NCBI RefSeq assembly: GCF_007997225.1
Contig: NZ_VORM01000001.1
Coordinates: forward strand, 186,001-250,000
Length of the DNA stretch: 64,000 bases
Direction of reading: 5' to 3'
DNA from: Subsaximicrobium wynnwilliamsii
Lineage (GTDB): Bacteria; Bacteroidota; Bacteroidia; Flavobacteriales; Flavobacteriaceae
Shown: in pieces, positions 1-64,000 of the stretch
Position numbering within the stretch: position 1 is the first letter of the stretch
Layout of the letters: every line of letters begins with the position of its first letter
Translations under genes and position numbers: made by a program
Notes under the pieces: model-generated
Databases searched by the model: none
Told to the model about the DNA's origin: nothing
Seen by the model: only the letters and a program-made list of their open reading frames with translations

Positions 1-1442
1 TCAATGCGCCGCTCCTTGGGATAATCCAATTTCAAGATCCCCAACCACTTTTACATCCCAACGGAGATGTAAAAACCAATAACATTCCTTTCATTGTTGT
101 CTGGCTTATTTTGGGAAGTATTTTCTTTACGCTACGTTTAAAGTTCATAAACATTCGAGGATTTCGGCATTCTTTAGATTTGGCAAGGGGAAAGTATGAC
201 GATCCCGATGCTCCAGGCACGATAACGCATTTTCAAGCTATGGCCACGGCTGTCTCTGCCACAGTGGGCCTGGGAAATATTGCAGGGGTAGCGGTGGCGA
301 TTTCTCTGGGTGGTGCGGGCGCAACTTTCTGGATGTTTCTCGCAGGATTTTTCGGAATGTCCTTAAAGTTTGCCGAATGTACTTTGGGGGTGAAATATCG
401 CTTTATTGATCACGACGGGCGCATTTTTGGAGGGCCTATGAATTATTTGCGCTATGGGCTGGAAAAGCGCAACCTTAAGAATTTGGGGAAATTCCTGGCA
501 GTACTCTTTGCGGTTCTTGGAGTTGGAGCCTCATTTGGCGGTGGTAATATGTTGCAATCAAATCAGGCTTTTAAAATAGTGTCAGAGCAAATTCCCTTTT
601 TACAAGGTCAGGGATTCTGGTTCGGAATTGGTTTCGCCCTTTTGGTAGGCGTAGTGATTATTGGTGGCATTAAAAGTATTGCTCAAGTGACCGCGAAAGT
701 AGTTCCAGGTATGGCCATTTTGTACGTGTTGGGTTGTTTAATAGTGATAGGTTATCATTTTGAATATATTGGAGGTGCTTTTTTAGCCATTTATGATGGG
801 GCTTTTTCTGCAGAAGCTTTGAAAGGTGGATTTATTGGCGTTTTGATCATAGGCTTGCAACGCGCTGCTTTTTCTAGTGAAGCAGGAGTAGGATCGGCCG
901 CAATTGCTCACAGTGCCGCCAAAACCAATCACCCTATAGCCGATGGCTTCACTTCTTTGGTTGAACCTTTTATCGATACAATGCTGGTTTGTACCATGAC
1001 TGCCCTAGTTTTGATTTTTACTGGAATGCATGAAACCAGTAGCGGACTGGGTGGCGTAGAACTTACCGCTGATGCCTTTGGAAGTGTAGTTTCATGGTTC
1101 CCCTCAGTTTTGGCGGTCGCGGTATTTTTATTTGCTTTTTCTACTATGGTTTCCTGGTCATATTATGGCATGCGCTCTTGGACTTTTCTCTTTGGAAGAA
1201 GTAAAAAAGTGGAACTGATCTACAAAGTAATGTATTTAGGTTTTGTAGTATTAGGTGCTTCGGTAAGTTTAGGTGCTGTTTTAAGCTTCGCCGATATGAT
1301 GATCCTGGCCATGTCCTTTCCCAATATCATAGGATTGTATATTATGGCCCCTGAAATCAACGCCGACATGAAAATTTACTGGCAGAAATTAAAAGATGGG
1401 AAATTGTATATCAATCCAAGATTCTTAAAATCTGAAGATTAA
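1..1442 (+). CDS. Alanine/glycine:cation symporter (AGCS family), 5' end outside the window
   Basis: This is an inner-membrane sodium- or proton-coupled small amino acid transporter. The frame is open from the left edge of the window (codons in phase with position 3), so the true start lies upstream; the TTG at 111 is internal. About ten hydrophobic segments are visible, and the AGCS-typical stretch GNIAGVAVAI lies near the start, with the glycine-rich GASFGGGNMLQSNQ region after it and AAFSSEAGVGSAAIAH further on. The C-terminus (NADMKIYWQKLKDGK) is typical of the family. About 480 codons are seen, close to a full-length family member, so only a short N-terminal piece is missing. No operon partner is visible downstream. 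Confidence 0.9.
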   Translation, partial: NAPLLGIIQFQDPQPLLHPNGDVKTNNIPFIVVWLILGSIFFTLRLKFINIRGFRHSLDLARGKYDDPDAPGTITHFQAMATAVSATVGLGNIAGVAVAISLGGAGATFWMFLAGFFGMSLKFAECTLGVKYRFIDHDGRIFGGPMNYLRYGLEKRNLKNLGKFLAVLFAVLGVGASFGGGNMLQSNQAFKIVSEQIPFLQGQGFWFGIGFALLVGVVIIGGIKSIAQVTAKVVPGMAILYVLGCLIVIGYHFEYIGGAFLAIYDGAFSAEALKGGFIGVLIIGLQRAAFSSEAGVGSAAIAHSAAKTNHPIADGFTSLVEPFIDTMLVCTMTALVLIFTGMHETSSGLGGVELTADAFGSVVSWFPSVLAVAVFLFAFSTMVSWSYYGMRSWTFLFGRSKKVELIYKVMYLGFVVLGASVSLGAVLSFADMMILAMSFPNIIGLYIMAPEINADMKIYWQKLKDGKLYINPRFLKSED

Positions 1443-1637
1443 GTTATCGTGAAATATAAATTTAGGGTGAGGCAGAAATTCTAAATTTTGAAGAAGTTAT
1501 TCAGTCCATAGTTTTCCAATGGAATAGGTACGGGCATCACCTGCAATTTCGACTCTTGCGCCTTTGTTTCTGCACACAAGGCTGCCGCCACGATCAGAAA
1601 GCTGGCGGGCATGTAATTCCTGTTTTCAAGTTTTTCC

Positions 1638-1666
1638 CTGCTAACGCGAGCGTCCCGCTCGTGACG
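1638..1666 (-). repeat. REP-like palindromic element, copy 1 (inverted)
   Basis: The reverse complement reads CACGAGCGGGACGCTCGCG followed by TTAGC, and it can fold on itself. Related copies lie at 2041-2072 and 5005-5040, which marks this as a dispersed palindromic repeat family. Confidence 0.5.
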
Positions 1667-1738
1667 GTTTGAGTAAGAGCCGCTATAAAAACATTTACGG
1701 AACAAACAAGAGGCTTGCACTAGTAAAAAAAGCATGAG

Positions 1739-1966
1739 TTGAAACTACAAATTGCAGATCCCAACCGCAGCCTACTTTATAAGTTTTATCCGCAGCTAGA
1801 TGTTTTTTATTGTGGAATTCATGCAATCACTTCGCTCAAGTGCAACGATGTATGGATTAGATATTATTTAACTCGGACAATTTATTTCAATGTTTTAGAA
1901 GAGCGCATAACCTACTGCAGAACTGAAAAAGGAATGAAAGTTTTTGCCCATTGTTTTATGCCATAG
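1739..1966 (+). pseudogene. Possible remnant of a REP-associated (Y1-type) transposase
   Basis: A 75-codon reading frame (TTG start) ends in RTEKGMKVFAHCFMP. This resembles the segment that precedes the HUH motif in IS200/RAYT transposases, where a MPNHVH-like motif would follow, but the frame stops there. REP-like palindromes flank it on both sides (1638-1666 and 2041-2072), the arrangement expected for a RAYT and its repeats. The similarity is weak and I did not verify it, so this could equally be a chance frame. Confidence 0.25.
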
Positions 1967-2040
1967 CTGAAACCTAACTGAATACAGATCATAAGGGAAT
2001 GCGTTAAGGAATTATGAGAAAAACAGGAGACGACATTGTC

Positions 2041-2072
2041 TTGCGGGCACGGAGACGCTCGCGCTAGCGGGG
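2041..2072 (+). repeat. REP-like palindromic element, copy 2
   Basis: It contains TTGCGGGCACGGAGACGCTC followed by GCGCTAGCGGGG, matching copy 3 at 5005-5040 with a few differences and a short deletion. Confidence 0.55.
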
Positions 2073-2496
2073 TAACTGCCTGCTTTAAAATTAATGATTG
2101 CTTGGTTCAATGGGACATTTAATTTTTGATAAATTAATTTTGAAGACTGTTTCAGAATTTGAAGTTCTAACACTTTCAGTTCAAAACTGAGAAATCCATA
2201 AATTATTTTAGAGGTTTGAACTAAATCGATAATTTGAGGGGTTTTCTTTTTAAAGTCATCCAGTTTTTATTTATCGAATATCCCTAAATCCAGTATGGCA
2301 TATCTTGAATATTTTATCTATAAATTAATTGGAAGGTGGAAATATCTCGGCTTTAGGTTATAGATAGGAATATAAATATGTGTTGCGTTTTTCTAGCCGA
2401 AACCATCTCCAAATCATTTGCTTGTTGGTAAAAATTCCAATTGAAATCAAGCTTCCTCAAGAACAATTTTGTAATAATGATATTTTTTATAAAAAT

Positions 2497-2528
2497 ATGT
2501 TTAATGTTTTATCAAAAATGTTAAACAT
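2497..2528. promoter_or_regulatory. Long inverted repeat upstream of the rhodopsin gene (possible operator)
   Basis: Perfect 8-bp arms ATGTTTAA (2497-2504) and TTAAACAT (2521-2528) flank a 16-bp centre that is itself roughly palindromic. It ends 54 bp before the rhodopsin start codon and has no T-run, so it reads as a regulator-binding site rather than a terminator. The protein that would bind is unknown; light-responsive regulators are a reasonable guess given the neighbour. Confidence 0.45.
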
Positions 2529-2582
2529 ATTAAAAAATTTATTAATTTTAGTGGAAAGAAAGTAAATCTAAATTATTTCGAA

Positions 2583-3425
2583 ATGACACAAGAATTAGGA
2601 AATGCCAATTTTGAAAATTTCATTGGTGCAACAGAAGGCTTCTCAGAAATTGCCTATCAGTTTACATCGCACATTCTAACATTAGGTTATGCTGTAATGC
2701 TCGCGGGACTACTATATTTTATCTTGACGATAAAAAATGTAGCTAAAAAATATCAAATGTCCAATATATTATCTGCAGTGGTAATGGTTTCGGCTTTTTT
2801 GCTTTTGTATGCGCAAGCCGAGAATTGGACAACAAGTTTTACTTTTGATGGATCCAGAGGAAGGTATTTTTTAAATCCGGAAGGCGATTTATTTAACAAT
2901 GGCTACCGCTACCTTAACTGGCTTATCGATGTACCGATGTTGCTTTTCCAGATTCTTTTTGTAGTAAGTCTAACAAAATCAAAATTTAGTTCTATACGTA
3001 ATCAATTTTGGTTTTCTGGGGCGATGATGATCATTACAGGTTATATAGGTCAATTTTATGAAGTAAGTAATCTTACCTCATTTTTTGTTTGGGGAGCTAT
3101 TTCGACGGTATTCTTTTTCCATATCCTTTGGGTTATGAAAAAGGTGATAAATGAAGGTAAAGAAGGTCTTTCGGCTGATGCTCAAAAGATTTTATCAAAT
3201 ATCTGGGTACTCTTCTTAGTCTCCTGGTTCTTATATCCGGGAGCTTATCTAATGCCATATCTTACAGGACTAGATGGCTTTTTGTACAGTGAAGATGGAG
3301 TAATGGCAAGGCAGTTAGTCTATACTGTTGCTGATGTTTGTTCCAAAGTAATATATGGTGTGCTACTTAGTAACCTTGCATTAAAACTGAGCAACAGCAA
3401 AGAAATGGTTGAAGTAACCAACTAG
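2583..3425 (+). CDS. Light-driven sodium-pumping rhodopsin (NaR, NDQ type)
   Basis: This is a seven-helix retinal protein in the cytoplasmic membrane that exports Na+ (or H+ when Na+ is absent) on illumination. The length (280 aa) and numbering match the well-studied KR2 protein. Helix C carries the diagnostic NDQ triad at N112, D116 and Q123 (RYLNWLIDVPMLLFQ), and helix G has D251 and the Schiff-base lysine K255 (ADVCSKVIYG). The N-terminal segment before helix A (MTQELGNANFENFIG) is also KR2-like. It appears to be a single-gene unit with a palindrome 54 bp upstream. Retinal synthesis genes are not in the window and must be encoded elsewhere. The assignment is very secure from motif positions. 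Confidence 0.97.
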   Translation: MTQELGNANFENFIGATEGFSEIAYQFTSHILTLGYAVMLAGLLYFILTIKNVAKKYQMSNILSAVVMVSAFLLLYAQAENWTTSFTFDGSRGRYFLNPEGDLFNNGYRYLNWLIDVPMLLFQILFVVSLTKSKFSSIRNQFWFSGAMMIITGYIGQFYEVSNLTSFFVWGAISTVFFFHILWVMKKVINEGKEGLSADAQKILSNIWVLFLVSWFLYPGAYLMPYLTGLDGFLYSEDGVMARQLVYTVADVCSKVIYGVLLSNLALKLSNSKEMVEVTN

Positions 3426-3725
3426 ATACCTATTATGAATAAGTTTTTAAACAAATAATTAGAAAAAAATGTAGCATCTGGTCTGCCTTTGTAACCCAAT
3501 TTAGTTAGACATCATTCCGAATCTAAGTGTTTGTGAATATGTATTTGCCAGTCAGGCCTGACCAAAATGTTGCTTATTGGTCTTAATTAGAGCAAGTAGC
3601 GTGGAGGAGGGACGGATCCCGGTGGCTATCGGGATTCTCGGCTTAATCGATTTCATTGTTGGGCTCTGAAGCATGACTTTTCAATGCAATAAATCCTATT
3701 TGCGATAACTGATGTTAGCAAAAGT
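3426..3725. other. Intergenic region with one palindromic repeat
   Basis: No gene is seen. It contains ATCCCGGTGGCTATCGGGAT at about 3617-3636, a member of the CCCGATAGCTATCGGG palindrome family that recurs near 25.3 kb and 50.8 kb. Confidence 0.6.
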
Positions 3726-4373
3726 TTATTTGTATTTATTTAAAAGTCCAAAATCGAAGGGTGTCCATAAACTAGATTTTAATCCACTTTCTTTAAATCC
3801 CCTATTTACCCAACTATTGCAGGTATTAAAACAAGAAAAACTACCCTTAGATTTATAAAAATCATCTGTCGGAGAGTAACCTTTGTTTTTGAGTAAAATT
3901 TTCATTCCATTTTCATCTGATTGAAAAGTACTGAATAGATAAGTATTCAGTTTTTGTAGTTCAAACTCATTTACTTTTATTTCAATCCAATCTGTGCGTT
4001 TCTGTTTGTAGCGGGTGACGTGCATTAATGTACTGCTTTTCAAAAACATTGCTTTGAATGCGTTGCTAAAAGTGAGATCACCCCAGGTTGGTGTGTTTAA
4101 ATAAAAATTTTCATCTCCCCAACCGAATGACAAATAATTTTCAGTTTCGCTATGTTTCATTCCAGACAAGACTAAACTATCTATATCCTCCTTTGGTATA
4201 ACAATATCTAAATGAACTCCGTTTGTGCTTAAATATATTGATTTATTGAAATTTTCATCATTCGCTTTTCTGTCAATTGTTATTACAGATAGAATTAAGG
4301 AAATAATTATATAGGTTACAGGAATCAGCAAAAAATATAAAATATATTTAAATATTTTCTTGGCTATTTTCAT
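3726..4373 (-). CDS. DUF2459 / TIGR02117 family protein
   Basis: The 215-aa protein begins with one hydrophobic anchor (about residues 10-33) followed by a periplasmic domain. The conserved stretches HLDIVIP, SFGWGDENFYLNTPTWGDL and the C-terminal NTCNSWVNRGFKESG are characteristic of DUF2459 (TIGR02117), a family of unknown function first noted near urease genes in some bacteria. No urease genes are present here. It stands alone, with AT-rich intergenic DNA on both sides. Confidence 0.8.
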   Translation of the reverse strand: MKIAKKIFKYILYFLLIPVTYIIISLILSVITIDRKANDENFNKSIYLSTNGVHLDIVIPKEDIDSLVLSGMKHSETENYLSFGWGDENFYLNTPTWGDLTFSNAFKAMFLKSSTLMHVTRYKQKRTDWIEIKVNEFELQKLNTYLFSTFQSDENGMKILLKNKGYSPTDDFYKSKGSFSCFNTCNSWVNRGFKESGLKSSLWTPFDFGLLNKYK

Positions 4374-4784
4374 AGAGTTTGGCTCATATGTTTGCTATCG
4401 GTCTTATTAAATGCCCGTAACGTGGAGTACGGAAAAAGTTTTTTAGGATTAACTCTTTTGTTTCTTAGGAGCCTAAATTAATCTTTAATAATGGAATCCG
4501 TTATTTATGTTGAACCATTGTTTGCTAAAGTATTTTTCTCGCGGTTTTTTTGTCGTCTATAGCCACACAATATAATTATTACTCCTACACTTAAGAAGCT
4601 ATAAAATAATTGAGTGAGTGAGGAAAAGTATTAGCATAATACTGTGAAAATTCAAGAAGTTCCCATGGTAAACACAGTAATTAGCCCAAGAACAGCCTTT
4701 AATAAAAAAGTTGGATTAATCGAAAGGCTAAAATTTAATGGTTTTATCTAAAATAATTAAATAGGTTATTGATTTTCGTCTTTG
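4374..4784. other. AT-rich intergenic region, no gene seen
   Basis: I find no reading frame with recognisable features and no structured element apart from short AT-rich inverted repeats. Confidence 0.6.
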
Positions 4785-4976
4785 TTATTCATTCTGGAAA
4801 ATCTCTTCAATACTCATTTTGAATAGCTTGGAAATTTTGAAGGCTAAGGGTAGACTGGGGTCAAATTTTCCCTTTTCTATCGCATTTATGGTTTGTCTAG
4901 ATACATCCACTTTTACGGCAAGTTGCTCTTGAGTTAGCTCATGCTCGGCTCTAGGTGCTTTTATTTTATTTTTCAT
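4785..4976 (-). CDS. Small Xre-family helix-turn-helix regulator
   Basis: This 63-aa protein is essentially a single HTH_3 domain: LTQEQLAVKVDVSRQTINAIE is the helix-turn-helix, followed by KGKFDPSLPLAFKISKLF and the common ending SIEEIFQNE. Homologues of this size often sit beside a small membrane protein they co-regulate, but no such partner is visible here. The start at KNKIKAPRAEHELTQEQ is the usual one, although the common form has an arginine-leucine pair (RLRVLRAEH) that is altered here. Confidence 0.85.
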   Translation of the reverse strand: MKNKIKAPRAEHELTQEQLAVKVDVSRQTINAIEKGKFDPSLPLAFKISKLFKMSIEEIFQNE

Positions 4977-5004
4977 CGGTATCTTGAAATTCCAATTAGT
5001 ACTC

Positions 5005-5040
5005 TTGCGGGCACGAGCGAGACGTTCGTGCTAGCGGGGG
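5005..5040 (+). repeat. REP-like palindromic element, copy 3
   Basis: The core GCACGAGCGAGACGTTCGTGC can form a hairpin with GCACGA/TCGTGC arms, flanked by TTGCGG on the left and TAGCGGGGG on the right. It lies immediately beyond the stop codon of the MgtC-family gene (minus strand). Confidence 0.55.
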
Positions 5041-5043
5041 AAT

Positions 5044-6318
5044 TTAAAAATACCAGGATTCAGGCCAGAGCCATAAGATTAACAAACCAGTAGCAATGGT
5101 AATCCCGAAAGAAACAGCAATCCATTTGGCAATCGATTTTGCGCCCAATACAATTGCCATTATGCCCTTAAATAGCATATTCGATAATCCAGCCAACAAA
5201 ATCAATTTCCAGCCAAATGATGCCTCCAATGAACCTTCCTTTATTAATTGGGACAGGGATAATGTAATGGCATCAACATCTGTTAGGCCACTAACTATAG
5301 AAACGATATAAAGGGCATTATTCCCGAAGGTCTCCTTAGTAAAGGCCACCGCCAAAAGTATAAAACCGTACAACAAGCCGAATATTAGAGCGCTCTTAAA
5401 TTGCGCAGGATTTTCAGGTTCGGGCATTTCCTCATCTTTAGTGTCCTCCGTATTAATGAAATAAAACAAGACTACACAAATCAATGCCATTACAAAAATA
5501 ACCGCTGCAATTGGTAATGCGATAACACCAAACTTATCGGGTATCACTACACCCACTTCAAACAGTATCCTTACAAAAGACACAGCTGAGGCTGTTGTGA
5601 TTACAAAAACGGCCAATTTACTAATTGAAGATGCTTCTGAAGTTTTACGTGCATAGCTTACGGTAGTAGCAGTACTACTAATCAATCCTCCTAAAATACC
5701 ATTGGAAATGACACCAACCTTCCTGCCGAAAAACTTGTATATAAAGTAACCAAAGACACTAATCCCAACAATAAGCGTGACCATTAACCAGATGTTTCTT
5801 GGGTTTAGAACGTCAAAGGGACCAAAGGTTTTATCAGGTAAAATGGGTAAAATAATCAAACTTATGCCTACCAAGGTCATGATAGCCGACAAATCCTTAG
5901 GCTTCAATTTTTCGATAAAACCGTGCAAGTGTTCTTTTATATATAATAGGATTGCCATTGAAGCCCCAACTAGAACTCCAACTATCCGGTTTCCTAAAAC
6001 AAGATAGGCTCCTATAACAAACATAAGTAAAACTGCCACTTCTGTTGTTTGCCCAACGTCTGCCTCATCAAACTTTTTCAGTTTAATATAATTCGCCATA
6101 ATCAACATACCCGCTATGGCCAGTCCCAGGACAGGCAGAATGTAGGGGTTGTCATAGACTTTCGCCAAAAAACCAGCCATCACCCCCAAAATGGAAATGA
6201 GCATAAATGTGCGCACACCTGCCATGTGGTTATCAGTCCTTTCGCGCTGGAGACCAACAAGTAGTCCCAGTCCTAATGCAATCCCCAATGTTGTTAAATC
6301 TTGGTAGTTCATTATCAA
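5044..6318 (-). CDS. MgtC/SapB family membrane protein with DUF4010 domain
   Basis: The 424-aa integral membrane protein has the MgtC-type N-terminus (LGIALGLGLLVGLQRERT, about residues 8-26) and a C-terminal DUF4010 half with several further membrane segments, including LIKEGSLEASFGWKLILLAG. An acidic cytoplasmic loop (NTEDTKDEEMPEPENP) separates the helices near residue 300. Family members are implicated in Mg2+ homeostasis or unknown transport; the substrate here is not known. It is transcribed alone, downstream of hppA but separated by that gene's terminator. Confidence 0.85.
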   Translation of the reverse strand: MIMNYQDLTTLGIALGLGLLVGLQRERTDNHMAGVRTFMLISILGVMAGFLAKVYDNPYILPVLGLAIAGMLIMANYIKLKKFDEADVGQTTEVAVLLMFVIGAYLVLGNRIVGVLVGASMAILLYIKEHLHGFIEKLKPKDLSAIMTLVGISLIILPILPDKTFGPFDVLNPRNIWLMVTLIVGISVFGYFIYKFFGRKVGVISNGILGGLISSTATTVSYARKTSEASSISKLAVFVITTASAVSFVRILFEVGVVIPDKFGVIALPIAAVIFVMALICVVLFYFINTEDTKDEEMPEPENPAQFKSALIFGLLYGFILLAVAFTKETFGNNALYIVSIVSGLTDVDAITLSLSQLIKEGSLEASFGWKLILLAGLSNMLFKGIMAIVLGAKSIAKWIAVSFGITIATGLLILWLWPESWYF

Positions 6319-6440
6319 AACCTAATTATAATTCTCTCGAAACTCAATGGGAAAATTAAACAAATTCTTTTACTTCTGTTGCCTTAATGGGCAGTTTGAA
6401 GAACTTTATTGCAGAATCCACCAAAGTTTAAAAACAAAAA

Positions 6441-6463
6441 AAGCCACGACAGGCGTGGCTTTT
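6441..6463 (-). terminator. Rho-independent terminator of hppA
   Basis: The stem AAGCCACG/CGTGGCTT has a short loop and lies just past the hppA stop. Read on the minus strand it is followed by a T-rich tract. Confidence 0.8.
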
Positions 6464-6486
6464 ATACTTATAAAATGCTATATATT

Positions 6487-8922
6487 CTACTCCTTTTGTG
6501 CTTTAGCATAAGCACTTGAGGCTTCAGTCACTTCTTCCAAAGTCCCTTTAAAGAGCTTCTCAACAATAACGGTTTGACCGTTATTCTGTGTGGTCGTAGT
6601 CACTTTAGCTTCCGCTGAGTTAGTGATAATTCCGTCTGCATCGGTTTCCGTGGAAATGGTTCTTACCACAACGGCTTCCGCATTGGTCTGGGAAACTGCC
6701 ATGCCCTCTTCCAAGCTGTGGCCGCCTAAAATAGGTGCGATCACCAAGCCAATCAAACAGGTCAATTTAATCAAGATATTCATTGATGGACCAGAAGTAT
6801 CCTTAAACGGATCTCCAACCGTGTCACCAGTAACCGCCGCTTTGTGAGCTTCAGAACCTTTGTAGGTCATTTCGCCATTGATGATAACACCAGCTTCAAA
6901 GGATTTCTTGGCGTTATCCCAAGCGCCACCTGCATTGTTCTGGAAAATTGCCCAAAGCACACCAGATACCGTTACACCGGCCATATAGCCTCCTAACATT
7001 TCAGCAATCGCCAAAGGATCCATACCAAACAGCATAGGGAGAAAAGCAATGGCCAATGGAAAACAAATGGTCAGAAGACCCGGTAAAATCATTTCCCTAA
7101 GGGAAGCCTCTGTGGAAATTGCGACACATTTATCGTACTCTGGCTTTCCTGTACCTTCCATAATTCCGGGGATTTCCTTGAACTGGCGACGCACTTCCTG
7201 CACCATTTCCATGGCTGCCTTACCAACAGCATTCATGGCCAAGGCCGAAAATACCACTGGCACCATTCCACCAACAAATAACATGGCTAAAACTGGTGCT
7301 TTAAAAATATTGATGCCGTCGATGCCCGTAAAGGTCACATAGGCCGCAAATAAAGCCAAGGAGGTCAATGCTGCCGAAGCGATTGCAAATCCTTTTCCTG
7401 TTGCAGCAGTGGTATTCCCTACAGTATCCAAAATATCGGTACGTTCCCTTACAATGGGTTCTTGCTCACTCATCTCGGCAATACCACCTGCATTATCAGA
7501 AATTGGCCCAAAGGCATCAATTGCCAATTGCATGGCCGTGGTCGCCATCATTGCAGAGGCCGCTAGAGCCACGCCATAGAATCCTGCAAAAGCGTAGGAG
7601 CCCCAAATGGCACCAGCAAATAGCAACACTGAAGGAAATGTGGACATCATCCCAGTTGCCAAACCAGCAATGATGTTGGTTCCTGCTCCAGTGCTGGACT
7701 GTTGCACGATTTTAAGGACAGGTTTTTTACCCAATCCTGTGTAGTATTCGGTTACCGAAGAAATGGTTGCGCCTACAACTAAACCAACAAGAGTGGCATA
7801 AAACACGCGCATGGAACTAATCTCAACCGGTTCAACCAAGCCGAAAAAACGCATTTGCATGGTTTCTGGTAACATATAATGACACAAGCCAAAACAAGAC
7901 ACGGCCACCAAAACAATGGAGGTCCAGTTCCCAATGTTCAAGGCGCTCATAACCTGATCTTCCTTGGCATCGTTGCTTTTTATTTTTACCAACAGCGTTC
8001 CTATAATGGAGATGATAATCCCAACACCAGCAATGGCCATTGGCAATAGGATAGGGCCAATCCCGCCGAAACCGAATTCTGAGATATCGCCTCCCATATC
8101 CTTGATCACATAATTACCAAGCACCATGGCGGCAAGCACTGTAGCCACGTAAGAACCGAATAAATCGGCACCCATACCGGCCACATCACCTACGTTGTCA
8201 CCAACGTTATCGGCAATGGTTGCTGGGTTACGAGGATCATCTTCTGGGATTCCCGCTTCTACCTTACCTACCAAATCGGCACCTACATCGGCCGCTTTGG
8301 TATAGATTCCTCCACCTACACGCGCAAAAAGTGCAATGGATTCCGCACCCAATGAAAATCCTGCCAATGTTTCCAAAACAACGGTCATCAATTCTGTAGG
8401 GCTATAATTTCTACCATTAATTACCTGAGCAGCCCAAGTGCTGTCCATAAAAAAGTAAAAGAAGCCTATAAAAAATGTGGTCAATCCCAATACTGCCAAT
8501 CCAGCAACACCAAGACCCATTACGGTACCGCCGCCAAAAGAGACCTTTAGGGCGTTTGGTAAACTGGTACGAGCGGCTTGCGTGGTTCTGACGTTAGTTT
8601 TTGTAGCGATTTTCATCCCAATATTTCCAGCAAATGCTGAGAAAAAAGCACCAAATATAAAAGCGACCACAATAAGAATGTGGGTGGTTGGCACTACAAA
8701 CGAAACAATGGCTAAAAGCACACTTACTATGACCACAAAAATGGCCAAGAGTTTGTATTCTGCCTTTAGAAATGCCAAGGCGCCTTCATAAATGTGATCT
8801 GAAATTTCTTTCATTTTGCCATCTCCGGGGTTCTGTTTCATAACCCAAGATTGCTTGACAAGCATAAAGATTAAGCCTAAAATTGCCATGGCAATTGGCA
8901 TGTAAATCATTAATGATTCCAT
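6487..8922 (-). CDS. hppA: Membrane-bound ion-translocating pyrophosphatase (H+-PPase)
   Basis: This 811-aa polytopic enzyme hydrolyses cytoplasmic pyrophosphate and pumps cations outward. The substrate-binding motifs are intact: [29 protein letters not shown], and near the C-terminus [17 protein letters not shown]. The segment [13 protein letters not shown] has alanine where K+-independent enzymes have lysine, which points to the K+-dependent class. Whether it moves H+, Na+ or both cannot be decided by eye. The last ~80 residues form a hydrophilic tail beyond the usual end. The soluble pyrophosphatase gene lies directly upstream on the same strand, but a terminator separates them. Confidence 0.96.
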
Positions 8923-8984
8923 ATTTAACGTTGTTATTTATTTGTTAATTAGCTGGGCAAAAGTAGTGAAATCCCTTAAAACTA

Positions 8985-9022
8985 AAAAGACCCTTCAAGT
9001 TTTATACTGAAGGGTCTTATTT
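8985..9022 (-). terminator. Terminator downstream of ppa
   Basis: An 11-bp perfect stem AAGACCCTTCA (8987-8997) / TGAAGGGTCTT (9008-9018) with flanking A and T tracts lies between the ppa stop and the hppA start. Confidence 0.85.
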
Positions 9023-9039
9023 TCATGGCCTTAGGGCTC

Positions 9040-9567
9040 TTAAATAGAGAAATGTCCTGTTTTATCCTTGTCACTTTTTTCGTAGCGCTCAATACAACTG
9101 TTCAAGATTTCGTAAGCTTTATCGGCATTACCCCAACCACCTACATCTACTTTTTTCTTTTCAAGATCTTTATAGACTTGGAAGAAGTGTTCGATTTCCT
9201 TGATTTGGTGCGGATTCATATCCGCCAGATCATTGAGGCTATTCCAGATGGGATCTGATACGGGCACGCAAATCACTTTCTCATCAGGCCCTTTTTCATC
9301 GGCCATATGAAATACACCAATGGGCTTAACCTCCATCACGATCATGGGGAAAGTTGGCTCGCCACCCAATACCAAAACATCCAAGGGATCGCCATCCAAG
9401 GCTAAAGTTTCTGGGATGAAACCATAATCTGCTGGATACATCATGGATGAAAAGAGCATACGATCAAAACGTATCTTTTTGAGATCAAAATCGTATTCGT
9501 ATTTGTTTCTGCTCCCTTTAGGGATTTCTATTAACACATCGAAGGTTAATTTTCCGTTTGCTGTCAT
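9040..9567 (-). CDS. ppa: Soluble inorganic pyrophosphatase (family I)
   Basis: A cytoplasmic 175-aa enzyme that hydrolyses PPi to drive biosynthetic reactions. The family I signature DGDPLDVLVL with its metal-binding aspartates is present, together with the N-terminal EIPKGSRNKYEYD and YPADYGFIPET blocks. The length is normal for bacterial family I enzymes. It lies upstream of hppA, so one cell would carry both a PPi-wasting and a PPi-conserving enzyme from adjacent but separately terminated genes. Confidence 0.96.
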   Translation of the reverse strand: MTANGKLTFDVLIEIPKGSRNKYEYDFDLKKIRFDRMLFSSMMYPADYGFIPETLALDGDPLDVLVLGGEPTFPMIVMEVKPIGVFHMADEKGPDEKVICVPVSDPIWNSLNDLADMNPHQIKEIEHFFQVYKDLEKKKVDVGGWGNADKAYEILNSCIERYEKSDKDKTGHFSI

Positions 9568-9988
9568 TTTATTCTTATGTTTTATTCCTATTAAATAGGC
9601 GTTTGGGTATTTCTAAATCTTTGTTTTTGAGGGCTGCAAAGATAGGCTAAACTTTAATTTTTAGCAATTAAAAATGCCTTGAGTTTCTTAAAGTGGCTTG
9701 TAGGCGCTACGCTTTTGAAGGTTTTTTTAGAACTTCGGGTTAGAAGAATAAATCCACTATACTGAACTATGTGATTGCCACATCCAACTTACCATAACCT
9801 AAGACATCATTGAATTCACTCAAGTTTTAAATTCACTGGCACAGAACTGTTGCTGAAAAACACCAACTATGGCAGCGCAGAAAAACAGCCTATTCGTAAG
9901 ATGGATTTGACAGATAAAAACCTCATCAAAAATTACTATCTTAATCTTCTGAATAAGTTAAAACTGAATATTTGAAATGCTTTAACAA
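9568..9988. other. Intergenic region, no gene seen
   Basis: A divergent spacer between ppa and the DUF4174 gene. I see no conserved frame or structured RNA. Confidence 0.55.
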
Positions 9989-10420
9989 ATGAAACTAAAA
10001 ACCATTATTTTACTAATGCTCATAAGCACTGCAAACTTCATGGAAGCCCAAGATCTCAAAAAACACCGATGGAGACAGCGCGTCATTATCATCTTGACTG
10101 AAAATCGCGACAACGCATTATTTAATGAGCAAGTTTCAGAATTGGAAAAACACCTCAACGGACTCGAAGCCCGAAAGCTCATCGTCTATCAGTTAAGCCC
10201 GAAATCTTATAAGATCAATTTTTCCGAAGCAAATCAATGGATTGAAAATACGTCACTCTACGAGAATTTCAGCAAAACCGAATTACCATTTCAGGTGCTT
10301 CTGATTGGTTTGGATGGTAGTATCAAATTACGACAGGCGAAGTTGCTTTCCGCAGCATCACTTTTTGAAACGATTGATGCGATGCCAATGCGACGCACGG
10401 AGATGCGACGGAAGGACTGA
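9989..10420 (+). CDS. DUF4174 domain-containing exported protein
   Basis: A 143-aa protein with a signal peptide (MKLKTIILLMLISTANFMEAQ) and a DUF4174 domain: the family blocks RWRQRVIIILTENRDN, PFQVLLIGLDGSIKLRQ and the closing DAMPMRRTEMR are all present. DUF4174 proteins are small periplasmic proteins of unknown function with a thioredoxin-like look; no catalytic cysteines are visible here. It converges with the DUF5686 gene, whose stop lies 4 bp past its own. Confidence 0.85.
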   Translation: MKLKTIILLMLISTANFMEAQDLKKHRWRQRVIIILTENRDNALFNEQVSELEKHLNGLEARKLIVYQLSPKSYKINFSEANQWIENTSLYENFSKTELPFQVLLIGLDGSIKLRQAKLLSAASLFETIDAMPMRRTEMRRKD

Positions 10421-10423
10421 GAT

Positions 10424-12934
10424 CTAAAAACTAAACCCAAAACTACCGGTAACCCCAAAAGGTCTGGCTTCTGGCGCATCTAGGTAATTACCCCTAAAGT
10501 TGAAATCGATACGCAAAATCTTAAAGATATTGCCCACGCCAACGCTATACTCGTAATAGACTTCATCGGTAGGTGCGATTAATGGAATTTCCACAGGATT
10601 CCCAGTGGTGCTCAATGCGATATTCTCGTCTGATAACTCGCCCCAAACACCCCTTACACCAACAATAGCGCGTAAGTTATATTTTTTAAGAAACGGGACT
10701 CTTGAAAATATGCGACCGTTGAAATTATGTTCCAAATGCATGGACGTATAGGTATCGGTAACAAACTCGTAAAAATCCAATTGGGGAAAGGTATTGTAGA
10801 TCGAAAAATACGATTGATTCCCTGGCACCACGCTCAACAATCCCAAAGGCACAGCTCCAAAAGTCTTACCAGCTTCGACCGTTGTGGTCAATCGGCCATA
10901 AGCCCCTAATAGCCACGGTTGGATGTAGGAAAACTGGACTTTTGTATAATCAAAATCACTTCCAAAAACACCTTCGTCGCCTCGTGTTACCTGCGCAAAA
11001 AGTGTAGCAAACCCATCATTTGCGACCCGACGCTCTACCCCATATCCGGTCATTTTTCGATTCGGATAATAGGAGAATGACAGCGCGGTTTCATACTGCT
11101 GAATATCTGAAGACACGCCACCTACTGCCTCTGGATCATTGTAATCTAAACTAAAAGTGGGGGATGCCGATTCTAAAGTGCGGTAAGTGCCGCTGGTTCT
11201 TACCACAAAGTTTTTACTTGGTTCTAACTCAAAACCAAGTGTGGTAAGATTGATACTGGTCAATTTATCGTTGATACTTGTACCTATCACTGCTGAAGAG
11301 GCCAAACTACGTCCCAGAACATCGGTGGATGAGGTTAAATTAGCACCAATTTGCTCAACATCACGTCTGTTTCCGCCTGAAATAATAAGCCGGTTTTTAA
11401 TATCCAACAAGGCCTTGCCCGAAATCCCGTATTTGAACTTATCGTCTCGAAATCCGTAGGCCACATAGCCTTCCACCCGCCACAAATCGTTGGGTCCAAA
11501 ATAAGTCCTACCGCCGCCGCGAACCCGAACGCCCTCCACTTCATTAAAGCCAAATACCGAAAATATTGGGCCAATATCTGTATTGATGCTTGAGACTTCT
11601 ATATAACCGGAAGCCAAAATGCTCCCTAAACTGTAAAGGTTCTTGAATTTCTTGACCGTCTTGAGTGTATCCAACATTTTATAAACGCCCCTCTCGTCTT
11701 GACTGAGTGATTCCATTCGGTTTTTATCCCAAAATTCGTCATCTCGATTGTAGGCATCTTCGTTGTAACTGTAGACTTTCTGACTATAAAAATCAGAGTC
11801 TTTAGGCTCGTCAAACACGTAATTGTTATACAAAGTGGTACGCTTTCCGTAAACACCACGGGACTTTTCCTTTTTATTGAGCGCAAAGTCAGATAACATA
11901 TAATCCCGTTTTAGCAAGAAGACCGAGTCATTGACCACCTCAAATTCCTGCTCTATATAGATTTCCTTAACCCAGTTAATGTTGGCACTTTTTGAAGCCT
12001 GAAGGTTGATGTCCTTAATGGCATAAGTGGAATCGTTGACCCAAAAGTCGCCTTTAAACGTAAGCTCGTTCTTGCGACGCGGATAATAAATAATATTGTA
12101 GCACCACTTATTGTCGATAAAAGCACTGTCTGAAAGCACATAATTATAAGTATTAACACCTGTTTTAGACAAAGGGCTTGTAAAACTCTTATCAAAAAAC
12201 TTGAGGTAATTGTCGTAGATATCGAAATCGGCGTACAAATCGTCCACAAATTCAATGATGATTTGATTATTGCTGAACCCAGAGTTTTTATTGCCCTTCA
12301 AATCTTCCTTTTCCTCATTGAGCAGATTGTCGCCATAGACTTTGCTTATCGCTTCGTTAATAAAAATAGGAAGGTAGGTTTTACCGGTTACTTTAGAGGT
12401 ATCCACCTTATCAAAGACGAACTCCATACCCTTGAAAATTCTGCTTTTTATAAGCGCGCTATCAATGGTATTGAGATCAAACTCTACTTTTTCATACTTG
12501 TCGTATTGGTATTGATCAAACTGTCGCAGGCCGTTTTTTCGCTTGCGCTCCCATATTTTCTTGAGAATGGCGATGGCAGGATTTTCGGAGGCTTTTTTGG
12601 ATTGGTTTCCGGTGACAATAAGCACTTCATTTAAGGCGGCTGCTTCTTCCTTCAATATAAATTTCAGCTCGTAAGTGACCCGCTTTTCTAAAAGGATTTC
12701 TTGAGTCTCGTAGCCCAAAAAGGACACCGCCAAGGTTTTCCAAGTACTGTCTGATTCTAAATAGAACTTACCTTCCTCGTTAGAAATGGTGCCTTCCGTA
12801 GAACCTTTAAAAAGTATGTTGGCGTAAGCAACCGGCTGGTCAAATTCGTCAAACACATAACCGCTTACTTTGGTTTGTGAGAAAACGGAAAACATGCCGA
12901 AGAAAAAAAATAAGATGGGGAGCTTTAGTTTCAT
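10424..12934 (-). CDS. Outer-membrane DUF5686 protein with CarboxypepD_reg-like domain
   Basis: The protein starts with a signal peptide (MKLKLPILFFFFGMFSVFSQ), followed by a carboxypeptidase-regulatory-like beta-sandwich (about residues 22-110; SGYVFDEFDQPVAYANILFKG) and a DUF5686 region. It ends in a beta-rich C-terminus finishing in phenylalanine (GVTGSFGFSF), consistent with an outer-membrane barrel. It resembles SusC-like proteins in domain order but lacks a recognisable TonB plug. Two upstream in-frame ATGs exist at 12964 and 12952; I chose 12934 because it gives a clean signal peptide. Function is unknown; a role in envelope assembly is inferred from the family. Confidence 0.85.
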   Translation of the reverse strand: MKLKLPILFFFFGMFSVFSQTKVSGYVFDEFDQPVAYANILFKGSTEGTISNEEGKFYLESDSTWKTLAVSFLGYETQEILLEKRVTYELKFILKEEAAALNEVLIVTGNQSKKASENPAIAILKKIWERKRKNGLRQFDQYQYDKYEKVEFDLNTIDSALIKSRIFKGMEFVFDKVDTSKVTGKTYLPIFINEAISKVYGDNLLNEEKEDLKGNKNSGFSNNQIIIEFVDDLYADFDIYDNYLKFFDKSFTSPLSKTGVNTYNYVLSDSAFIDNKWCYNIIYYPRRKNELTFKGDFWVNDSTYAIKDINLQASKSANINWVKEIYIEQEFEVVNDSVFLLKRDYMLSDFALNKKEKSRGVYGKRTTLYNNYVFDEPKDSDFYSQKVYSYNEDAYNRDDEFWDKNRMESLSQDERGVYKMLDTLKTVKKFKNLYSLGSILASGYIEVSSINTDIGPIFSVFGFNEVEGVRVRGGGRTYFGPNDLWRVEGYVAYGFRDDKFKYGISGKALLDIKNRLIISGGNRRDVEQIGANLTSSTDVLGRSLASSAVIGTSINDKLTSINLTTLGFELEPSKNFVVRTSGTYRTLESASPTFSLDYNDPEAVGGVSSDIQQYETALSFSYYPNRKMTGYGVERRVANDGFATLFAQVTRGDEGVFGSDFDYTKVQFSYIQPWLLGAYGRLTTTVEAGKTFGAVPLGLLSVVPGNQSYFSIYNTFPQLDFYEFVTDTYTSMHLEHNFNGRIFSRVPFLKKYNLRAIVGVRGVWGELSDENIALSTTGNPVEIPLIAPTDEVYYEYSVGVGNIFKILRIDFNFRGNYLDAPEARPFGVTGSFGFSF

Positions 12935-13016
12935 ACACACAAAAAACTTCATCGACCATCGCATGTATTGGTTTGCTCAGGGTAGATGAAGTTTATATAA
13001 CGTGATTGTTGTCTAA

Positions 13017-13994
13017 TTATTTATAAAGTACTTTTTTTACTGCTTTAATGACTTCGTCCTTGTTAGGCAACCACTGCTCAAACAATACAGGAGAATAAGG
13101 CGCAGGAGTATCGGCAGTGTTGATTTTCACTATTGGGGCGTCCAAGTAGTCAAAAGCTTCAGACTGTACCAAATACGCTATGTCTGTAGATACATTGCCA
13201 AAAGGCCAAGCTTCTTCCAAAACGACTAGGCGGTTGGTTTTCTTGACCGATTTAAGAATCGCTTCACGGTCTAAAGGGCGTACGGTGCGCAAATCAATGA
13301 TTTCGCAGGAGATGCCTTCTTCCGCCAATTCTTCGGCTGCTTTATAGGCTTCCTTGATGATTTTCCCAAAAGACACGATGGTCACATCTGTGCCTTCACG
13401 CTTCACTTCAGCAACCCCCAAAGGAATGGTATATTCACCTTCTGGCACTTCGCCTTTATCGCCATACATTTGCTCGCTTTCCATAAAAATAACGGGGTCG
13501 TCGTCACGTATGGCCGATTTCAGTAAGCCTTTGGCATCGTAAGGATTAGAGGGTATCACCACTTTTAAACCTGGTGTGTTGGCAAACCAACTCTCAAACG
13601 CTTGGGAGTGTGTTGCGCCCAATTGCCCTGCAGAACCGGTTGGCCCACGAAATACGATGGGGCAATTAAATTGGCCTCCAGACATTTGGCGAATCTTGGC
13701 TGCGTTGTTGATGATCTGGTCAATACCAACCAGTGAAAAGTTGAAGGTCATGTACTCCACGATGGGGCGGTTGCCCGTCATGGTAGAACCAATGGCGACA
13801 CCGGTAAAACCGAGTTCCGAAATAGGTGTGTCGATAACCCGTTTAGGGCCAAATTCGTCCAACATGCCTTTAGAAGCTTTATAGGCTCCATTGTATTCGG
13901 CCACTTCCTCACCCATTAAGTAAATGCTTTCGTCTCTGCGCATCTCCTCGCTCATGGCTTCGCAGATAGCTTCTCTAAATTGAATCGTCTTCAT
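13017..13994 (-). CDS. pdhB: Pyruvate dehydrogenase E1 component, beta subunit
   Basis: This 325-aa subunit forms the alpha2beta2 thiamine-diphosphate enzyme that decarboxylates pyruvate. Typical blocks are MGEEVAEYNGAYKASKGMLD, the central RGPTGSAGQLGATHSQAFE, and the C-terminal transketolase domain VVLEEAWPFGNVSTDIA. The ending with KVLYK and length are as in other Bacteroidota. The alpha subunit and E2 are not adjacent, so the complex is encoded at more than one locus. Confidence 0.95.
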   Translation of the reverse strand: MKTIQFREAICEAMSEEMRRDESIYLMGEEVAEYNGAYKASKGMLDEFGPKRVIDTPISELGFTGVAIGSTMTGNRPIVEYMTFNFSLVGIDQIINNAAKIRQMSGGQFNCPIVFRGPTGSAGQLGATHSQAFESWFANTPGLKVVIPSNPYDAKGLLKSAIRDDDPVIFMESEQMYGDKGEVPEGEYTIPLGVAEVKREGTDVTIVSFGKIIKEAYKAAEELAEEGISCEIIDLRTVRPLDREAILKSVKKTNRLVVLEEAWPFGNVSTDIAYLVQSEAFDYLDAPIVKINTADTPAPYSPVLFEQWLPNKDEVIKAVKKVLYK

Positions 13995-14115
13995 TACAGT
14001 GTTTTTTTTCGAGTAGCAAAAATAAGGATTATTGCGTATTAAATCACATCATTTTTAATTTGAATAGAGATAAGCTTCTAAGTTTTGCTATATTCATAAT
14101 CTAAAACGAAATACA

Positions 14116-15222
14116 ATGCAGAAAAAGGACTTGATTTACGCAATTTTATTGCTCTTCTCATGCACTGCGATTGCTCAAGAAAACCTGTTGTGTCCCTTGC
14201 TTGTTGATGTAGTTAAAATTCAACAGCCGGCTTACATTCCCATTATTACAAACAACACCGATGGCACAGTTGCCTTGTCGTTTCCAGACCAGGCCATTAC
14301 CACTATTTTTGCGGCATATTCCATTTATGATTTTTATCAAAGCTATCCCAACTCCAATCCTGATGGCGAACTGTTTAAATACTACAGTATTGCCCATGAC
14401 AACAAAAATCTTATCACTGAGTTAGATACCAATGTGGCATCGGATATCTTTACTTTCGACTTGTCCTATTCCACTACGCCAATAAGCGCAAACCTCATTG
14501 ATTTACTTGATGGTAAGACTTACGAATTAATGCAATATTGCAATAATTCTACCGAGTCGGGCGAAAACTGCGAGAATAGCACGTACAATGTGCCCGAAGG
14601 TTTTGAACTCCAAATTGATTTTGGATATGATTCGGAAAATGACATGATAACTGCGGCAACCAGTTCCCTTTCCCCCTGCGGAAATGCCTTCGCGATAGGT
14701 ATGAAAGGCGGTTTTGATGACAGCAGTGCTGCGCTTGACAACACCCTGCAATTATGGACTACAACTGAAGGTACTTCAAGTGCGTCTGAATCTTCTGATC
14801 CTTGTTTTCAAATCGAACTCATGTTATACTCCATGCTTGATATTGGGTGTATCGCATATAACTACGGAAACTTAAGCGTGAATCAAAACGATGAGAATGG
14901 TCAAGTAATTTTGGAGCGTGAAAATGGGACGTTTTCAACCGATTATATGATTTTTGAAGAAGCCAATCTTTCCGTAGCAACCGAAACATTTTCAAAAATG
15001 ACTCCATTTCAAGCCGAAGGCAATCCCTACCTCCAAATCCGCAATGCTGAAAACCAAGCCCTGAATATCGAAATATTTGATCTCTCAGGCAAACGGGTTT
15101 TAGCCGAAACAGGTTTTGAAAATGATAAGATCAATCTGTCAACTTACACAAACGGACTTTACTTCATAAAACTCTCTAATTTGAACAATGCCCAAAAAGT
15201 CTTCAAATTTTTGAAAAATTAA
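14116..15222 (+). CDS. Secreted protein with T9SS type A sorting domain
   Basis: A 368-aa protein with a signal peptide ending AIAQ and a C-terminal sorting domain of about 70 residues (LNIEIFDLSGKRVL ... YTNGLYFIKLSN ... VFKFLKN) that directs export by the type IX secretion system and attachment to or release from the cell surface. The middle (about residues 25-290) is a low-similarity region with several cysteines and no domain I recognise. It is monocistronic, divergent from pdhB. Confidence 0.85.
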   Translation: MQKKDLIYAILLLFSCTAIAQENLLCPLLVDVVKIQQPAYIPIITNNTDGTVALSFPDQAITTIFAAYSIYDFYQSYPNSNPDGELFKYYSIAHDNKNLITELDTNVASDIFTFDLSYSTTPISANLIDLLDGKTYELMQYCNNSTESGENCENSTYNVPEGFELQIDFGYDSENDMITAATSSLSPCGNAFAIGMKGGFDDSSAALDNTLQLWTTTEGTSSASESSDPCFQIELMLYSMLDIGCIAYNYGNLSVNQNDENGQVILERENGTFSTDYMIFEEANLSVATETFSKMTPFQAEGNPYLQIRNAENQALNIEIFDLSGKRVLAETGFENDKINLSTYTNGLYFIKLSNLNNAQKVFKFLKN

Positions 15223-15250
15223 CAGTCTTAGTGCTTTCTACTGAAATTTT

Positions 15251-15269
15251 TGCATAATTTTATTATGCA
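15251..15269. other. Perfect inverted repeat between the T9SS gene and etfB
   Basis: The arms TGCATAA and TTATGCA surround a 5-bp centre. No T-run follows, so it may be a weak terminator or an operator for etfBA; the sequence does not decide. Confidence 0.4.
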
Positions 15270-15297
15270 CGCATAGTAAAATTAGAATTATTATTTT

Positions 15298-15305
15298 TAT
15301 CTTCG
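15298..15305 (+). promoter_or_regulatory. Promoter-like -7 box for etfBA
   Basis: TATCTTCG approximates the Bacteroidota -7 consensus TAnnTTTG and lies 42 bp before the etfB start codon. A -33 TTTG is not clear. Confidence 0.4.
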
Positions 15306-15346
15306 TACGACTAGAAGTAAAGACAATTAAAATCAAATAATTCGAT

Positions 15347-16093
15347 ATGAAAATATTAGTATGCATCAGTCATGTGCCTGATACGACTTCAAAAATCAAT
15401 TTTACCGACGATAACACCAAATTTGACACCAATGGTGTTCAGTTTGTTATCAACCCGAACGATGAGTTTGGGCTTACACGTGCCATGTGGTTCAAAGAAA
15501 AACAAGGAGCCAGTGTAGATGTGGTCACCGTTGGTGGGCCTGAAACCGAGCCAACGTTAAGAAAGGCATTGGCCATTGGCGCAGATAGTGCGATTAGAGT
15601 CAATTCTGAAGCTAAGGATGGCTATCAAGTGGCCAAAGAACTAGCCAAAGTGGTCAAAGACGGCGGTTATGACTTGATCATTGCTGGTCGAGAATCCATC
15701 GATTATAATGGTGGGATGGTACCTGGTATGTTGGCAGCCTTGATTGACGCCAATTTTGTGACCAACTGCATCAATTTGGAAATTGATGGCGACAATGTCA
15801 AAGCCATGCGAGAAATTGATGGTGGTAAGGAAACCGTTTCCACGAGTCTGCCATTAGTTATTGGCGGTCAAAAAGGATTGGTTGAAGAAAGTGACTTGCG
15901 TATCCCAAACATGAGAGGGATCATGATGGCGCGTAAAAAGCCAATGAATGTTTTAGAGCCATCAAATGCCGAAACTGAAACCGCATCTGTGAAATTTGAA
16001 AAACCAGAACCTAAAGGACAAATTACTTTGGTAGATGCCGATAATTTAGACCAATTGGTGGACTTGCTTCATAATGAGGCGAAAGTAATATAA
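15347..16093 (+). CDS. etfB: Electron transfer flavoprotein, beta subunit
   Basis: This 248-aa subunit pairs with EtfA to carry electrons from acyl-CoA dehydrogenases to the quinone pool through ETF-QO. The sequence has the family N-terminus MKILVCISHVPDT, the AMP/FAD-related block DLIIAGRESIDYNGGMVPGM and the signature VEESDLRIPNMRGIMMARKKP. etfA follows 181 bp downstream, an unusually wide gap for this pair that is filled by two hairpin-forming repeats. Confidence 0.96.
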   Translation: MKILVCISHVPDTTSKINFTDDNTKFDTNGVQFVINPNDEFGLTRAMWFKEKQGASVDVVTVGGPETEPTLRKALAIGADSAIRVNSEAKDGYQVAKELAKVVKDGGYDLIIAGRESIDYNGGMVPGMLAALIDANFVTNCINLEIDGDNVKAMREIDGGKETVSTSLPLVIGGQKGLVEESDLRIPNMRGIMMARKKPMNVLEPSNAETETASVKFEKPEPKGQITLVDADNLDQLVDLLHNEAKVI

Positions 16094-16106
16094 AATCATC
16101 CCCTAG

Positions 16107-16123
16107 CCCCTCCAAAGGAGGGG
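16107..16123. repeat. GC-rich hairpin inside the etfBA operon (left)
   Basis: CCCCTCC and GGAGGGG arms flank an AAA loop. A related palindrome lies at 16227-16251, and both belong to a CCCCTCTCC/GGAGAGGGG repeat style common in flavobacterial intergenic DNA. Confidence 0.55.
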
Positions 16124-16226
16124 AACTAATAGTGGAGAGGTGCTCATTAAAATGAGCTTTGTTAACATAGTGCTTTCCTGCGGAAAGTTTTGAAATTGAA
16201 AATATAATTATAACCAAAATCTTGAA

Positions 16227-16251
16227 AGCCCCTCTCCTTGGGAGAGGGGCT
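16227..16251. repeat. GC-rich hairpin inside the etfBA operon (right)
   Basis: An 11-bp stem AGCCCCTCTCC / GGAGAGGGGCT ends 24 bp before the etfA start. It has no T-run, so it is more likely a transcript-stability or attenuation element, or a neutral palindromic repeat. Confidence 0.55.
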
Positions 16252-16274
16252 GGTAAGAGGCAAAATTTAATATT

Positions 16275-17237
16275 ATGTCAGTATTAGTATATACAGAATC
16301 AGAACAAGGAAAATTCAAAAAGGTTGCTCTTGAGGTAGCCTCCTACGCCAAAGCTGTGGCAGACCAAATGGGAACCAGCGTGACCGCAATTACCATCAAC
16401 GCCGATGATATTTCGGAGTTGGGTAACTACGGTGTCGACAAAGTGCTCAAGGTCAATTCCAGCGATTTGGAGAAATTCAATGCCAACAGCTATGCCAACG
16501 TCATCAAACAGGCTGCGGAAAAAGAGGACACCAAAGTGGTTATTGTGAGTTCAAGTGCCGATAGCAAATATCTCGCGCCATTATTGGCAGTGGGACTGGA
16601 AGCTGGCTATGCGTCTAACGTGGTTGAGGCGCCTTCTAGCGCTTCGCCATTTACCGTGAAACGAACGGCGTTTACCAATAAAGCCTTCAATATGACTACC
16701 ATCGATACCGATGTTAAGATTGTTGGGGTTTCCAAGAATGCCTTCGGATTAAAAGAACATAAAGCCGATGCTGCTGCGGAAGACTTTTCGCCTTCAGTTC
16801 CAGAATCTGGTGTGCATGTAGAGTCGATTGACGTTGCCACAGATAAAGTCACTATCGCTGATGCGGAAATCGTGGTTTCTGCTGGTCGCGGACTCAAAGG
16901 CCCAGAGAATTGGGGCATGATTGAAGAATTGGCAGACGTTTTGGGTGCAGCAACCGCTTGTTCAAAACCTGTTTCAGATTTAGGATGGAGACCTCACGGC
17001 GAACACGTTGGGCAAACAGGAAAACCTGTAGCCTCCAATCTATATATTGCCATTGGGATTTCTGGAGCCATCCAGCATTTGGCTGGCATCAACGCTTCCA
17101 AAGTAAAAGTGGTCATCAATAATGACCCAGAAGCTCCCTTCTTTAAGGCAGCAGATTACGGTGTGATTGGCGATGCTTTTGAAATCGTGCCAGCACTCAT
17201 TGAAAAATTAAAGACATTTAAGGCACAAAACGCCTAG
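16275..17237 (+). CDS. etfA: Electron transfer flavoprotein, alpha subunit
   Basis: The 320-aa FAD-binding partner of EtfB. The diagnostic C-terminal FAD domain is intact: [19 protein letters not shown], then [29 protein letters not shown] and [18 protein letters not shown]. It follows etfB in the same direction. Confidence 0.96.
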
Positions 17238-17261
17238 ATTTTTTATAAATTGTAGCTTCTA

Positions 17262-17336
17262 AAGGGCTGTTTAAATTGGAATTTTATCTATAAATCTGCC
17301 TTTGGTAGTTGGTAAAGTCCTATTTTAAACAGTTCT
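17262..17336 (+). terminator. Possible long-range terminator hairpin after etfA
   Basis: CTGTTTAAA (about 17267-17275) and TTTAAACAG (about 17323-17331) form a stem across a ~47-nt loop, and T-rich sequence follows. This is a weak call because of the large loop. Confidence 0.3.
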
Positions 17337-17444
17337 TTGCTTTTTGCCTTACCCGTATTTCTAAATCTTGGAATAGGGCCTTTCCAAAAGAAAGGTAGTT
17401 GAGGACACCTCAGCACGAAGTGTTGCGGAATTTAGTTTAAAAAT

Positions 17445-18053
17445 ATGAGCTTAGTTCGACTAAATATAAAAGGGATATCATACAGCCAGACTCAAAACGG
17501 CGCCTATGCCCTTATTCTAAATGAAATGGATGGCGACCGCAAATTGCCAATCGTTATTGGTGCGTTTGAAGCCCAATCCATTGCCATTGCGCTAGAAAAG
17601 GAAATTAGACCCCCACGCCCACTTACCCACGATTTATTCAAGAATTTTGCCGATCGTTACGATATTACCGTAAAACAGGTCATCATTCATAAATTGGTAG
17701 ATGGCGTCTTTTATTCCAGCCTCATTTGTGAGCGCGACAAAATCGAGGAAATCATAGATGCTAGAACCAGTGATGCCATTGCATTGGCCTTACGTTTTAA
17801 AGCACCGATCTTTACCTATAAGAATATTCTAGATAAAGCTGGCATTTACCTCAAGGTCAACCCGAATAAGGAAACTGAGGAACAGGATTCCATTCTGGTA
17901 GACGATATGGTGGTCGAGGAAATTGAGACCAGCATAAAAGATAGCTATAAAGACAAGTCCCTAAAAGAACTCAATACCTTATTGGATGAAGCGGTCGCAA
18001 ACGAAGACTACGAAAAGGCTGCCAAAATAAGAGACGAGATTTCCAAACGATAA
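17445..18053 (+). CDS. Bifunctional nuclease (DUF151) family protein with UvrB/C motif
   Basis: A 202-aa protein with the DUF151 (DNase/RNase-like) domain in the first ~125 residues (YALILNEMDGDRKLPIVIGAFEAQSIAIALE, then RPLTHDLF and ARTSDAIALALRF) and a C-terminal UVR motif (LKELNTLLDEAVANEDYEKAAKIRDEI) of the kind that links UvrB and UvrC. This domain pairing is normal in Bacteroidota. Its physiological role is unsettled. It precedes the nucleoside transporter gene. Confidence 0.9.
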   Translation: MSLVRLNIKGISYSQTQNGAYALILNEMDGDRKLPIVIGAFEAQSIAIALEKEIRPPRPLTHDLFKNFADRYDITVKQVIIHKLVDGVFYSSLICERDKIEEIIDARTSDAIALALRFKAPIFTYKNILDKAGIYLKVNPNKETEEQDSILVDDMVVEEIETSIKDSYKDKSLKELNTLLDEAVANEDYEKAAKIRDEISKR

Positions 18054-18123
18054 TACTTTTTTTCTCATGAAACGAGCGTGTTCAAAATTTTATCACCCAA
18101 CGGAATGATCAGTAGCGAACAAC

Positions 18124-18143
18124 CCCTGCCTGCCGGTAAGCAG
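18124..18143. repeat. Partial TGCCTACCGGCAGGCA-type palindrome
   Basis: CCTGCCTGCCGGTAAGCAG is a degenerate member of a palindrome family seen also at 19945-19971 and in the tRNA-Gly repeat units at 50.8-50.9 kb. Confidence 0.45.
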
Positions 18144-18151
18144 TTGTGTCC

Positions 18152-19930
18152 ATGAAAAACAATAAATACAAACACATGAAACATTTTTTACTGGCTGTTA
18201 CAGCTATTTTTTTTGCAATCAATTTGAACTTTGCGCAAGAATTGGAAAAAAAATGGCAGATTGAAGCGGTAAAAAACGATGCAGGTGTCAATCTATATGA
18301 TATTGACAGCAGCGATGAGTTCCAGCTAAAAAACGGCAATTTCAATTACGACATCAAATCGGCCGATAGCTTAGGCGAATTTAGCGGCAATTACCTCTTT
18401 CAGAATACATTATTGGTGCTCTACTACGACACACCAACAGAAAAGACCGAACGCTTCAACATTTCAGAATTAACAGATTCCACGCTTGTTTTTGCGAATA
18501 AGGAAATGAGTTTTAGTTTTAAAACGCCTTCAAAAAGCAGTGCTCCTTTAATGGCAGACGGCGTCAACGAAGGTATTGTGCCAAGTCAGGGCTTTTCACT
18601 GGGAAGTCTGTGGCGCGGGCTTTTGGGCATGGTATCGCTTATTTTCATCGCTTTTTTATTCAGCAGCAATCGCAAAGCCATCAACTGGAAAACGGTTGGG
18701 ATTGGCTTGGCATTTCAACTCATCATCGCGGTTGGCGTTTTAAAGGTGGAATTTATAAAAAGCGCTTTTGAAGTCGTAGGCAAAGGTTTTATTGCCATTT
18801 TAGGTTTTACCCAAGCCGGAAGTGAATTTCTGTTTGGTGGCATCCTCAACGTGAATTCCTTTGGTTACATCTTTGCTTTCCAGGTCCTTCCAACGATTAT
18901 CTTCTTTTCAGCATTGACATCGGTGTTGTTTTATTTAGGCGTCATTCAAAAAGTGGTCAAAGGGATGGGCTGGTTGTTGTCTAGGGTCTTGGGTATTTCT
19001 GGAGCTGAAAGTCTAAGTGTCGCGGGAAATATCTTTTTAGGCCAAACCGAAGCTCCGCTGCTCATCAAGGCCTATTTGGAAAAAATGAACAAGTCGGAAA
19101 TCCTATTGGTCATGATTGGTGGGATGGCGACCGTTGCAGGTGCGGTGTTGGCAGCATACATAGGCTTTTTAGGCGGCGAGGACGAAGCCCTACAGTTATT
19201 CTACGCCAAGCACCTCTTGGCAGCATCGGTCATGGCTGCTCCTGGGGCGATTGTGATTTCAAAAATATTATACCCACAAACTGAGCCCGTAGATACCGAC
19301 GTACACGTGTCTCAAGAAAAAATAGGCTCCAACATTTTAGAAGCCATCGCCAATGGAACTACGGAAGGCTTAAAACTTGCGGTCAACGTTGGTGCGATGC
19401 TATTGGTATTTGTTGCCTTCATCGCCATGTTTAACGGGATCATTGGTGGGATCGCAAGTTTTGACGGATTCACAATTGGCGTTCTCAACATCGATTGGCA
19501 CTTTACCTCACTCAATCAGGTCATCGCTGATAACACGCCTTACGATTCCCTGTCCTTGGAATTTATTTTGGGTTATCTCTTTGCGCCTTTGATGTGGCTC
19601 ATTGGCATCGCTCGCGAGGATATGGCACTCATGGGACAGTTGTTGGGCATTAAATTGGCAGCCAGCGAATTTATTGGTTACATCCAATTATCAGACCTTA
19701 AGAACGTCGCCAACCCCATTCATTTAAAATACGAAAAATCGGTTATCATGGCCACTTACATGCTCTGTGGCTTTGCAAATTTTGCATCCATTGGGATCCA
19801 GATTGGTGGTATTGGCTCCTTGGCTCCAGGCCAGCGTAAGACACTTTCCAAGTTTGGAATGAAAGCCTTGATTGGCGGCACAATTGCTTCCTTGATTTCG
19901 GCTACTATTGCAGGGATGATCATTGGGTAA
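18152..19930 (+). CDS. NupC-type concentrative nucleoside transporter with N-terminal extracytoplasmic domain
   Basis: The protein combines a signal peptide (MKHFLLAVTAIFFAINLNFAQ), a ~110-residue extracytoplasmic beta-rich, lipocalin-like domain, and a CNT-family Na+/H+-nucleoside symporter of about 420 residues (SLSVAGNIFLGQTEAPLLIKAYL and GFANFASIGIQIGGIGSLAPGQR are CNT hallmarks). Start choices are ATG 18152 or ATG 18176; the latter begins exactly at the signal peptide and may be the true start. The extra N-terminal domain is common in Flavobacteriia but absent from E. coli NupC. Confidence 0.92.
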   Translation: MKNNKYKHMKHFLLAVTAIFFAINLNFAQELEKKWQIEAVKNDAGVNLYDIDSSDEFQLKNGNFNYDIKSADSLGEFSGNYLFQNTLLVLYYDTPTEKTERFNISELTDSTLVFANKEMSFSFKTPSKSSAPLMADGVNEGIVPSQGFSLGSLWRGLLGMVSLIFIAFLFSSNRKAINWKTVGIGLAFQLIIAVGVLKVEFIKSAFEVVGKGFIAILGFTQAGSEFLFGGILNVNSFGYIFAFQVLPTIIFFSALTSVLFYLGVIQKVVKGMGWLLSRVLGISGAESLSVAGNIFLGQTEAPLLIKAYLEKMNKSEILLVMIGGMATVAGAVLAAYIGFLGGEDEALQLFYAKHLLAASVMAAPGAIVISKILYPQTEPVDTDVHVSQEKIGSNILEAIANGTTEGLKLAVNVGAMLLVFVAFIAMFNGIIGGIASFDGFTIGVLNIDWHFTSLNQVIADNTPYDSLSLEFILGYLFAPLMWLIGIAREDMALMGQLLGIKLAASEFIGYIQLSDLKNVANPIHLKYEKSVIMATYMLCGFANFASIGIQIGGIGSLAPGQRKTLSKFGMKALIGGTIASLISATIAGMIIG

Positions 19931-20299
19931 CCCATTCCTGCGCACCTGTCTGCCATTTGGTAGAGGCAGGAATCTCATGATGCTAAAGTTCAAATTTCAA
20001 ATCAATAACCTCGGAGCAAGCCCACAGGTATGAATTGAAAGATGTTCTTCGTATTTCGAGGCAAGCCTCGGGGAATAAAACCCTCTGGAGGAATTAAAAT
20101 CAGGAATAAGATCTATCTTACCATTCAAATAACGATAAGGTCAAGACCCATGTGAAAACATTCTCGTTGATAACTTTTGATATTTTTCGTTACACATTAA
20201 AGCGTCTATTCGCCATTTTCTTTACATTCGTTTTCAATGATCTATAAATAAATTATAATATAAAACAGTTTCTTCCCTTTGGGAAGACGGAAAATGCAC
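19931..20299. other. Intergenic region with small palindromic repeats
   Basis: No gene is seen. It contains a CTGTCTGCC...GGCAGG palindrome near 19950, the perfect palindrome CGAGGCAAGCCTCG (20057-20070), and a ~32-bp element (20069-20100) that recurs at 21938-21970. Confidence 0.6.
20069..20100 (+). repeat. Dispersed ~32-bp repeat, copy 1
   Basis: It contains CCTCTGGAGGAATTAAAA. The related copy at 21938-21970 contains CCTCTGGAGGGATTTAAAA and shares the preceding CTCGGGG and ATAAAA stretches. Confidence 0.5.
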
Positions 20300-21151
20300 A
20301 TGAAGCAATACCACGATTTAGTAAAACACGTCTTAGAAAACGGAACCCAAAAAGGAGACCGCACCGGCACTGGTACCAAGAGTGTATTTGGATACCAAAT
20401 GCGCTTTGATTTGAGCGAAGGTTTCCCGATGGTTACCACCAAAAAACTACATTTAAAATCCATTGTTTACGAATTGTTGTGGTTTTTGAAAGGAGATACC
20501 AATATCAACTACCTCACTGAAAATGGAGTTCGCATTTGGAATGCTTGGGCAGACAAGAACGGCGACTTGGGTCCGGTTTACGGTCAGCAATGGCGCAATT
20601 GGAACAGCGACGAGATCGACCAAATCAAGGAAGTGATAGATACCCTAAAAACCAATCCCAATAGCAGACGCATGCTGGTTTCTGCCTGGAATCCTTCCGT
20701 GTTACCCGATACTTCAAAATCTTTTGACGAGAATGTCGCCAATGGCAAAGCAGCTTTACCGCCCTGCCATGCGTTTTTTCAGTTTTATGTGTCCCCTCCT
20801 GACCAATCCAAAGGAGAAAAGAAAGCAAAACTTTCGTTGCAATTGTACCAACGTAGTGCCGATATCTTTTTAGGCGTGCCTTTCAACATTGCCTCCTATG
20901 CTTTGTTCAGCATGATGGTGGCGCAAGTTTGTGGTTATGAAGCCGGCGAGTTCATCCATACTTTTGGCGATGCCCACATTTACAGCAATCATATAGAACA
21001 AATGGAACTGCAAATATCCAGAGACCCTAAACCACTTCCTAAAATGCTCATCAATCCTGAAATAAAGGACATCTTCGATTTTAAATTTGAAGATTTCAGT
21101 TTGGAAAACTATGATCCACATCCGCATATTAAGGGGAAGGTTGCTGTTTGA
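20300..21151 (+). CDS. thyA: Thymidylate synthase
   Basis: Converts dUMP to dTMP using methylene-tetrahydrofolate. The start at [15 protein letters not shown] is the family start; upstream in-frame codons give no homologous extension. Conserved parts include [20 protein letters not shown], the nucleophile-containing [13 protein letters not shown], the [19 protein letters not shown] block and the terminal [14 protein letters not shown] short lysine-rich insertion ([14 protein letters not shown]) follows the active-site block. The DHFR needed to recycle its folate product is encoded 1.5 kb downstream. Confidence 0.97.
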
Positions 21152-21364
21152 AGTTTCAATTGAACACGCATCATCAATCAACACTACTTACTATTATTTG
21201 ATTTAGTACGTAATACTCCTTTTTTCAAGGCTGAAAATTAGCTCATGCTAAATTTATAAAATGGAGCATTCATGTTCCCTTTAGAGCGAGAACAATCAAA
21301 AATTCGATGGCCTGACGAAATTTTCAATGCTTACGATTATAAACCGCCATACAAAAATATAATT

Positions 21365-21814
21365 ATGAAAAATCTACTTGTTCTGTTTATCCTGTTTTCG
21401 GGAGTTAAATTTTTTGCCCAGGAAAATACGCTCCATTCAAATCCAAAAGAAGACATTCAGATTACTGGCGAGACTGTCCCTGTTTATAAAGGCTGCGAAA
21501 ACAACACCTCCAATAAGGATTTGAAACAATGCATGTCTAATGAAATCAGTCGGCATTTTCAAAGAAATTTCAGGACCTCAAGACCACCAATTTCTAAATT
21601 AAAAAAAGGAACCTACACTATTAAAGTGATCTTCAAAATTGATAAAGAAGGAAAAATAACATCAGAGAGGGCGAAAGCTAAAACTTCTGATTTGGAAAAG
21701 GAAGCTTTGAGAGTGGTTGCACTCATTCCGCAAATGGTACCAGGCAAAAGAAATGGCAAACCAACTGTGGTGCCTTATTTCGTTCCTATAAATATTCAAA
21801 TTGGCGGCAACTAG
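21365..21814 (+). CDS. Exported TonB C-terminal-like protein
   Basis: A 149-aa protein with signal peptide MKNLLVLFILFSGVKFFAQ. The block VPVYKGCENNTSNKDLKQCMSNEI followed by KGTYTIKVIFKIDKEGKIT and a basic-proline ending (VPGKRNGKPTVVPYFVPINI) is the pattern of the energy-transducer TonB C-terminal domain often found free-standing in flavobacteria. An upstream in-frame extension of 31 codons is ignored because it precedes the signal peptide. The partner is unknown. Confidence 0.75.
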   Translation: MKNLLVLFILFSGVKFFAQENTLHSNPKEDIQITGETVPVYKGCENNTSNKDLKQCMSNEISRHFQRNFRTSRPPISKLKKGTYTIKVIFKIDKEGKITSERAKAKTSDLEKEALRVVALIPQMVPGKRNGKPTVVPYFVPINIQIGGN

Positions 21815-21937
21815 TTGGCGTCTAGTAAACAGGCTTGAACGCTGATGCGTGAAGATACTTGTTGGTAGATAAGCAATGCATAAGCCCATTTTTTATGGCA
21901 AGTTGCATCTTCAGACCAGGTTCTTAAAATCAATCAG

Positions 21938-21970
21938 CTCGGGGCATAAAAGCCTCTGGAGGGATTTAAA
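21938..21970 (+). repeat. Dispersed ~32-bp repeat, copy 2
   Basis: Partner of the element at 20069-20100; both lie in intergenic DNA around thyA. Confidence 0.5.
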
Positions 21971-22002
21971 ACCCAAACCCTTTCGAAGAAAATACAAAAA
22001 AA

Positions 22003-22030
22003 ATAGCCCCAAAAAAAGGGGCTTTAATTT
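22003..22030 (-). terminator. Terminator of the isoamylase-domain gene
   Basis: AGCCCC (22005-22010) and GGGGCT (22018-22023) form a stem; on the minus strand a T-run follows. Confidence 0.75.
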
Positions 22031-22048
22031 CTTAAATGAGTAGAATCC

Positions 22049-22348
22049 TTAGAGATTCAAAACGCTGTTTTCCGCTCCAGCGAAATCGTTCCAGGCCAAA
22101 GCATCTGCTTGCTCATCGTTGGTAAAGGTACCGTCAACCAAATAGCGAAACTCGTAGGACTTGTCTTTTTCCAAATTAACAGCACCTCTAAAAGAACCGT
22201 CTTTTAATTTTTTCAATTTAACAGCCTTTTGCTCGTCCCAGTCGTTGAAACTTCCTAATACAGATACAGTTTTAGCACCTTCTGTAGGAACCGTGAATGT
22301 TACCTTACAAACAGGCTTGCTTTTTAGGTATTGTTTTGTAATTGCCAT
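22049..22348 (-). CDS. Small isoamylase early-set (CBM48-like) protein
   Basis: The entire 99-aa protein is a glycogen-binding immunoglobulin-like fold: VTFTVPTEGAKTVSVLGSFNDWD is the classic CBM48/E-set opening and SYEFRYLVDGTFTNDEQAD its middle. Such stand-alone modules are cytoplasmic in Bacteroidota. Glycogen binding is inferred, and no glycogen gene is adjacent. Confidence 0.88.
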   Translation of the reverse strand: MAITKQYLKSKPVCKVTFTVPTEGAKTVSVLGSFNDWDEQKAVKLKKLKDGSFRGAVNLEKDKSYEFRYLVDGTFTNDEQADALAWNDFAGAENSVLNL

Positions 22349-22649
22349 AATATATAATGAATTAATTTCTTCACAAATGTATAAAAGAAAGCCTCAAAAC
22401 CAAATGATTAAGGCTTCTGAAATGGTATATTTGCGATTTTACCACTTTTAGCATCTTCTAACTATTGATTAATCTGAAAATTTTTGACATTATTGGGAAA
22501 TCCGCAAGAAAACAATTAAAGCTTAGCGATTGATTGTCAAAAACTTAAGCACTACAAGGTTTTCGTATTTTTAAATTTTTCCAGTAAAGCATCTATTATA
22601 GCGTTTGCGCAAAAAATCAGTAACTTTACCTCGACTAAATGACCATACC

Positions 22650-23579
22650 ATGTTCGGAAAAAAGAAACCCATTCCCCAGATAGATAAAACGCAACTCGCG
22701 CTGATTAAAAATGCGGAAAGACGCATCAAACAGAAAAAGCGACTTTACATTCATTTTGTGATTTTCTTGATTGGATCTGTACTACTTATTGTCGCTAACA
22801 CGGTGCTTAATATTGGCCAAGAATTTAAAATTTTTGGTCTCGATTGGTTTGTCATTGCCATCATTGTATGGTTTGTGCTTTTTATTTACCATTTCATAAG
22901 TGTTTTTATCATCAATAAATTTATGGGTAGGGATTGGGAAGACCAACAACGCGATCTTTTGGTGGCGAAACAAGAGGAACGTATTGAAAAGCTGAAACAA
23001 GAGTATTTGGCCAAAGAAAGCAAGGTTGCAAAATCCCAAGCCTTTGATGCATCTGCAAAATCAAGTGCGCCATTTCAAAAAAAAAAATCTGAGCTAACAC
23101 TCATCGCAGCGGCCGGCGAAGATAATGGCATCGGCAAAGATGGCGACCTCATTTGGCATCTTGGCGATGATCTAAAACGCTTTAAAAATTTAACCAGTGG
23201 GCACTGCATCATTATGGGGCGCAAAACCTTTGAAAGTTTTAAAAACCCTTTGCCCAATCGTACGCATATTGTGATTACCAGACAGGATAATTACGCCGTA
23301 CCTTCTGGTGTGATTGTGGTGCATAATCTCGATGATGCTCTAGATGCCGCTCGAAAAGATGCCCAGCCCTTCATTATTGGTGGCGGTGAGATTTACCGAC
23401 AAGCAATAGGCATGGCCGATAAAATCGAACTCACGCGCGTACACGGAAACTTCCCTACTGCCGATACGTTTTTTCCTGAAATTGACGGCTTTATCTGGAA
23501 AGAAACCCATCGCAAGGAACATTCTAAAGACAACACGCATAACTACGCTTTTAGCTTTTTGACCTATGAGCGTAAGTAA
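22650..23579 (+). CDS. Dihydrofolate reductase fused to an N-terminal 2TM domain
   Basis: Residues ~1-105 form a 2TM domain (RRIKQKKRLYIHFVIFLIGS, then a second helix and FMGRDWEDQQ), followed by a charged linker. From ~150 onward there is a complete DHFR (TLIAAAGEDNGIGKDGDLIWHL, FKNLTSGHCIIMGRKTFESF, PFIIGGGEIYRQA, TRVHGNFPTADTFFPE). The enzyme would be tethered to the inner membrane with the DHFR in the cytoplasm. The domain junction coincides with a run of eleven A (23077-23087), a place where frameshifts or sequencing errors would be expected, yet the frame is open. I chose ATG 22650 as the start (MFGKKKP); an upstream TTG extension looks spurious. This fusion seems to recur in Flavobacteriia. 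thyA lies nearby. Confidence 0.9.
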   Translation: MFGKKKPIPQIDKTQLALIKNAERRIKQKKRLYIHFVIFLIGSVLLIVANTVLNIGQEFKIFGLDWFVIAIIVWFVLFIYHFISVFIINKFMGRDWEDQQRDLLVAKQEERIEKLKQEYLAKESKVAKSQAFDASAKSSAPFQKKKSELTLIAAAGEDNGIGKDGDLIWHLGDDLKRFKNLTSGHCIIMGRKTFESFKNPLPNRTHIVITRQDNYAVPSGVIVVHNLDDALDAARKDAQPFIIGGGEIYRQAIGMADKIELTRVHGNFPTADTFFPEIDGFIWKETHRKEHSKDNTHNYAFSFLTYERK

Positions 23580-23609
23580 TAGCAGCCTGTTTAGGCTTAA
23601 TTTCCCATC

Positions 23610-25169
23610 ATGATAAAAGCATTACAATTACGCATCACGCTTGAGGAAGAAAAGCAATCCAATATTTTGCTAAGCAAAGCTTCCCAGAACCTCAACCTGA
23701 AACTTAGTGATATTTCCGCAGTAAAAGTGCTTCGGAAATCCATCGACGCGCGTAAAAAACAAATCATGCTCAATTATAAGGTCGAGGTTTATATCAATGA
23801 ACCCGCACCTGAAAATTCGGCCTATACTTTTGATTACAAAGATGTTTCTGCAGCCAAACCCATTCACATCATTGGTTTTGGGCCCGCTGGCATGTGGGCC
23901 GCCTTACGTTGTATTGAGTTGGGCTTCAAGCCCATTGTTTTGGAACGTGGCAAGAATGTGCAAGATAGACGTCGCGACTTAAAAGCCATCAACCAGGATC
24001 ACGAGGTCAACGAAGATTCCAATTACTGCTTTGGCGAGGGTGGCGCTGGCACTTATAGCGATGGCAAATTGTACACCCGAAGCTTGAAACGTGGCGATGT
24101 GCGCAAGATTTTTGAAAACTTGGTCTATCATGGCGCGACCGATCAAATTTTGGTCGATGCCCATCCACATATCGGCACCAATAAATTACCTAAAGTGGTG
24201 CAAAATATTCGTGAGACCATTTTAAATCATGGCGGCGAGATCCATTTTGAAACGCGAGTGGTTGATTTTGGTATTAAAAACAAACACATCAACAGCTTGA
24301 CACTCCACAACGGAGATGAGTTGGCGGTTGACAAAGTCATTTTGGCAACTGGGCATTCCGCACGGGACATGTTCTACCTGTTGCAAGCAAAAAATATTGA
24401 GTTGAAGGCAAAATCCTTTGCGATGGGCGTTCGTGTGGAACATCCACAGCAAATTATCGATGGCATCCAATACCATTGCAAAGGCGAAAATCGCGACGAA
24501 CTTTTGCCCGCCGCGTCCTACAGTTTGGTAGAGCAAGTGCGCGATCGTGGCGTGTATTCCTTTTGCATGTGCCCTGGCGGATTTATAGTTCCCGCTGCCA
24601 CCGCAAATGGCGAGGTCGTGGTCAATGGCATGTCGCCTTCTAAACGGAACAACGCATTTGCCAATTCTGGGATTGTGGTGGAAATCAATGCGGAAAAGGA
24701 CCTCTACAAATACGAACAGTTTGGAGCGTTGAAAGGCTTGGAATACCAAAAAGATTTAGAACGTCTCGCTTTTACGGCCGGTGGAAGAAACCAAACAGCA
24801 CCCGCACAACGTCTTACCGATTTTGTGGAAGGTAAATTGTCGGCCGATTTGAATCCCACGTCATACCAGCCGGGCCTGAATTCCGCCCCCTTACATTCGC
24901 TGCTACCCAAATTGATTGGTGGTTCTCTGCGGAAGGGTTTTAAGGCTTTCGGCGAAAAAATGCATGGGTATTATACTGCCGAAGCCAACGTTATTGGCGT
25001 AGAATCCCGAACCTCCTCGCCTGTGAATATTCCGCGAAATGAAAACCTCGCACACCCGGAAATCGAAAATCTGTTTCCCTGTGGCGAAGGTGGCGGGTAC
25101 GCTGGCGGCATCGTTTCCGCTGCAATGGACGGCGAACGTTGTGCAGAAGCGGCCTGTGAGATGGGATAG
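23610..25169 (+). CDS. FAD-dependent dehydrogenase (COG2509 family)
   Basis: A 519-aa cytoplasmic flavoprotein. After an N-terminal ~85-residue alpha/beta domain there is a dinucleotide-binding motif (IHIIGFGPAGMWAA), then CFGEGGAGTYSDGKL and a C-terminal FAD-closing block (FPCGEGGGYAGGIVSAAMDG). The family is annotated as an uncharacterised FAD-dependent oxidoreductase; the substrate is not known. It follows the DHFR gene by 30 bp and may be cotranscribed with it. Confidence 0.88.
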   Translation: MIKALQLRITLEEEKQSNILLSKASQNLNLKLSDISAVKVLRKSIDARKKQIMLNYKVEVYINEPAPENSAYTFDYKDVSAAKPIHIIGFGPAGMWAALRCIELGFKPIVLERGKNVQDRRRDLKAINQDHEVNEDSNYCFGEGGAGTYSDGKLYTRSLKRGDVRKIFENLVYHGATDQILVDAHPHIGTNKLPKVVQNIRETILNHGGEIHFETRVVDFGIKNKHINSLTLHNGDELAVDKVILATGHSARDMFYLLQAKNIELKAKSFAMGVRVEHPQQIIDGIQYHCKGENRDELLPAASYSLVEQVRDRGVYSFCMCPGGFIVPAATANGEVVVNGMSPSKRNNAFANSGIVVEINAEKDLYKYEQFGALKGLEYQKDLERLAFTAGGRNQTAPAQRLTDFVEGKLSADLNPTSYQPGLNSAPLHSLLPKLIGGSLRKGFKAFGEKMHGYYTAEANVIGVESRTSSPVNIPRNENLAHPEIENLFPCGEGGGYAGGIVSAAMDGERCAEAACEMG

Positions 25170-25587
25170 GACTTCGAAAAAAACGAATTTGAATTTGAAC
25201 TTGAAATTGAAATTGAACCTGAAGTTGAAATTGATGCCGGTAGCTTTCGGGAGAAGATGAAGACGATCCCGATAACTATCGGGACGAAGATGAAGATGAA
25301 GATGAAGATGAAGATGAAGATGATCCCGATAACTATCGGGAGAAGACGAAGATGATCCCGATAACTATCGGGAGAAGATGAAGATGAAGATGAAGATGAA
25401 GATGAATAATATCTAAAGTTCAAAGTCCTCTGTTGCATTATGGATCAAGGTTTAAAGTTTAATCTCATGAAAATAACAAATGGCAAGGGTGTCAAAAGTC
25501 CCCTTTGAGGATTTAGTGGAGAGTTTAAGGTGGTAAATCTAGCAGCCAACTCAACAACTTCGCAACTCAACAACTTCACGATAAGAA
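25170..25587. repeat. Simple-repeat intergenic region with interspersed palindromes
   Basis: A stretch of TTGAAATTGAA-type repeats (25186-25230) is followed by GAAGAT hexamer runs. These are interrupted three times by the same palindrome CCCGATAACTATCGGG (about 25268, 25324 and 25356) and once by a degenerate version (about 25238). The FAD-dehydrogenase stop lies just before it. No gene is supported; the serine-rich minus-strand frame through it is an artefact of the hexamer. Confidence 0.8.
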
Positions 25588-26145
25588 ATGACTGAAAAAG
25601 AAAAAATGATCGCTGGTGAGCTATACCGTCCCAAAGATGCGCAACTTGTGGACGAGCGTCAAGAGGCGAAATTGCTGTTTCAGCAATTCAATGCGATGGA
25701 CGAAAGCCAAAAGGAAGTCCGCAATCAATTGCTCTATGATTTGTTTGGCAAGGCCGAAGAACATCTTTGGATTGAACCACCGTTTTATTGTGATTATGGT
25801 TACAATATCAAAATCGGCAAGCATGTATTCATCAATTACAATTGCTGCATCCTTGATGGCACATTGGTTAAAATAGGCGACAATTGCATGTTTGGGCCCA
25901 ATGTGCAAATTTATACCGCCACGCATCCCTTAGAATATGAAGCGAGAAATAGCGGACAAGAATTCGCCAAACCCATTAGTATTGGCAACAATGTTTGGAT
26001 TGGAGGCAATGCCACCATCTGTCCCGGCGTTACTTTAGGCGATAATGTTGTAGTTGGTGCTGGGGCCGTAGTCACTAAAGATTTCCCGGAAAATGTGGTC
26101 ATTGCTGGCAATCCTGCCAAGGTGATTAATAGAATCGCTAATTAA
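25588..26145 (+). CDS. Sugar O-acetyltransferase (maltose/galactoside acetyltransferase type)
   Basis: A 185-aa acetyl-CoA-dependent enzyme with the Mac N-terminal helix region (MTEKEKMIAGELYRPKDAQL) and a left-handed beta-helix of hexapeptide repeats (INYNCCILDGTLVKIGDNCMFGPNVQIYTATHP; the histidine in TATHP is the expected catalytic residue). The end AGNPAKVINRI is typical. The acceptor sugar cannot be told from sequence. Confidence 0.92.
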   Translation: MTEKEKMIAGELYRPKDAQLVDERQEAKLLFQQFNAMDESQKEVRNQLLYDLFGKAEEHLWIEPPFYCDYGYNIKIGKHVFINYNCCILDGTLVKIGDNCMFGPNVQIYTATHPLEYEARNSGQEFAKPISIGNNVWIGGNATICPGVTLGDNVVVGAGAVVTKDFPENVVIAGNPAKVINRIAN

Positions 26146-26225
26146 TTGCTATTTTTACAGCCTAATAGGATCACAGTACATAAAACAACTGGTTTTTCTC
26201 AGAAAGACCATTATAAAGATAACAC

Positions 26226-27107
26226 ATGAACGCATACATTTTCCCTGGTCAAGGTGCCCAATTCACAGGAATGGGACTTTACCTTTACGAGAACTCCCAC
26301 TTAGCCCAAGATCTGTTCGAAAAAGCAAATTCCATTTTAGGATTCCATATTACCGATATCATGTTTGAAGGTACTGCTGAAGCTCTTAAAGAAACCAAAG
26401 TGACCCAGCCTGCTATATTTTTGCATTCGGTCATCTTGGCGAAAACTTTGGGTGGCACATTTATGCCCGATATGGTAGCCGGTCATTCTTTAGGTGAATT
26501 CTCTGCTTTGGTTGCCAACGGAACCTTGACCTTTGAAGACGGTCTCAAGCTCGTCTCCCAACGCGCGCAAGCGATGCAAAAAGCCTGTGAGGCACAACCA
26601 AGCACTATGGCCGCGGTTTTGGGATTGGAAGATGCCATTGTTGAAAAAATATGTGCTCAAACCGAAGGGCTTGTAGTACCCGCAAATTATAATTGCCCCG
26701 GCCAACTGGTCATCTCTGGAGAAGTTGCGGCCATTGAAAGGGCCTGTGAGGCCTTGAAAAATGCAGGTGCCCGTCGCGCCATGATCCTGCCTGTTGGCGG
26801 TGCGTTTCACTCGCCTTTGATGGAGCCTGCTCGTGAGGAATTGGCTGCAGCTATTGAAAACACTACGTTCAGCAAGCCTAATTGTCCCATCTATCAAAAT
26901 GTGACGGCTTATGAGGTTACTGATGCGAACAGTATCAAAAAAAATCTGATGTCACAACTTACAGCTCCTGTAAAATGGACCCAGTCCATACAACAAATGG
27001 TTGCAGATGGTGCCACGCATTTTGTTGAAGTTGGCCCAGGAAATGTATTACAAGGTTTAGTGAAAAAAATCCATAAAGCTGCTGAAACTTCTTCGGCTAA
27101 TTTATAA
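26226..27107 (+). CDS. fabD: Malonyl-CoA:ACP transacylase
   Basis: Loads malonyl groups onto acyl carrier protein for fatty acid synthesis. The 293-aa enzyme has the FPGQGAQFTGMG opening, the catalytic serine in GHSLGEFSA (about residue 90) and the active-site histidine in GGAFHSPLMEPA. lspA follows 16 bp downstream, so the two are probably one transcript. Confidence 0.96.
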   Translation: MNAYIFPGQGAQFTGMGLYLYENSHLAQDLFEKANSILGFHITDIMFEGTAEALKETKVTQPAIFLHSVILAKTLGGTFMPDMVAGHSLGEFSALVANGTLTFEDGLKLVSQRAQAMQKACEAQPSTMAAVLGLEDAIVEKICAQTEGLVVPANYNCPGQLVISGEVAAIERACEALKNAGARRAMILPVGGAFHSPLMEPAREELAAAIENTTFSKPNCPIYQNVTAYEVTDANSIKKNLMSQLTAPVKWTQSIQQMVADGATHFVEVGPGNVLQGLVKKIHKAAETSSANL

Positions 27108-27123
27108 AGCAACGCATAGATTT

Positions 27124-27621
27124 ATGAAGTTATCTAGAACCCTAAGAATTGTCTTGCTCATTGTGTTCAATATTGCCATTGATCAAATCTCAAAATTCAT
27201 GGTTAGAGCAAGCATTGATCCAGGCGAGCGCATTAAAGTGGTTGGCGACACCTTTTTAATGATGAATGTTGAAAACGAAGGCGCTTTTTTAGGAATGGGA
27301 TCTGATATGAACCCAACCCTCAAGTTGCTGTTTTTACTCATTTTGCCAATCGCGGTCTTAAGCTACCTTTTGTATTACATCCTAAGCAATAAAGCCTTAG
27401 ATAAGGTAAGTGTGTTTGCACTGAGTTGCATTGCAGGTGGGGGGATTGCCAATATTTACGACCGTATTGTGTATGGATCGGTTACTGATTTCTTTTATCT
27501 GGATTTTGGTGGGGTGTTTCATACCGGAATTTTCAACGTCGCAGATATGTCGGTTACCTTTGGAATGATTGTGCTATTTTACAGCAGTTTCTTTCTCAAC
27601 AAGAATGCATCAAAGGCATAA
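27124..27621 (+). CDS. lspA: Lipoprotein signal peptidase (signal peptidase II)
   Basis: A 165-aa inner-membrane aspartyl protease that removes signal peptides from prolipoproteins. The two conserved blocks carrying the catalytic aspartates are present: GGGIANIYDRIVYGSVTDFF and FNVADMSVTFG. Four hydrophobic segments are seen. It lies directly after fabD and is followed by a strong terminator. Confidence 0.95.
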   Translation: MKLSRTLRIVLLIVFNIAIDQISKFMVRASIDPGERIKVVGDTFLMMNVENEGAFLGMGSDMNPTLKLLFLLILPIAVLSYLLYYILSNKALDKVSVFALSCIAGGGIANIYDRIVYGSVTDFFYLDFGGVFHTGIFNVADMSVTFGMIVLFYSSFFLNKNASKA

Positions 27622-27630
27622 CCACATAAA

Positions 27631-27656
27631 AAAAACCTCAAGCTTGAGGTTTTTTT
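27631..27656 (+). terminator. Terminator after fabD-lspA
   Basis: A perfect palindrome AACCTCAAGCTTGAGGTT, bounded by an A-run and a T-run, should work in both directions and so also serve the small minus-strand gene at 27683-27874. Confidence 0.9.
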
Positions 27657-27682
27657 TATTTATAAATTTTGCGACAATCAAG

Positions 27683-27874
27683 TTATTTTGACAATTTGCA
27701 TTCTTCGCAATCCTTGACTTTTCCGTAGTAAGTCTCCCTGTATTTGTGGAGGGTGGCAAACGGAATACTTAAAAAATGTTTCTTAATGTAAGTTACATTT
27801 GTTGTAAAGGCTCCCATTTTTTTGGTAAAACGTCCTTCCGTCTTCGTGAATCTTTTAATACCTATCAGTTTCAT
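27683..27874 (-). CDS. Small conserved-looking hypothetical protein
   Basis: A basic 63-aa protein (MKLIGIKRFTKTEGRFTKKM ... YRETYYGKVKDCEECKLSK) with a CEEC pair near the end that could bind metal. The high lysine content and its own bidirectional terminator suggest a real gene rather than a chance frame. I recognise no domain. Confidence 0.6.
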   Translation of the reverse strand: MKLIGIKRFTKTEGRFTKKMGAFTTNVTYIKKHFLSIPFATLHKYRETYYGKVKDCEECKLSK

Positions 27875-28034
27875 TGGTTTTCAGTTATCATTAGCTACAA
27901 AGAAACGATTTTTTTACTTAAATAGCAATTTTAATTAGTTAACTGGTTGTTAACCATGGTATTAAATGCGATTTTATAGATTAATATCCGTATTTATTAA
28001 CATATTTACAATCATAGCGTGTCTCCTTTAGGGA

Positions 28035-29321
28035 TTATTCAATTGCATTCTTGTGAATTTTACCAGCTTTCATCACAAAAACCACGTTTTCCATGGTTGA
28101 AATGTTTTGGGTTGGATCCTCGTTTACTGCTACGATATCGGCTATAAAACCTTCCTTTATTTGCCCTAACTCCTGCTCCATTTTGAGCAACATCGCATTG
28201 GTAATTGTAGCGCTTTGAATCGTTTCCATGGCTGGCATTCCTGCTTCAACCATATAGCCAAATTCTTTTCCGTTTTCGCCATGGGTAAATACCGCAGCAT
28301 CGGTTCCAAAGGCGATCCCGACCCCTTTTTTGTAGGCGCTTCCAAAAGTATCCTGAATTTTAGGACCGATGTCCAAAGCCTTGGGAACGATGACCTCTGG
28401 GTAATAACCAGGAATCTTGGCTTTTTCGCTTACCGATTTTCCCGCAGTGATCGTGGGTACTAAATACACATCGTACTGTTTCATGAGTTCCATAGTTTCA
28501 TCGCTCATCAAAGTACCGTGCTCAATGGTCTTCACGCCCCCTTTAATGGCGCGTTGCATGCCTTCATCGCCATGTGCATGCGCTGCAACGTGAAAGCCAT
28601 AATCTTTGGCCGTCTCGCAAATGGCCTTGATTTCTTCAAGCGTAAATTGCGGGTTCTGACCGCTCTTGGCCATGCTGAGCACACCACCAGTAGCGGTAAT
28701 CTTTATCAAATCGGCTCCATTCTTATAACGTTGCCTAACTGCCTTACGCGCATCGTCCACTCCATTTACCACACCTTCCTTTGGCCCGGGGTCGCCCATA
28801 AGCACTCGTTTGCTTCCGTTGGTTGGGTCGGCATGACCGCCTGTTGTTGCCAACGCTTTTTCCGCAGTGAAAATTCGTGGTCCATCCACTGTGCCAGCGG
28901 CAATCGCATTTCTCAAAGCCACATTAACGCCTGTGCCGCCCAAATCACGTACCGTTGTAAAACCACTCATCAACGTGACGATGGCATAATGTGCCGCCTT
29001 GAATGCCTTGTCGGCCTCATTTAGCGTGTAAGTCTCCAAGTAGGCTTTGGGATTGGTCTCGCTTTCAATGTGCACATGCAAGTCTATTAAGCCAGGCATC
29101 GCGGTTTTCATCTTGAGATCAACCACTTCATCTTGTTCTGATTTTGGTTGCACATATCCATTTTCGACGGAAGTGATTCTACCATCTGAGACAATGATCG
29201 TTTTTTCAGTTAAAACCTTACCCGTCTTGGTGTCTATTAACTTTCCGCAGTGCAAATAAGTACTCTGTCCAGTTACTGAGACACTCAATAAAAGGATTAA
29301 AATTTGAAGTGATTTTTTCAT
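28035..29321 (-). CDS. Secreted amidohydrolase (imidazolonepropionase/prolidase-like)
   Basis: The signal peptide MKKSLQILILLLSVSVTGQ is followed by a metal-dependent hydrolase. HVHIE provides the first two histidine ligands, FHVAAHAHGDEGMQRAIKGGVKTIEHGT provides later ligands, and GIAFGTDAAVFTHG holds the conserved aspartate. Close relatives hydrolyse Xaa-Pro dipeptides or similar amides in the periplasm, but the substrate is inferred. The start at 29321 is chosen for the signal peptide over an upstream frame that overlaps the galE end. Confidence 0.88.
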   Translation of the reverse strand: MKKSLQILILLLSVSVTGQSTYLHCGKLIDTKTGKVLTEKTIIVSDGRITSVENGYVQPKSEQDEVVDLKMKTAMPGLIDLHVHIESETNPKAYLETYTLNEADKAFKAAHYAIVTLMSGFTTVRDLGGTGVNVALRNAIAAGTVDGPRIFTAEKALATTGGHADPTNGSKRVLMGDPGPKEGVVNGVDDARKAVRQRYKNGADLIKITATGGVLSMAKSGQNPQFTLEEIKAICETAKDYGFHVAAHAHGDEGMQRAIKGGVKTIEHGTLMSDETMELMKQYDVYLVPTITAGKSVSEKAKIPGYYPEVIVPKALDIGPKIQDTFGSAYKKGVGIAFGTDAAVFTHGENGKEFGYMVEAGMPAMETIQSATITNAMLLKMEQELGQIKEGFIADIVAVNEDPTQNISTMENVVFVMKAGKIHKNAIE

Positions 29322-29331
29322 TGTGATGATA

Positions 29332-30354
29332 TTATAGATTTCTAATCTTTTGCTCCCAGTCCCAAGCAGAACGCATGGCATCATCCAAGCTTGACTTTGC
29401 TTTCCAGCCTAAATCATTATTGGCTTTTTTGGTATTGGCATAAGCAGAAATGACATCCCCTTCACGTCTTGAGACAAACTTATAGTTGAGATGTTTTCCC
29501 GAGACCCGTTCAAAAGATTCAATGACCTCCAATACCGTGCTGCCTACTCCTGTGCCCACATTGAAGGTTTCAAAGTTAGCATCGTTATTCTTGTTAATCA
29601 ATCGTTTAAGTGCGATAACATGCGCTTTTGCCAAATCAACCACATGGATGTAATCTCTTACACATGTGCCGTCGGAAGTTGGATAGTCCTTCCCATAAAC
29701 CGAAAGGCAATCCCTTAAGCCTGCCCCCGTTTGAGTGATGAATGGCACCAAATTTTGTGGCACGCCAATAGGCAATTCTCCAATTTTTGCGCTGGGATGC
29801 GCACCAATGGGATTAAAATAACGCAGCGCAATCGCATTGAGTTTCTCAGTCACTTTACAGGTGTCGGCAATGATTTCCTCTCCAATTTGTTTGGTGTTTC
29901 CGTAAGGGGATTCGGCTGGTTTTACTGGAGCGCTTTCAGTAATAGGCATTTCATCAGCCTGACCATATACGGTGCAGGACGAACTGAAAATCAAATTCGA
30001 AGCGTCCAAATTCAATAGTTCCTGTAACACATAAACCAAGGTATTGATGTTGTTTTCGTAGTATAGCAATGGGTTATTAACACTTTCACCCACCGCTTTA
30101 CTGGCTGCAAAATGGATGACACCCGCAATATCATGATGCTTTTCAAAAAAGCTGTGCAGTGCATTTTTATCTTTCATATCCAATTTCTCAAAAATTGGAG
30201 TGGTATTGGTTATGCTAGCAATGCCATCTAAAACCGCTTCTGATGAATTGGAAAGGTCATCTATAATGACCACTTCAAAACCTTCATTTTGAAGTTCCAC
30301 CACAGTATGGGACCCAATAAAACCGAGGCCACCTGTAACTAATATTTTTTTCAT
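29332..30354 (-). CDS. galE: UDP-glucose 4-epimerase
   Basis: A 340-aa SDR-type sugar-nucleotide epimerase with NAD-binding GGLGFIGSH, the catalytic serine region IFSSSCTVYGQ, YGNTK carrying the tyrosine and lysine, and the GalE-specific YFNPIGAHPS. It lies 6 bp downstream of the aminotransferase gene on the same strand, so they probably supply sugar nucleotides for surface polysaccharide together. Confidence 0.93.
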   Translation of the reverse strand: MKKILVTGGLGFIGSHTVVELQNEGFEVVIIDDLSNSSEAVLDGIASITNTTPIFEKLDMKDKNALHSFFEKHHDIAGVIHFAASKAVGESVNNPLLYYENNINTLVYVLQELLNLDASNLIFSSSCTVYGQADEMPITESAPVKPAESPYGNTKQIGEEIIADTCKVTEKLNAIALRYFNPIGAHPSAKIGELPIGVPQNLVPFITQTGAGLRDCLSVYGKDYPTSDGTCVRDYIHVVDLAKAHVIALKRLINKNNDANFETFNVGTGVGSTVLEVIESFERVSGKHLNYKFVSRREGDVISAYANTKKANNDLGWKAKSSLDDAMRSAWDWEQKIRNL

Positions 30355-30360
30355 GATGTG

Positions 30361-31515
30361 TTAAGCGTTTATAAAATTCTTAAGCGTGGCCGCAATAAAT
30401 GCAATTTGCTCATCGTCCAACTCCGTGTGCATGGGCAGGGAAATCACTTCAGCAATCAAGCGGTTGGTCACCGTAAAATCTGATTCGATGTAGCGCGAAT
30501 CTGTATAGGCTTTTTGCAGGTGCAAGGGAATTGGATAATAAACGCCACAAGGGATGCCATTTTCATTCAAATGTTTGACCAAGGCATCGCGCTTACCATT
30601 GAGAATGCGCAAGGTATATTGATGAAACACGTGGCAGTCACAGGTATCGCAAATGCCAGAGCACACGTCTCTGCCCGTTGGGATTACGATGTGTTCTTCA
30701 TTTTTAAAAGCCTTATTATAAGCTCTCGCTGCGTTTTGACGTTTCTTGTTATAGGTGTCTAAATGTTTCAGTTTGATATCCAAAATAGCGGCCTGTATCG
30801 AATCCAATCGTGAATTCACGCCCACCACATCGTGATGGTAGCGCTCGTACATGCCATGATTGACAATGCCTCTTATGATATGCGCCAAATCATCATCGTT
30901 GGTAAAAATCGCACCGCCGTCACCATAACATCCTAAATTTTTCGACGGAAAAAAAGAGGTAGAGGCCACATGACCAATCGTTCCCGATTTCGACTTTTTA
31001 CCGTTGCTCCAGGTATAATCTGCACCAATGCCTTGGGCGTTGTCTTCAATCACAAATAGATTGTGCTCTTTGGCAATGGCCATAATCGCTTCCATATTGG
31101 CGCACATCCCAAAAAGATGCACAGGCACAATGGCTTTGGTCTTTGGCGTGATTGCTTTTTTGATGGCATCAATATCGATATTGAAAGTGACTTCATCCAC
31201 ATCAACCAGAACCGGTGTTAACTGCAACAGCGCTATGACCTCAACCGTCGCAGCGAAAGTGAAATCGGCCGTGATGACCTCATCGCCTGGTTTTAGGCCG
31301 AGTCCCATCATGGCGATTTGCAATGCATCGGTACCATTGGCACAAGGAATGACATGTTTGACGCCCAAATAGGCTTCCAGATTTTTTTGAAATTGATGAA
31401 CCTTAGGTCCGTTGATATAGGCGGTGGAATCCAAGACTTCTAAAACCGAAGCGTCCACGTCTTCCTTTATCTTGCTATATTGACCTTTGAGGTCAACCAT
31501 TTGAATTGTTTTCAT
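30361..31515 (-). CDS. DegT/DnrJ/EryC1/StrS sugar aminotransferase
   Basis: A 384-aa PLP enzyme that aminates keto-sugar nucleotides. The start MKTIQMVDLKGQY is the family start; the PLP lysine lies in STSFFPSKNLGCYGDGGAIF, and IGADYTWSN, NSRLDSIQAAIL and GVYYPIPLHLQ are conserved. A cysteine-rich insert (CSGICDTCDCHVFHQ) is seen near residue 290. It overlaps the start of an operon with galE and is divergent from waaA. Confidence 0.9.
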   Translation of the reverse strand: MKTIQMVDLKGQYSKIKEDVDASVLEVLDSTAYINGPKVHQFQKNLEAYLGVKHVIPCANGTDALQIAMMGLGLKPGDEVITADFTFAATVEVIALLQLTPVLVDVDEVTFNIDIDAIKKAITPKTKAIVPVHLFGMCANMEAIMAIAKEHNLFVIEDNAQGIGADYTWSNGKKSKSGTIGHVASTSFFPSKNLGCYGDGGAIFTNDDDLAHIIRGIVNHGMYERYHHDVVGVNSRLDSIQAAILDIKLKHLDTYNKKRQNAARAYNKAFKNEEHIVIPTGRDVCSGICDTCDCHVFHQYTLRILNGKRDALVKHLNENGIPCGVYYPIPLHLQKAYTDSRYIESDFTVTNRLIAEVISLPMHTELDDEQIAFIAATLKNFINA

Positions 31516-31603
31516 ACCAGACGAAATTACGAAAATCATTGTCATTTAACAATGAAATTATTTGAAAGTACTGTATTTTCGCAGGACACTAAGACGCTGT
31601 GGC

Positions 31604-32839
31604 TTGTACACTTTTGGAATCTACATATTTCGATTCATTTTAAAATCACTTTCCTTTTTCAATGAAAAAATCAAAAAAGGGGTGGTTGGAAGACGAGACA
31701 CGTTTGCAATTTTAGAAGCTGCTATTTCTAAAACCGACCAAACGCTTTGGTTTCACTGTGCCTCTTTGGGCGAATATGAACAAGGGCTGCCGGTGTTTGA
31801 ATTGCTGCGGAAGGATTTTCCAGATCACAAAATTGTACTCAGTTTTTTTTCCCCTTCCGGCTATGAGATTCGTAAAAACAGCGCCATTGCCGATGTTGTG
31901 GTTTACCTGCCCATAGACACCCCCGTAAATGCCAAACGTTTTATGGATTTGGTGCGCCCCTCGCTCAGTATTTTTGTGAAATATGACATTTGGCCCAACT
32001 ATTTAAAGGCCTTAAAAAAGGACCATCGCAGCGCGGTTTTGATTTCAGCAAGATTCAGAAAAAAGCAGATTTATTTTCAATTTTACGGCAGCGTGCTTCG
32101 GAAGGCACTATTTGCCTTTGAACATATTTTCGTTCAGGATGAACAGTCCAAGCAATTGCTGAAAGCGATCAACTATAATCAGGTTAGCATTTCCGGCGAC
32201 ACACGTTATGACCGGGTTTCCAATCAATTGCAAATTAACAATCAATTGGATTTTATTGCAGCATTTAAGGCTCAAAGCACTTGTGTGGTCATTGGCAGTT
32301 CTTGGCCAGAAGACGAAGCTGTTCTGCTTCCGTATATCAACGACAATGCTTCCGAAGCCTTAAAATTCATCATCGCCCCACATGAGATAAAGAAAAATCA
32401 CATCCGTGACATTCTCAAGAACCTAAAAGTCAAAACACTACTGTTTTCAGAAAAGGAAGGGAAAAACCTTTCAGAATACTCCGTATTGATCATCGACAGC
32501 ATTGGCTTACTCACTAAAATTTACAGTTATGCCGATCTGGCTTATGTGGGCGGTGCGATGGGCAAGACTGGCTTACACAACATTTTGGAACCCGCGGTGT
32601 TTGGTACACCAATCATCATTGGCCATAATCACACAAAATTTCCAGAAGCGGCTGCCATGATTGCTGAAGCCGCTGTGACTTCAGTAAAAAATAAGCATGA
32701 CCTCAAAACGGTATTGGACCGCTTTTTAAGTTCAAAACCTGTAATGGCTTCGGAAGGCAAAAAGAATGCCCATTACATTGAAGCACACAGTGGCGCTGTG
32801 GAACAGATTATGGCATACCTGCGACTAGAGGGCAGATGA
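31604..32839 (+). CDS. waaA: 3-deoxy-D-manno-octulosonic acid (Kdo) transferase
   Basis: Transfers Kdo from CMP-Kdo onto lipid A at the cytoplasmic face of the inner membrane. The N-terminus is a single membrane anchor (YTFGIYIFRFILKSLSFF), followed by the GT-B fold: LWFHCASLGEYEQGLP, VYLPIDTPVNAKRF, and a C-terminal VGGAMGKTGLHNILEPAVFG that binds the nucleotide. The start is uncertain: no ATG exists in the right place, and TTG codons at 31604 or 31562 are the candidates. I chose 31604 because homologues begin near LYxxGIY. Confidence 0.88.
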   Translation: MYTFGIYIFRFILKSLSFFNEKIKKGVVGRRDTFAILEAAISKTDQTLWFHCASLGEYEQGLPVFELLRKDFPDHKIVLSFFSPSGYEIRKNSAIADVVVYLPIDTPVNAKRFMDLVRPSLSIFVKYDIWPNYLKALKKDHRSAVLISARFRKKQIYFQFYGSVLRKALFAFEHIFVQDEQSKQLLKAINYNQVSISGDTRYDRVSNQLQINNQLDFIAAFKAQSTCVVIGSSWPEDEAVLLPYINDNASEALKFIIAPHEIKKNHIRDILKNLKVKTLLFSEKEGKNLSEYSVLIIDSIGLLTKIYSYADLAYVGGAMGKTGLHNILEPAVFGTPIIIGHNHTKFPEAAAMIAEAAVTSVKNKHDLKTVLDRFLSSKPVMASEGKKNAHYIEAHSGAVEQIMAYLRLEGR

Positions 32840-32874
32840 AAAGGGAAAACTTTCAAATTCCAAATACCAAATTC

Positions 32875-32930
32875 CAACCCTGAATTTTGAACCTTGAATT
32901 TTGAACCTTGAATTTTGAATTTTGAACCCT
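32875..32930. repeat. Short tandem TTGAATTTTGAACC repeats
   Basis: Four imperfect copies of CCTTGAATTTTGAA lie between waaA and the small lipoprotein gene. The same style of simple repeat occurs near 25.2, 54.9-55.6 and 57.6 kb. Confidence 0.6.
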
Positions 32931-32970
32931 AAAGAAGCTGTTAATAAATGTTAATTTTTATTATTTAAAT

Positions 32971-32994
32971 CGCGAAGAAGTGATTACTTTCGCG
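32971..32994 (+). promoter_or_regulatory. Promoter-like element with palindrome before the small lipoprotein gene
   Basis: TACTTTCG (32985-32992) approximates the TAnnTTTG box. It is embedded in an inverted repeat with CGCGAA and TTCGCG arms, so a regulator could overlap the promoter. Confidence 0.45.
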
Positions 32995-33017
32995 GCATAA
33001 AACAACCTAAAATTACA

Positions 33018-33278
33018 ATGATGAAAAAATTAGTTTTAAATAGCGCTTTGGCTTTGGCACTTTTGGTATCTGTTAGCTCTTGCAGAGAAACTGAAGAAAG
33101 TAACGACAATGCTGCAGATGCTGTTGAAAATAGTGCAGAAAACGCAGCAGAAGCTACCGAAGGTGCTTTAGAATCGGCTGGAAAAGCGATTGACAATGCA
33201 GTCAATGAAACTAAAGAAGCTGGAGAGGCTGTAGGAGAGGCTGTTGATTCTCTTGACAAACAAGATGACAACAAATAA
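33018..33278 (+). CDS. Small acidic lipoprotein (hypothetical)
   Basis: An 86-aa protein with a lipobox (LALLVSVSSC, cysteine at about residue 22) and an alanine- and glutamate-rich helical body with the repeat-like AGKAIDNAVNETKEAGEAV. It resembles small amphipathic surface or periplasmic lipoproteins. Its last 34 codons, terminator and everything up to the first codons of cas1 are duplicated at 39411-39806, so this gene marks the pre-insertion left neighbour of the CRISPR locus. Confidence 0.75.
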   Translation: MMKKLVLNSALALALLVSVSSCRETEESNDNAADAVENSAENAAEATEGALESAGKAIDNAVNETKEAGEAVGEAVDSLDKQDDNK

Positions 33279-33572
33279 TCCATAAGAATTCTATTGTTAA
33301 GAAGCTCGGTACGTTGTATCGGGCTTTTTTTATATATGGGTTTTTACATATCCTCACGTTTGACCAGAGCACCCAAGACGAGTCTAAACTCCTGATTTAT
33401 TTAGCTATGGAAATGACTGTTGCAGCAAAAACCTTACAAATTCACGGCAGGCTAAAATCAAAATTTATATATTTATTCTTCCCTTAATAGTCTTTAATAG
33501 CAAATTTCATTTTAATTAAACATGAAACTATGCTTAAAAAAACGCTTTTTTTTACGAACAAATGTGCCATTA
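33177..33572 (+). repeat. 396-bp direct repeat, left copy
   Basis: It matches 39411-39806 at a constant offset of 6234 with no gaps and about seven substitutions by my reading (~98% identity). It spans the lipoprotein 3' end, its terminator, the cas1 upstream region and the first 14 codons of cas1. The two copies bound the 5.8-kb island. Confidence 0.95.
33299..33330 (+). terminator. Terminator after the small lipoprotein gene
   Basis: A hairpin around AAGCTCGGTACG and TATCGGGCTT, followed by T7. It is duplicated within the right repeat copy at about 39533-39564. Confidence 0.7.
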
Positions 33573-33592
33573 TCGTGTCTTCTAATCTTTAA
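33530..33592 (+). pseudogene. Truncated cas1 5' fragment fused to a CRISPR repeat
   Basis: The first 14 codons are those of the intact cas1 at 39764 (MLKKTLFFTNKCAI). Directly after ATT the sequence switches to a CRISPR repeat, adds six foreign codons and stops. The junction lies at a short TA/TAT microhomology between cas1 and the repeat, consistent with deletion of the rest of cas1, cas2 and the array in this copy. Confidence 0.9.
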
Positions 33593-33604
33593 TCAAACCA
33601 CTAC
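33571..33604 (+). repeat. Orphan CRISPR repeat at the left edge of the island
   Basis: Thirty-four bases matching positions 3-36 of the array repeat with one mismatch (CACTAC instead of CACAAC). It stands alone, 7.5 kb from the array, fused on the left to the cas1 fragment and overlapping on the right the stop codon of a truncated gene. Confidence 0.92.
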
Positions 33605-34137
33605 CTGGGTGGTACCAAGCGTTGTTCGAGTGTTAAAAATCCTTTATTCTTAATAGCTGTAATATGTTTGCCAACAGCAGATTCATTTATACTTAAAGCT
33701 TCAGCTATTTCAGTATAAGTAATAGCAGTATTGTTTGCAATAAGTTTGAGAACTTCTTTTTGTCTTTTAGTCAGAGCATCAGTTGTATCGATTGCACCAC
33801 CCGTTGCACCACCTCTTACACCACCTTCTTTGTCATCTGCTTTAACAGTAGGTTCATCAGTAACTTCATTAGCAATAAGAGTCATTCTAAGAAAGTTATC
33901 TGAAAAACTAAAGCTTTCTTTGCCATAGTGTTCCAAAATACGAGGAATACCAGAACCCAACTGCTCTACCAGTTCCAAATCTTTAAAAATTCGCATCAGT
34001 TCCTTGCTTCGTGGAACTGAAAAGCCCTCGAAAAATTCTTGTTTGCTCAATCCTTCCGGCAAACCACCTGCCGATGTGATTTCAATTCTGTCGGTAAAGA
34101 TATTCGCAAAGCCCAAAAGCTCAAAAACAAACTTCAA
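33601..34137 (-). pseudogene. C-terminal fragment of an AlbA/HATPase_c_4 DNA-binding regulator
   Basis: The fragment carries the C-terminal half of the divergent ATPase-like domain (RIEITSAGGLPEGLSKQEFFEGFSVPRSKELMRIFKDLELVEQLGSGIPRI, read in pieces) and a winged-helix (LTKRQKEVLKLIANNTAITYTEIAEALSIN). Intact relatives have an AlbA_2 domain of about 250 residues before this, which is absent. The C-terminus is cut by the orphan CRISPR repeat, giving the odd ending LEQRLVPPR. The gene is broken at both ends. Confidence 0.8.
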
Positions 34138-34285
34138 ATTAATTGATCAAGACATGAAGGACGATGTAGCTTGGGTAAAATACTCCACAGCCTATGATAA
34201 GACTCCTGGAGTCTTTAAGCTTGTGAAGTTGGATGGGAGATGGAAGGTTACTGTTAGAACGCCAAGGGAGCTGGCTCCATTTTAG
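34138..34285 (+). pseudogene. 3' fragment of a DUF4878/NTF2-like lipoprotein gene
   Basis: The plus-strand frame DDVAWVKYSTAYDKTP, then FKLVKLDGRWKVTVRTPRE, has the look of the end of an NTF2-like DUF4878 domain (the motif GRWKV followed by a basic strand). There is no start; it begins exactly where the AlbA fragment begins, so two unrelated scraps are joined here. Confidence 0.55.
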
Positions 34286-34551
34286 ATTCCAACAAATCAT
34301 TGTACAACTTACACCTTAATTAGTATTTATAATCTTAAACTTTATTAAATTTATAAACTAAATAACTATGTGATATTCTTAAATGGCATTTACACACTTC
34401 ACTGTAAAAAACTCATTGTCCGATAAGACAAAGCTTTTTTTATTGAACATTGAATTATGTTCTTTTAGCGTATTCTTACTCTAATATTTCATAAACTTTT
34501 AAGCATCTAATAAATCATAACCTGCCTTTCATCAAATTTATTTACTCTTAC

Positions 34552-34582
34552 TTTGCTTATTTCAAATTGTTCATTATATTTG
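34552..34582 (+). promoter_or_regulatory. Promoter of the AbiE operon
   Basis: TTTG (34552-34555), a 19-bp spacer, and TATATTTG (34575-34582) match the Bacteroidota housekeeping consensus exactly. Transcription would start near 34589, about 40 bp before the abiEi start codon. Confidence 0.75.
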
Positions 34583-34620
34583 AATGTTCATTGTCACTGA
34601 ACAACGTAAAATAATGAACA
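34567..34620 (+). promoter_or_regulatory. Candidate AbiEi operator
   Basis: TGTTCATT occurs at 34568-34575 and 34585-34592, and its inverse AATGAACA at 34613-34620, with TGAACAA between them. The boxes straddle the -7 element and the inferred start. AbiEi antitoxins are known to repress their own operon by binding inverted repeats, so this is a plausible autoregulatory site. Confidence 0.55.
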
Positions 34621-34629
34621 CAAAGTGTT

Positions 34630-35631
34630 ATGTACCGTAATAATGACTTTATCTACGAAGCTACTTCTAAACTAGAAGAACTTATCAATATCCCTATACA
34701 AATAGATAGTAATAAGGACAATTATCATGCGCTCCTAACTATAGGCAATGCGCAATTCTTGGTAGAAACAAAGTCTGCAATTAGAACATCTAATCAAGGC
34801 TTTATTTTATCTCAATTGGAAGAAATTAAAAATAATAATAGCAGACCTATTATTTTAATCGCCGAATATATTTCTAAAAAAGCAACGGAAGAGCTTAAAA
34901 AACGTGGTTTTAACTATATAGATGTCGCTGGCAATGCCTTTATAAAATATAAATATTTAGCCATTTTTGTTGAAGGTCAAAAAAATAATAAAAAGGATAA
35001 AACCAACCAATCACGAGCTTTTCAAGAAACAGGACTGAAAATTATTTTTCATTTATTAAATAAACCTGAACACCTTCAAGATTCTTATAGAAGAATAGCT
35101 GAACAAAGCAATGTTTCTGTTGGATCAGTAAGTAATGTAATGGCAGAGCTAGAAGAGCTAAACTATCTTCTAAAAACAAACAATAAGCGAATTCTCAAAA
35201 ATAAGACAGAACTATTAGAACGCTGGGTGGTCGATTTCAATGCTACACTAAGACCTAGAATCTTAAGAAAGCGTATGCGGTTTATAGATCCAGATCATCA
35301 AAAAAAATGGCGAGATATAAATTTACATTCTGAAAACGGTTCAATTCTTTGGGGAGGTGAGCCTGGTGGCGCACTTTTGACAGATAATTTAAGACCCGAG
35401 CAATTTACCGTTTTTACAGATTTAGAACTTTCTCAAGTAGCAAGTAAGTTACACTTGGCACCAAGTGAAGATGGCAACCTTGAAATCCTCCAAAAATTCT
35501 GGAAGAATAATTTAAACAACAATCAAGTGGTACCATCACTTTTAATATATGCAGATTTAATTAACAGCGGTTTTGGTAGAAATATCGAAACTGCTAAAAA
35601 AATACTAGAGAATGAGCTACAACATATCTAG
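34630..35631 (+). CDS. AbiEi-like antitoxin (type IV toxin-antitoxin system)
   Basis: A 333-aa protein of the AbiEi/COG4861 type. An N-terminal alpha/beta region (FLVETKSAIRTSNQGFILSQ, KRGFNYIDVAGNAFIKY) precedes a winged-helix domain (SYRRIAEQSNVSVGSVSNVMAELEELNYL, about residues 155-185), and the C-terminal part contains WGGEPGGALLT, which recurs in this family. It would bind its own promoter and neutralise the downstream nucleotidyltransferase. It overlaps that gene by 20 bp, so the two are translationally coupled. Confidence 0.85.
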   Translation: MYRNNDFIYEATSKLEELINIPIQIDSNKDNYHALLTIGNAQFLVETKSAIRTSNQGFILSQLEEIKNNNSRPIILIAEYISKKATEELKKRGFNYIDVAGNAFIKYKYLAIFVEGQKNNKKDKTNQSRAFQETGLKIIFHLLNKPEHLQDSYRRIAEQSNVSVGSVSNVMAELEELNYLLKTNNKRILKNKTELLERWVVDFNATLRPRILRKRMRFIDPDHQKKWRDINLHSENGSILWGGEPGGALLTDNLRPEQFTVFTDLELSQVASKLHLAPSEDGNLEILQKFWKNNLNNNQVVPSLLIYADLINSGFGRNIETAKKILENELQHI

Positions 35632-36463
35632 TGCAAATTTCTCACACCCCTTATTGAAGCCGATTCTTTTGGAACTTACCGCATACTGCAAAGAAGCCGG
35701 CATTTCTTTTTTTGTCATAGGCGCAACGGCTAGAGACATTATGATGGAAATGCATAATGCAACGTCTGGCCGCTTAACGTATGATTTAGATATTGCAATC
35801 ACGGTTAATGACTGGGAGCAATGGAAAAAAGTAGAGGAAGAAATAACGAATCTCAAAAATTTCAAGAAAGATCCAAATCAAAAACAACGCTTCTTATATC
35901 GTGAAAAATTTCCACTAGATATTGTGCCATTGGGTGACATAATGAAAACCAATCACAAAATATTCTGGCCTCCTAATGAAGAACTGGCAATGTCTGTTCT
36001 AGGATTTACCGCTGCCGGTGAATCCGCGCTAAAAGTAAAAATCGACAATGAAACCGAAATCAAAATCGCCTCCCTCACTGGCATTTTCATATTAAAAATA
36101 ATTGCTTGGAAAGACCGAAACCAGACTAACAATAAGGATGCAGATGATATTGGGTTTATTCTAGGAAATTATTTATCCATTCACGAAGAAAGAGCTGCCA
36201 CCACCTATTATGAAGAAGTATATGCAGCCGAACCATTTAAAAGCACCACAGCAGGTGCGGTTCTGTTAGGAAAGGACATCAATGATCTACTTAAAAACCA
36301 TCAAGAAACAATAGCACCAATTTTAGAAATCCTAAATGAAGCACTAAACAACAAAGAGGAAAGTAAACTCATTAACCAAATTATTGAAACACATAAATCC
36401 CTGAACTATGAAGAAGTGCTGCAAAGCATTCAAAACATAGTTGATGGGCTAAGGCAAAAATAG
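35612..36463 (+). CDS. AbiEii-like nucleotidyltransferase toxin
   Basis: A 283-aa nucleotidyltransferase with the fold's motifs in place: GATARD at residues 37-42, the metal-binding pair D58 and D60 (TYDLDIAI), and a third acidic residue D103 (FPLDIVPLG). In known AbiE systems the toxin transfers nucleotides, for example onto tRNA, and aborts phage infection. The overlap with the AbiEi-like gene and the promoter and operator upstream make a complete cassette. Defence activity is inferred. Confidence 0.85.
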   Translation: MSYNISSANFSHPLLKPILLELTAYCKEAGISFFVIGATARDIMMEMHNATSGRLTYDLDIAITVNDWEQWKKVEEEITNLKNFKKDPNQKQRFLYREKFPLDIVPLGDIMKTNHKIFWPPNEELAMSVLGFTAAGESALKVKIDNETEIKIASLTGIFILKIIAWKDRNQTNNKDADDIGFILGNYLSIHEERAATTYYEEVYAAEPFKSTTAGAVLLGKDINDLLKNHQETIAPILEILNEALNNKEESKLINQIIETHKSLNYEEVLQSIQNIVDGLRQK

Positions 36464-36727
36464 CAACTTCCCTATTAGATCCTTTACTTTCAATTCTCCT
36501 TCCTAACTACTCCACTCCCAAACTACCCTTCGATCCTAAGCATTTCAACAACAAACGCAATTTAAATTCAATTCAATTCAGATAATGCTAGAGCCATGTC
36601 ACCCCAGAATTGATTTTTAATCCTTATATCATAGGTTTCAATTTGAATCTTAGTAGAATTTATTCTAAAATAATCTTTCTCATCAAGACAGCCTATCCCT
36701 AATTTTTTTAGCTCCAGACTCCCGTAA
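36464..36727. other. Short intergenic stretch, no gene seen
   Basis: AT-rich; no terminator or promoter stands out. Confidence 0.5.
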
Positions 36728-36976
36728 CAACAATTTCAAATCAAACGCATAATTAATCTTCAAGGGAATTTGTTTTACTCTTCGGAACTGTTAAGCGTAA
36801 AAGAGGCTGTCGAAACAAATTTTAATGCAAGAAAGATGCAAATCCGGCTGTCGGAAGAGATTGACCTAAAACTCAACATTGCGGACGCAAAAATCCTTAT
36901 GGCAGTTCATAATGCTATAGCACTCAACTTTGATGGTATTTATTCCATAGACCGTCAGGGAGCTTTTAAAAAGTAG
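36728..36976 (+). pseudogene. Gene fragment resembling a PIN-domain C-terminus
   Basis: An open frame without an ATG. The last part LNIADAKILMAVHNAIALNF followed by YSIDRQGAFKK has the spacing of the C-terminal acidic residues in PIN nucleases (D..., then D). It is only about 80 codons long, so it would lack the N-terminal PIN aspartate. Probably a decayed VapC-like gene; weak call. Confidence 0.3.
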
Positions 36977-37127
36977 ATACAGAAAACTAATATGTATCGG
37001 AATAAGCAGTTTTATAGAAGGCTGAGATTGGGTAAGGTTGCATACGTTTGAATCATCCTATTCTTAAAACTTGGATGGAGTTTATTCAATATCACTTTTA
37101 ATGGGATATTCTCAACCGTGAAAGAAT

Positions 37128-37269
37128 TTAATCTCCAGGCTTATGCTTATGAGGTTTTAGTTCAGGATGCTTTTGTTTGCTTGGTGGAGTTACTCTCCTC
37201 CTCTTATCTGGAGTGCCATCTTCTTTTTTTTGGCTTAGGTCCGGGCTTAATTGCTTTAATCGAAATCAT
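37128..37269 (-). pseudogene. Tiny basic proline/lysine-rich ORF with a probable frameshift
   Basis: From the ATG at 37269 the frame reads MISIKAIKPGPKPKK and soon stops. Shifting by one base within an A8 run (37224-37231) gives EDGTPDKRRRVTPPSKQKHP and a clean end at 37128. It may be a small charged protein carrying a frameshift or a sequencing error, or noise. No homologue is recognised. Confidence 0.25.
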
Positions 37270-37416
37270 AGTTGTTATTGTTTAATTCTTGAATATATTT
37301 ATCACATACTATCCCTTTTGTAAGCATCAAATCCTAATTACCCAAAGATTTAGAAATTACGTATTGAACACTTTTGGAATCACTAGAGTCTTGCTTACAG
37401 AAAATACAAATCATAA

Positions 37417-38238
37417 TTAAAAGAGAGAAGTCTGAGTTTCTATATTTGGCGTAAATGTGCCTATAATCATAAAAGGGTTTTTAGATCGATAATGAAAAGC
37501 TTTTGTAGTTCCTAAATACAGATACAAATCTCTTTTAAGTGCAAAATAATCGAAATATTTTTCTTTTACTTTTTGAACAGCGATTGCTTCATTACCTTCA
37601 GCAGCTGCCAATGTATTTCTGTATAATTGTCCAATCTCCCAATCTTCAATCATCATAGTACTAGAAACACCATTTTCATCTTCAATCACATATGAAAACT
37701 TATATGGTAGTTTTTCTACAACTTCAAACGGTAATTCTTCCATTTCAAAAAGGTTACCTTGGTCATTAAGAGCTTTTTGTTGATCAATCTTTTTTTTATC
37801 CCATTCCGAGGATACTTTTTCAATTTTGAAGTCTAATACTTTTGTTGGTTTAAAAACTGCAAGTGAGGTGCAGATTTCTTTGTCATGTGCTTCGTCAATA
37901 AGTGCTTTTATGTCCTTATGAACATTCTTGAGGGCAATTTGCTTCCGCTTATACCAGTTTCCTTTGGTGTCAATAGTATCTAATAGAGTTATAGGTGTAT
38001 CGATGGTAGCTGGTCTAAAACTTTCCGGTCTAAAATCTTTATTGTTTTTAACTATATCTAGTTCAATCCATTGATACTTCTTATACTTTTCATCGTACTT
38101 GAGTTTTCTAAAAGGAATTGGGTAGAGTCTCATCCAAGTTCCATCTTCAAGAAATCCTGCAGTACAGACTAACTCTCCATATCTAGCTGAAAGTGAAGGA
38201 TAGGTCTTTACTGTTATAAGCACTTTTGTAATCGCCAT
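37417..38238 (-). CDS. Uncharacterised protein, partner of a DUF488 protein
   Basis: A 273-aa soluble protein with a distinctive opening (MAITKVLITVKTYPSLSARYGELVCTAGFL, then TWMRLYPIPFRKL) and a C-terminal region that ends FHYRSKNPFMIIGTFTP. I do not recognise a catalytic motif. The gene begins 3 bp after the stop of the DUF488 gene on the same strand, so the two form a tight operon. The location beside an AbiE pair and a CRISPR system suggests a defence or DNA-processing role, which is inference only. Confidence 0.75.
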   Translation of the reverse strand: MAITKVLITVKTYPSLSARYGELVCTAGFLEDGTWMRLYPIPFRKLKYDEKYKKYQWIELDIVKNNKDFRPESFRPATIDTPITLLDTIDTKGNWYKRKQIALKNVHKDIKALIDEAHDKEICTSLAVFKPTKVLDFKIEKVSSEWDKKKIDQQKALNDQGNLFEMEELPFEVVEKLPYKFSYVIEDENGVSSTMMIEDWEIGQLYRNTLAAAEGNEAIAVQKVKEKYFDYFALKRDLYLYLGTTKAFHYRSKNPFMIIGTFTPNIETQTSLF

Positions 38239-38241
38239 TCA

Positions 38242-39126
38242 TTAAATGTGTTGTAATTTATATTTAAATGTAGGCAATCTTTTTATTTTTTCAGCTAAAT
38301 GCGTTCTATGACACTGGCAAGTATCCGCTTCAAAACAAGTGAGTGCTATTCTTTTATGTTTTTTTAACAGCCTCAATATATAATCTTGACTCTCTATTGT
38401 TTCTTCAAGTACTGTTTTATTGTAGTCATCGAATAAGATATCGTAATCCTTTTGAGTATTCAATTCCCTTCTTTTGCTTGAATCAATACCAACCTCTGGA
38501 ATATGCAGATATTCAATACCTAAATTATTACAGAAACTGCTTAATAGCTTTTTACTAAAACCATACTTTTGACTTAGTGGATTTCTCCTAACATCTACCA
38601 AGAGCTTTACATCATTCCTTATTAATCTATTAAGATACTCCTCTAAGGATATACCTTCATACCCAAGAGTAAATAATATGGTTTCCTCAGTTTTAGGTTT
38701 AGCTTCTTGAACAAGTAGATAATATTTTTCAGGCAAAATATCACTTGCGATGGTACTATTAATAGCGTGATAAGGAAAATTTAAATAAGTATGCTTAGTT
38801 ATTTGTTCAGTATTCATTTTCCCATAAAGTGAGATTGTATCATCAACAATTTTTTTATCGTCTGAACGCAGCTCATTGTAATATTTATTTTCAGTTTTTA
38901 ACTCATAACCTCTTTCAGAAATTGTAATCCAATCTCTTTTTATCATTGCTTGTAAATCTGCTTTTAAAGAGTATGAATAACACCCAAAGCGATAAGGAAC
39001 AAAATCGTAATTAGGATTTTTTTGCTTTTTAGTTAATAAAAAAACTAATTTTTGAAGACGTGTCTTTTCAAGACCGTTTTCAAAATTCTCTAATAAAGCA
39101 AACACCAATTTTCTTCTATAAAACAT
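38242..39126 (-). CDS. DUF488 protein with an N-terminal helical (Panacea/SocA-like) domain
   Basis: Residues ~1-120 (ALLENFENGLEKTRLQKLVF ... FGCYSYSLKADLQAM) resemble the DUF4065/Panacea-type helical domain. Residues ~155-294 are a DUF488 domain (LFTLGYEGISLEEYLNRL, KLLVDVRRNPLSQKYGFSK, and the cysteine/histidine cluster CFEADTCQCHRTHLAE). DUF488 is a small domain of unknown activity with conserved C/H residues. A TAATTTTG box lies at 39131-39138 (minus strand), only 5-12 bp before the start codon, so translation may be nearly leaderless or start further in. First gene of the two-gene operon. Confidence 0.8.
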   Translation of the reverse strand: MFYRRKLVFALLENFENGLEKTRLQKLVFLLTKKQKNPNYDFVPYRFGCYSYSLKADLQAMIKRDWITISERGYELKTENKYYNELRSDDKKIVDDTISLYGKMNTEQITKHTYLNFPYHAINSTIASDILPEKYYLLVQEAKPKTEETILFTLGYEGISLEEYLNRLIRNDVKLLVDVRRNPLSQKYGFSKKLLSSFCNNLGIEYLHIPEVGIDSSKRRELNTQKDYDILFDDYNKTVLEETIESQDYILRLLKKHKRIALTCFEADTCQCHRTHLAEKIKRLPTFKYKLQHI

Positions 39127-39252
39127 TCTACAAAATTATCAATTAAAAGTGCCATCTAACAATTTTTATCGGGTTATCCATCACTATCTGTTATAACCAC
39201 TCTGCTTATTAGCAGATATAAAAACTATTATCCCCTCGCACATCTGCCACTT

Positions 39253-39410
39253 ATGCCCACAATCCGTGATGACCTTTACCCAAAAATCATCCTTTTTGGA
39301 AAAATGAGAAAATTATGTTTACATACCGCTGGGAACGTTCATTCGAATTGTTTGTGAAAAAAATACTGCGTAATTATAAGGCAATGAAGGATGACGATCA
39401 AATGGTTGAT
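39253..39410 (+). pseudogene. Gene scrap(s) at the right edge of the island
   Basis: Two short overlapping frames are seen: one reads MPTIRDDLYPKIILFGK from 39253, and another reads MFTYRWERSFELFVKKI from 39315. The second runs without a stop into the duplicated lipoprotein 3' end, giving a chimeric 65-codon frame that ends at 39512. Neither part is recognised. The switch to host-like sequence occurs at 39411. Confidence 0.45.
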
Positions 39411-39806
39411 GCTGGAAAAGCGATTGACAATGCAGTCAATGAAACTAAAGAAGCTGGTAAGGCTGTAGGAGAAGCTGTTGATTCTCTTGACAAACAAGAT
39501 GACAACAAATAATCCATAAGGATTCTATTGTTAAGAAGCTCGGTACGTTGTATCGGGCTTTTTTTATATATGGGTTTTTACATATCCTCACGTTTGACCA
39601 GAGCACCCAAGACGAGTCTAAACTCCTGATTTATTTAGCTATGGAGATGACTGTTGCAGCAAAAACCTTACAAATTCACGGCAGGTTAAAATCAAAATTT
39701 ATATATTTATTCTTCCCTTAATAGTCTTTAATAGCAAATTTCATTTTAATTAAACATGAAACTATGCTTAAAAAAACGCTTTTTTTCACGAACAAATGTG
39801 CCATTA
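39411..39806 (+). repeat. 396-bp direct repeat, right copy
   Basis: Counterpart of 33177-33572. Here the cas1 end is continuous with intact cas1, while the lipoprotein 5' end is missing and replaced by island sequence. Confidence 0.95.
39533..39564 (+). terminator. Duplicated terminator before cas1
   Basis: Identical hairpin and T-run to the element at 33299-33330. Located about 200 bp upstream of cas1. Confidence 0.65.
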
Positions 39807-40648
39807 CCACCGCCCATGAGCAGCTAGTCATTATTGCAAATAACAAAGAAAGAACCATACCCATTGAAGACATTGGTTACGTTGTTATTGACCATAACGA
39901 AGCTTATATAAGCATGCCAGCCCTCAATAAATTGATCCATAACAATTGTGCCTGTATCATCTGTGACGACAAGCATTTGCCAAATGGCATGTTGCTCAAT
40001 CTCAATAGCCATCACGTGCAGCAAGAACTCTTCAAGCATCAAATAGAAGCAAGTGTGCCATTAAAAAAGCAACTTTGGCAGCAAACCATAAAAGAAAAGA
40101 TTAGGAATCAAGGTATTCTACTCGAACAGATAACCGCCAAAAACAATAAGTTTGAGTACTTGGAAAGCAAGGTTTTGAGTGGCGATACCACAAATATGGA
40201 AGCGGTTGCCGCTAATTTTTATTGGAAATCTTTTTTTGAAATCGATTTCAAAAGAGAGCGCTTTGGCAATTACCCCAATAATTTTCTCAATTACGGCTAC
40301 GCCATATTGAGAGCCGCCACCGCAAGAGCCTTATCTGGAAGCGGCTTGTTAAATACTTTGGGCATACACCATAAGAGCAAATACAATGCTTTCGCCCTAG
40401 CCGATGACATCATGGAGCCCTTTAGGCCCGCTGTAGATGAAATTGTAAACTTTATCATGCAAAATTATGATGAGCAAGAACTCACTACTGAGATAAAATC
40501 TGAATTACTCCAAGTACTTACAAGAACCGTTTATTTCAAAACCGAGAAAAGCCCACTCATGGTAGGGCTGCAAAAAACAGCAAGCTCCTTGCAACAGTGT
40601 TATACCGGCGAGCGGAAAAAAATCAAATATCCAAAATTATGGAACTAA
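39764..40648 (+). CDS. cas1: CRISPR-associated endonuclease Cas1 (type II)
   Basis: The 294-aa adaptation integrase. It has the family opening MLKKTLFFTNKCAITTAHEQLVI, the central VAANFYWKSFF block with the metal-binding glutamate (EAVAANFYW), and the downstream HHKSKYNAFALADDIMEPFRP carrying the catalytic histidine and acidic residue. Length is normal for type II-C. It overlaps cas2 by 10 bp. Its upstream region and first codons are duplicated at 33.5 kb. No csn2 or cas4 is present, as expected for subtype II-C. Confidence 0.97.
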   Translation: MLKKTLFFTNKCAITTAHEQLVIIANNKERTIPIEDIGYVVIDHNEAYISMPALNKLIHNNCACIICDDKHLPNGMLLNLNSHHVQQELFKHQIEASVPLKKQLWQQTIKEKIRNQGILLEQITAKNNKFEYLESKVLSGDTTNMEAVAANFYWKSFFEIDFKRERFGNYPNNFLNYGYAILRAATARALSGSGLLNTLGIHHKSKYNAFALADDIMEPFRPAVDEIVNFIMQNYDEQELTTEIKSELLQVLTRTVYFKTEKSPLMVGLQKTASSLQQCYTGERKKIKYPKLWN

Positions 40649-40968
40649 ACGCCTATAGAATTATGTGGTTATTTGTATTTTTTGATTTACCTACCAACAC
40701 AGCTAAAGACCGACGCAACGCTGCTGGCTTTAGAAAAAACCTCCTGAAGGACGGTTTCACCATGATGCAATACTCGGTGTACATGCGGCATTGCGCAAGC
40801 AGTGAAAGTGCCGATGTGCATGAGAAACGCATCAAACGTTTACTGCCGCCTTTGGGAAAGGTTAGCGTTCTCAGGATTACCGACAAACAATTTGGCAATA
40901 TCATGAACTTTTGGGGCAGGTCCGAAGTGCCAAACGAGCCACAACCCTCACAACTGGAACTGTTTTAA
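40639..40968 (+). CDS. cas2: CRISPR-associated protein Cas2
   Basis: The 109-aa Cas1 partner. The start at 40639 (MELNAYRIMWLFVFFDLPT) gives the classic Cas2 beta-strand with the conserved aspartate in FFDLPT. The end (WGRSEVPNEPQPSQLELF) is typical of Bacteroidota Cas2. An upstream in-frame extension into cas1 is spurious. A terminator follows 4 bp after the stop. Confidence 0.96.
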   Translation: MELNAYRIMWLFVFFDLPTNTAKDRRNAAGFRKNLLKDGFTMMQYSVYMRHCASSESADVHEKRIKRLLPPLGKVSVLRITDKQFGNIMNFWGRSEVPNEPQPSQLELF

Positions 40969-40971
40969 AAC

Positions 40972-41022
40972 AAAAAAACGCTTCAATCTTGCCTTATCAC
41001 TGCAAGAAAGAAGCGTTTTTTT
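40972..41022 (+). terminator. Terminator after cas1-cas2
   Basis: AAACGCTTC (about 40976-40984) pairs with GAAGCGTTT (41010-41018) across a 25-nt loop, followed by T7. It insulates cas2 from the array. Confidence 0.8.
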
Positions 41023-41073
41023 AAACGATATTTCACTTTAAATGCATGACTACCAGAAGGCAAGAGGCCAACT

Positions 41074-44000
41074 AATATCGTGTCTTCTAATCTTTAATCA
41101 AACCACAACAAGGCACCGACACAATTAAAAACTCACATGAATATCGTGTCTTCTAATCTTTAATCAAACCACAACGCCGGGCTTGGCCGCGATCATCCGT
41201 TGCTAATATCGTGTCTTCTAATCTTTAATCAAACCACAACGCATCAAAGTAGTGTGCTTTGTACGTATTTAATATCGTGTCTTCTAATCTTTAATCAAAC
41301 CACAACGCAATATTCAAACAATCCGATGAGATCCCTAATATCGTGTCTTCTAATCTTTAATCAAACCACAACCTGGGATTGAAAGGTTAGAACCACGGTT
41401 CTAATATCGTGTCTTCTAATCTTTAATCAAACCACAACTGGGTGCTATTAGCGCAAATGCGGTATAATAATATCGTGTCTTCTAATCTTTAATCAAACCA
41501 CAACGTTATAAGCATCAATGACCACGTAGATGAAATATCGTGTCTTCTAATCTTTAATCAAACCACAACCAGCAACATTAAATGGAGATTACGATGTGAA
41601 ATATCGTGTCTTCTAATCTTTAATCAAACCACAACTTGTCAAAGCTATAAAATGGCAGTCTCAAGAATATCGTGTCTTCTAATCTTTAATCAAACCACAA
41701 CGTATTCCCAGAGTTTGAGTATGCCGAGATAATATCGTGTCTTCTAATCTTTAATCAAACCACAACTAACGCTAATAACGTTGTGACCGGGAGCTTAATA
41801 TCGTGTCTTCTAATCTTTAATCAAACCACAACTATAGTGCTATTATTAAATTGTACCATTTAATATCGTGTCTTCTAATCTTTAATCAAACCACAACGGT
41901 ACTAATGAATATACTATTACTACTATAAATATCGTGTCTTCTAATCTTTAATCAAACCACAACTAAATACGTATCAGTCGCTATGTGGTAGTGAATATCG
42001 TGTCTTCTAATCTTTAATCAAACCACAACCTATATAATATCATCATAAATATATATTATAATATCGTGTCTTCTAATCTTTAATCAAACCACAACCTAAA
42101 AACGCCTAGTTATAAACGTCTTATGAATATCGTGTCTTCTAATCTTTAATCAAACCACAACGTATTCATCGTAATAGGTTTTTTAAAAGCAAATATCGTG
42201 TCTTCTAATCTTTAATCAAACCACAACTGAAGATCGAGCCGATGTATTTTATTGCCGAATATCGTGTCTTCTAATCTTTAATCAAACCACAACAACTCGG
42301 TCGCCTGGTGTTGCATTTAGGAAATATCGTGTCTTCTAATCTTTAATCAAACCACAACAACGCGGTCGCCTGGTGTTGCATTTAGGAAAATATCGTGTCT
42401 TCTAATCTTTAATCAAACCACAACCCCATTGCCGTAAGAATAAAACATCTTGCGAATATCGTGTCTTCTAATCTTTAATCAAACCACAACCGTAGGTAGA
42501 TATTAGTTAATTAATCCAGAAATATCGTGTCTTCTAATCTTTAATCAAACCACAACCGCATCCTCTCCAAGTTTGTGAAAAACCAGAATATCGTGTCTTC
42601 TAATCTTTAATCAAACCACAACACATTATAATGCCGTTAAAACAGCTTTAGAATATCGTGTCTTCTAATCTTTAATCAAACCACAACCACCTTCCAATCG
42701 GGATGGCGCTCCTGTAAATATCGTGTCTTCTAATCTTTAATCAAACCACAACCTGGGACTTGAAGGCTAGTATTTCGGTTCCAATATCGTGTCTTCTAAT
42801 CTTTAATCAAACCACAACCAACCATGACATTTTACGCTTCAGCGTTCAATATCGTGTCTTCTAATCTTTAATCAAACCACAACTGGGCTTTTTTAAATCA
42901 AGAAAAGGCTAATAATATCGTGTCTTCTAATCTTTAATCAAACCACAACCCCATCACTAATTGAAATTCGTAGGGGATTAATATCGTGTCTTCTAATCTT
43001 TAATCAAACCACAACGCAGAATGCTTGGATGCAACCGGCTTGAGAAATATCGTGTCTTCTAATCTTTAATCAAACCACAACGCAGAAACTGCGACCGAGT
43101 TTTTTAAGGAAATATCGTGTCTTCTAATCTTTAATCAAACCACAACCGTCAACAGCTGCCGGTGTCCTGGGTATTGAATATCGTGTCTTCTAATCTTTAA
43201 TCAAACCACAACCAACCTCGTGCTATTAATGCATTTCTAGCTAATATCGTGTCTTCTAATCTTTAATCAAACCACAACCTGGTGCGATTGTCTTTAGATG
43301 CATTGCCAAATATCGTGTCTTCTAATCTTTAATCAAACCACAACCACAAGAGTGGCCATGCCCAACCAAATACTAATATCGTGTCTTCTAATCTTTAATC
43401 AAACCACAACTAGGTACGTATCAGTCGCTATATGGTAGTGAATATCGTGTCTTCTAATCTTTAATCAAACCACAACACTGTGTCGTGTGAATTGCTACAG
43501 TTACAAAATATCGTGTCTTCTAATCTTTAATCAAACCACAACTACATAACCGAAGACGATTTAAAGACCGAGAATATCGTGTCTTCTAATCTTTAATCAA
43601 ACCACAACCAATTTGCGTGCAGGGTCTTTGGAATAAAAAATATCGTGTCTTCTAATCTTTAATCAAACCACAACTATTTCCTTAAACACTTTGCCTTCCG
43701 TAATAATATCGTGTCTTCTAATCTTTAATCAAACCACAACACGCACCAGCGCCACCAGAAAACCAATTTTAATATCGTGTCTTCTAATCTTTAATCAAAC
43801 CACAACGCTTCGTATGGCTCAGGATCCTTGATGGGCAATATCGTGTCTTCTAATCTTTAATCAAACCACAACCTAATAAATCCCCTGTCGCAGTATCTTC
43901 TTAATATCGTGTCTTCTAATCTTTAATCAAACCACAACATCATCCCTGAACTTATTCGGATTTATTCTAATATCGTGTCTTCTAATCTTTAATCAAACCA

Positions 44001-45781
44001 CAACAAATAATAGCCGATACCACGATGGTCGCACAATATCGTGTCTTCTAATCTTTAATCAAACCACAACATCTCTTAAAAGGTTTAATCAGATGCCAAA
44101 AATATCGTGTCTTCTAATCTTTAATCAAACCACAACACAAAACAGCTCATTGAAATAAAGGGTTTTAATATCGTGTCTTCTAATCTTTAATCAAACCACA
44201 ACTAAGAACAACAAATTTAAATTAAAACAATAAATATCGTGTCTTCTAATCTTTAATCAAACCACAACAAAAACGATCCTCAATCAGAAATAACCCAAAA
44301 TATCGTGTCTTCTAATCTTTAATCAAACCACAACCCTAAAATGTTTCTTTGTGGTTTCTAATGGAATATCGTGTCTTCTAATCTTTAATCAAACCACAAC
44401 GCCAGTACTAAAATTAGCGGTTCAGATATTAATATCGTGTCTTCTAATCTTTAATCAAACCACAACCGCTAGGTAAGATTCAATAATTTCTTCTATAATA
44501 TCGTGTCTTCTAATCTTTAATCAAACCACAACCACCCTTACAATATTCCCATTTAGTGGTTGAATATCGTGTCTTCTAATCTTTAATCAAACCACAACGG
44601 AATGCGTCCAAGCGTTTCAAGGCACAAAAATATCGTGTCTTCTAATCTTTAATCAAACCACAACCTTACCATGTTAGTGATCGCTTACACGAAAATATCG
44701 TGTCTTCTAATCTTTAATCAAACCACAACCTAAAAACTCCTCGAGATAAATTTTTTTTGAATATCGTGTCTTCTAATCTTTAATCAAACCACAACTATAG
44801 TACCGCAATCAAAACAGCTACAATGAATATCGTGTCTTCTAATCTTTAATCAAACCACAACAAAAACGATCCTCAATCAGAAATAACCCAAAATATCGTG
44901 TCTTCTAATCTTTAATCAAACCACAACATACATCACACCATCTATCTCATATACTCAATATCGTGTCTTCTAATCTTTAATCAAACCACAACAACGCGAT
45001 CGCCTGGTGTTGCATTTAGGAAAATATCGTGTCTTCTAATCTTTAATCAAACCACAACCCCTATTTTGCCGCACTCATAGATTGCGATAATATCGTGTCT
45101 TCTAATCTTTAATCAAACCACAACACCTCTATGCCGATTGGACTAAAATAAAGAATATCGTGTCTTCTAATCTTTAATCAAACCACAACTAGTCTAAAGT
45201 AGGCTGTTCGTTTAACACGAATATCGTGTCTTCTAATCTTTAATCAAACCACAACCCATCAGCAGAGGTCATTACTCTATTTGTGAATATCGTGTCTTCT
45301 AATCTTTAATCAAACCACAACGTGGTGGACTTTATTCAATCGACAATGCTGAATATCGTGTCTTCTAATCTTTAATCAAACCACAACTGTTATACCGCCA
45401 TTAACAGATCTTAGTTTAATATCGTGTCTTCTAATCTTTAATCAAACCACAACACAGGAGATGTGGACATTGAGCGTGCAGAAATATCGTGTCTTCTAAT
45501 CTTTAATCAAACCACAACTTGCCAGAGAATTATTTAAACATGGGCATCAATATCGTGTCTTCTAATCTTTAATCAAACCACAACCATTGATTGCATTTGG
45601 GCGCACAAAAGATTAATATCGTGTCTTCTAATCTTTAATCAAACCACAACCACAATTTGTGCTTGATTGTTCAGACGCTGAATATCGTGTCTTCTAATCT
45701 TTAATCAAACCACAACAACAGGCAAGATGGTTTGAAATACCAAATAATATCGTGTCTTCTAATCTTTAATCAAACCACAAC
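41074..45781 (-). CRISPR. Type II-C CRISPR array, 72 repeats and 71 spacers
   Basis: The repeat is 36 bp; on the plus strand it begins AATATCGTGTCTTC and ends CAAACCACAAC. I counted 71 spacers, 57 of 30 nt and 14 of 29 nt, which reproduces the observed span exactly. The first and last repeats are both perfect, and I noticed no variant repeat inside. The tracrRNA anti-repeat (plus strand) resembles the plus-strand repeat, so crRNAs must come from the minus strand, beginning GTTGTGG; the leader should then be to the right (45782 onward). Spacers at 44269-44298 and 44862-44891 are identical, and several others form near-identical families. The array lies between cas2 and the 3' end of cas9. Confidence 0.99.
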
Positions 45782-46150
45782 GGAAAATCATTTCGAAAAT
45801 TTGAAAAGATCATTTCTCCGTTGTGGTTTGGTTGCTTAATAAACCCATTTATGTCAAAGAACTTTCCTCATATGGAAATCTTGTTTGAATTCATCTAACA
45901 TTACTTCCCGGGATTGTTTTTTAGCAAAACCGTTTTGCTCGCTATTTTCATTCGCACAAAATCATAATACACTATTTGCTTTCGTGCTTATTTAATGAGA
46001 TAATTGATGGCCTCACTTTTGCATTTGAACTCGTCATCTGCTATTTTATTTTTTACCATTCGTCATTTTGTTTGGTTAAGGAAAAGCTTTGCCGCGTCAT
46101 GACTCAAAAAATTTATTTGATGTAAAATCACACTTTTCATTTTAGTCTTA
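45782..46150 (-). promoter_or_regulatory. Presumed CRISPR leader region
   Basis: AT-rich DNA between the array and the cas9 stop. It lies on the side from which the array should be transcribed. It contains GTTGTGGTTTG (45820-45830), the first 11 nt of the crRNA-sense repeat but in inverted orientation relative to the array, 38 bp from the last repeat. I find no clear TAnnTTTG box on the minus strand, so the promoter is not located. Confidence 0.5.
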
Positions 46151-49100
46151 TTAAATTTTTACTATTTTTCCTGAAACAGAAACTTTGACTTTGATTGGAT
46201 TAAACGTCAGCCATCCGGTCTTACCTTTACCAAAACTTTGAATTCTTCTAAAAACGTTGGAATTTGTATCTTTAATTTGTGTCGCATCTCTATTTAATCT
46301 AAATTCATAAAAATTAGATGATAAGGTTTGAACTTTAAATAAATAGTCATTAAGAAAAACATAATCAAGGTTTTCCCAATCAATCTCATCCTCGTTTAAT
46401 CCCAAAAGAAACATATCGTTTATTTGCATTGCTGTAATTATTTCTATTCCATCTGGGGGCAATTGATATACAGGAAATCCCTTGCTTTTACGCTCAACAA
46501 CTGTCCAAAATGTTACGACGTCTTCTTTTAAATTTCCTTCGTCATCTTTATAAATCAACACGTGATGGTTATTTCTAGGATTGACCCATTGATTCAGATC
46601 ATCTTTCAACTGTTCTGCACCACCAATATTTTCCCGCATTCTCACTTTTAGTACGGGGACCGGATTTCCGTTTTTATTAGGTAAAAAGATTTGCGGCTGC
46701 TTGTTTCCATTTTCATCGACGGTAAAAAATGTTTCAAGAGGAATCTTTCCTTTTACAAAACCTCCCAATACATTAATTCGTTTAAAAATCAACTGTTTAA
46801 TAGTAATATCTACAACCTTTTCCAATTGCTTTTCGGTTGTTAAACTATCAATTGGTTTCCTCACGTGAAAAGCCTCGTCGCTATTTGGAGCTTGTCTTTT
46901 GGCAAACACCGTTTCCTTGTGCAGCTGTCCACGAGCCGCTACTCCCTTGTTGGTGTACCTTTCGCCATTTTTCTCTGTTATATGCTTTCTTACGGTAAGA
47001 ATAGATTTCGATTTCTTGTGAGAAACCAATATCCCGTCAACTGCTTTTTCAGCATCTTCCCTAAAGCTTTCCCACGGTTTAGGGAAATTATTGAGATCGT
47101 AAGACCTGTCATATCTATTCCACTTACTCAATTCTTGTAGATGGCCTCTTGTTGAACAAGCCATTACCAAAGCGTCAATGGCGTGATGACGATGATCGTC
47201 TCTGGTTTTAGTATCATCCTCTAAATTTAAAACCGAATTCAATCCCCAGTGATGCCTTAAATTTGAGGTCATTTGACCTGGTGCCACCATAACCTTGCTG
47301 CAAATTTTAGATAAATAATTATTGGCTTCTTTGCTTATATAGCGCGTATCATTAAGTTGTCTTGAGATGAAATCTGAATCGTGTTTTTGCTTTACAAATT
47401 GTTTGAATTTAAAATAAGCGCTTGGATAATGCGCCTTGTTTTTGAAACAACTTAATGCCTGTAGCTTAATTGCTTCCCATTTTTGTTCGCCCAATTTACC
47501 ATAAAACTCAAAAGGGGTTAAATCACCCTTTGCCCCATTCTCATCTACAAAACAAAGCGTTTTATTCATAAAGCTGTCGTTTAAAGAACGACTCCAAGGA
47601 TAAATATGTTCAATTTGAACTTCCCCACTAAACAATTGATTTACCTCAATGTTTCGCCCAGTGTATGGACAAGTTCTATTGCACTCTTCCCAAAGTTTAT
47701 ATTTTAAGATATTGACATGGGTTGGTCGTTGACCAATATAATCTAGCTCTGCCTTTACCCGATCATTTTCACGTTCCAAACGTTGCTGCTCCTTTCTAAT
47801 GTCATTTCTTTTGGACTTTGATATTTTTAGGTCTCGCGCCAGTTCTACTTTAATTTCGTCTGGTTTTCCATAATCATCAATTATTTCATTGACTAATTTC
47901 CTAATTTCAAAAAGCGCAGTGATAACCACGGGGTTTTTAATACTTTGTATTTCTTTATCCGCTTCTGGGTTAACTGGCAACCTATCCAACAACTTAGTGA
48001 TTTCAATATTGCTGCTGTGATGATAAAGCTTCGCTAATTCTTTGTCTGATAACTGGCTTTCTTTTTTTAGCATTTCCTTGAGATGTGCTATGTAACCGCC
48101 TTCGAGATTGGATCGCACAATTTCAGGAACATTATTCAGCATGAAATCCTCTTGTGGTTCCCATTTGATTCCCAGAGCGTTTTTCACACCTCCTAGTGCC
48201 ACTGCTATATCATAAGTAAAACCTAATTTTAAAAATGGCAGCATATTACTAATGGCCTTTCTGCTTAGGTTGGCATAACCATCCTTCAAATTAAATTTTG
48301 AAATTTTCTCTGCCTTCTCCTCGTTAAACTCCCATCTTTCAAGAGCATATGCTTTAAGCTTATCCCGATCGTCAAAACTGTAGAGCACGTGCCAAATATC
48401 TTCTTGCTCCTTATCTGAAAAATCAAACCATGCCTTACCGAAGAATTTCTTATTTGATAGATTGCTTATGGTATGACTTCCATAAATAGCATCGTCATCC
48501 TTGTAATTAAACTGGTAATGCCCATCTAATTTGCCAATGGCTTTTCTAATTTCCTTAAACTTTACTTTCTCTTTTGAAAACAAGAGATCTAAAATCTTTT
48601 CTCTTTCTTCTGAATTTATTTTGACTTTCTCCCCAGCCAAATCACATTTGAGGGTATTGAGCCATTCGTAAATACGCCTCTGCTCATTAGGGATTGCGCT
48701 TATCTGGCATTTGGTCTTTTTTGGTTCAAGCGAGCAATTGCCAACCAGATGTTTTTGGGATCGCAAAGGACGTTGATGAAATAAAACACCATCTTCTGGG
48801 AAACCATCTTTTTTGCGGCCGCCATATATGGTTTTCAGCTCATCTGTAAGCTCACTGTGATACTGCTTTTGATGCTCCCATATGGCTTCAAACTCATCAA
48901 TGTACATTTGTCGCGTGGTGTATCTATTTCTAATGCGCTCCAATTCATCAGTGAAAGGTGCATTTTCTTTGGGATATATCTGGTTCAAATAAGAGCCAAG
49001 TGTTTGATGATCTTCTATACTATTGGCAGTTTCTGCAATACCTATTTTTCCTGCCTTGGCATCGCCCTTAAAAATGACACTTTTCTCATTAGTCTCTGCA

Positions 49101-49555
49101 CCAGCGCTCCTACTGTTACTTTGAAAACCGCGTCTTTGTATCATATGATAGAATATACGCCCAAGTTCATCCAAACTCACTTCTTCATTAATCGCTTTAG
49201 CACGCAATTGGTAAGGATTCAGTCTTAACCATTCTTGCAAATTTTTATTACTGAAGATCTCCTTTTGATTCCAAACTTTAACCATGTTATAATCAATAGG
49301 ACACATATCGTGTTTTGCCAGCTCCCTTAATAAATACCGTTTGCGTAAACGACGTCTAAAAAACTGTCTTCTAACGCCCCTATCTTCCGTCCTGCTAGCA
49401 TTTTTTGAGGTTTCTCGCCCCTCTCCTTCCCCAAGATTTACCACGCCTTCTGGGAATATCCTGCTCCCAATACCTAATATTTCTTTTTTTTCATCATCTA
49501 TCAACGCCCACCCTATCGAGTTAGTGCCCAAATCCAATCCTAAAATTCTTGCCAT
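46151..49555 (-). CDS. cas9: CRISPR-associated endonuclease Cas9 (type II-C)
   Basis: A 1134-aa RNA-guided nuclease, compact as in subtype II-C. All catalytic parts are intact: RuvC-I D8 (ILGLDLGTNSIGW), an arginine-rich bridge helix (NASRTEDRGVRRQFFRRRLR), RuvC-II E571 (IKVELARDL), HNH H650 (QIEHIYPWSRS) with asparagines N664 and N673, and RuvC-III H791/D794 (HRHHAIDALVMA). A CNRTCPYTG pair precedes the HNH and may bind zinc. The gene converges on cas1-cas2 with the array between them, and its 5' end faces the tracrRNA 110 bp away, which is divergently transcribed. Confidence 0.98.
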   Translation of the reverse strand: MARILGLDLGTNSIGWALIDDEKKEILGIGSRIFPEGVVNLGEGEGRETSKNASRTEDRGVRRQFFRRRLRKRYLLRELAKHDMCPIDYNMVKVWNQKEIFSNKNLQEWLRLNPYQLRAKAINEEVSLDELGRIFYHMIQRRGFQSNSRSAGAETNEKSVIFKGDAKAGKIGIAETANSIEDHQTLGSYLNQIYPKENAPFTDELERIRNRYTTRQMYIDEFEAIWEHQKQYHSELTDELKTIYGGRKKDGFPEDGVLFHQRPLRSQKHLVGNCSLEPKKTKCQISAIPNEQRRIYEWLNTLKCDLAGEKVKINSEEREKILDLLFSKEKVKFKEIRKAIGKLDGHYQFNYKDDDAIYGSHTISNLSNKKFFGKAWFDFSDKEQEDIWHVLYSFDDRDKLKAYALERWEFNEEKAEKISKFNLKDGYANLSRKAISNMLPFLKLGFTYDIAVALGGVKNALGIKWEPQEDFMLNNVPEIVRSNLEGGYIAHLKEMLKKESQLSDKELAKLYHHSSNIEITKLLDRLPVNPEADKEIQSIKNPVVITALFEIRKLVNEIIDDYGKPDEIKVELARDLKISKSKRNDIRKEQQRLERENDRVKAELDYIGQRPTHVNILKYKLWEECNRTCPYTGRNIEVNQLFSGEVQIEHIYPWSRSLNDSFMNKTLCFVDENGAKGDLTPFEFYGKLGEQKWEAIKLQALSCFKNKAHYPSAYFKFKQFVKQKHDSDFISRQLNDTRYISKEANNYLSKICSKVMVAPGQMTSNLRHHWGLNSVLNLEDDTKTRDDHRHHAIDALVMACSTRGHLQELSKWNRYDRSYDLNNFPKPWESFREDAEKAVDGILVSHKKSKSILTVRKHITEKNGERYTNKGVAARGQLHKETVFAKRQAPNSDEAFHVRKPIDSLTTEKQLEKVVDITIKQLIFKRINVLGGFVKGKIPLETFFTVDENGNKQPQIFLPNKNGNPVPVLKVRMRENIGGAEQLKDDLNQWVNPRNNHHVLIYKDDEGNLKEDVVTFWTVVERKSKGFPVYQLPPDGIEIITAMQINDMFLLGLNEDEIDWENLDYVFLNDYLFKVQTLSSNFYEFRLNRDATQIKDTNSNVFRRIQSFGKGKTGWLTFNPIKVKVSVSGKIVKI

Positions 49556-49627
49556 GCTTTTCTTATTGATTTTAATGAAGGCTAAACTTAACGAAAAACT
49601 TTAAGACAAGTTACGTGGGATACCTCA

Positions 49628-49657
49628 TTTGTATATTAAAAAATTTTCTTACATTTG
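49628..49657 (+). promoter_or_regulatory. tracrRNA promoter
   Basis: TTTG (49628-49631), an 18-bp spacer and TACATTTG (49650-49657) match the Bacteroidota consensus. Transcription would start near 49661-49664, just before the anti-repeat. Confidence 0.8.
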
Positions 49658-49661
49658 AACC

Positions 49662-49751
49662 AGATTAAAACTTCTAATCTTTAATCTTATCACAATAAGG
49701 CTATATGCCGTAGATGAAAATCTTTAGTCCTGCTTCGGTGGGACTTTTTTT
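49662..49751 (+). ncRNA. tracrRNA
   Basis: The anti-repeat CTTCTAATCTTTAATC (49671-49686) is perfectly complementary to 16 nt of the crRNA repeat. An unpaired TTAT (49687-49690) forms the bulge, and CACAAT (49691-49696) pairs with the repeat's first six bases. Then follow a GGC/GCC hairpin (around 49699-49709), a linker, and a terminator hairpin AGTCC...GGACT with a T-run ending at 49751. Length is about 90 nt. It is needed for crRNA maturation and Cas9 loading. Confidence 0.93.
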
Positions 49752-49938
49752 ATTGTCTTTCTCTTATCGTTGCGCTACAGATTTCGCAAGTTTTCCATTT
49801 TGGCTTGGTAATGTAATGATTAGGCTCAATGCAATATATTTCAGTTTCAAAATTAACACCACCTGTATAACTTTGATACCAATCAAAAGATCGAATAGAA
49901 TTTGAGAAGTTATCTTCTTCTTTTTGGACAATTTTCAT
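49750..49938 (-). CDS. Small hypothetical protein between the tracrRNA and the sgRNA-like RNA
   Basis: A 62-codon frame with an ATG start (MKIVQKEEDNFSNSIRSFDW ... YITKPKWKTCEICSATIRERQ). A CEIC pair near the C-terminus could coordinate metal. A perfect TATATTTG box on the minus strand (49958-49965) lies 20 bp upstream of the start, which supports expression. Its 3' end abuts the tracrRNA terminator. I recognise no family. Candidates include a small Cas-associated regulator, an anti-CRISPR-like protein or a remnant; the sequence does not decide. Confidence 0.55.
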   Translation of the reverse strand: MKIVQKEEDNFSNSIRSFDWYQSYTGGVNFETEIYCIEPNHYITKPKWKTCEICSATIRERQ

Positions 49939-49957
49939 GACAGATTTCTTTAGAGCA

Positions 49958-49965
49958 CAAATATA
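49958..49965 (-). promoter_or_regulatory. -7 box of the 62-codon ORF
   Basis: TATATTTG on the minus strand, identical to the box at 50001-50008 on the plus strand. The two form a divergent pair with the 11-nt seed-match site between them. A -33 TTTG is not evident. Confidence 0.5.
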
Positions 49966-49976
49966 ATTAAATTTTA

Positions 49977-49987
49977 TGTAGTGAGTA
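49977..49987 (+). promoter_or_regulatory. 11-nt site matching the guide end of the sgRNA-like RNA
   Basis: TGTAGTGAGTA here is identical to 50040-50050, the 11 nt directly 5' of the repeat-like part of the sgRNA-like RNA. The site lies between divergent TATATTTG boxes, at the place where the -33 element of the plus-strand promoter is expected. The 3' flank is GATTATATT. Confidence 0.7.
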
Positions 49988-50000
49988 GATTATATTTTTA

Positions 50001-50008
50001 TATATTTG
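50001..50008 (+). promoter_or_regulatory. -7 box of the sgRNA-like RNA
   Basis: TATATTTG matches TAnnTTTG exactly; transcription would begin about 50012-50015. No clear -33 TTTG is present at the expected position, which instead overlaps the 11-nt self-match. Confidence 0.55.
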
Positions 50009-50013
50009 CTGAA

Positions 50014-50135
50014 CTCAATTCATCGTATCACTTATACATTGTAGTGAGTAGTTGTGTTTAGATAAAAATCTTATCACAATAAGGCTATATGCCGTAGATG
50101 AAAATCTTTAGTCCTGCTTCGGTGGGGCTTTTTTT
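50014..50135 (+). ncRNA. Natural single-guide RNA candidate (tracr-L-like)
   Basis: Bases 50068-50135 match the tracrRNA (49684-49751) at 67 of 68 positions, including hairpin and terminator. Upstream, the long anti-repeat is replaced by a compact fused duplex. GTTGTG (50051-50056) pairs with CACAAT (50075-50080); TTTA (50057-50060) opposes TTAT (50071-50074) as the bulge; GAT (50061-50063) pairs with ATC (50068-50070) around an AAAA tetraloop (50064-50067). This has the same plan as an engineered sgRNA: guide, lower stem, bulge, short upper stem, tetraloop, tracr tail. About 37 nt of guide sequence would precede it; its last 11 nt recur at 49977-49987. Confidence 0.8.
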
Positions 50136-50339
50136 GTTTAAAATATTGAAGTTTTGATTTTATGAAAATCAAAAAAGAAAATAAGGTTGAGGGTTGACGA
50201 TTAGCGATTGACGATTGACGCTTGAAATTTAAAAAAAAAGTATAGAATGCAATCGTGAAGTAATGAAATTATAGATTTTTCAATGGAATGTAGCGATTTG
50301 CCTCTTGAGAAAAGCCAATGCAAGAAAATTAGTTAGTCT

Positions 50340-50424
50340 CTTGAATGCAAGCATTCTGGAACTTTTTAAAATCAAAAAAGCCGAAACTTTCGTTTCGACT
50401 TTTCATCTGTACTGAAGACGGGAC
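50340..50424 (-). repeat. 85-bp repeat containing a tRNA-Leu 3' end and terminator
   Basis: It is identical to 50508-50592 except for one base. It includes the last ~15 nt of tRNA-Leu (at 50410-50424 on the plus strand) and its terminator, but no tRNA body. This is the usual footprint of recombination at a tRNA 3' end or of a partial tandem duplication. Confidence 0.85.
50374..50403 (-). terminator. Duplicated tRNA-Leu terminator
   Basis: Stem GCCGAAAC / GTTTCGAC with flanking A and T tracts, identical to the hairpin at 50542-50571. Confidence 0.75.
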
Positions 50425-50507
50425 GTGGCTCCGCCGAGTCCTATTTCAACATCTTGAGAAAAGCCGATCCATAAAAATGGATCGCTTTGTTGTTTTCAAA
50501 AAGTTTC

Positions 50508-50592
50508 CTTGAATGCAAGCATTCGGGAACTTTTTAAAATCAAAAAAGCCGAAACTTTCGTTTCGACTTTTCATCTGTACTGAAGACGGGAC
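50508..50592 (-). repeat. 85-bp repeat, right copy (overlaps the real tRNA-Leu 3' end)
   Basis: Partner of 50340-50424 at an offset of 168 bp; it spans the terminator and the last bases of the functional tRNA-Leu. Confidence 0.85.
50542..50571 (-). terminator. Terminator of tRNA-Leu
   Basis: Eight-bp stem with a TTTC loop directly beyond the tRNA 3' end; on the minus strand a T-run follows. Confidence 0.8.
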
Positions 50593-50662
50593 TTGAACCC
50601 GTACGTCCTAAACGGACATTGGATTTTAAGTCCAACGTGTCTACCAATTCCACCACTTCAGC
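50578..50662 (-). tRNA. tRNA-Leu (anticodon TAA)
   Basis: An 85-nt class II tRNA. The acceptor stem is GCTGAAG/CTTCAGT, the anticodon loop reads CTTAAAA with TAA, a long variable arm (TGTCCGTTTAGGACGT) is present, and the T loop reads GGGTTCAAGTCCC. The discriminator base is A. CCA is not encoded. Confidence 0.95.
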
Positions 50663-50733
50663 AAATTGAAACCGCGTTTCAATTTGGTTGAACATAAAAG
50701 TGTACGTTCTTTGGTATTTTCAATAAAAAAAGA

Positions 50734-50857
50734 GCGAAAGACGCCCCGATAGCTATCGGGATTGAACCCCATGCCTACCGGCAGGCAGGCGCGACATTGG
50801 TCGCTGTGTTCTCGCTAAAAAATAATGTTCTCTTGTACAAGAAAATATTCAATATGA
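50734..50857 (-). repeat. Degenerate tRNA-Gly-derived unit 1 with inserted palindromes
   Basis: It begins, in plus orientation, with the tRNA-Gly 3' end GCGAAAGACG, which is then interrupted by CCCGATAGCTATCGGG. ATTGAACCCC (T-arm-like) follows, then a second palindrome TGCCTACCGGCAGGCA and CGCGACATTGGTCGC. The tail is shared with unit 2 and with the DNA next to the real tRNA-Gly. Period 124 bp. Confidence 0.8.
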
Positions 50858-50980
50858 GCGAAAGACGCCCCGATAGCTATCGGGATTGAACCCCTGCCTA
50901 TCGGCAGGCAGGCGCGACATTAGTCGCTATGTTCTCGCTAAAAAATAATGCTCTCTTGTACAAGAAAATATTCAATATGA
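50858..50980 (-). repeat. Degenerate tRNA-Gly-derived unit 2 with inserted palindromes
   Basis: Same organisation as unit 1 with a handful of substitutions (TGCCTATCGGCAGGCA for the second palindrome). It abuts the functional tRNA-Gly. Confidence 0.8.
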
Positions 50981-51051
50981 GCGAAAGACGGGATTTGAAC
51001 CCGCGACCCCCACCTTGGCAAGGTGATGCTCTACCCCTGAGCTACTTTCGC
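50980..51051 (-). tRNA. tRNA-Gly (anticodon GCC)
   Basis: A 72-nt cloverleaf with acceptor stem GCGAAAG/CTTTCGC, D arm AGCTCAGGGGTAGAGC, anticodon loop TTGCCAA and T arm GCGGGTTCAAATCCCGT. The discriminator is T, as usual for bacterial tRNA-Gly. Confidence 0.95.
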
Positions 51052-51397
51052 GTTGGCAATTTTACTAGACTTTCGCCTGTAATTGCGGTGGCAAATTTAA
51101 GACTTTTATCAGAAATGCAAAGCCTTTTTATTAAAATTTCTGCTTTTTTTTGGAAGCCGCTCCAGAAGAAAGAATCCAGATCAAAATCTTGCTCAGTAAT
51201 CTATTGAGAACCCTGTCTTTAAAATCCTAACGTCGCACTCATCCTTAACATTCGGTAAAAGTCTAAACCTAACGTGACGCTACTATGCCCAATTTAGAAC
51301 AACACAATGGCGTTTCCTGTTTAATCCCTATCGCGTTTTGGTTTATATATTTTGCAACTCAGACTTTTAGAGTCTCAACCATTAACCATGAGCCTTT
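51052..51397. other. Intergenic region downstream of mutS, no gene seen
   Basis: No frame with recognisable features and no strong hairpin were noticed. Confidence 0.55.
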
Positions 51398-54010
51398 TTA
51401 CGCTTGCTTCTTCTTAACCAACATGCGTTTGATTTCATTTAATTTCATGAGCGCCTCAACAGGGGTCAAGGTATTGATATCTATATTGATGATTTCTTCC
51501 TTGATCTGTTCTAATAAAGGGTCGTCCAAATTGAAAAAACTCAACTGCATGTCATTGCTCAAGGTTTTGACTTTATTGGTCAATTCCTCGCTGCTATGGG
51601 ATTTTTCGAGCTGCTTTAAAATCTTATTCGCCCTATGTATGACTTGCTGCGGCATACCGGCCAGTTTGGCTACATGAATCCCGAAACTGTGCTCACTGCC
51701 ACCTGCTACCAGCTTTCTTAGAAATAACACATTGTCTTTCAGTTCTTTTACCGAAACGTTGAAATTCTTGATGCGGTCAAAAGTTTCAGTCATTTCATTG
51801 AGCTCGTGGTAATGTGTGGCAAACAAGGTTTTTGCGCGACTCGGGTGTTCGTGCAAATATTCACTAATGGCCCAAGCGATGGAAATCCCATCGTAAGTAC
51901 TCGTGCCCCGACCTATCTCATCCAATAGCACCAAGCTTCGGTCTGAGATATTGTTCAATATGGAAGCGGTCTCATTCATCTCTACCATAAAGGTAGATTC
52001 GCCCATTGAGATGTTGTCACTGGCACCCACCCGTGTGAAAATCTTATCGGTTAAGCCAATGGTGGCAGCTTCCGCAGGGACAAAACTACCCATTTGCGCC
52101 AATAATACAATAAGTGCCGTTTGTCTCAAAATGGCCGATTTACCAGACATATTAGGCCCCGTGATCATGATGATTTGCTGTTTCTCGCGATCCAAATACA
52201 CATCGTTGGCAATGTAAGGTTCGCCGTGTGGCAATTGCTTTTCTATCACAGGATGCCTTCCGTTTTTGATATCCAACGCGTAGGTTTCGGTAAGTTTGGG
52301 CCTGCTGTAATTATTTTCTGTTGCCAATTGCGCAAAGCCACAAAGCGCATCCAATTTTGCGATAAGGGTTGAGGTTTGCTGAACTGGCTTGATAAACGCT
52401 ACCATGTCATTGATCAATTCAGCAAACAACTGCTGCTCAATCAACAAAATGCGTTCTTCAGCGCCCAGGATCTTGGTTTCGTACTCCTTGAGCTCTTCAG
52501 TAATATAGCGCTCTGCACTCACTAAGGTCTGTTTTCTAATCCAATCTGCCGGCACTTTATCCTTGTGGGTGTGCCGCACTTCAATGTAATACCCAAAAAC
52601 GTTGTTGGAAGCAATTTTCAGCGAAGTTATGCCGGTACGCTCGGTCTCGCGCGCCAGCATTTTGTCGAGATACGATTTCCCGGAGGCAGATAGGCCTCGC
52701 AGTTCTTTTAATTCCGAAGAAAAATCGGAAGCAATCGTGTTTCCCTTTAAAATATTGACCGGTGCCTCTTCATTGAGGGTCGCCTTGATGCGCTGCCTTA
52801 GACCTTCACAGGCATCCATAGTTTCGCCAATGGCATTCAAAGCTGAATTTTTTGAAGCTGTAGCCAAACTCTTTATAGGCACAATGGCTTCGAGCGCATT
52901 TTTGAGCTGAACCACCTCGCGCGGACAGATTTTACCCGTAGCCACTTTGGAAATAAGACGTTCAATATCGCCAATTTGCTTCAACTGAAGCTGAAACTTG
53001 GACAACAAAATGGTTTCAGACTTTAAAAAACTAACCACATCATGCCGGTCTTTGATCTGTTCCAAGTTAACCAAAGGCAAGGCCAGCCAACGTTTGAGGA
53101 GCCTTCCACCCATGGGCGAAATGGTTTTATCAATCACATCTACCAGCGTGACCGCATTTTGGTTGTTGGAATGGTAAAGCTCTAAGTTTTTTATGGTAAA
53201 CCGGTCCATCCAAACATGCTCCCCCTTGGTCAAGCGCTGTATGGAAGTGATGTGAGCCAATTTATGATGTTGGGTTTCACTGAGGTAATGCAAAATGGCA
53301 CCAGCAGCGCCAATGCCCTCAAAAAGATCATCAATTCCAAAACCCTTTAAGGATTTGGTATTGAAATGCTTTAGTAAGATCTCATTGGCATAATCTTCCT
53401 GAAACACCCAATCTTCCAAAAAGAAGGCATGAAAGTCGTTGCCAAACTCGGCTTTGTATTTGTTTTTATTTGGTTTGGCCACCAAAACCTCACTGGGCCT
53501 AAAATTTTGAAGCAGCTTATCCACATATTCGGCATTGCCCTGGGAAATTAAAAACTCCCCGGTGGACACGTCCAAAAAAGACACCCCAACCTGATTGACA
53601 CCAAAGTATACCGAAGCCAAAAAATTATTGGTCTTGGAATGTAAAATATCATCATTGAGCGCCACGCCAGGCGTGACCAACTCAGTGACGCCACGCTTCA
53701 CAATGGTTTTGGTTTGTTTGGGATCTTCAAGCTGATCACAAATGGCCACCCTGCAACCCGCCTTGACCAGCTTTGGCAGGTAATTATTCAAAGAGTGGTG
53801 TGGAAAGCCCGCCAATTCGGTTTCCGTTTCACTGCCAGCGCCTCTTTTGGTTAGGATGATATCCAAGATCTTAGACGCTTTTACGGCATCGGCACCAAAA
53901 GTTTCGTAAAAATCGCCCACACGAAACAATAACAAGGCATCTGGATACTTGACCTTGATGGCGTTGTACTGTTTCATTAAAGGCGTCTCTTTTTTTGCTT
54001 TTTTGGCCAA
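51398..54010 (-). CDS. mutS: DNA mismatch repair protein MutS
   Basis: An 870-aa mismatch-recognition ATPase. The N-terminal mismatch-binding motif is DALLLFRVGDFYETFGADA (F-x-E inside), followed by connector, lever and clamp. The C-terminal ATPase has Walker A MITGPNMSGKSAILRQTA, Walker B SLVLLDEIGRGTSTYDG and the FATHYHEL motif. The length is normal for MutS1. It stands alone on its strand. Confidence 0.97.
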   Translation of the reverse strand: MAKKAKKETPLMKQYNAIKVKYPDALLLFRVGDFYETFGADAVKASKILDIILTKRGAGSETETELAGFPHHSLNNYLPKLVKAGCRVAICDQLEDPKQTKTIVKRGVTELVTPGVALNDDILHSKTNNFLASVYFGVNQVGVSFLDVSTGEFLISQGNAEYVDKLLQNFRPSEVLVAKPNKNKYKAEFGNDFHAFFLEDWVFQEDYANEILLKHFNTKSLKGFGIDDLFEGIGAAGAILHYLSETQHHKLAHITSIQRLTKGEHVWMDRFTIKNLELYHSNNQNAVTLVDVIDKTISPMGGRLLKRWLALPLVNLEQIKDRHDVVSFLKSETILLSKFQLQLKQIGDIERLISKVATGKICPREVVQLKNALEAIVPIKSLATASKNSALNAIGETMDACEGLRQRIKATLNEEAPVNILKGNTIASDFSSELKELRGLSASGKSYLDKMLARETERTGITSLKIASNNVFGYYIEVRHTHKDKVPADWIRKQTLVSAERYITEELKEYETKILGAEERILLIEQQLFAELINDMVAFIKPVQQTSTLIAKLDALCGFAQLATENNYSRPKLTETYALDIKNGRHPVIEKQLPHGEPYIANDVYLDREKQQIIMITGPNMSGKSAILRQTALIVLLAQMGSFVPAEAATIGLTDKIFTRVGASDNISMGESTFMVEMNETASILNNISDRSLVLLDEIGRGTSTYDGISIAWAISEYLHEHPSRAKTLFATHYHELNEMTETFDRIKNFNVSVKELKDNVLFLRKLVAGGSEHSFGIHVAKLAGMPQQVIHRANKILKQLEKSHSSEELTNKVKTLSNDMQLSFFNLDDPLLEQIKEEIINIDINTLTPVEALMKLNEIKRMLVKKKQA

Positions 54011-54299
54011 GGGAATTGTGTATTTTTGTTACTGAAAATGTTTAGAATCACATTGCCGCTAAGGTACTTATATTTTGAGGCTTTCTAAAACGGAAGGCTC
54101 ACAAGTTATTTACAATTGTTGATAATAATGGAGTTGCCATGAACGCCAAATTTTATAATGCTGTTGTTTGAAAATGGGTTGCCACAAACCTGCCTACCCA
54201 CAAGTTCATGGCTAAAAAATTACCATTGGCAGCAAAAAGAAATCAATCAATTAGACCTCACAGGTTTTCAAAACCTGTGAGGTCTCTCAAAAGCCAATC

Positions 54300-54833
54300 A
54301 TGCGTAAACTAAAAAACGAAGAGCTCGACCGACTAGAGGTTGCAGAATTTAAAACTGCTGAAAAGACGCCTATCATTATTGTTTTGGACAATATTAGAAG
54401 CCTCAACAACATTGGTTCCGTTTTTAGGACCAGCGATGCTTTTTTGATTGAAAAAATCTATCTCTGCGGGATCACCGCCACACCGCCGCACAACGACATT
54501 AGGAAAACGGCGCTCGGCAGTACCGAAACCGTGGCTTGGGAATATGCTGAACACACCCTGGAGGTCATCAAAAACCTTAAAAAAGACAAGGTGCACATCT
54601 GCGCTATCGAGCAAGCCGAACACGCCACGATGCTCAACGATTTCAAACCTCAACAACAAACAAGGTACGCCTTGGTGTTTGGAAATGAAGTAAAAGGCGT
54701 GGCGCAAGATGTGGTAGATGCCAGCGATACCGTTTTGGAAATCCCTCAGTTTGGGACCAAACACTCGCTCAATATCTCGGTAAGTTGTGGGGTTGTGGTT
54801 TGGGATGTGTTTTCTAAATTACAGCTGCTGTGA
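54300..54833 (+). CDS. SpoU/TrmH-family RNA 2'-O-methyltransferase
   Basis: A 177-aa SPOUT (knotted) methyltransferase. Motif 1 is LDNIRSLNNIGSVFRTSDA, motif 2 is ALVFGNEVKGV, and motif 3 is LEIPQFGTKHSLNISVSCGVV. It lacks an N-terminal substrate-binding extension, so whether it acts on tRNA or rRNA cannot be said. It diverges from mutS. Confidence 0.92.
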   Translation: MRKLKNEELDRLEVAEFKTAEKTPIIIVLDNIRSLNNIGSVFRTSDAFLIEKIYLCGITATPPHNDIRKTALGSTETVAWEYAEHTLEVIKNLKKDKVHICAIEQAEHATMLNDFKPQQQTRYALVFGNEVKGVAQDVVDASDTVLEIPQFGTKHSLNISVSCGVVVWDVFSKLQLL

Positions 54834-55624
54834 GGTATTCCTAGAGACCGGAGACGGAATAATGAATACTGAATATGGAACGCTGAATGTTGAAGTTGGC
54901 TTTACGATTGACGATTGCTGATTGCTGATTGCTGATTGCTGATTTTTGATTTTTGAACTCCATTTCGTTTTCAAATTCAAATTCAAGTTCAAGTTCAAGT
55001 TCGACTTCAACTGAAGACTGAAGACCGAGAACCGAGAACTGAATCTCGAAGTTGGATTCACGATTAACGATTAACGATTAACGATTGCTGATTGCTGATT
55101 GCTGATTTTTGAAGTTCATCTCGTATTCAAATTCAAGTTCAAGTTCAAGTTCGACTTCAACTGAAGACTGAAGACCGAGAACTGAGAACTGAATCTCGAA
55201 GTTGGCTTTAGGATTAACGATTAACGATTGCTGATTGCTGATTGCTGATTTTTGAAGTTCATCTCGTATTCAAATTCAAGTTCAAGTTCAAGTTCAAGTT
55301 TGACTTCAACTGAAGACTGAAGACCGAGAACTGAGAACTGAATCTCGAAGTTGGCTTTAGGATTAACGATTGCTGATTGCTGATTTTTGAAGCTCATCTC
55401 GTTTTCAAGTTCAAGTTCAAGTTCAACTTCAACTGAAGACCGAGAACTGAGAACTGAGAACTGAGAACTGAATCTCGAAGTTGGCTTTACGATTAACGAT
55501 TGCTGATTACTGATTGCTGATTTTTGAAGCTCATCCCGTTTTCAAATTCAAATTCAAGTTCAAGTTCAATTTCAATTTCAAGTTCAAGTTCAAGTTCGTT
55601 TTCAAGTTCAAGTTCAAGTTCAGC
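54834..55624. repeat. Minisatellite-like tandem repeat region
   Basis: Five imperfect units share GAAGTTGG (at 54892, 55048, 55198, 55347 and 55477; spacings 156, 150, 149 and 130 bp). Each contains GATTGCTGATTGCTGATT runs, TTCAAGTTCAAGTTCAAG runs and GAAGACCGAGAACTGAGAAC. No coding potential is visible; reading frames here follow the short repeats. Confidence 0.88.
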
Positions 55625-56749
55625 TCAAACTATCTGCTCCAAAACCCATAGATAATCCTTCCGGTTATTCACAAAATCACGTTCGGAAATATCGATGATC
55701 TTGACTTTGAGTTCGGTTTGGTTTTTAAGGAAGTCCAAGTAACCCGAATTGATTTTATCCAAATAGTCATCCTCGATGTTTTGCTCGTAATCGCGACCGC
55801 GTTTTTTGATGTTTTCCTGTAAACGTTGGGTATTTTGATACAGATAAATGTAGAGATCGGGCTTAGCGATGTCTTTGTACATGAGGTAAAAGAGCCTTCG
55901 GTAGAGTATGAATTCATCTTCTGGCAAAGTGATTTTTGAAAAAATGAGTGACTTATAGATGTCATAATCACTCACGATAAAATCCCGAAACAGATCCAAC
56001 TGCGAAAGATCATCGCTAATTTGTTGGTAGCGATCGGCCAGAAAGGACATTTCCAAAGTGAAGGCATAACGCAGCGGCTCTTCGTAAAACTTGGGTAAAA
56101 AAGCATTGTCGGCAAAGCGCTCTAGAATGAGTTTGGCATTGAAATCCTTAGACAGTTGATGCGCCAAGCTGGTTTTACCGGCGCCAATATTCCCTTCAAT
56201 CGCGACGTAATTGTATTTGGAAAAGTCATATTGTTTTGCGGGATTCTTCAGCCAAATATTGATGGGCTCAATGCTACTTTCATCCAAACAGGTTTTTAGC
56301 AAATCGCCAACCGTTTGTTGCAATTGCGGATGCTTCAGTTTTGCAGCAATATCCTGCAGTGGTTGCAGCACAAATTTACGATGTTGCAGTTGCGGGTGCG
56401 GCACCTTTAAATCTTCCGTAGCAATAATTTCGGCATCAAAAAACAGGATGTCCAAATCGATGCATCGCGATTGATAGGTTTCAGAAGAAGTGCGTTCCCG
56501 CCCCATTCTGCTTTCAATGGCTTGGAGTTTTTGCAGCACAATTTCCGCAGAAAAAGTGGTTTCCACCAAAATACAGGTGTTCAAAAAATCGCCGCCCTCA
56601 AAGCCAAACGCTGGTGTTTCATAAACCCTAGCGATGCTGTTGACGTTTCCAATTTCAGAAAATATCAAATTCACGGCGTCCTGCAAGAGCTTTAATCGGT
56701 CGCCTTTATTGCTGCCAAGGGCGATGTAAACATGGTGGTTTGAATTCAT
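55625..56749 (-). CDS. folK: FolK-deoxynucleoside kinase fusion protein
   Basis: Residues ~5-155 are 2-amino-4-hydroxy-6-hydroxymethyldihydropteridine pyrophosphokinase (YIALGSNKGDRLKLLQDAV, PAFGFEGGDFLNTC, CIDLDILFFD, VPHPQLQHRKFVLQPL). Residues ~175-374 are a deoxynucleoside kinase-like P-loop enzyme (VAIEGNIGAGKTSLAHQLS, LERFADNAFLPKFYEE, DIYKSLIFSK, KRGRDYEQNIEDDYL). One polypeptide thus joins folate synthesis and dNTP salvage. The start at 56749 (MNSNHHVYIALG) fits FolK better than the upstream ATG at 56761. Confidence 0.93.
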   Translation of the reverse strand: MNSNHHVYIALGSNKGDRLKLLQDAVNLIFSEIGNVNSIARVYETPAFGFEGGDFLNTCILVETTFSAEIVLQKLQAIESRMGRERTSSETYQSRCIDLDILFFDAEIIATEDLKVPHPQLQHRKFVLQPLQDIAAKLKHPQLQQTVGDLLKTCLDESSIEPINIWLKNPAKQYDFSKYNYVAIEGNIGAGKTSLAHQLSKDFNAKLILERFADNAFLPKFYEEPLRYAFTLEMSFLADRYQQISDDLSQLDLFRDFIVSDYDIYKSLIFSKITLPEDEFILYRRLFYLMYKDIAKPDLYIYLYQNTQRLQENIKKRGRDYEQNIEDDYLDKINSGYLDFLKNQTELKVKIIDISERDFVNNRKDYLWVLEQIV

Positions 56750-56819
56750 AATCGGGATCAAAATAAAGAAAAGATTTTGGGTTTGCCTTATCTTTGCAAC
56801 AAGTATTTATTCACAATTT

Positions 56820-57524
56820 ATGACCTTAAAAGACAAACTTGCCGCACAAAAGGCCTATTTATTTTTAGCTGCACTGTTTATCACCTCCTTAGTTGTCTCG
56901 AATCTTATATTTCAGAAATTCTTTTATTGGCACCCCTTCGAACTTGAGATCTTTGGCAGCAAACTTTTTGAGATTTCTGTAGGCGTTTTACCCTATCCCG
57001 TTACCTTTTTGATAACCGATCTCATTAGCGAAATCTATGGCAAGAAGCGCGCGAACCAAGTGGTGATCGCGGGTATTTTCGCTTCCATATTTTCATTGCT
57101 CATCATTTTAGTGTCAGACTTGGCGCCTGCCACCTCCTGGTCTTTTGTAGATGATGCCACCTTTAGCCTCGTGTTTGGGAATTCGGCCATTGCGGTATTT
57201 GCCAGCATGATCACTTACCTCTTTGCACAATTTGTGGACATACAGATCTATCATTTTTGGAAACGGGTCACCAAGGGTAAAAAACTATGGCTTCGGAATA
57301 ACCTCTCGACCTTCTTCTCACAATTTGTGGACACCTTTACCATTATCCTACTCCTTTCGTTTTTCGGGATCATCCCATGGGAAAATTTTAAGGGCTTATT
57401 GATTAGTGGCTTCCTGTTTAAAGTAATCATCGCCTTGCTGGATACGCCATTTCTCTATTTAGGCGTGTACCTTTTCAACAGGCGCTTTAAGCTGAAGAAT
57501 AACGAAGAACTTGAGATGCTCTAA
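56820..57524 (+). CDS. Queuosine precursor transporter (VUT/YhhQ family)
   Basis: A 234-aa inner-membrane protein of about six helices. The signature GVLPYPVTFLITDLISEIYGKKRANQVV is that of the VUT/YhhQ family, which imports queuine or preQ0/preQ1 for tRNA modification. The block NNLSTFFSQFVDTF is also conserved. It diverges from the folK fusion gene by about 70 bp. Confidence 0.92.
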   Translation: MTLKDKLAAQKAYLFLAALFITSLVVSNLIFQKFFYWHPFELEIFGSKLFEISVGVLPYPVTFLITDLISEIYGKKRANQVVIAGIFASIFSLLIILVSDLAPATSWSFVDDATFSLVFGNSAIAVFASMITYLFAQFVDIQIYHFWKRVTKGKKLWLRNNLSTFFSQFVDTFTIILLLSFFGIIPWENFKGLLISGFLFKVIIALLDTPFLYLGVYLFNRRFKLKNNEELEML

Positions 57525-57832
57525 GCGGTTTTTAGGTTATTTCTTCATCTATTAAGCGGGCTTTTATTTTCCTTATCCTTTATGATGCTTCAAACGATGA
57601 ACTTTGAACTTTAAATTCGAAGAACGAACTTTTGACCTCTGAGGTATTGGTCATGGCTCTGGAATCTAGAATTTGGAATTTGGAATCTTGAATCCTGAAT
57701 CCTGAATCTTGATTCCCCCAAAGACTTCCTCTTAGCTCAAGTATTATAACTATTTTAGGGAAAGTCAAAGCCTAATAATTTACCTTTACGGCCTAAATCT
57801 AAAATAGATACGACCTACAAATACTTCCATCC
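57525..57832. other. Intergenic region with TTGAATCCTGAATC-type simple repeats
   Basis: No gene is seen; short direct repeats (GAATCCTGAATCCTGAATCT) lie around 57680-57712. Confidence 0.6.
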
Positions 57833-60517
57833 ATGAAAAAAGTTCTTAAAGTCTTAGGCATTAGCATTCTTGCCATTTTACTGTTATTGATCATCATTCC
57901 GTTTGCATTTCAGGGGCAAATCAAGGACATGGTTAAGAAATTTGTCAATCAAAACCTCAACGCCAAAGTGGAGTTTAGCGATGTAAGTCTAAGCTTTCTA
58001 CGCAGTTTTCCACAAGCACACGTAACCGTGGAAGATTTGCTCATCACCAACTTTGCGCCTTTTGAGGGCGAAACCTTTATGAGTGCCAAGGACATCGCTT
58101 TTACCATGTCTATCAAAGAACTTTTCAAAAATGCCGATGAAGACCCTATTGTGGTCAATTCCATTGCCATTGATGAAGCCCTGCTTACGCTCAAAACAGA
58201 TGCTTTTGGGAATGTCAATTATGATATTACCAAGCAACCGGAAGCTTCCGGCGCAACGCAAACTGTGGATACCGCCAACAGCAGTTTTAAATTTGATATT
58301 GAAAAATACACCATAGACAATTCCGCAGTGACCTATTTAGACGCGGTTTCCAATACGCAATTATACATCACAGAGCTCAATCACCAAGGCAATGGCATTT
58401 TTTCCGTAGAAAAATCGGAACTGGATACCAAGACCAACGCCAACGTGAGCATGACCATTGACAGCACGCAATACCTCAACAACAATAAAATAAAGCTCGA
58501 TGCCCTGATTGGTTTGGATTTGGAGCAGCAGAAATACACCTTTATGGATAATAAGGGCTACATCAACCAACTGCCTTTAACCTTTAACGGCTACGTACAA
58601 ATGCTGGATGAAGGCCAAATGATTGACATCAGCTTTGAGAATCCGGGCTCGTCTTTCAAGGATTTCTTGGCGGTAATTCCTGAGGAATATTCTAAAAACA
58701 TCGAAAATGTAGAGACCAGCGGCGACTTTAAGGTAAGTGGTTTGATCAAAGGTAAAATTACCGAAACCACCATCCCAAACTTGGACATTAGCATCAAATC
58801 AAGCAATGCCTCCTTTAAATATCCCGATTTGCCAAAGCGCGTGAGCAACATCAGCATTGATACTGAAATCAAGAACACTACCGGAAATGTGGATGACACT
58901 TATGTGAACATCAACGCGCTCGATTTCATGATTGATCAAGACCGGTTCAAATCTTCTGCCACCATAAAAAATCTTACCGCGAACATGCTCGTCAATGCCA
59001 ATATTGATGGGGTGCTCAATCTCGCCAACCTCAGCAAGGCCTATCCTATCGATTTTGACAAGGAGTTGAGCGGGATTTTAAAGGCAAAACTCAACATGGC
59101 CTTCGATATGGATGCCATTGAAAAGAATGCCTACGAGCGTATCAAAGCCAACGGAACCATGAGTGTGAGCGATTTTGTATTTTCTTCGGAAGACTTGCTG
59201 CACCCGATACAAATCAATACAGCCGACTTGAATTTCAACCCGAGCACGGTGACGCTCAACAACTTTATGGCGAAAACCGGAAGCAGCGACTTCAGCGCCA
59301 CCGGGACTATCAACAATTTATTGGGCTTCTTATTGAGCAATAAACAGCTTCAGGGCACTTTCAACTTGAGTTCCAACACCTTTGTGCTCAATGATTTCAT
59401 GACCCAAGATGTGGCCGCTGCAGAAAATCCTTCCGAAGCTTCAGCGCCAGCATCCAAAACCTCAAGTGCTAAAGATGCGTCGATTAAAATACCCGACTTC
59501 TTGGATTGTACCATCAACGCCAATGCCAAAACCGTGATCTATGATAACTTGACCTTGAAGGATGTGGAAGGGAAATTAACCATAAAAGATCAAGAAGTCA
59601 CACTTCAAAATTTGACCTCCAGTATTTTTAAGGGTATTTTGGCGGTTACCGGAAGAGTCTCCACAAAGACCGATACGCCCACCTTCAACCTTGATATTGG
59701 TGCCGACGGATTGGATATTTCCCAATCCTTCCAAGACATGGATTTACTGCGGAATTTAGCACCCATAGCAAAATTTGTTGAGGGAAAATTGAACTCCGTT
59801 ATTAGTTTACAAGGGACGCTCAACAACAGTTTCTCGCCAAATATGAACTCCATATCTGGCAGCGCATCTGCCGATTTGTTGACCACGCAAGTACAGCCCC
59901 AAGCAGGCTCGGCGTTGAGTAAATTGGAAGGCGCCTTAAACTTCATTGATTTTAGCCAATTGGATAATAAGGACATTAAAGTGGATTTGAATTTCGCCGA
60001 TGGCAAGGTCAATGTAAAACCCTTCAATCTCAATTATAAAGACATTGGTATTGCGGTTTCCGGCTCCCACGGCTTCGATAAAAGCTTAAATTACAATGCG
60101 GTGTTTAATGTACCCGCCAAATATCTAGGCAGTGAAGTGAACCGATTGATTGGTAAAATCAACGAGAATAATGTCAATAATTTAACCATCCCCGTAACCG
60201 CCAATATAAACGGCAGCATGACCAGCCCGCAAATCACAACCGATTTGACCAGTGGCATCACCAATTTGACCCAACAGCTTATTGAAATCGAAAAGCAAAA
60301 ATTAATTGGTCAAGGCAAAGATAAAGTCAAGGACCTCTTGGGCGGCTTACTCAACGGCAACCAAACCAATACCACAACCGACTCTACAAAAACCGTTACA
60401 ACAGATAGCACCAAGGTAAAAACCGATCCCGTAAGAGAGGGCGTCAAGGACATTTTGGGCGGCTTATTGAATAAGCGTAAGAAAAAGGCAGACAGCACTA
60501 AAAGCAAGCAAAATTAG
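57833..60517 (+). CDS. AsmA family protein
   Basis: An 894-aa protein with an N-terminal membrane anchor (LGISILAILLLLIIIPFAF) and a very long periplasmic body. The N-terminal AsmA region (FVNQNLNAKVEFSDVSLSFLRSFPQAHVTVEDL) and a C-terminal repeat of amphipathic strands (NFIDFSQLDNKDIKVDLNFADG) mark it as an AsmA/bridge-like lipid transfer family protein. The tail carries two similar VKDLLGGLLN / VKDILGGLLN segments rich in T and K. A role in outer-membrane lipid homeostasis is inferred from the family. Confidence 0.88.
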   Translation: MKKVLKVLGISILAILLLLIIIPFAFQGQIKDMVKKFVNQNLNAKVEFSDVSLSFLRSFPQAHVTVEDLLITNFAPFEGETFMSAKDIAFTMSIKELFKNADEDPIVVNSIAIDEALLTLKTDAFGNVNYDITKQPEASGATQTVDTANSSFKFDIEKYTIDNSAVTYLDAVSNTQLYITELNHQGNGIFSVEKSELDTKTNANVSMTIDSTQYLNNNKIKLDALIGLDLEQQKYTFMDNKGYINQLPLTFNGYVQMLDEGQMIDISFENPGSSFKDFLAVIPEEYSKNIENVETSGDFKVSGLIKGKITETTIPNLDISIKSSNASFKYPDLPKRVSNISIDTEIKNTTGNVDDTYVNINALDFMIDQDRFKSSATIKNLTANMLVNANIDGVLNLANLSKAYPIDFDKELSGILKAKLNMAFDMDAIEKNAYERIKANGTMSVSDFVFSSEDLLHPIQINTADLNFNPSTVTLNNFMAKTGSSDFSATGTINNLLGFLLSNKQLQGTFNLSSNTFVLNDFMTQDVAAAENPSEASAPASKTSSAKDASIKIPDFLDCTINANAKTVIYDNLTLKDVEGKLTIKDQEVTLQNLTSSIFKGILAVTGRVSTKTDTPTFNLDIGADGLDISQSFQDMDLLRNLAPIAKFVEGKLNSVISLQGTLNNSFSPNMNSISGSASADLLTTQVQPQAGSALSKLEGALNFIDFSQLDNKDIKVDLNFADGKVNVKPFNLNYKDIGIAVSGSHGFDKSLNYNAVFNVPAKYLGSEVNRLIGKINENNVNNLTIPVTANINGSMTSPQITTDLTSGITNLTQQLIEIEKQKLIGQGKDKVKDLLGGLLNGNQTNTTTDSTKTVTTDSTKVKTDPVREGVKDILGGLLNKRKKKADSTKSKQN

Positions 60518-60651
60518 GGGCAAACGTTAATAAAAGCATAAATAATCGTCTTTTTTAGCTAATTTTTGTATTTGTAGATACTATTATTTGCTTTTGTCAA
60601 AATAAAAGTTAGATTAGACTCTTGCGAACTTTTTAAAACTAGATAGAATAG

Positions 60652-61515
60652 ATGAGGCAATTAAAGATTACCAAGCAAGTCACCAACCGTGAATCCAAGT
60701 CGTTAGACAAGTACCTACAAGACATTAGTAAACTCCCAATGATTACCGCCGAGGAAGAGGTGGAATTGGCGCAACGCATTCGAGAAGGCGACCAGCAAGC
60801 TTTAGATAAGCTCACCACCGCTAACTTGCGTTTCGTGGTATCTGTTGCTAAGCAATACCAAAACCAAGGCTTGACCTTACCCGATTTGATTAATGAAGGT
60901 AATGCAGGTTTGGTAAAAGCAGCCAAACGTTTTGATGAAACCCGAGGCTTTAAATTTATCTCCTACGCCGTTTGGTGGATTAGACAAGCAATTTTACAAG
61001 CTTTAGCAGAACAATCTCGAATAGTTAGATTACCTTTGAACAAAATTGGCTCGATCAATAAAATCAACAAGGCTTTTTCTTATTTAGAGCAAGCCCATGA
61101 ACGACCACCAAGTGCCCAGGAAATCGCCAAGGAATTGGATATGACGCTTTCTGAAGTCAAGCAATCGCTTAAAAACTCAGGCCGTCACTTATCTATGGAT
61201 GCACCGTTAAAAGAAGGGGAAACCTCAAGCTTATACGATGTTGTGAAATCTGGCGAATCACCAAATCCCGATGCGGAATTGATGTTGGAGTCCTTGAATG
61301 TTGAAATTAATCGTGCATTGGATACCTTATCACAAAAGGAGAGCGATGTGATTCGTTTGAATTTTGGGTTGAGCAATGAGCCGCCAATGACTTTGGATGA
61401 AATTGGATTGACGTTTGATTTAACAAGAGAACGTGTAAGACAGATTCGTGAAAAAGGCATCAAGCGTTTGAGACAAGAATCGAAAAGTAAAATATTAAAA
61501 ACGTATTTAGGATAA
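60652..61515 (+). CDS. rpoD: RNA polymerase primary sigma factor (RpoD/SigA)
   Basis: The 287-aa vegetative sigma factor of the short Bacteroidota type, lacking region 1.1. Regions 2 ([50 protein letters not shown]), 3 ([21 protein letters not shown]) and 4 ([26 protein letters not shown]) are complete. It would read the TTTG/TAnnTTTG promoters described elsewhere in this window. rpsU follows by 31 bp. Confidence 0.97.
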
Positions 61516-61546
61516 ACCTAAAATCGAGTTAACCACAATTAAAGTT

Positions 61547-61741
61547 ATGATTAAAATTTTAGTAAAAGACGGAGAGAGCATTGAGCGCGCACTAAAGCGC
61601 TACAAGAGAAAACATAGAAACGTTAAGACGATGCAGAACATTCGTGAAAACCAGTTTTTCACTAAGCCATCTGTAAAACGCAGACGCGAAATCCAAAAAG
61701 CGGGCTATATCCAGAACTTGAGAGATCAAGAGGATATCTAA
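61547..61741 (+). CDS. rpsU: 30S ribosomal protein S21
   Basis: A 64-aa basic ribosomal protein (IKILVKDGESIERALKRYKR, FFTKPSVKRRREIQKAGY). Located just after rpoD, probably cotranscribed, and followed by a terminator. In Bacteroidota S21 contributes to sequestration of the anti-Shine-Dalgarno end of 16S rRNA. Confidence 0.96.
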   Translation: MIKILVKDGESIERALKRYKRKHRNVKTMQNIRENQFFTKPSVKRRREIQKAGYIQNLRDQEDI

Positions 61742-61766
61742 AGCGTTTAGTTCTCATATATCATTT

Positions 61767-61798
61767 AAAAAGCCTCACTTCTTTGGAAGTGGGGCTTT
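61767..61798 (+). terminator. Terminator after rpsU
   Basis: AAGCCTCACTTC (61770-61781) pairs with GAAGTGGGGCTT (61786-61797) around TTTG, followed by T-rich sequence. Confidence 0.85.
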
Positions 61799-61857
61799 AT
61801 TAGGTTTAAGTTTTAGAGGTTCATATTTTACCCATAACAAAGTGCTGCTAGAAAAAA

Positions 61858-62448
61858 TTATTTGGTTTTATAAAACTGCAATTGCTCACAATCCATACAC
61901 CCATTATCATCTATTTGAATTAATAACTTAGATTTTATAGCTCCATCAAGATATAATCTATAATTTTTTAATATTATCTTACCTTTAATATATTTATTAG
62001 AAGAATTAATCAATGTAAACTTATCTGAAATGATTAATTTATCGTATTTGTAAATATAAACACTGTCTCTATCTACGATTATTTTTGTAGCCTGTGCATA
62101 CTTTTTATTGTGATTTGGCTTTAATAAGAATGTGCCTTTGAAAAGTTCGTAAACATTATTTGTAGTTATGTTTTGATTGATGCTATGTATCCTGTCCCAA
62201 ACATAAAGATTAATCAGACTGTCTTTGCCTGCTAAATCCCTATAATCTTGAATTAATAATGAATCGGTTGACTTACCTGTTTCTTTTTCTAGAATTGAGT
62301 AAAACTTGTAAATTGGGTCGTTTTTAAACGTCTCATTTGAACTTAAAATACTGTCGTATTTCTTTTCTATTTCTACACAAGGATCAATAGTTCGCTTTTT
62401 CTGACAGGAAAAACATACTATCAAAGTAATAATTATTAGCTTTTTCAT
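61858..62448 (-). CDS. Hypothetical lipoprotein
   Basis: A 196-aa protein with an N-terminal lipobox (MKKLIIITLIVCFSCQKKR; cysteine near residue 15). The mature part contains a cysteine pair at the end (GCMDCEQLQFYKTK). I recognise no domain. It lies 3 bp after the metallopeptidase-like gene on the same strand, so they are likely cotranscribed. Confidence 0.7.
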   Translation of the reverse strand: MKKLIIITLIVCFSCQKKRTIDPCVEIEKKYDSILSSNETFKNDPIYKFYSILEKETGKSTDSLLIQDYRDLAGKDSLINLYVWDRIHSINQNITTNNVYELFKGTFLLKPNHNKKYAQATKIIVDRDSVYIYKYDKLIISDKFTLINSSNKYIKGKIILKNYRLYLDGAIKSKLLIQIDDNGCMDCEQLQFYKTK

Positions 62449-62451
62449 AAT

Positions 62452-64000
62452 TCAATTACAGTTTATACCGTTATTATCGTACTCATTAATTATGATATTA
62501 ATATATCTATTGTAAGTCCTTAATGCTTCAGGAATATCGGCTTCATCAATATCTACTTGATTTTTAAAGTTTTTCCAGGCATCGGTAAATTGACTGATTT
62601 CTCCGTTCTCGTCAGATGTAATTCTTAATCCTGACCAAGACAGGGCTTCATAGAATTCTTCGGCATTCGGTCTTGTTGTGCCTTTTGATAAATCGTAGGC
62701 TTTCATTACATCTATGAGTGTGTCTCTATAAAACGCAGCCATTTGGTTATGGTGCGCTAAAGTAAGATCAGGATATAGACCCCATGAAATGATGTCGCCC
62801 ATAATATTCTGAGTATATTCTCTATTACCATAACGTAATGTAAAATCCGCAATTCCCAAAAAATTATCTTGAAGCTCAGTATATTCCTCTAATGAAATGA
62901 TGTGATAATCATCTACCAATTCTTTCAATTTCCTATAAAGTTCAGCATGTATTATCTCGTGGGCAATAGTCTGGACCATTACTATATTACTTACATGGGT
63001 AAGAGATTGACTATTCAGGTTAATAAAGGCTGTATCTTGGTTCGCATTTAGACCCGTATTTCCCGTATTGCCCCAATTAGTATTGCTGAACATGCCCCAT
63101 TCTAAGTGTAAAACAGGGGAAGTAGGCTCAAATTTCTTGATTAATTTACTTATTTTTTCCGTTGCGACTATATCATCTTTAATTGCCTTTAAACAGGTTT
63201 GTTCTTGAAAAGCAACTGTTTCAGTGATTTCAACAAATATTTCTAATTCGTAATCAACAATATCATTATCATCAGGATCTGAATTAAGGATTTCCTCTAT
63301 AAAATCCTTAGCCTCCTCACTACAACCACCCTCAACAACAAGATAAGAATAGATATCCCAATACTGTTGTGCTGTAAAATTATAAGACGCAACATTATAG
63401 GACGGGGTCAAACCGCTCTCTTCTGTTTCAGAGCTAGAGGCGTTATCGTTCAAACAGTCATCGATGCGTAAAGTGGTCTTGGTGCTAACGGGCGTAGAGT
63501 AGGTTGTCTCATCTTCAGTGTTGTTGTTTCCATCGTTATGGGGAGGGCCAGTACCTCCACCGCTATTGGTATTCGTTTCTGGATTTTCATTTGGCTCTGG
63601 TTGGCCTCCGCCAGACGAGCAACTGGTCCAACCAAAAATAGGCCTCGAAGTACAAGTCGTTGTGCCAGCACGTTGACAGGTAAAATTTGATTCCTGACAT
63701 GGACATTCATCTCCAATTTGATGATGACTACTTCCACTGCAAGTTGAACTTACACTACAAACCGGCTGATAGCCTACCTGTGTAAATTCACGAACGCAGC
63801 CATTGCCCCTGCCTATTACAAGGCTTTCGTCTTCAATGGCCTCAATGCCAAGGTAGCCTAAGTCGCAGAGCAGTTGGTCATTTTCGTCTACCTAATAATG
63901 ATAGGTAAGAAGATACTGTTGGTAGGTGCCATCGTCAAATTGTTTCAACACGTAGTTCTCAACGACGGTCATTTCTTCGGTCTCACGATGCACGGGAAAC
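62452..64000 (-). pseudogene. Secreted zinc-metallopeptidase-like protein, interrupted by an in-frame stop; 5' end outside the window
   Basis: The C-terminal part has a zinc-binding HExxH motif (QTIAHEIIHAELYRK) in a largely helical domain. Upstream on the same frame lies a low-complexity linker (GQPEPNENPETNTNSGGG) preceded by a cysteine-rich segment (ECPCQESNFTCQRAG ... FGWTSC). The frame is open from 62452 to 63891, where a TAG (63892-63894) interrupts it. On the other side the same frame continues to the window edge (VENYVLKQFDDGTYQQYLLT). The stop would be a single change from CAG, so this is a recent nonsense mutation, a sequencing error, or two abutting genes. The protein is probably surface-exposed. 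Confidence 0.6.

What the first reader, a model, noticed from the sequence alone, without database searches (positions are those of the whole stretch)
50014..50135. A natural single-guide RNA in a type II-C CRISPR locus
A second tracrRNA-like unit lies 0.4 kb beyond the canonical one. Its body and terminator are 67/68 identical, but the 16-nt anti-repeat is replaced by a fused repeat:anti-repeat. GTTGTG pairs with CACAAT, the same TTAT bulge strand is kept, and a 3-bp upper stem is closed by an AAAA tetraloop. Every element has a counterpart in the separate crRNA:tracrRNA duplex of this locus, so this is not a random truncation. The plan equals that of engineered sgRNAs and of the S. pyogenes tracr-L RNA (type II-A). 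I am not aware of such an RNA being described for type II-C systems. I infer it loads Cas9 without a crRNA.
Basis: partly seen in the sequence, partly recalled or inferred. Interest (0 to 1): 0.95.

Follow-up and report, generated by a model that had tools for sequence, protein, structure and literature searches.

The report
A Cas9 single-guide RNA gene pair
Beside its ordinary Cas9 immune system this bacterium appears to carry a ready-made one-piece Cas9 guide RNA that points Cas9 at a promoter region shared with a small neighbouring gene, so Cas9 may work here as a switch for that gene rather than as scissors.

Summary
50014-50135 is a second tracrRNA tail whose anti-repeat is replaced by a short fused repeat:anti-repeat stem (GUUGUG:CACAAU, AAAA loop). 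It is one of two tail copies in the genome; its scaffold folds like an sgRNA (z -3.6).

(1) The 11 nt just before the stem recur exactly at 49977-49987, between two divergent TAnnTTTG boxes, one for this RNA and one for a 62-aa gene (49750-49938, minus). (2) A genome of another genus of the same family (G1062) has the same module at its Cas9 locus: a homologous small protein (39%, E 1e-18) and a second tail with fused stem GUUACA:UGUAAU, three compensatory pairs against the window. Its own 11-nt seed again matches a site in the intergenic region; guide and target differ from the window at the same two positions, in the same way.

Best reading: a stand-alone natural sgRNA of a type II-C system that leads Cas9, through an 11-nt seed probably too short for cutting, to repress the divergent promoter. 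This resembles tracr-L in guide length and CreTA/CrePA in layout. Expression, Cas9 binding and the small protein's role are untested.

The parts
39764..40648 (+). cas1 (type II)
   Evidence: TIGR03639 E 3.2e-88
40639..40968 (+). cas2
   Evidence: TIGR01573 E 8.9e-19
41074..45781 (-). CRISPR array, 72 repeats, 71 spacers; repeat GTTGTGGTTTGATTAAAGATTAGAAGACACGATATT on the minus strand
46151..49555 (-). cas9, 1134 aa, RuvC and HNH domains found
   Evidence: TIGR01865 E 3.8e-189; Pfam RuvC_III and HNH_4
49650..49657 (+). TAnnTTTG box (TACATTTG) of the canonical tracrRNA
   Evidence: TAnnTTTG lies in the 60 nt upstream of CACAAT in 33 of 44 distinct tails, mostly at -40 to -44
49663..49751 (+). 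canonical tracrRNA (start inferred)
   Evidence: anti-repeat pairs with the repeat in co-folding, -31.3 kcal/mol
49750..49938 (-). small gene, 62 aa, Cys36 His41 Cys51 Cys54 kept; stop codon overlaps the T-run of the canonical tracrRNA terminator
   Evidence: homologue in G1062, 25/64 identical, E 1e-18; third-position excess of changes P 0.007
49958..49965 (-). TAnnTTTG box (TATATTTG) of the small gene, inferred
   Evidence: same 11-bp spacing to the target in G1062
49977..49987 (+). target of the sgRNA: 11 nt identical to the guide seed, same strand as the RNA
   Evidence: longest flush match of the guide in 64 kb, both strands; 12-mer twice in the genome
49988..49997 (+). PAM side of the target, GATTATATTT
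   Evidence: shares positions 2,5,7,8,9 with the G1062 target and with a phage FL-1 protospacer
50001..50008 (+). TAnnTTTG box (TATATTTG) of the sgRNA gene, inferred
   Evidence: same 13-bp spacing to the target in G1062
50014..50135 (+). natural sgRNA gene (start inferred)
50040..50050 (+). guide seed TGTAGTGAGTA, flush with the stem
50051..50080 (+). fused repeat:anti-repeat: GTTGTG 50051-50056, upper stem 50060-50071 with AAAA loop, CACAAT 50075-50080
   Evidence: three compensatory pairs in G1062
50083..50093 (+). nexus hairpin GGC..GCC
50110..50135 (+). terminator hairpin and T-run

Best explanation
50014-50135 is a dedicated natural single-guide RNA gene of a type II-C system. Shown in sequence: a fused crRNA:tracrRNA scaffold, an 11-nt seed flush with it, an exact copy of that seed between two divergent promoter-like boxes, and the same module with matched changes in a second genus. 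Inferred: the RNA is transcribed from TATATTTG at 50001 and loads Cas9 without a crRNA. The complex binds 49977-49987 beside a suitable PAM. Only 11 bp pair, because guide position 12 is mismatched in both genomes, so Cas9 sits there without cutting. It then blocks the divergent promoters of the small Cys/His-motif gene and of the sgRNA itself. The small gene would be derepressed when Cas9 is lost, inhibited or occupied by crRNAs, so the module reports or guards Cas9 availability.
For: Fold and uniqueness. Seed copy of 11 nt; the next best flush match in 64 kb is 9 nt, then 6. Chance of this seed within 150 bp about 5e-5, within 1 kb 2.5e-4, for a random 11-mer within 1 kb 5e-3. Second module in G1062: small protein E 1e-18, stem GTTACA:TGTAAT, seed = target TGTTGTAAGTA, the 12-mer twice in that genome (control 1 forward, 0 reverse). 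Spacing of boxes to target 11 bp and 13 bp in both. An 11-nt match next to a PAM is the length given for tracr-L (PMC8616872, passage). A spacer from a related Cas9 array matches Flavobacterium phage FL-1 at 28 of 30 nt with PAM side CAATACATTC, sharing positions 2,5,7,8,9 with both targets.
Against: No transcript, Cas9 binding or repression data. Only two module instances found. The PAM comparison rests on one phage protospacer; 2.3% of window 10-mers agree as well. One weaker AT-rich spacer match (L179 spacer to L018, 25 of 27 nt, last three spacer bases unmatched) does not show the same flank. The F. columnare PAM NNNNNTAAA fits only partly. In the full 122-nt RNA the MFE pairs guide bases 50019-50024 with the body, breaking the hairpin after the nexus, and a 5-bp guide hairpin covers part of the seed; a guide hairpin inhibited a C. 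jejuni ecrRNA-sgRNA (PMC12080349, section 18). G1062 has an additional TAnnTTTG box in each direction, so the box choice there was made after the fact. The small gene scores low on codon usage.
Confidence: 0.8

Rival explanations
1. Direct-repeat operator: the two 12-bp copies bind a protein, perhaps the small Cys/His protein itself, and the fused-stem RNA is incidental.
For: The match is 12 nt in both genomes, one base past the guide edge; the protein keeps a possible metal site; protein and operator could coevolve.
Against: Does not explain a retained sgRNA scaffold with three compensatory pairs, nor why the second copy ends at the scaffold in both genomes.
Confidence: 0.1
2. sgRNA acts only on itself: negative feedback that caps guide level; the small gene is a bystander. 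(A narrower form of the best explanation.)
For: The target lies 13 bp from the sgRNA box in both genomes.
Against: The small gene stays linked in both genomes, with conserved residues and 11-bp spacing of its box to the target.
Confidence: 0.15
3. Dead tracrRNA duplicate with a chance hairpin.
For: Second copies do decay in other genomes; the module is rare.
Against: Body nearly unchanged; compensatory stem and matched seed/target changes in a second genus.
Confidence: 0.05
4. tracr-L-type brake on cas9 expression through a site not seen here.
For: tracr-L represses Pcas (PMC11417352, passages).
Against: No flush seed match of 7 nt or more near the cas9 start.
Confidence: 0.07

Closest known systems
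tracr-L of S. pyogenes type II-A (Workman 2021, seen through PMC8616872 and PMC11417352)
   Same: Natural one-molecule Cas9 guide; 11-nt match; proposed binding without cutting; transcription as output
   Different: tracr-L is a long isoform made at the tracrRNA locus and targets Pcas. Here a separate duplicated gene with its own promoter-like box and a compact fused stem targets a divergent small-gene promoter region, in type II-C
CreTA / CrePA (PMC12737573, PMC9458426, passages; described there with type I Cascade)
   Same: Non-array guide with partial match to the promoter of a gene in the same module; effector used as repressor
   Different: Effector is Cas9 with an sgRNA, not Cascade with a crRNA-like RNA; toxicity of the small gene unknown
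CreR (type I and V-A; PMC12737573, passages)
   Same: Guide RNA used for regulation by the Cas effector
   Different: CreR targets the cas operon promoter; no such match found here
scaRNA of F. novicida II-B and N. meningitidis II-C (PMC8730458, PMC13431127, passages)
   Same: Cas9-associated small RNA with short complementarity to a host target
   Different: F. novicida scaRNA needs a separate tracrRNA; the meningococcal one is reported to act posttranscriptionally
Engineered sgRNA
   Same: Spacer, truncated repeat, tetraloop, truncated anti-repeat, tracr body
   Different: Natural, with its own promoter-like box and target

Membership tests
natural sgRNA | guide, repeat, anti-repeat and tracr body in one RNA | tested here: met
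   in sequence and predicted fold only
natural sgRNA | transcribed and loaded on Cas9 without crRNA | not testable with these tools
   needs RNA-seq and pull-down
tracr-L | long isoform of the tracrRNA locus | tested here: not met
   separate copy 384 bp from the canonical one
tracr-L | about 11-nt seed match next to a PAM | tested here: inconclusive
   11-nt match met; PAM inferred from one phage hit
tracr-L | target in the cas promoter | tested here: not met
   no flush match of 7 nt or more there
CreTA/CrePA | guide partly complementary to the promoter of a linked gene | tested here: met
   window and G1062, promoters inferred from boxes
CreTA/CrePA | linked gene is toxic | not testable with these tools
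   no convincing family match for the protein
CreTA/CrePA | type I Cascade as effector | tested here: not met
   type II locus with Cas9
scaRNA (F. novicida) | pairs with a separate tracrRNA | tested here: not met
   carries its own tracr body

The most novel reading that the evidence does not exclude
A Cas9-run guard module, the type II counterpart of CreTA/CrePA: a natural sgRNA keeps a small harmful or dormancy-inducing Cys/His-motif protein silent through Cas9, so loss or anti-CRISPR inhibition of Cas9 releases it.
Probability: 0.4. Interest if true: 0.95.

Novelty: new variant of a known kind. Interest (0 to 1): 0.87.

Why it matters
It would put a stand-alone natural sgRNA gene into type II-C, give it a target with matched guide/target changes in two genera, and extend effector-repressed gene pairs to Cas9. 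A 2025 review (PMC12737573, passage) states as open whether such mechanisms exist in other CRISPR types. It also supplies a compact natural scaffold, with a second changed stem, for this small Cas9 group.

Tried and rejected
Phage or plasmid origin: the tail was sought in viral contigs (exact 20-mer: 0) and plasmids (none); the small protein in phages, plasmids (G1062 protein only) and viral contigs: no relative. The pattern GTTGTGN{8,36}CACAATAAGGC hit 26 viral contigs; by reading none has a tracr body. Weak small-protein hits L057, L173, L194, L195 carry stops and by my reading lie in other genes; rejected. L196 is a weak partial match (27 positions, E 0.005), not followed up. G068 (L045/L060) has GTTGTG upstream of an anti-repeat; G288 (L061) has no tracr body. 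PAM from window spacers: no credible phage or plasmid hit, and 3 spacer cores gave none in viral contigs. Five arrays of related short Cas9s gave one usable hit, FL-1; a joined spacer query gave none judged usable. Rfam over 40900-51400: only two tRNAs reach their gathering score. Structure model of the small protein alone: pLDDT 53.5, not used.

Full report
WHAT IS THERE. The canonical tracrRNA lies upstream of cas9 on the other strand. Beyond it, at 50014-50135, is a second tail. It is one of only two in the 4.9-Mb genome. In place of the anti-repeat it has GTTGTG, a short upper stem with an AAAA loop, and CACAAT. The scaffold folds at -23.9 kcal/mol, z -3.59, 0 of 200 shuffles as good. Of 68 tail bases one differs (50127); it turns an A-U pair of the terminator into G-U.

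THE TARGET. In an sgRNA the bases just 5' of the stem are the seed. Here they are TGTAGTGAGTA (50040-50050). An exact copy lies at 49977-49987 on the same strand. It is the longest flush match of the guide in the 64 kb on either strand; the next is 9 nt, then 6. With the next G it is a 12-mer found exactly twice in the genome. The chance of this seed within 150 bp is about 5e-5 under a second-order model of the region, and 2.5e-4 within 1 kb; a random 11-mer of that source recurs within 1 kb with 5e-3. Counting window positions directly, 32 of 8,265 sampled 11-mers, or 140 of 57,084 with known repeats left out, recur within 150 nt upstream; most of the 80 positions printed lie in one tandem repeat near 25.3 kb. 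Published tracr-L has an 11-nt match next to a PAM (review passage, PMC8616872; another review says 9 bp, PMC8730458).

THE NEIGHBOUR. The copy lies between two divergent TAnnTTTG boxes: 50001-50008 for the sgRNA and 49965-49958 for a 62-aa gene (49938-49750, minus). That this is the Bacteroidota -7 element is recalled. Its use by tracrRNAs here is supported: 33 of 44 distinct upstream regions carry it. In the shuffle model a box in both directions arises by chance in 0.4% (window) and 1.8% (G1062).

THE SECOND INSTANCE. I searched for further tail copies in 195 relatives (13 with a match, the own genome included), 23 genomes of cas9 loci (21), 395 genomes of the order (34) and 398 of one large genus (114). 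These sets overlap. In that genus, of the same family as the window, G1062 has the same module: cas9, canonical tracr, small gene and second tail, in the same order and orientation. In both, the small gene's stop codon touches the T-run of the canonical terminator. Its small protein is 25/64 identical to the window's, E 1e-18. Codon changes fall mostly at third positions (21, 22, 34; P 0.007) and 14 of 26 identical residues use different codons, which supports a real protein despite low codon scores (below 57 of 58 real gene windows). Its fused stem is GTTACA:TGTAAT, so three adjacent pairs changed on both sides against GTTGTG:CACAAT. The 3' strand no longer matches the crRNA repeat start, so this unit should pair with itself rather than with crRNAs. 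Its seed is TGTTGTAAGTA, and the same 11 nt lie in the intergenic region; the 12-mer occurs twice in that genome. Seed and target thus changed together at two positions. In both genomes guide position 12 is T against target A. Target-to-box spacings are 11 bp (small gene) and 13 bp (sgRNA) in both, though G1062 has one further box in each direction. The scaffold folds with z -2.57, 3 of 200 shuffles as good; the fused stem alone is weak, z -1.19, 21 of 200.

HOW RARE. 139 distinct tail units were in the loci held. Two had too little upstream sequence. 105 have the anti-repeat. Of the other 32, only the window and G1062 are fused stems by my reading; the rest are other repeat families, broken copies or chance matches. 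An independent scan for a 6-bp local stem gave 3 of 137, these two and L045. Several weak, terminator-only hits were not fetched. The small protein was found intact only in these two genomes (146 relatives; 398; 43). The window and G1062 Cas9s are 65% identical, while closer Cas9s such as L003 (79%) showed no second tail or small protein, so the module is patchy.

PAM. Cas9s that share this repeat and tracrRNA fall into a group near 1130 aa (window, G1062) and one of about 1290-1555 aa. F. columnare, whose repeat is 35/36 identical to the window's (PMC5395568), has PAM NNNNNTAAA (PMC8092290); I could not tell which group its Cas9 belongs to. In the short group one spacer of G557 matches phage FL-1 at 28 of 30 nt, with PAM side CAATACATTC. 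The targets have GATTATATTT and GAAAACATTT. Positions 2, 5, 7, 8 and 9 agree in all three and position 6 is a pyrimidine. 2.3% of window 10-mers and 4.6% of intergenic ones agree as well with the common columns. A weaker AT-rich match of an L179 spacer to L018 has a different flank and leaves the PAM-near bases unmatched. So the PAM evidence is suggestive only.

MECHANISM. Shown: scaffold, seed, target, linkage, spacing and matched change. Inferred: transcription, Cas9 loading, binding without cutting, repression of both divergent promoters. Because no target was found in the cas9 promoter, the likely output is the small gene and the RNA itself. The layout is that of CreTA/CrePA, where an effector guided by a non-array RNA silences a linked gene and its loss releases it. 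Whether the small protein is a toxin, a Cas9 inhibitor or a regulator is open: no NCBIfam match, none in PADLOC for the window protein, Pfam best E 0.27, PHROG borderline E 0.01 and 0.08. Against: in the full-length RNA the predicted best fold pairs the 5' part of the guide with the body, and a 5-bp guide hairpin covers part of the seed; 5' trimming would remove the first problem, which is speculation. Only two instances exist.

PRIOR WORK. Ten paper searches in the open library listed no natural sgRNA gene of this kind in type II-C. The original tracr-L paper, the 2023 survey of CRISPR-derived regulatory RNAs and the 2019 tracrRNA survey were not read; the latter two are not held. The meningococcal scaRNA paper (passages) proposes an sgRNA-like role and is the nearest prior claim. 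Papers were seen as passages (find), except PMC12080349 (outline and section 18).

Noticed in passing
window 45781-45850: Upstream of the first (outermost) repeat lies CAACCAAACCACAAC, complementary to the start of that repeat; it could hide the extra repeat, as leader-repeat hairpins do in other systems. Rfam microRNA hits there are below threshold.
   Followed up: partly
window 49605-49630 and many loci (e.g. L158 minus 5650-5630): A recurring stretch like TTACGGTTTTCCTCATT sits between cas9 and the canonical tracrRNA in many of the flavobacterial loci printed; function unknown.
   Followed up: no
L159 3047, L171 1979: tracr-like units whose nexus hairpin is replaced by CCGCCGCGGCGG or CCGCCACGGCGG; in L159 it follows a first tracr unit in tandem.
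   Followed up: no
L073 (G497:C22:392634-392681), L157 5830: Broken or decayed second tracr copies in Polaribacter marinus and G987, useful as negative comparators.
   Followed up: partly
L175-L192: The same repeat and tracrRNA are used by two very different Cas9 size classes (about 1130 and about 1290-1555 aa), suggesting exchange of cas9 within the locus.
   Followed up: partly
window 50340-50990: Two tRNA genes are flanked by partial direct duplications of their ends (D5, D6, D8), perhaps traces of past insertions.
   Followed up: no
window 54833-55581: Intergenic array of 5 copies of a roughly 150-nt repeat near mutS, rich in TTCAAG units.
   Followed up: no
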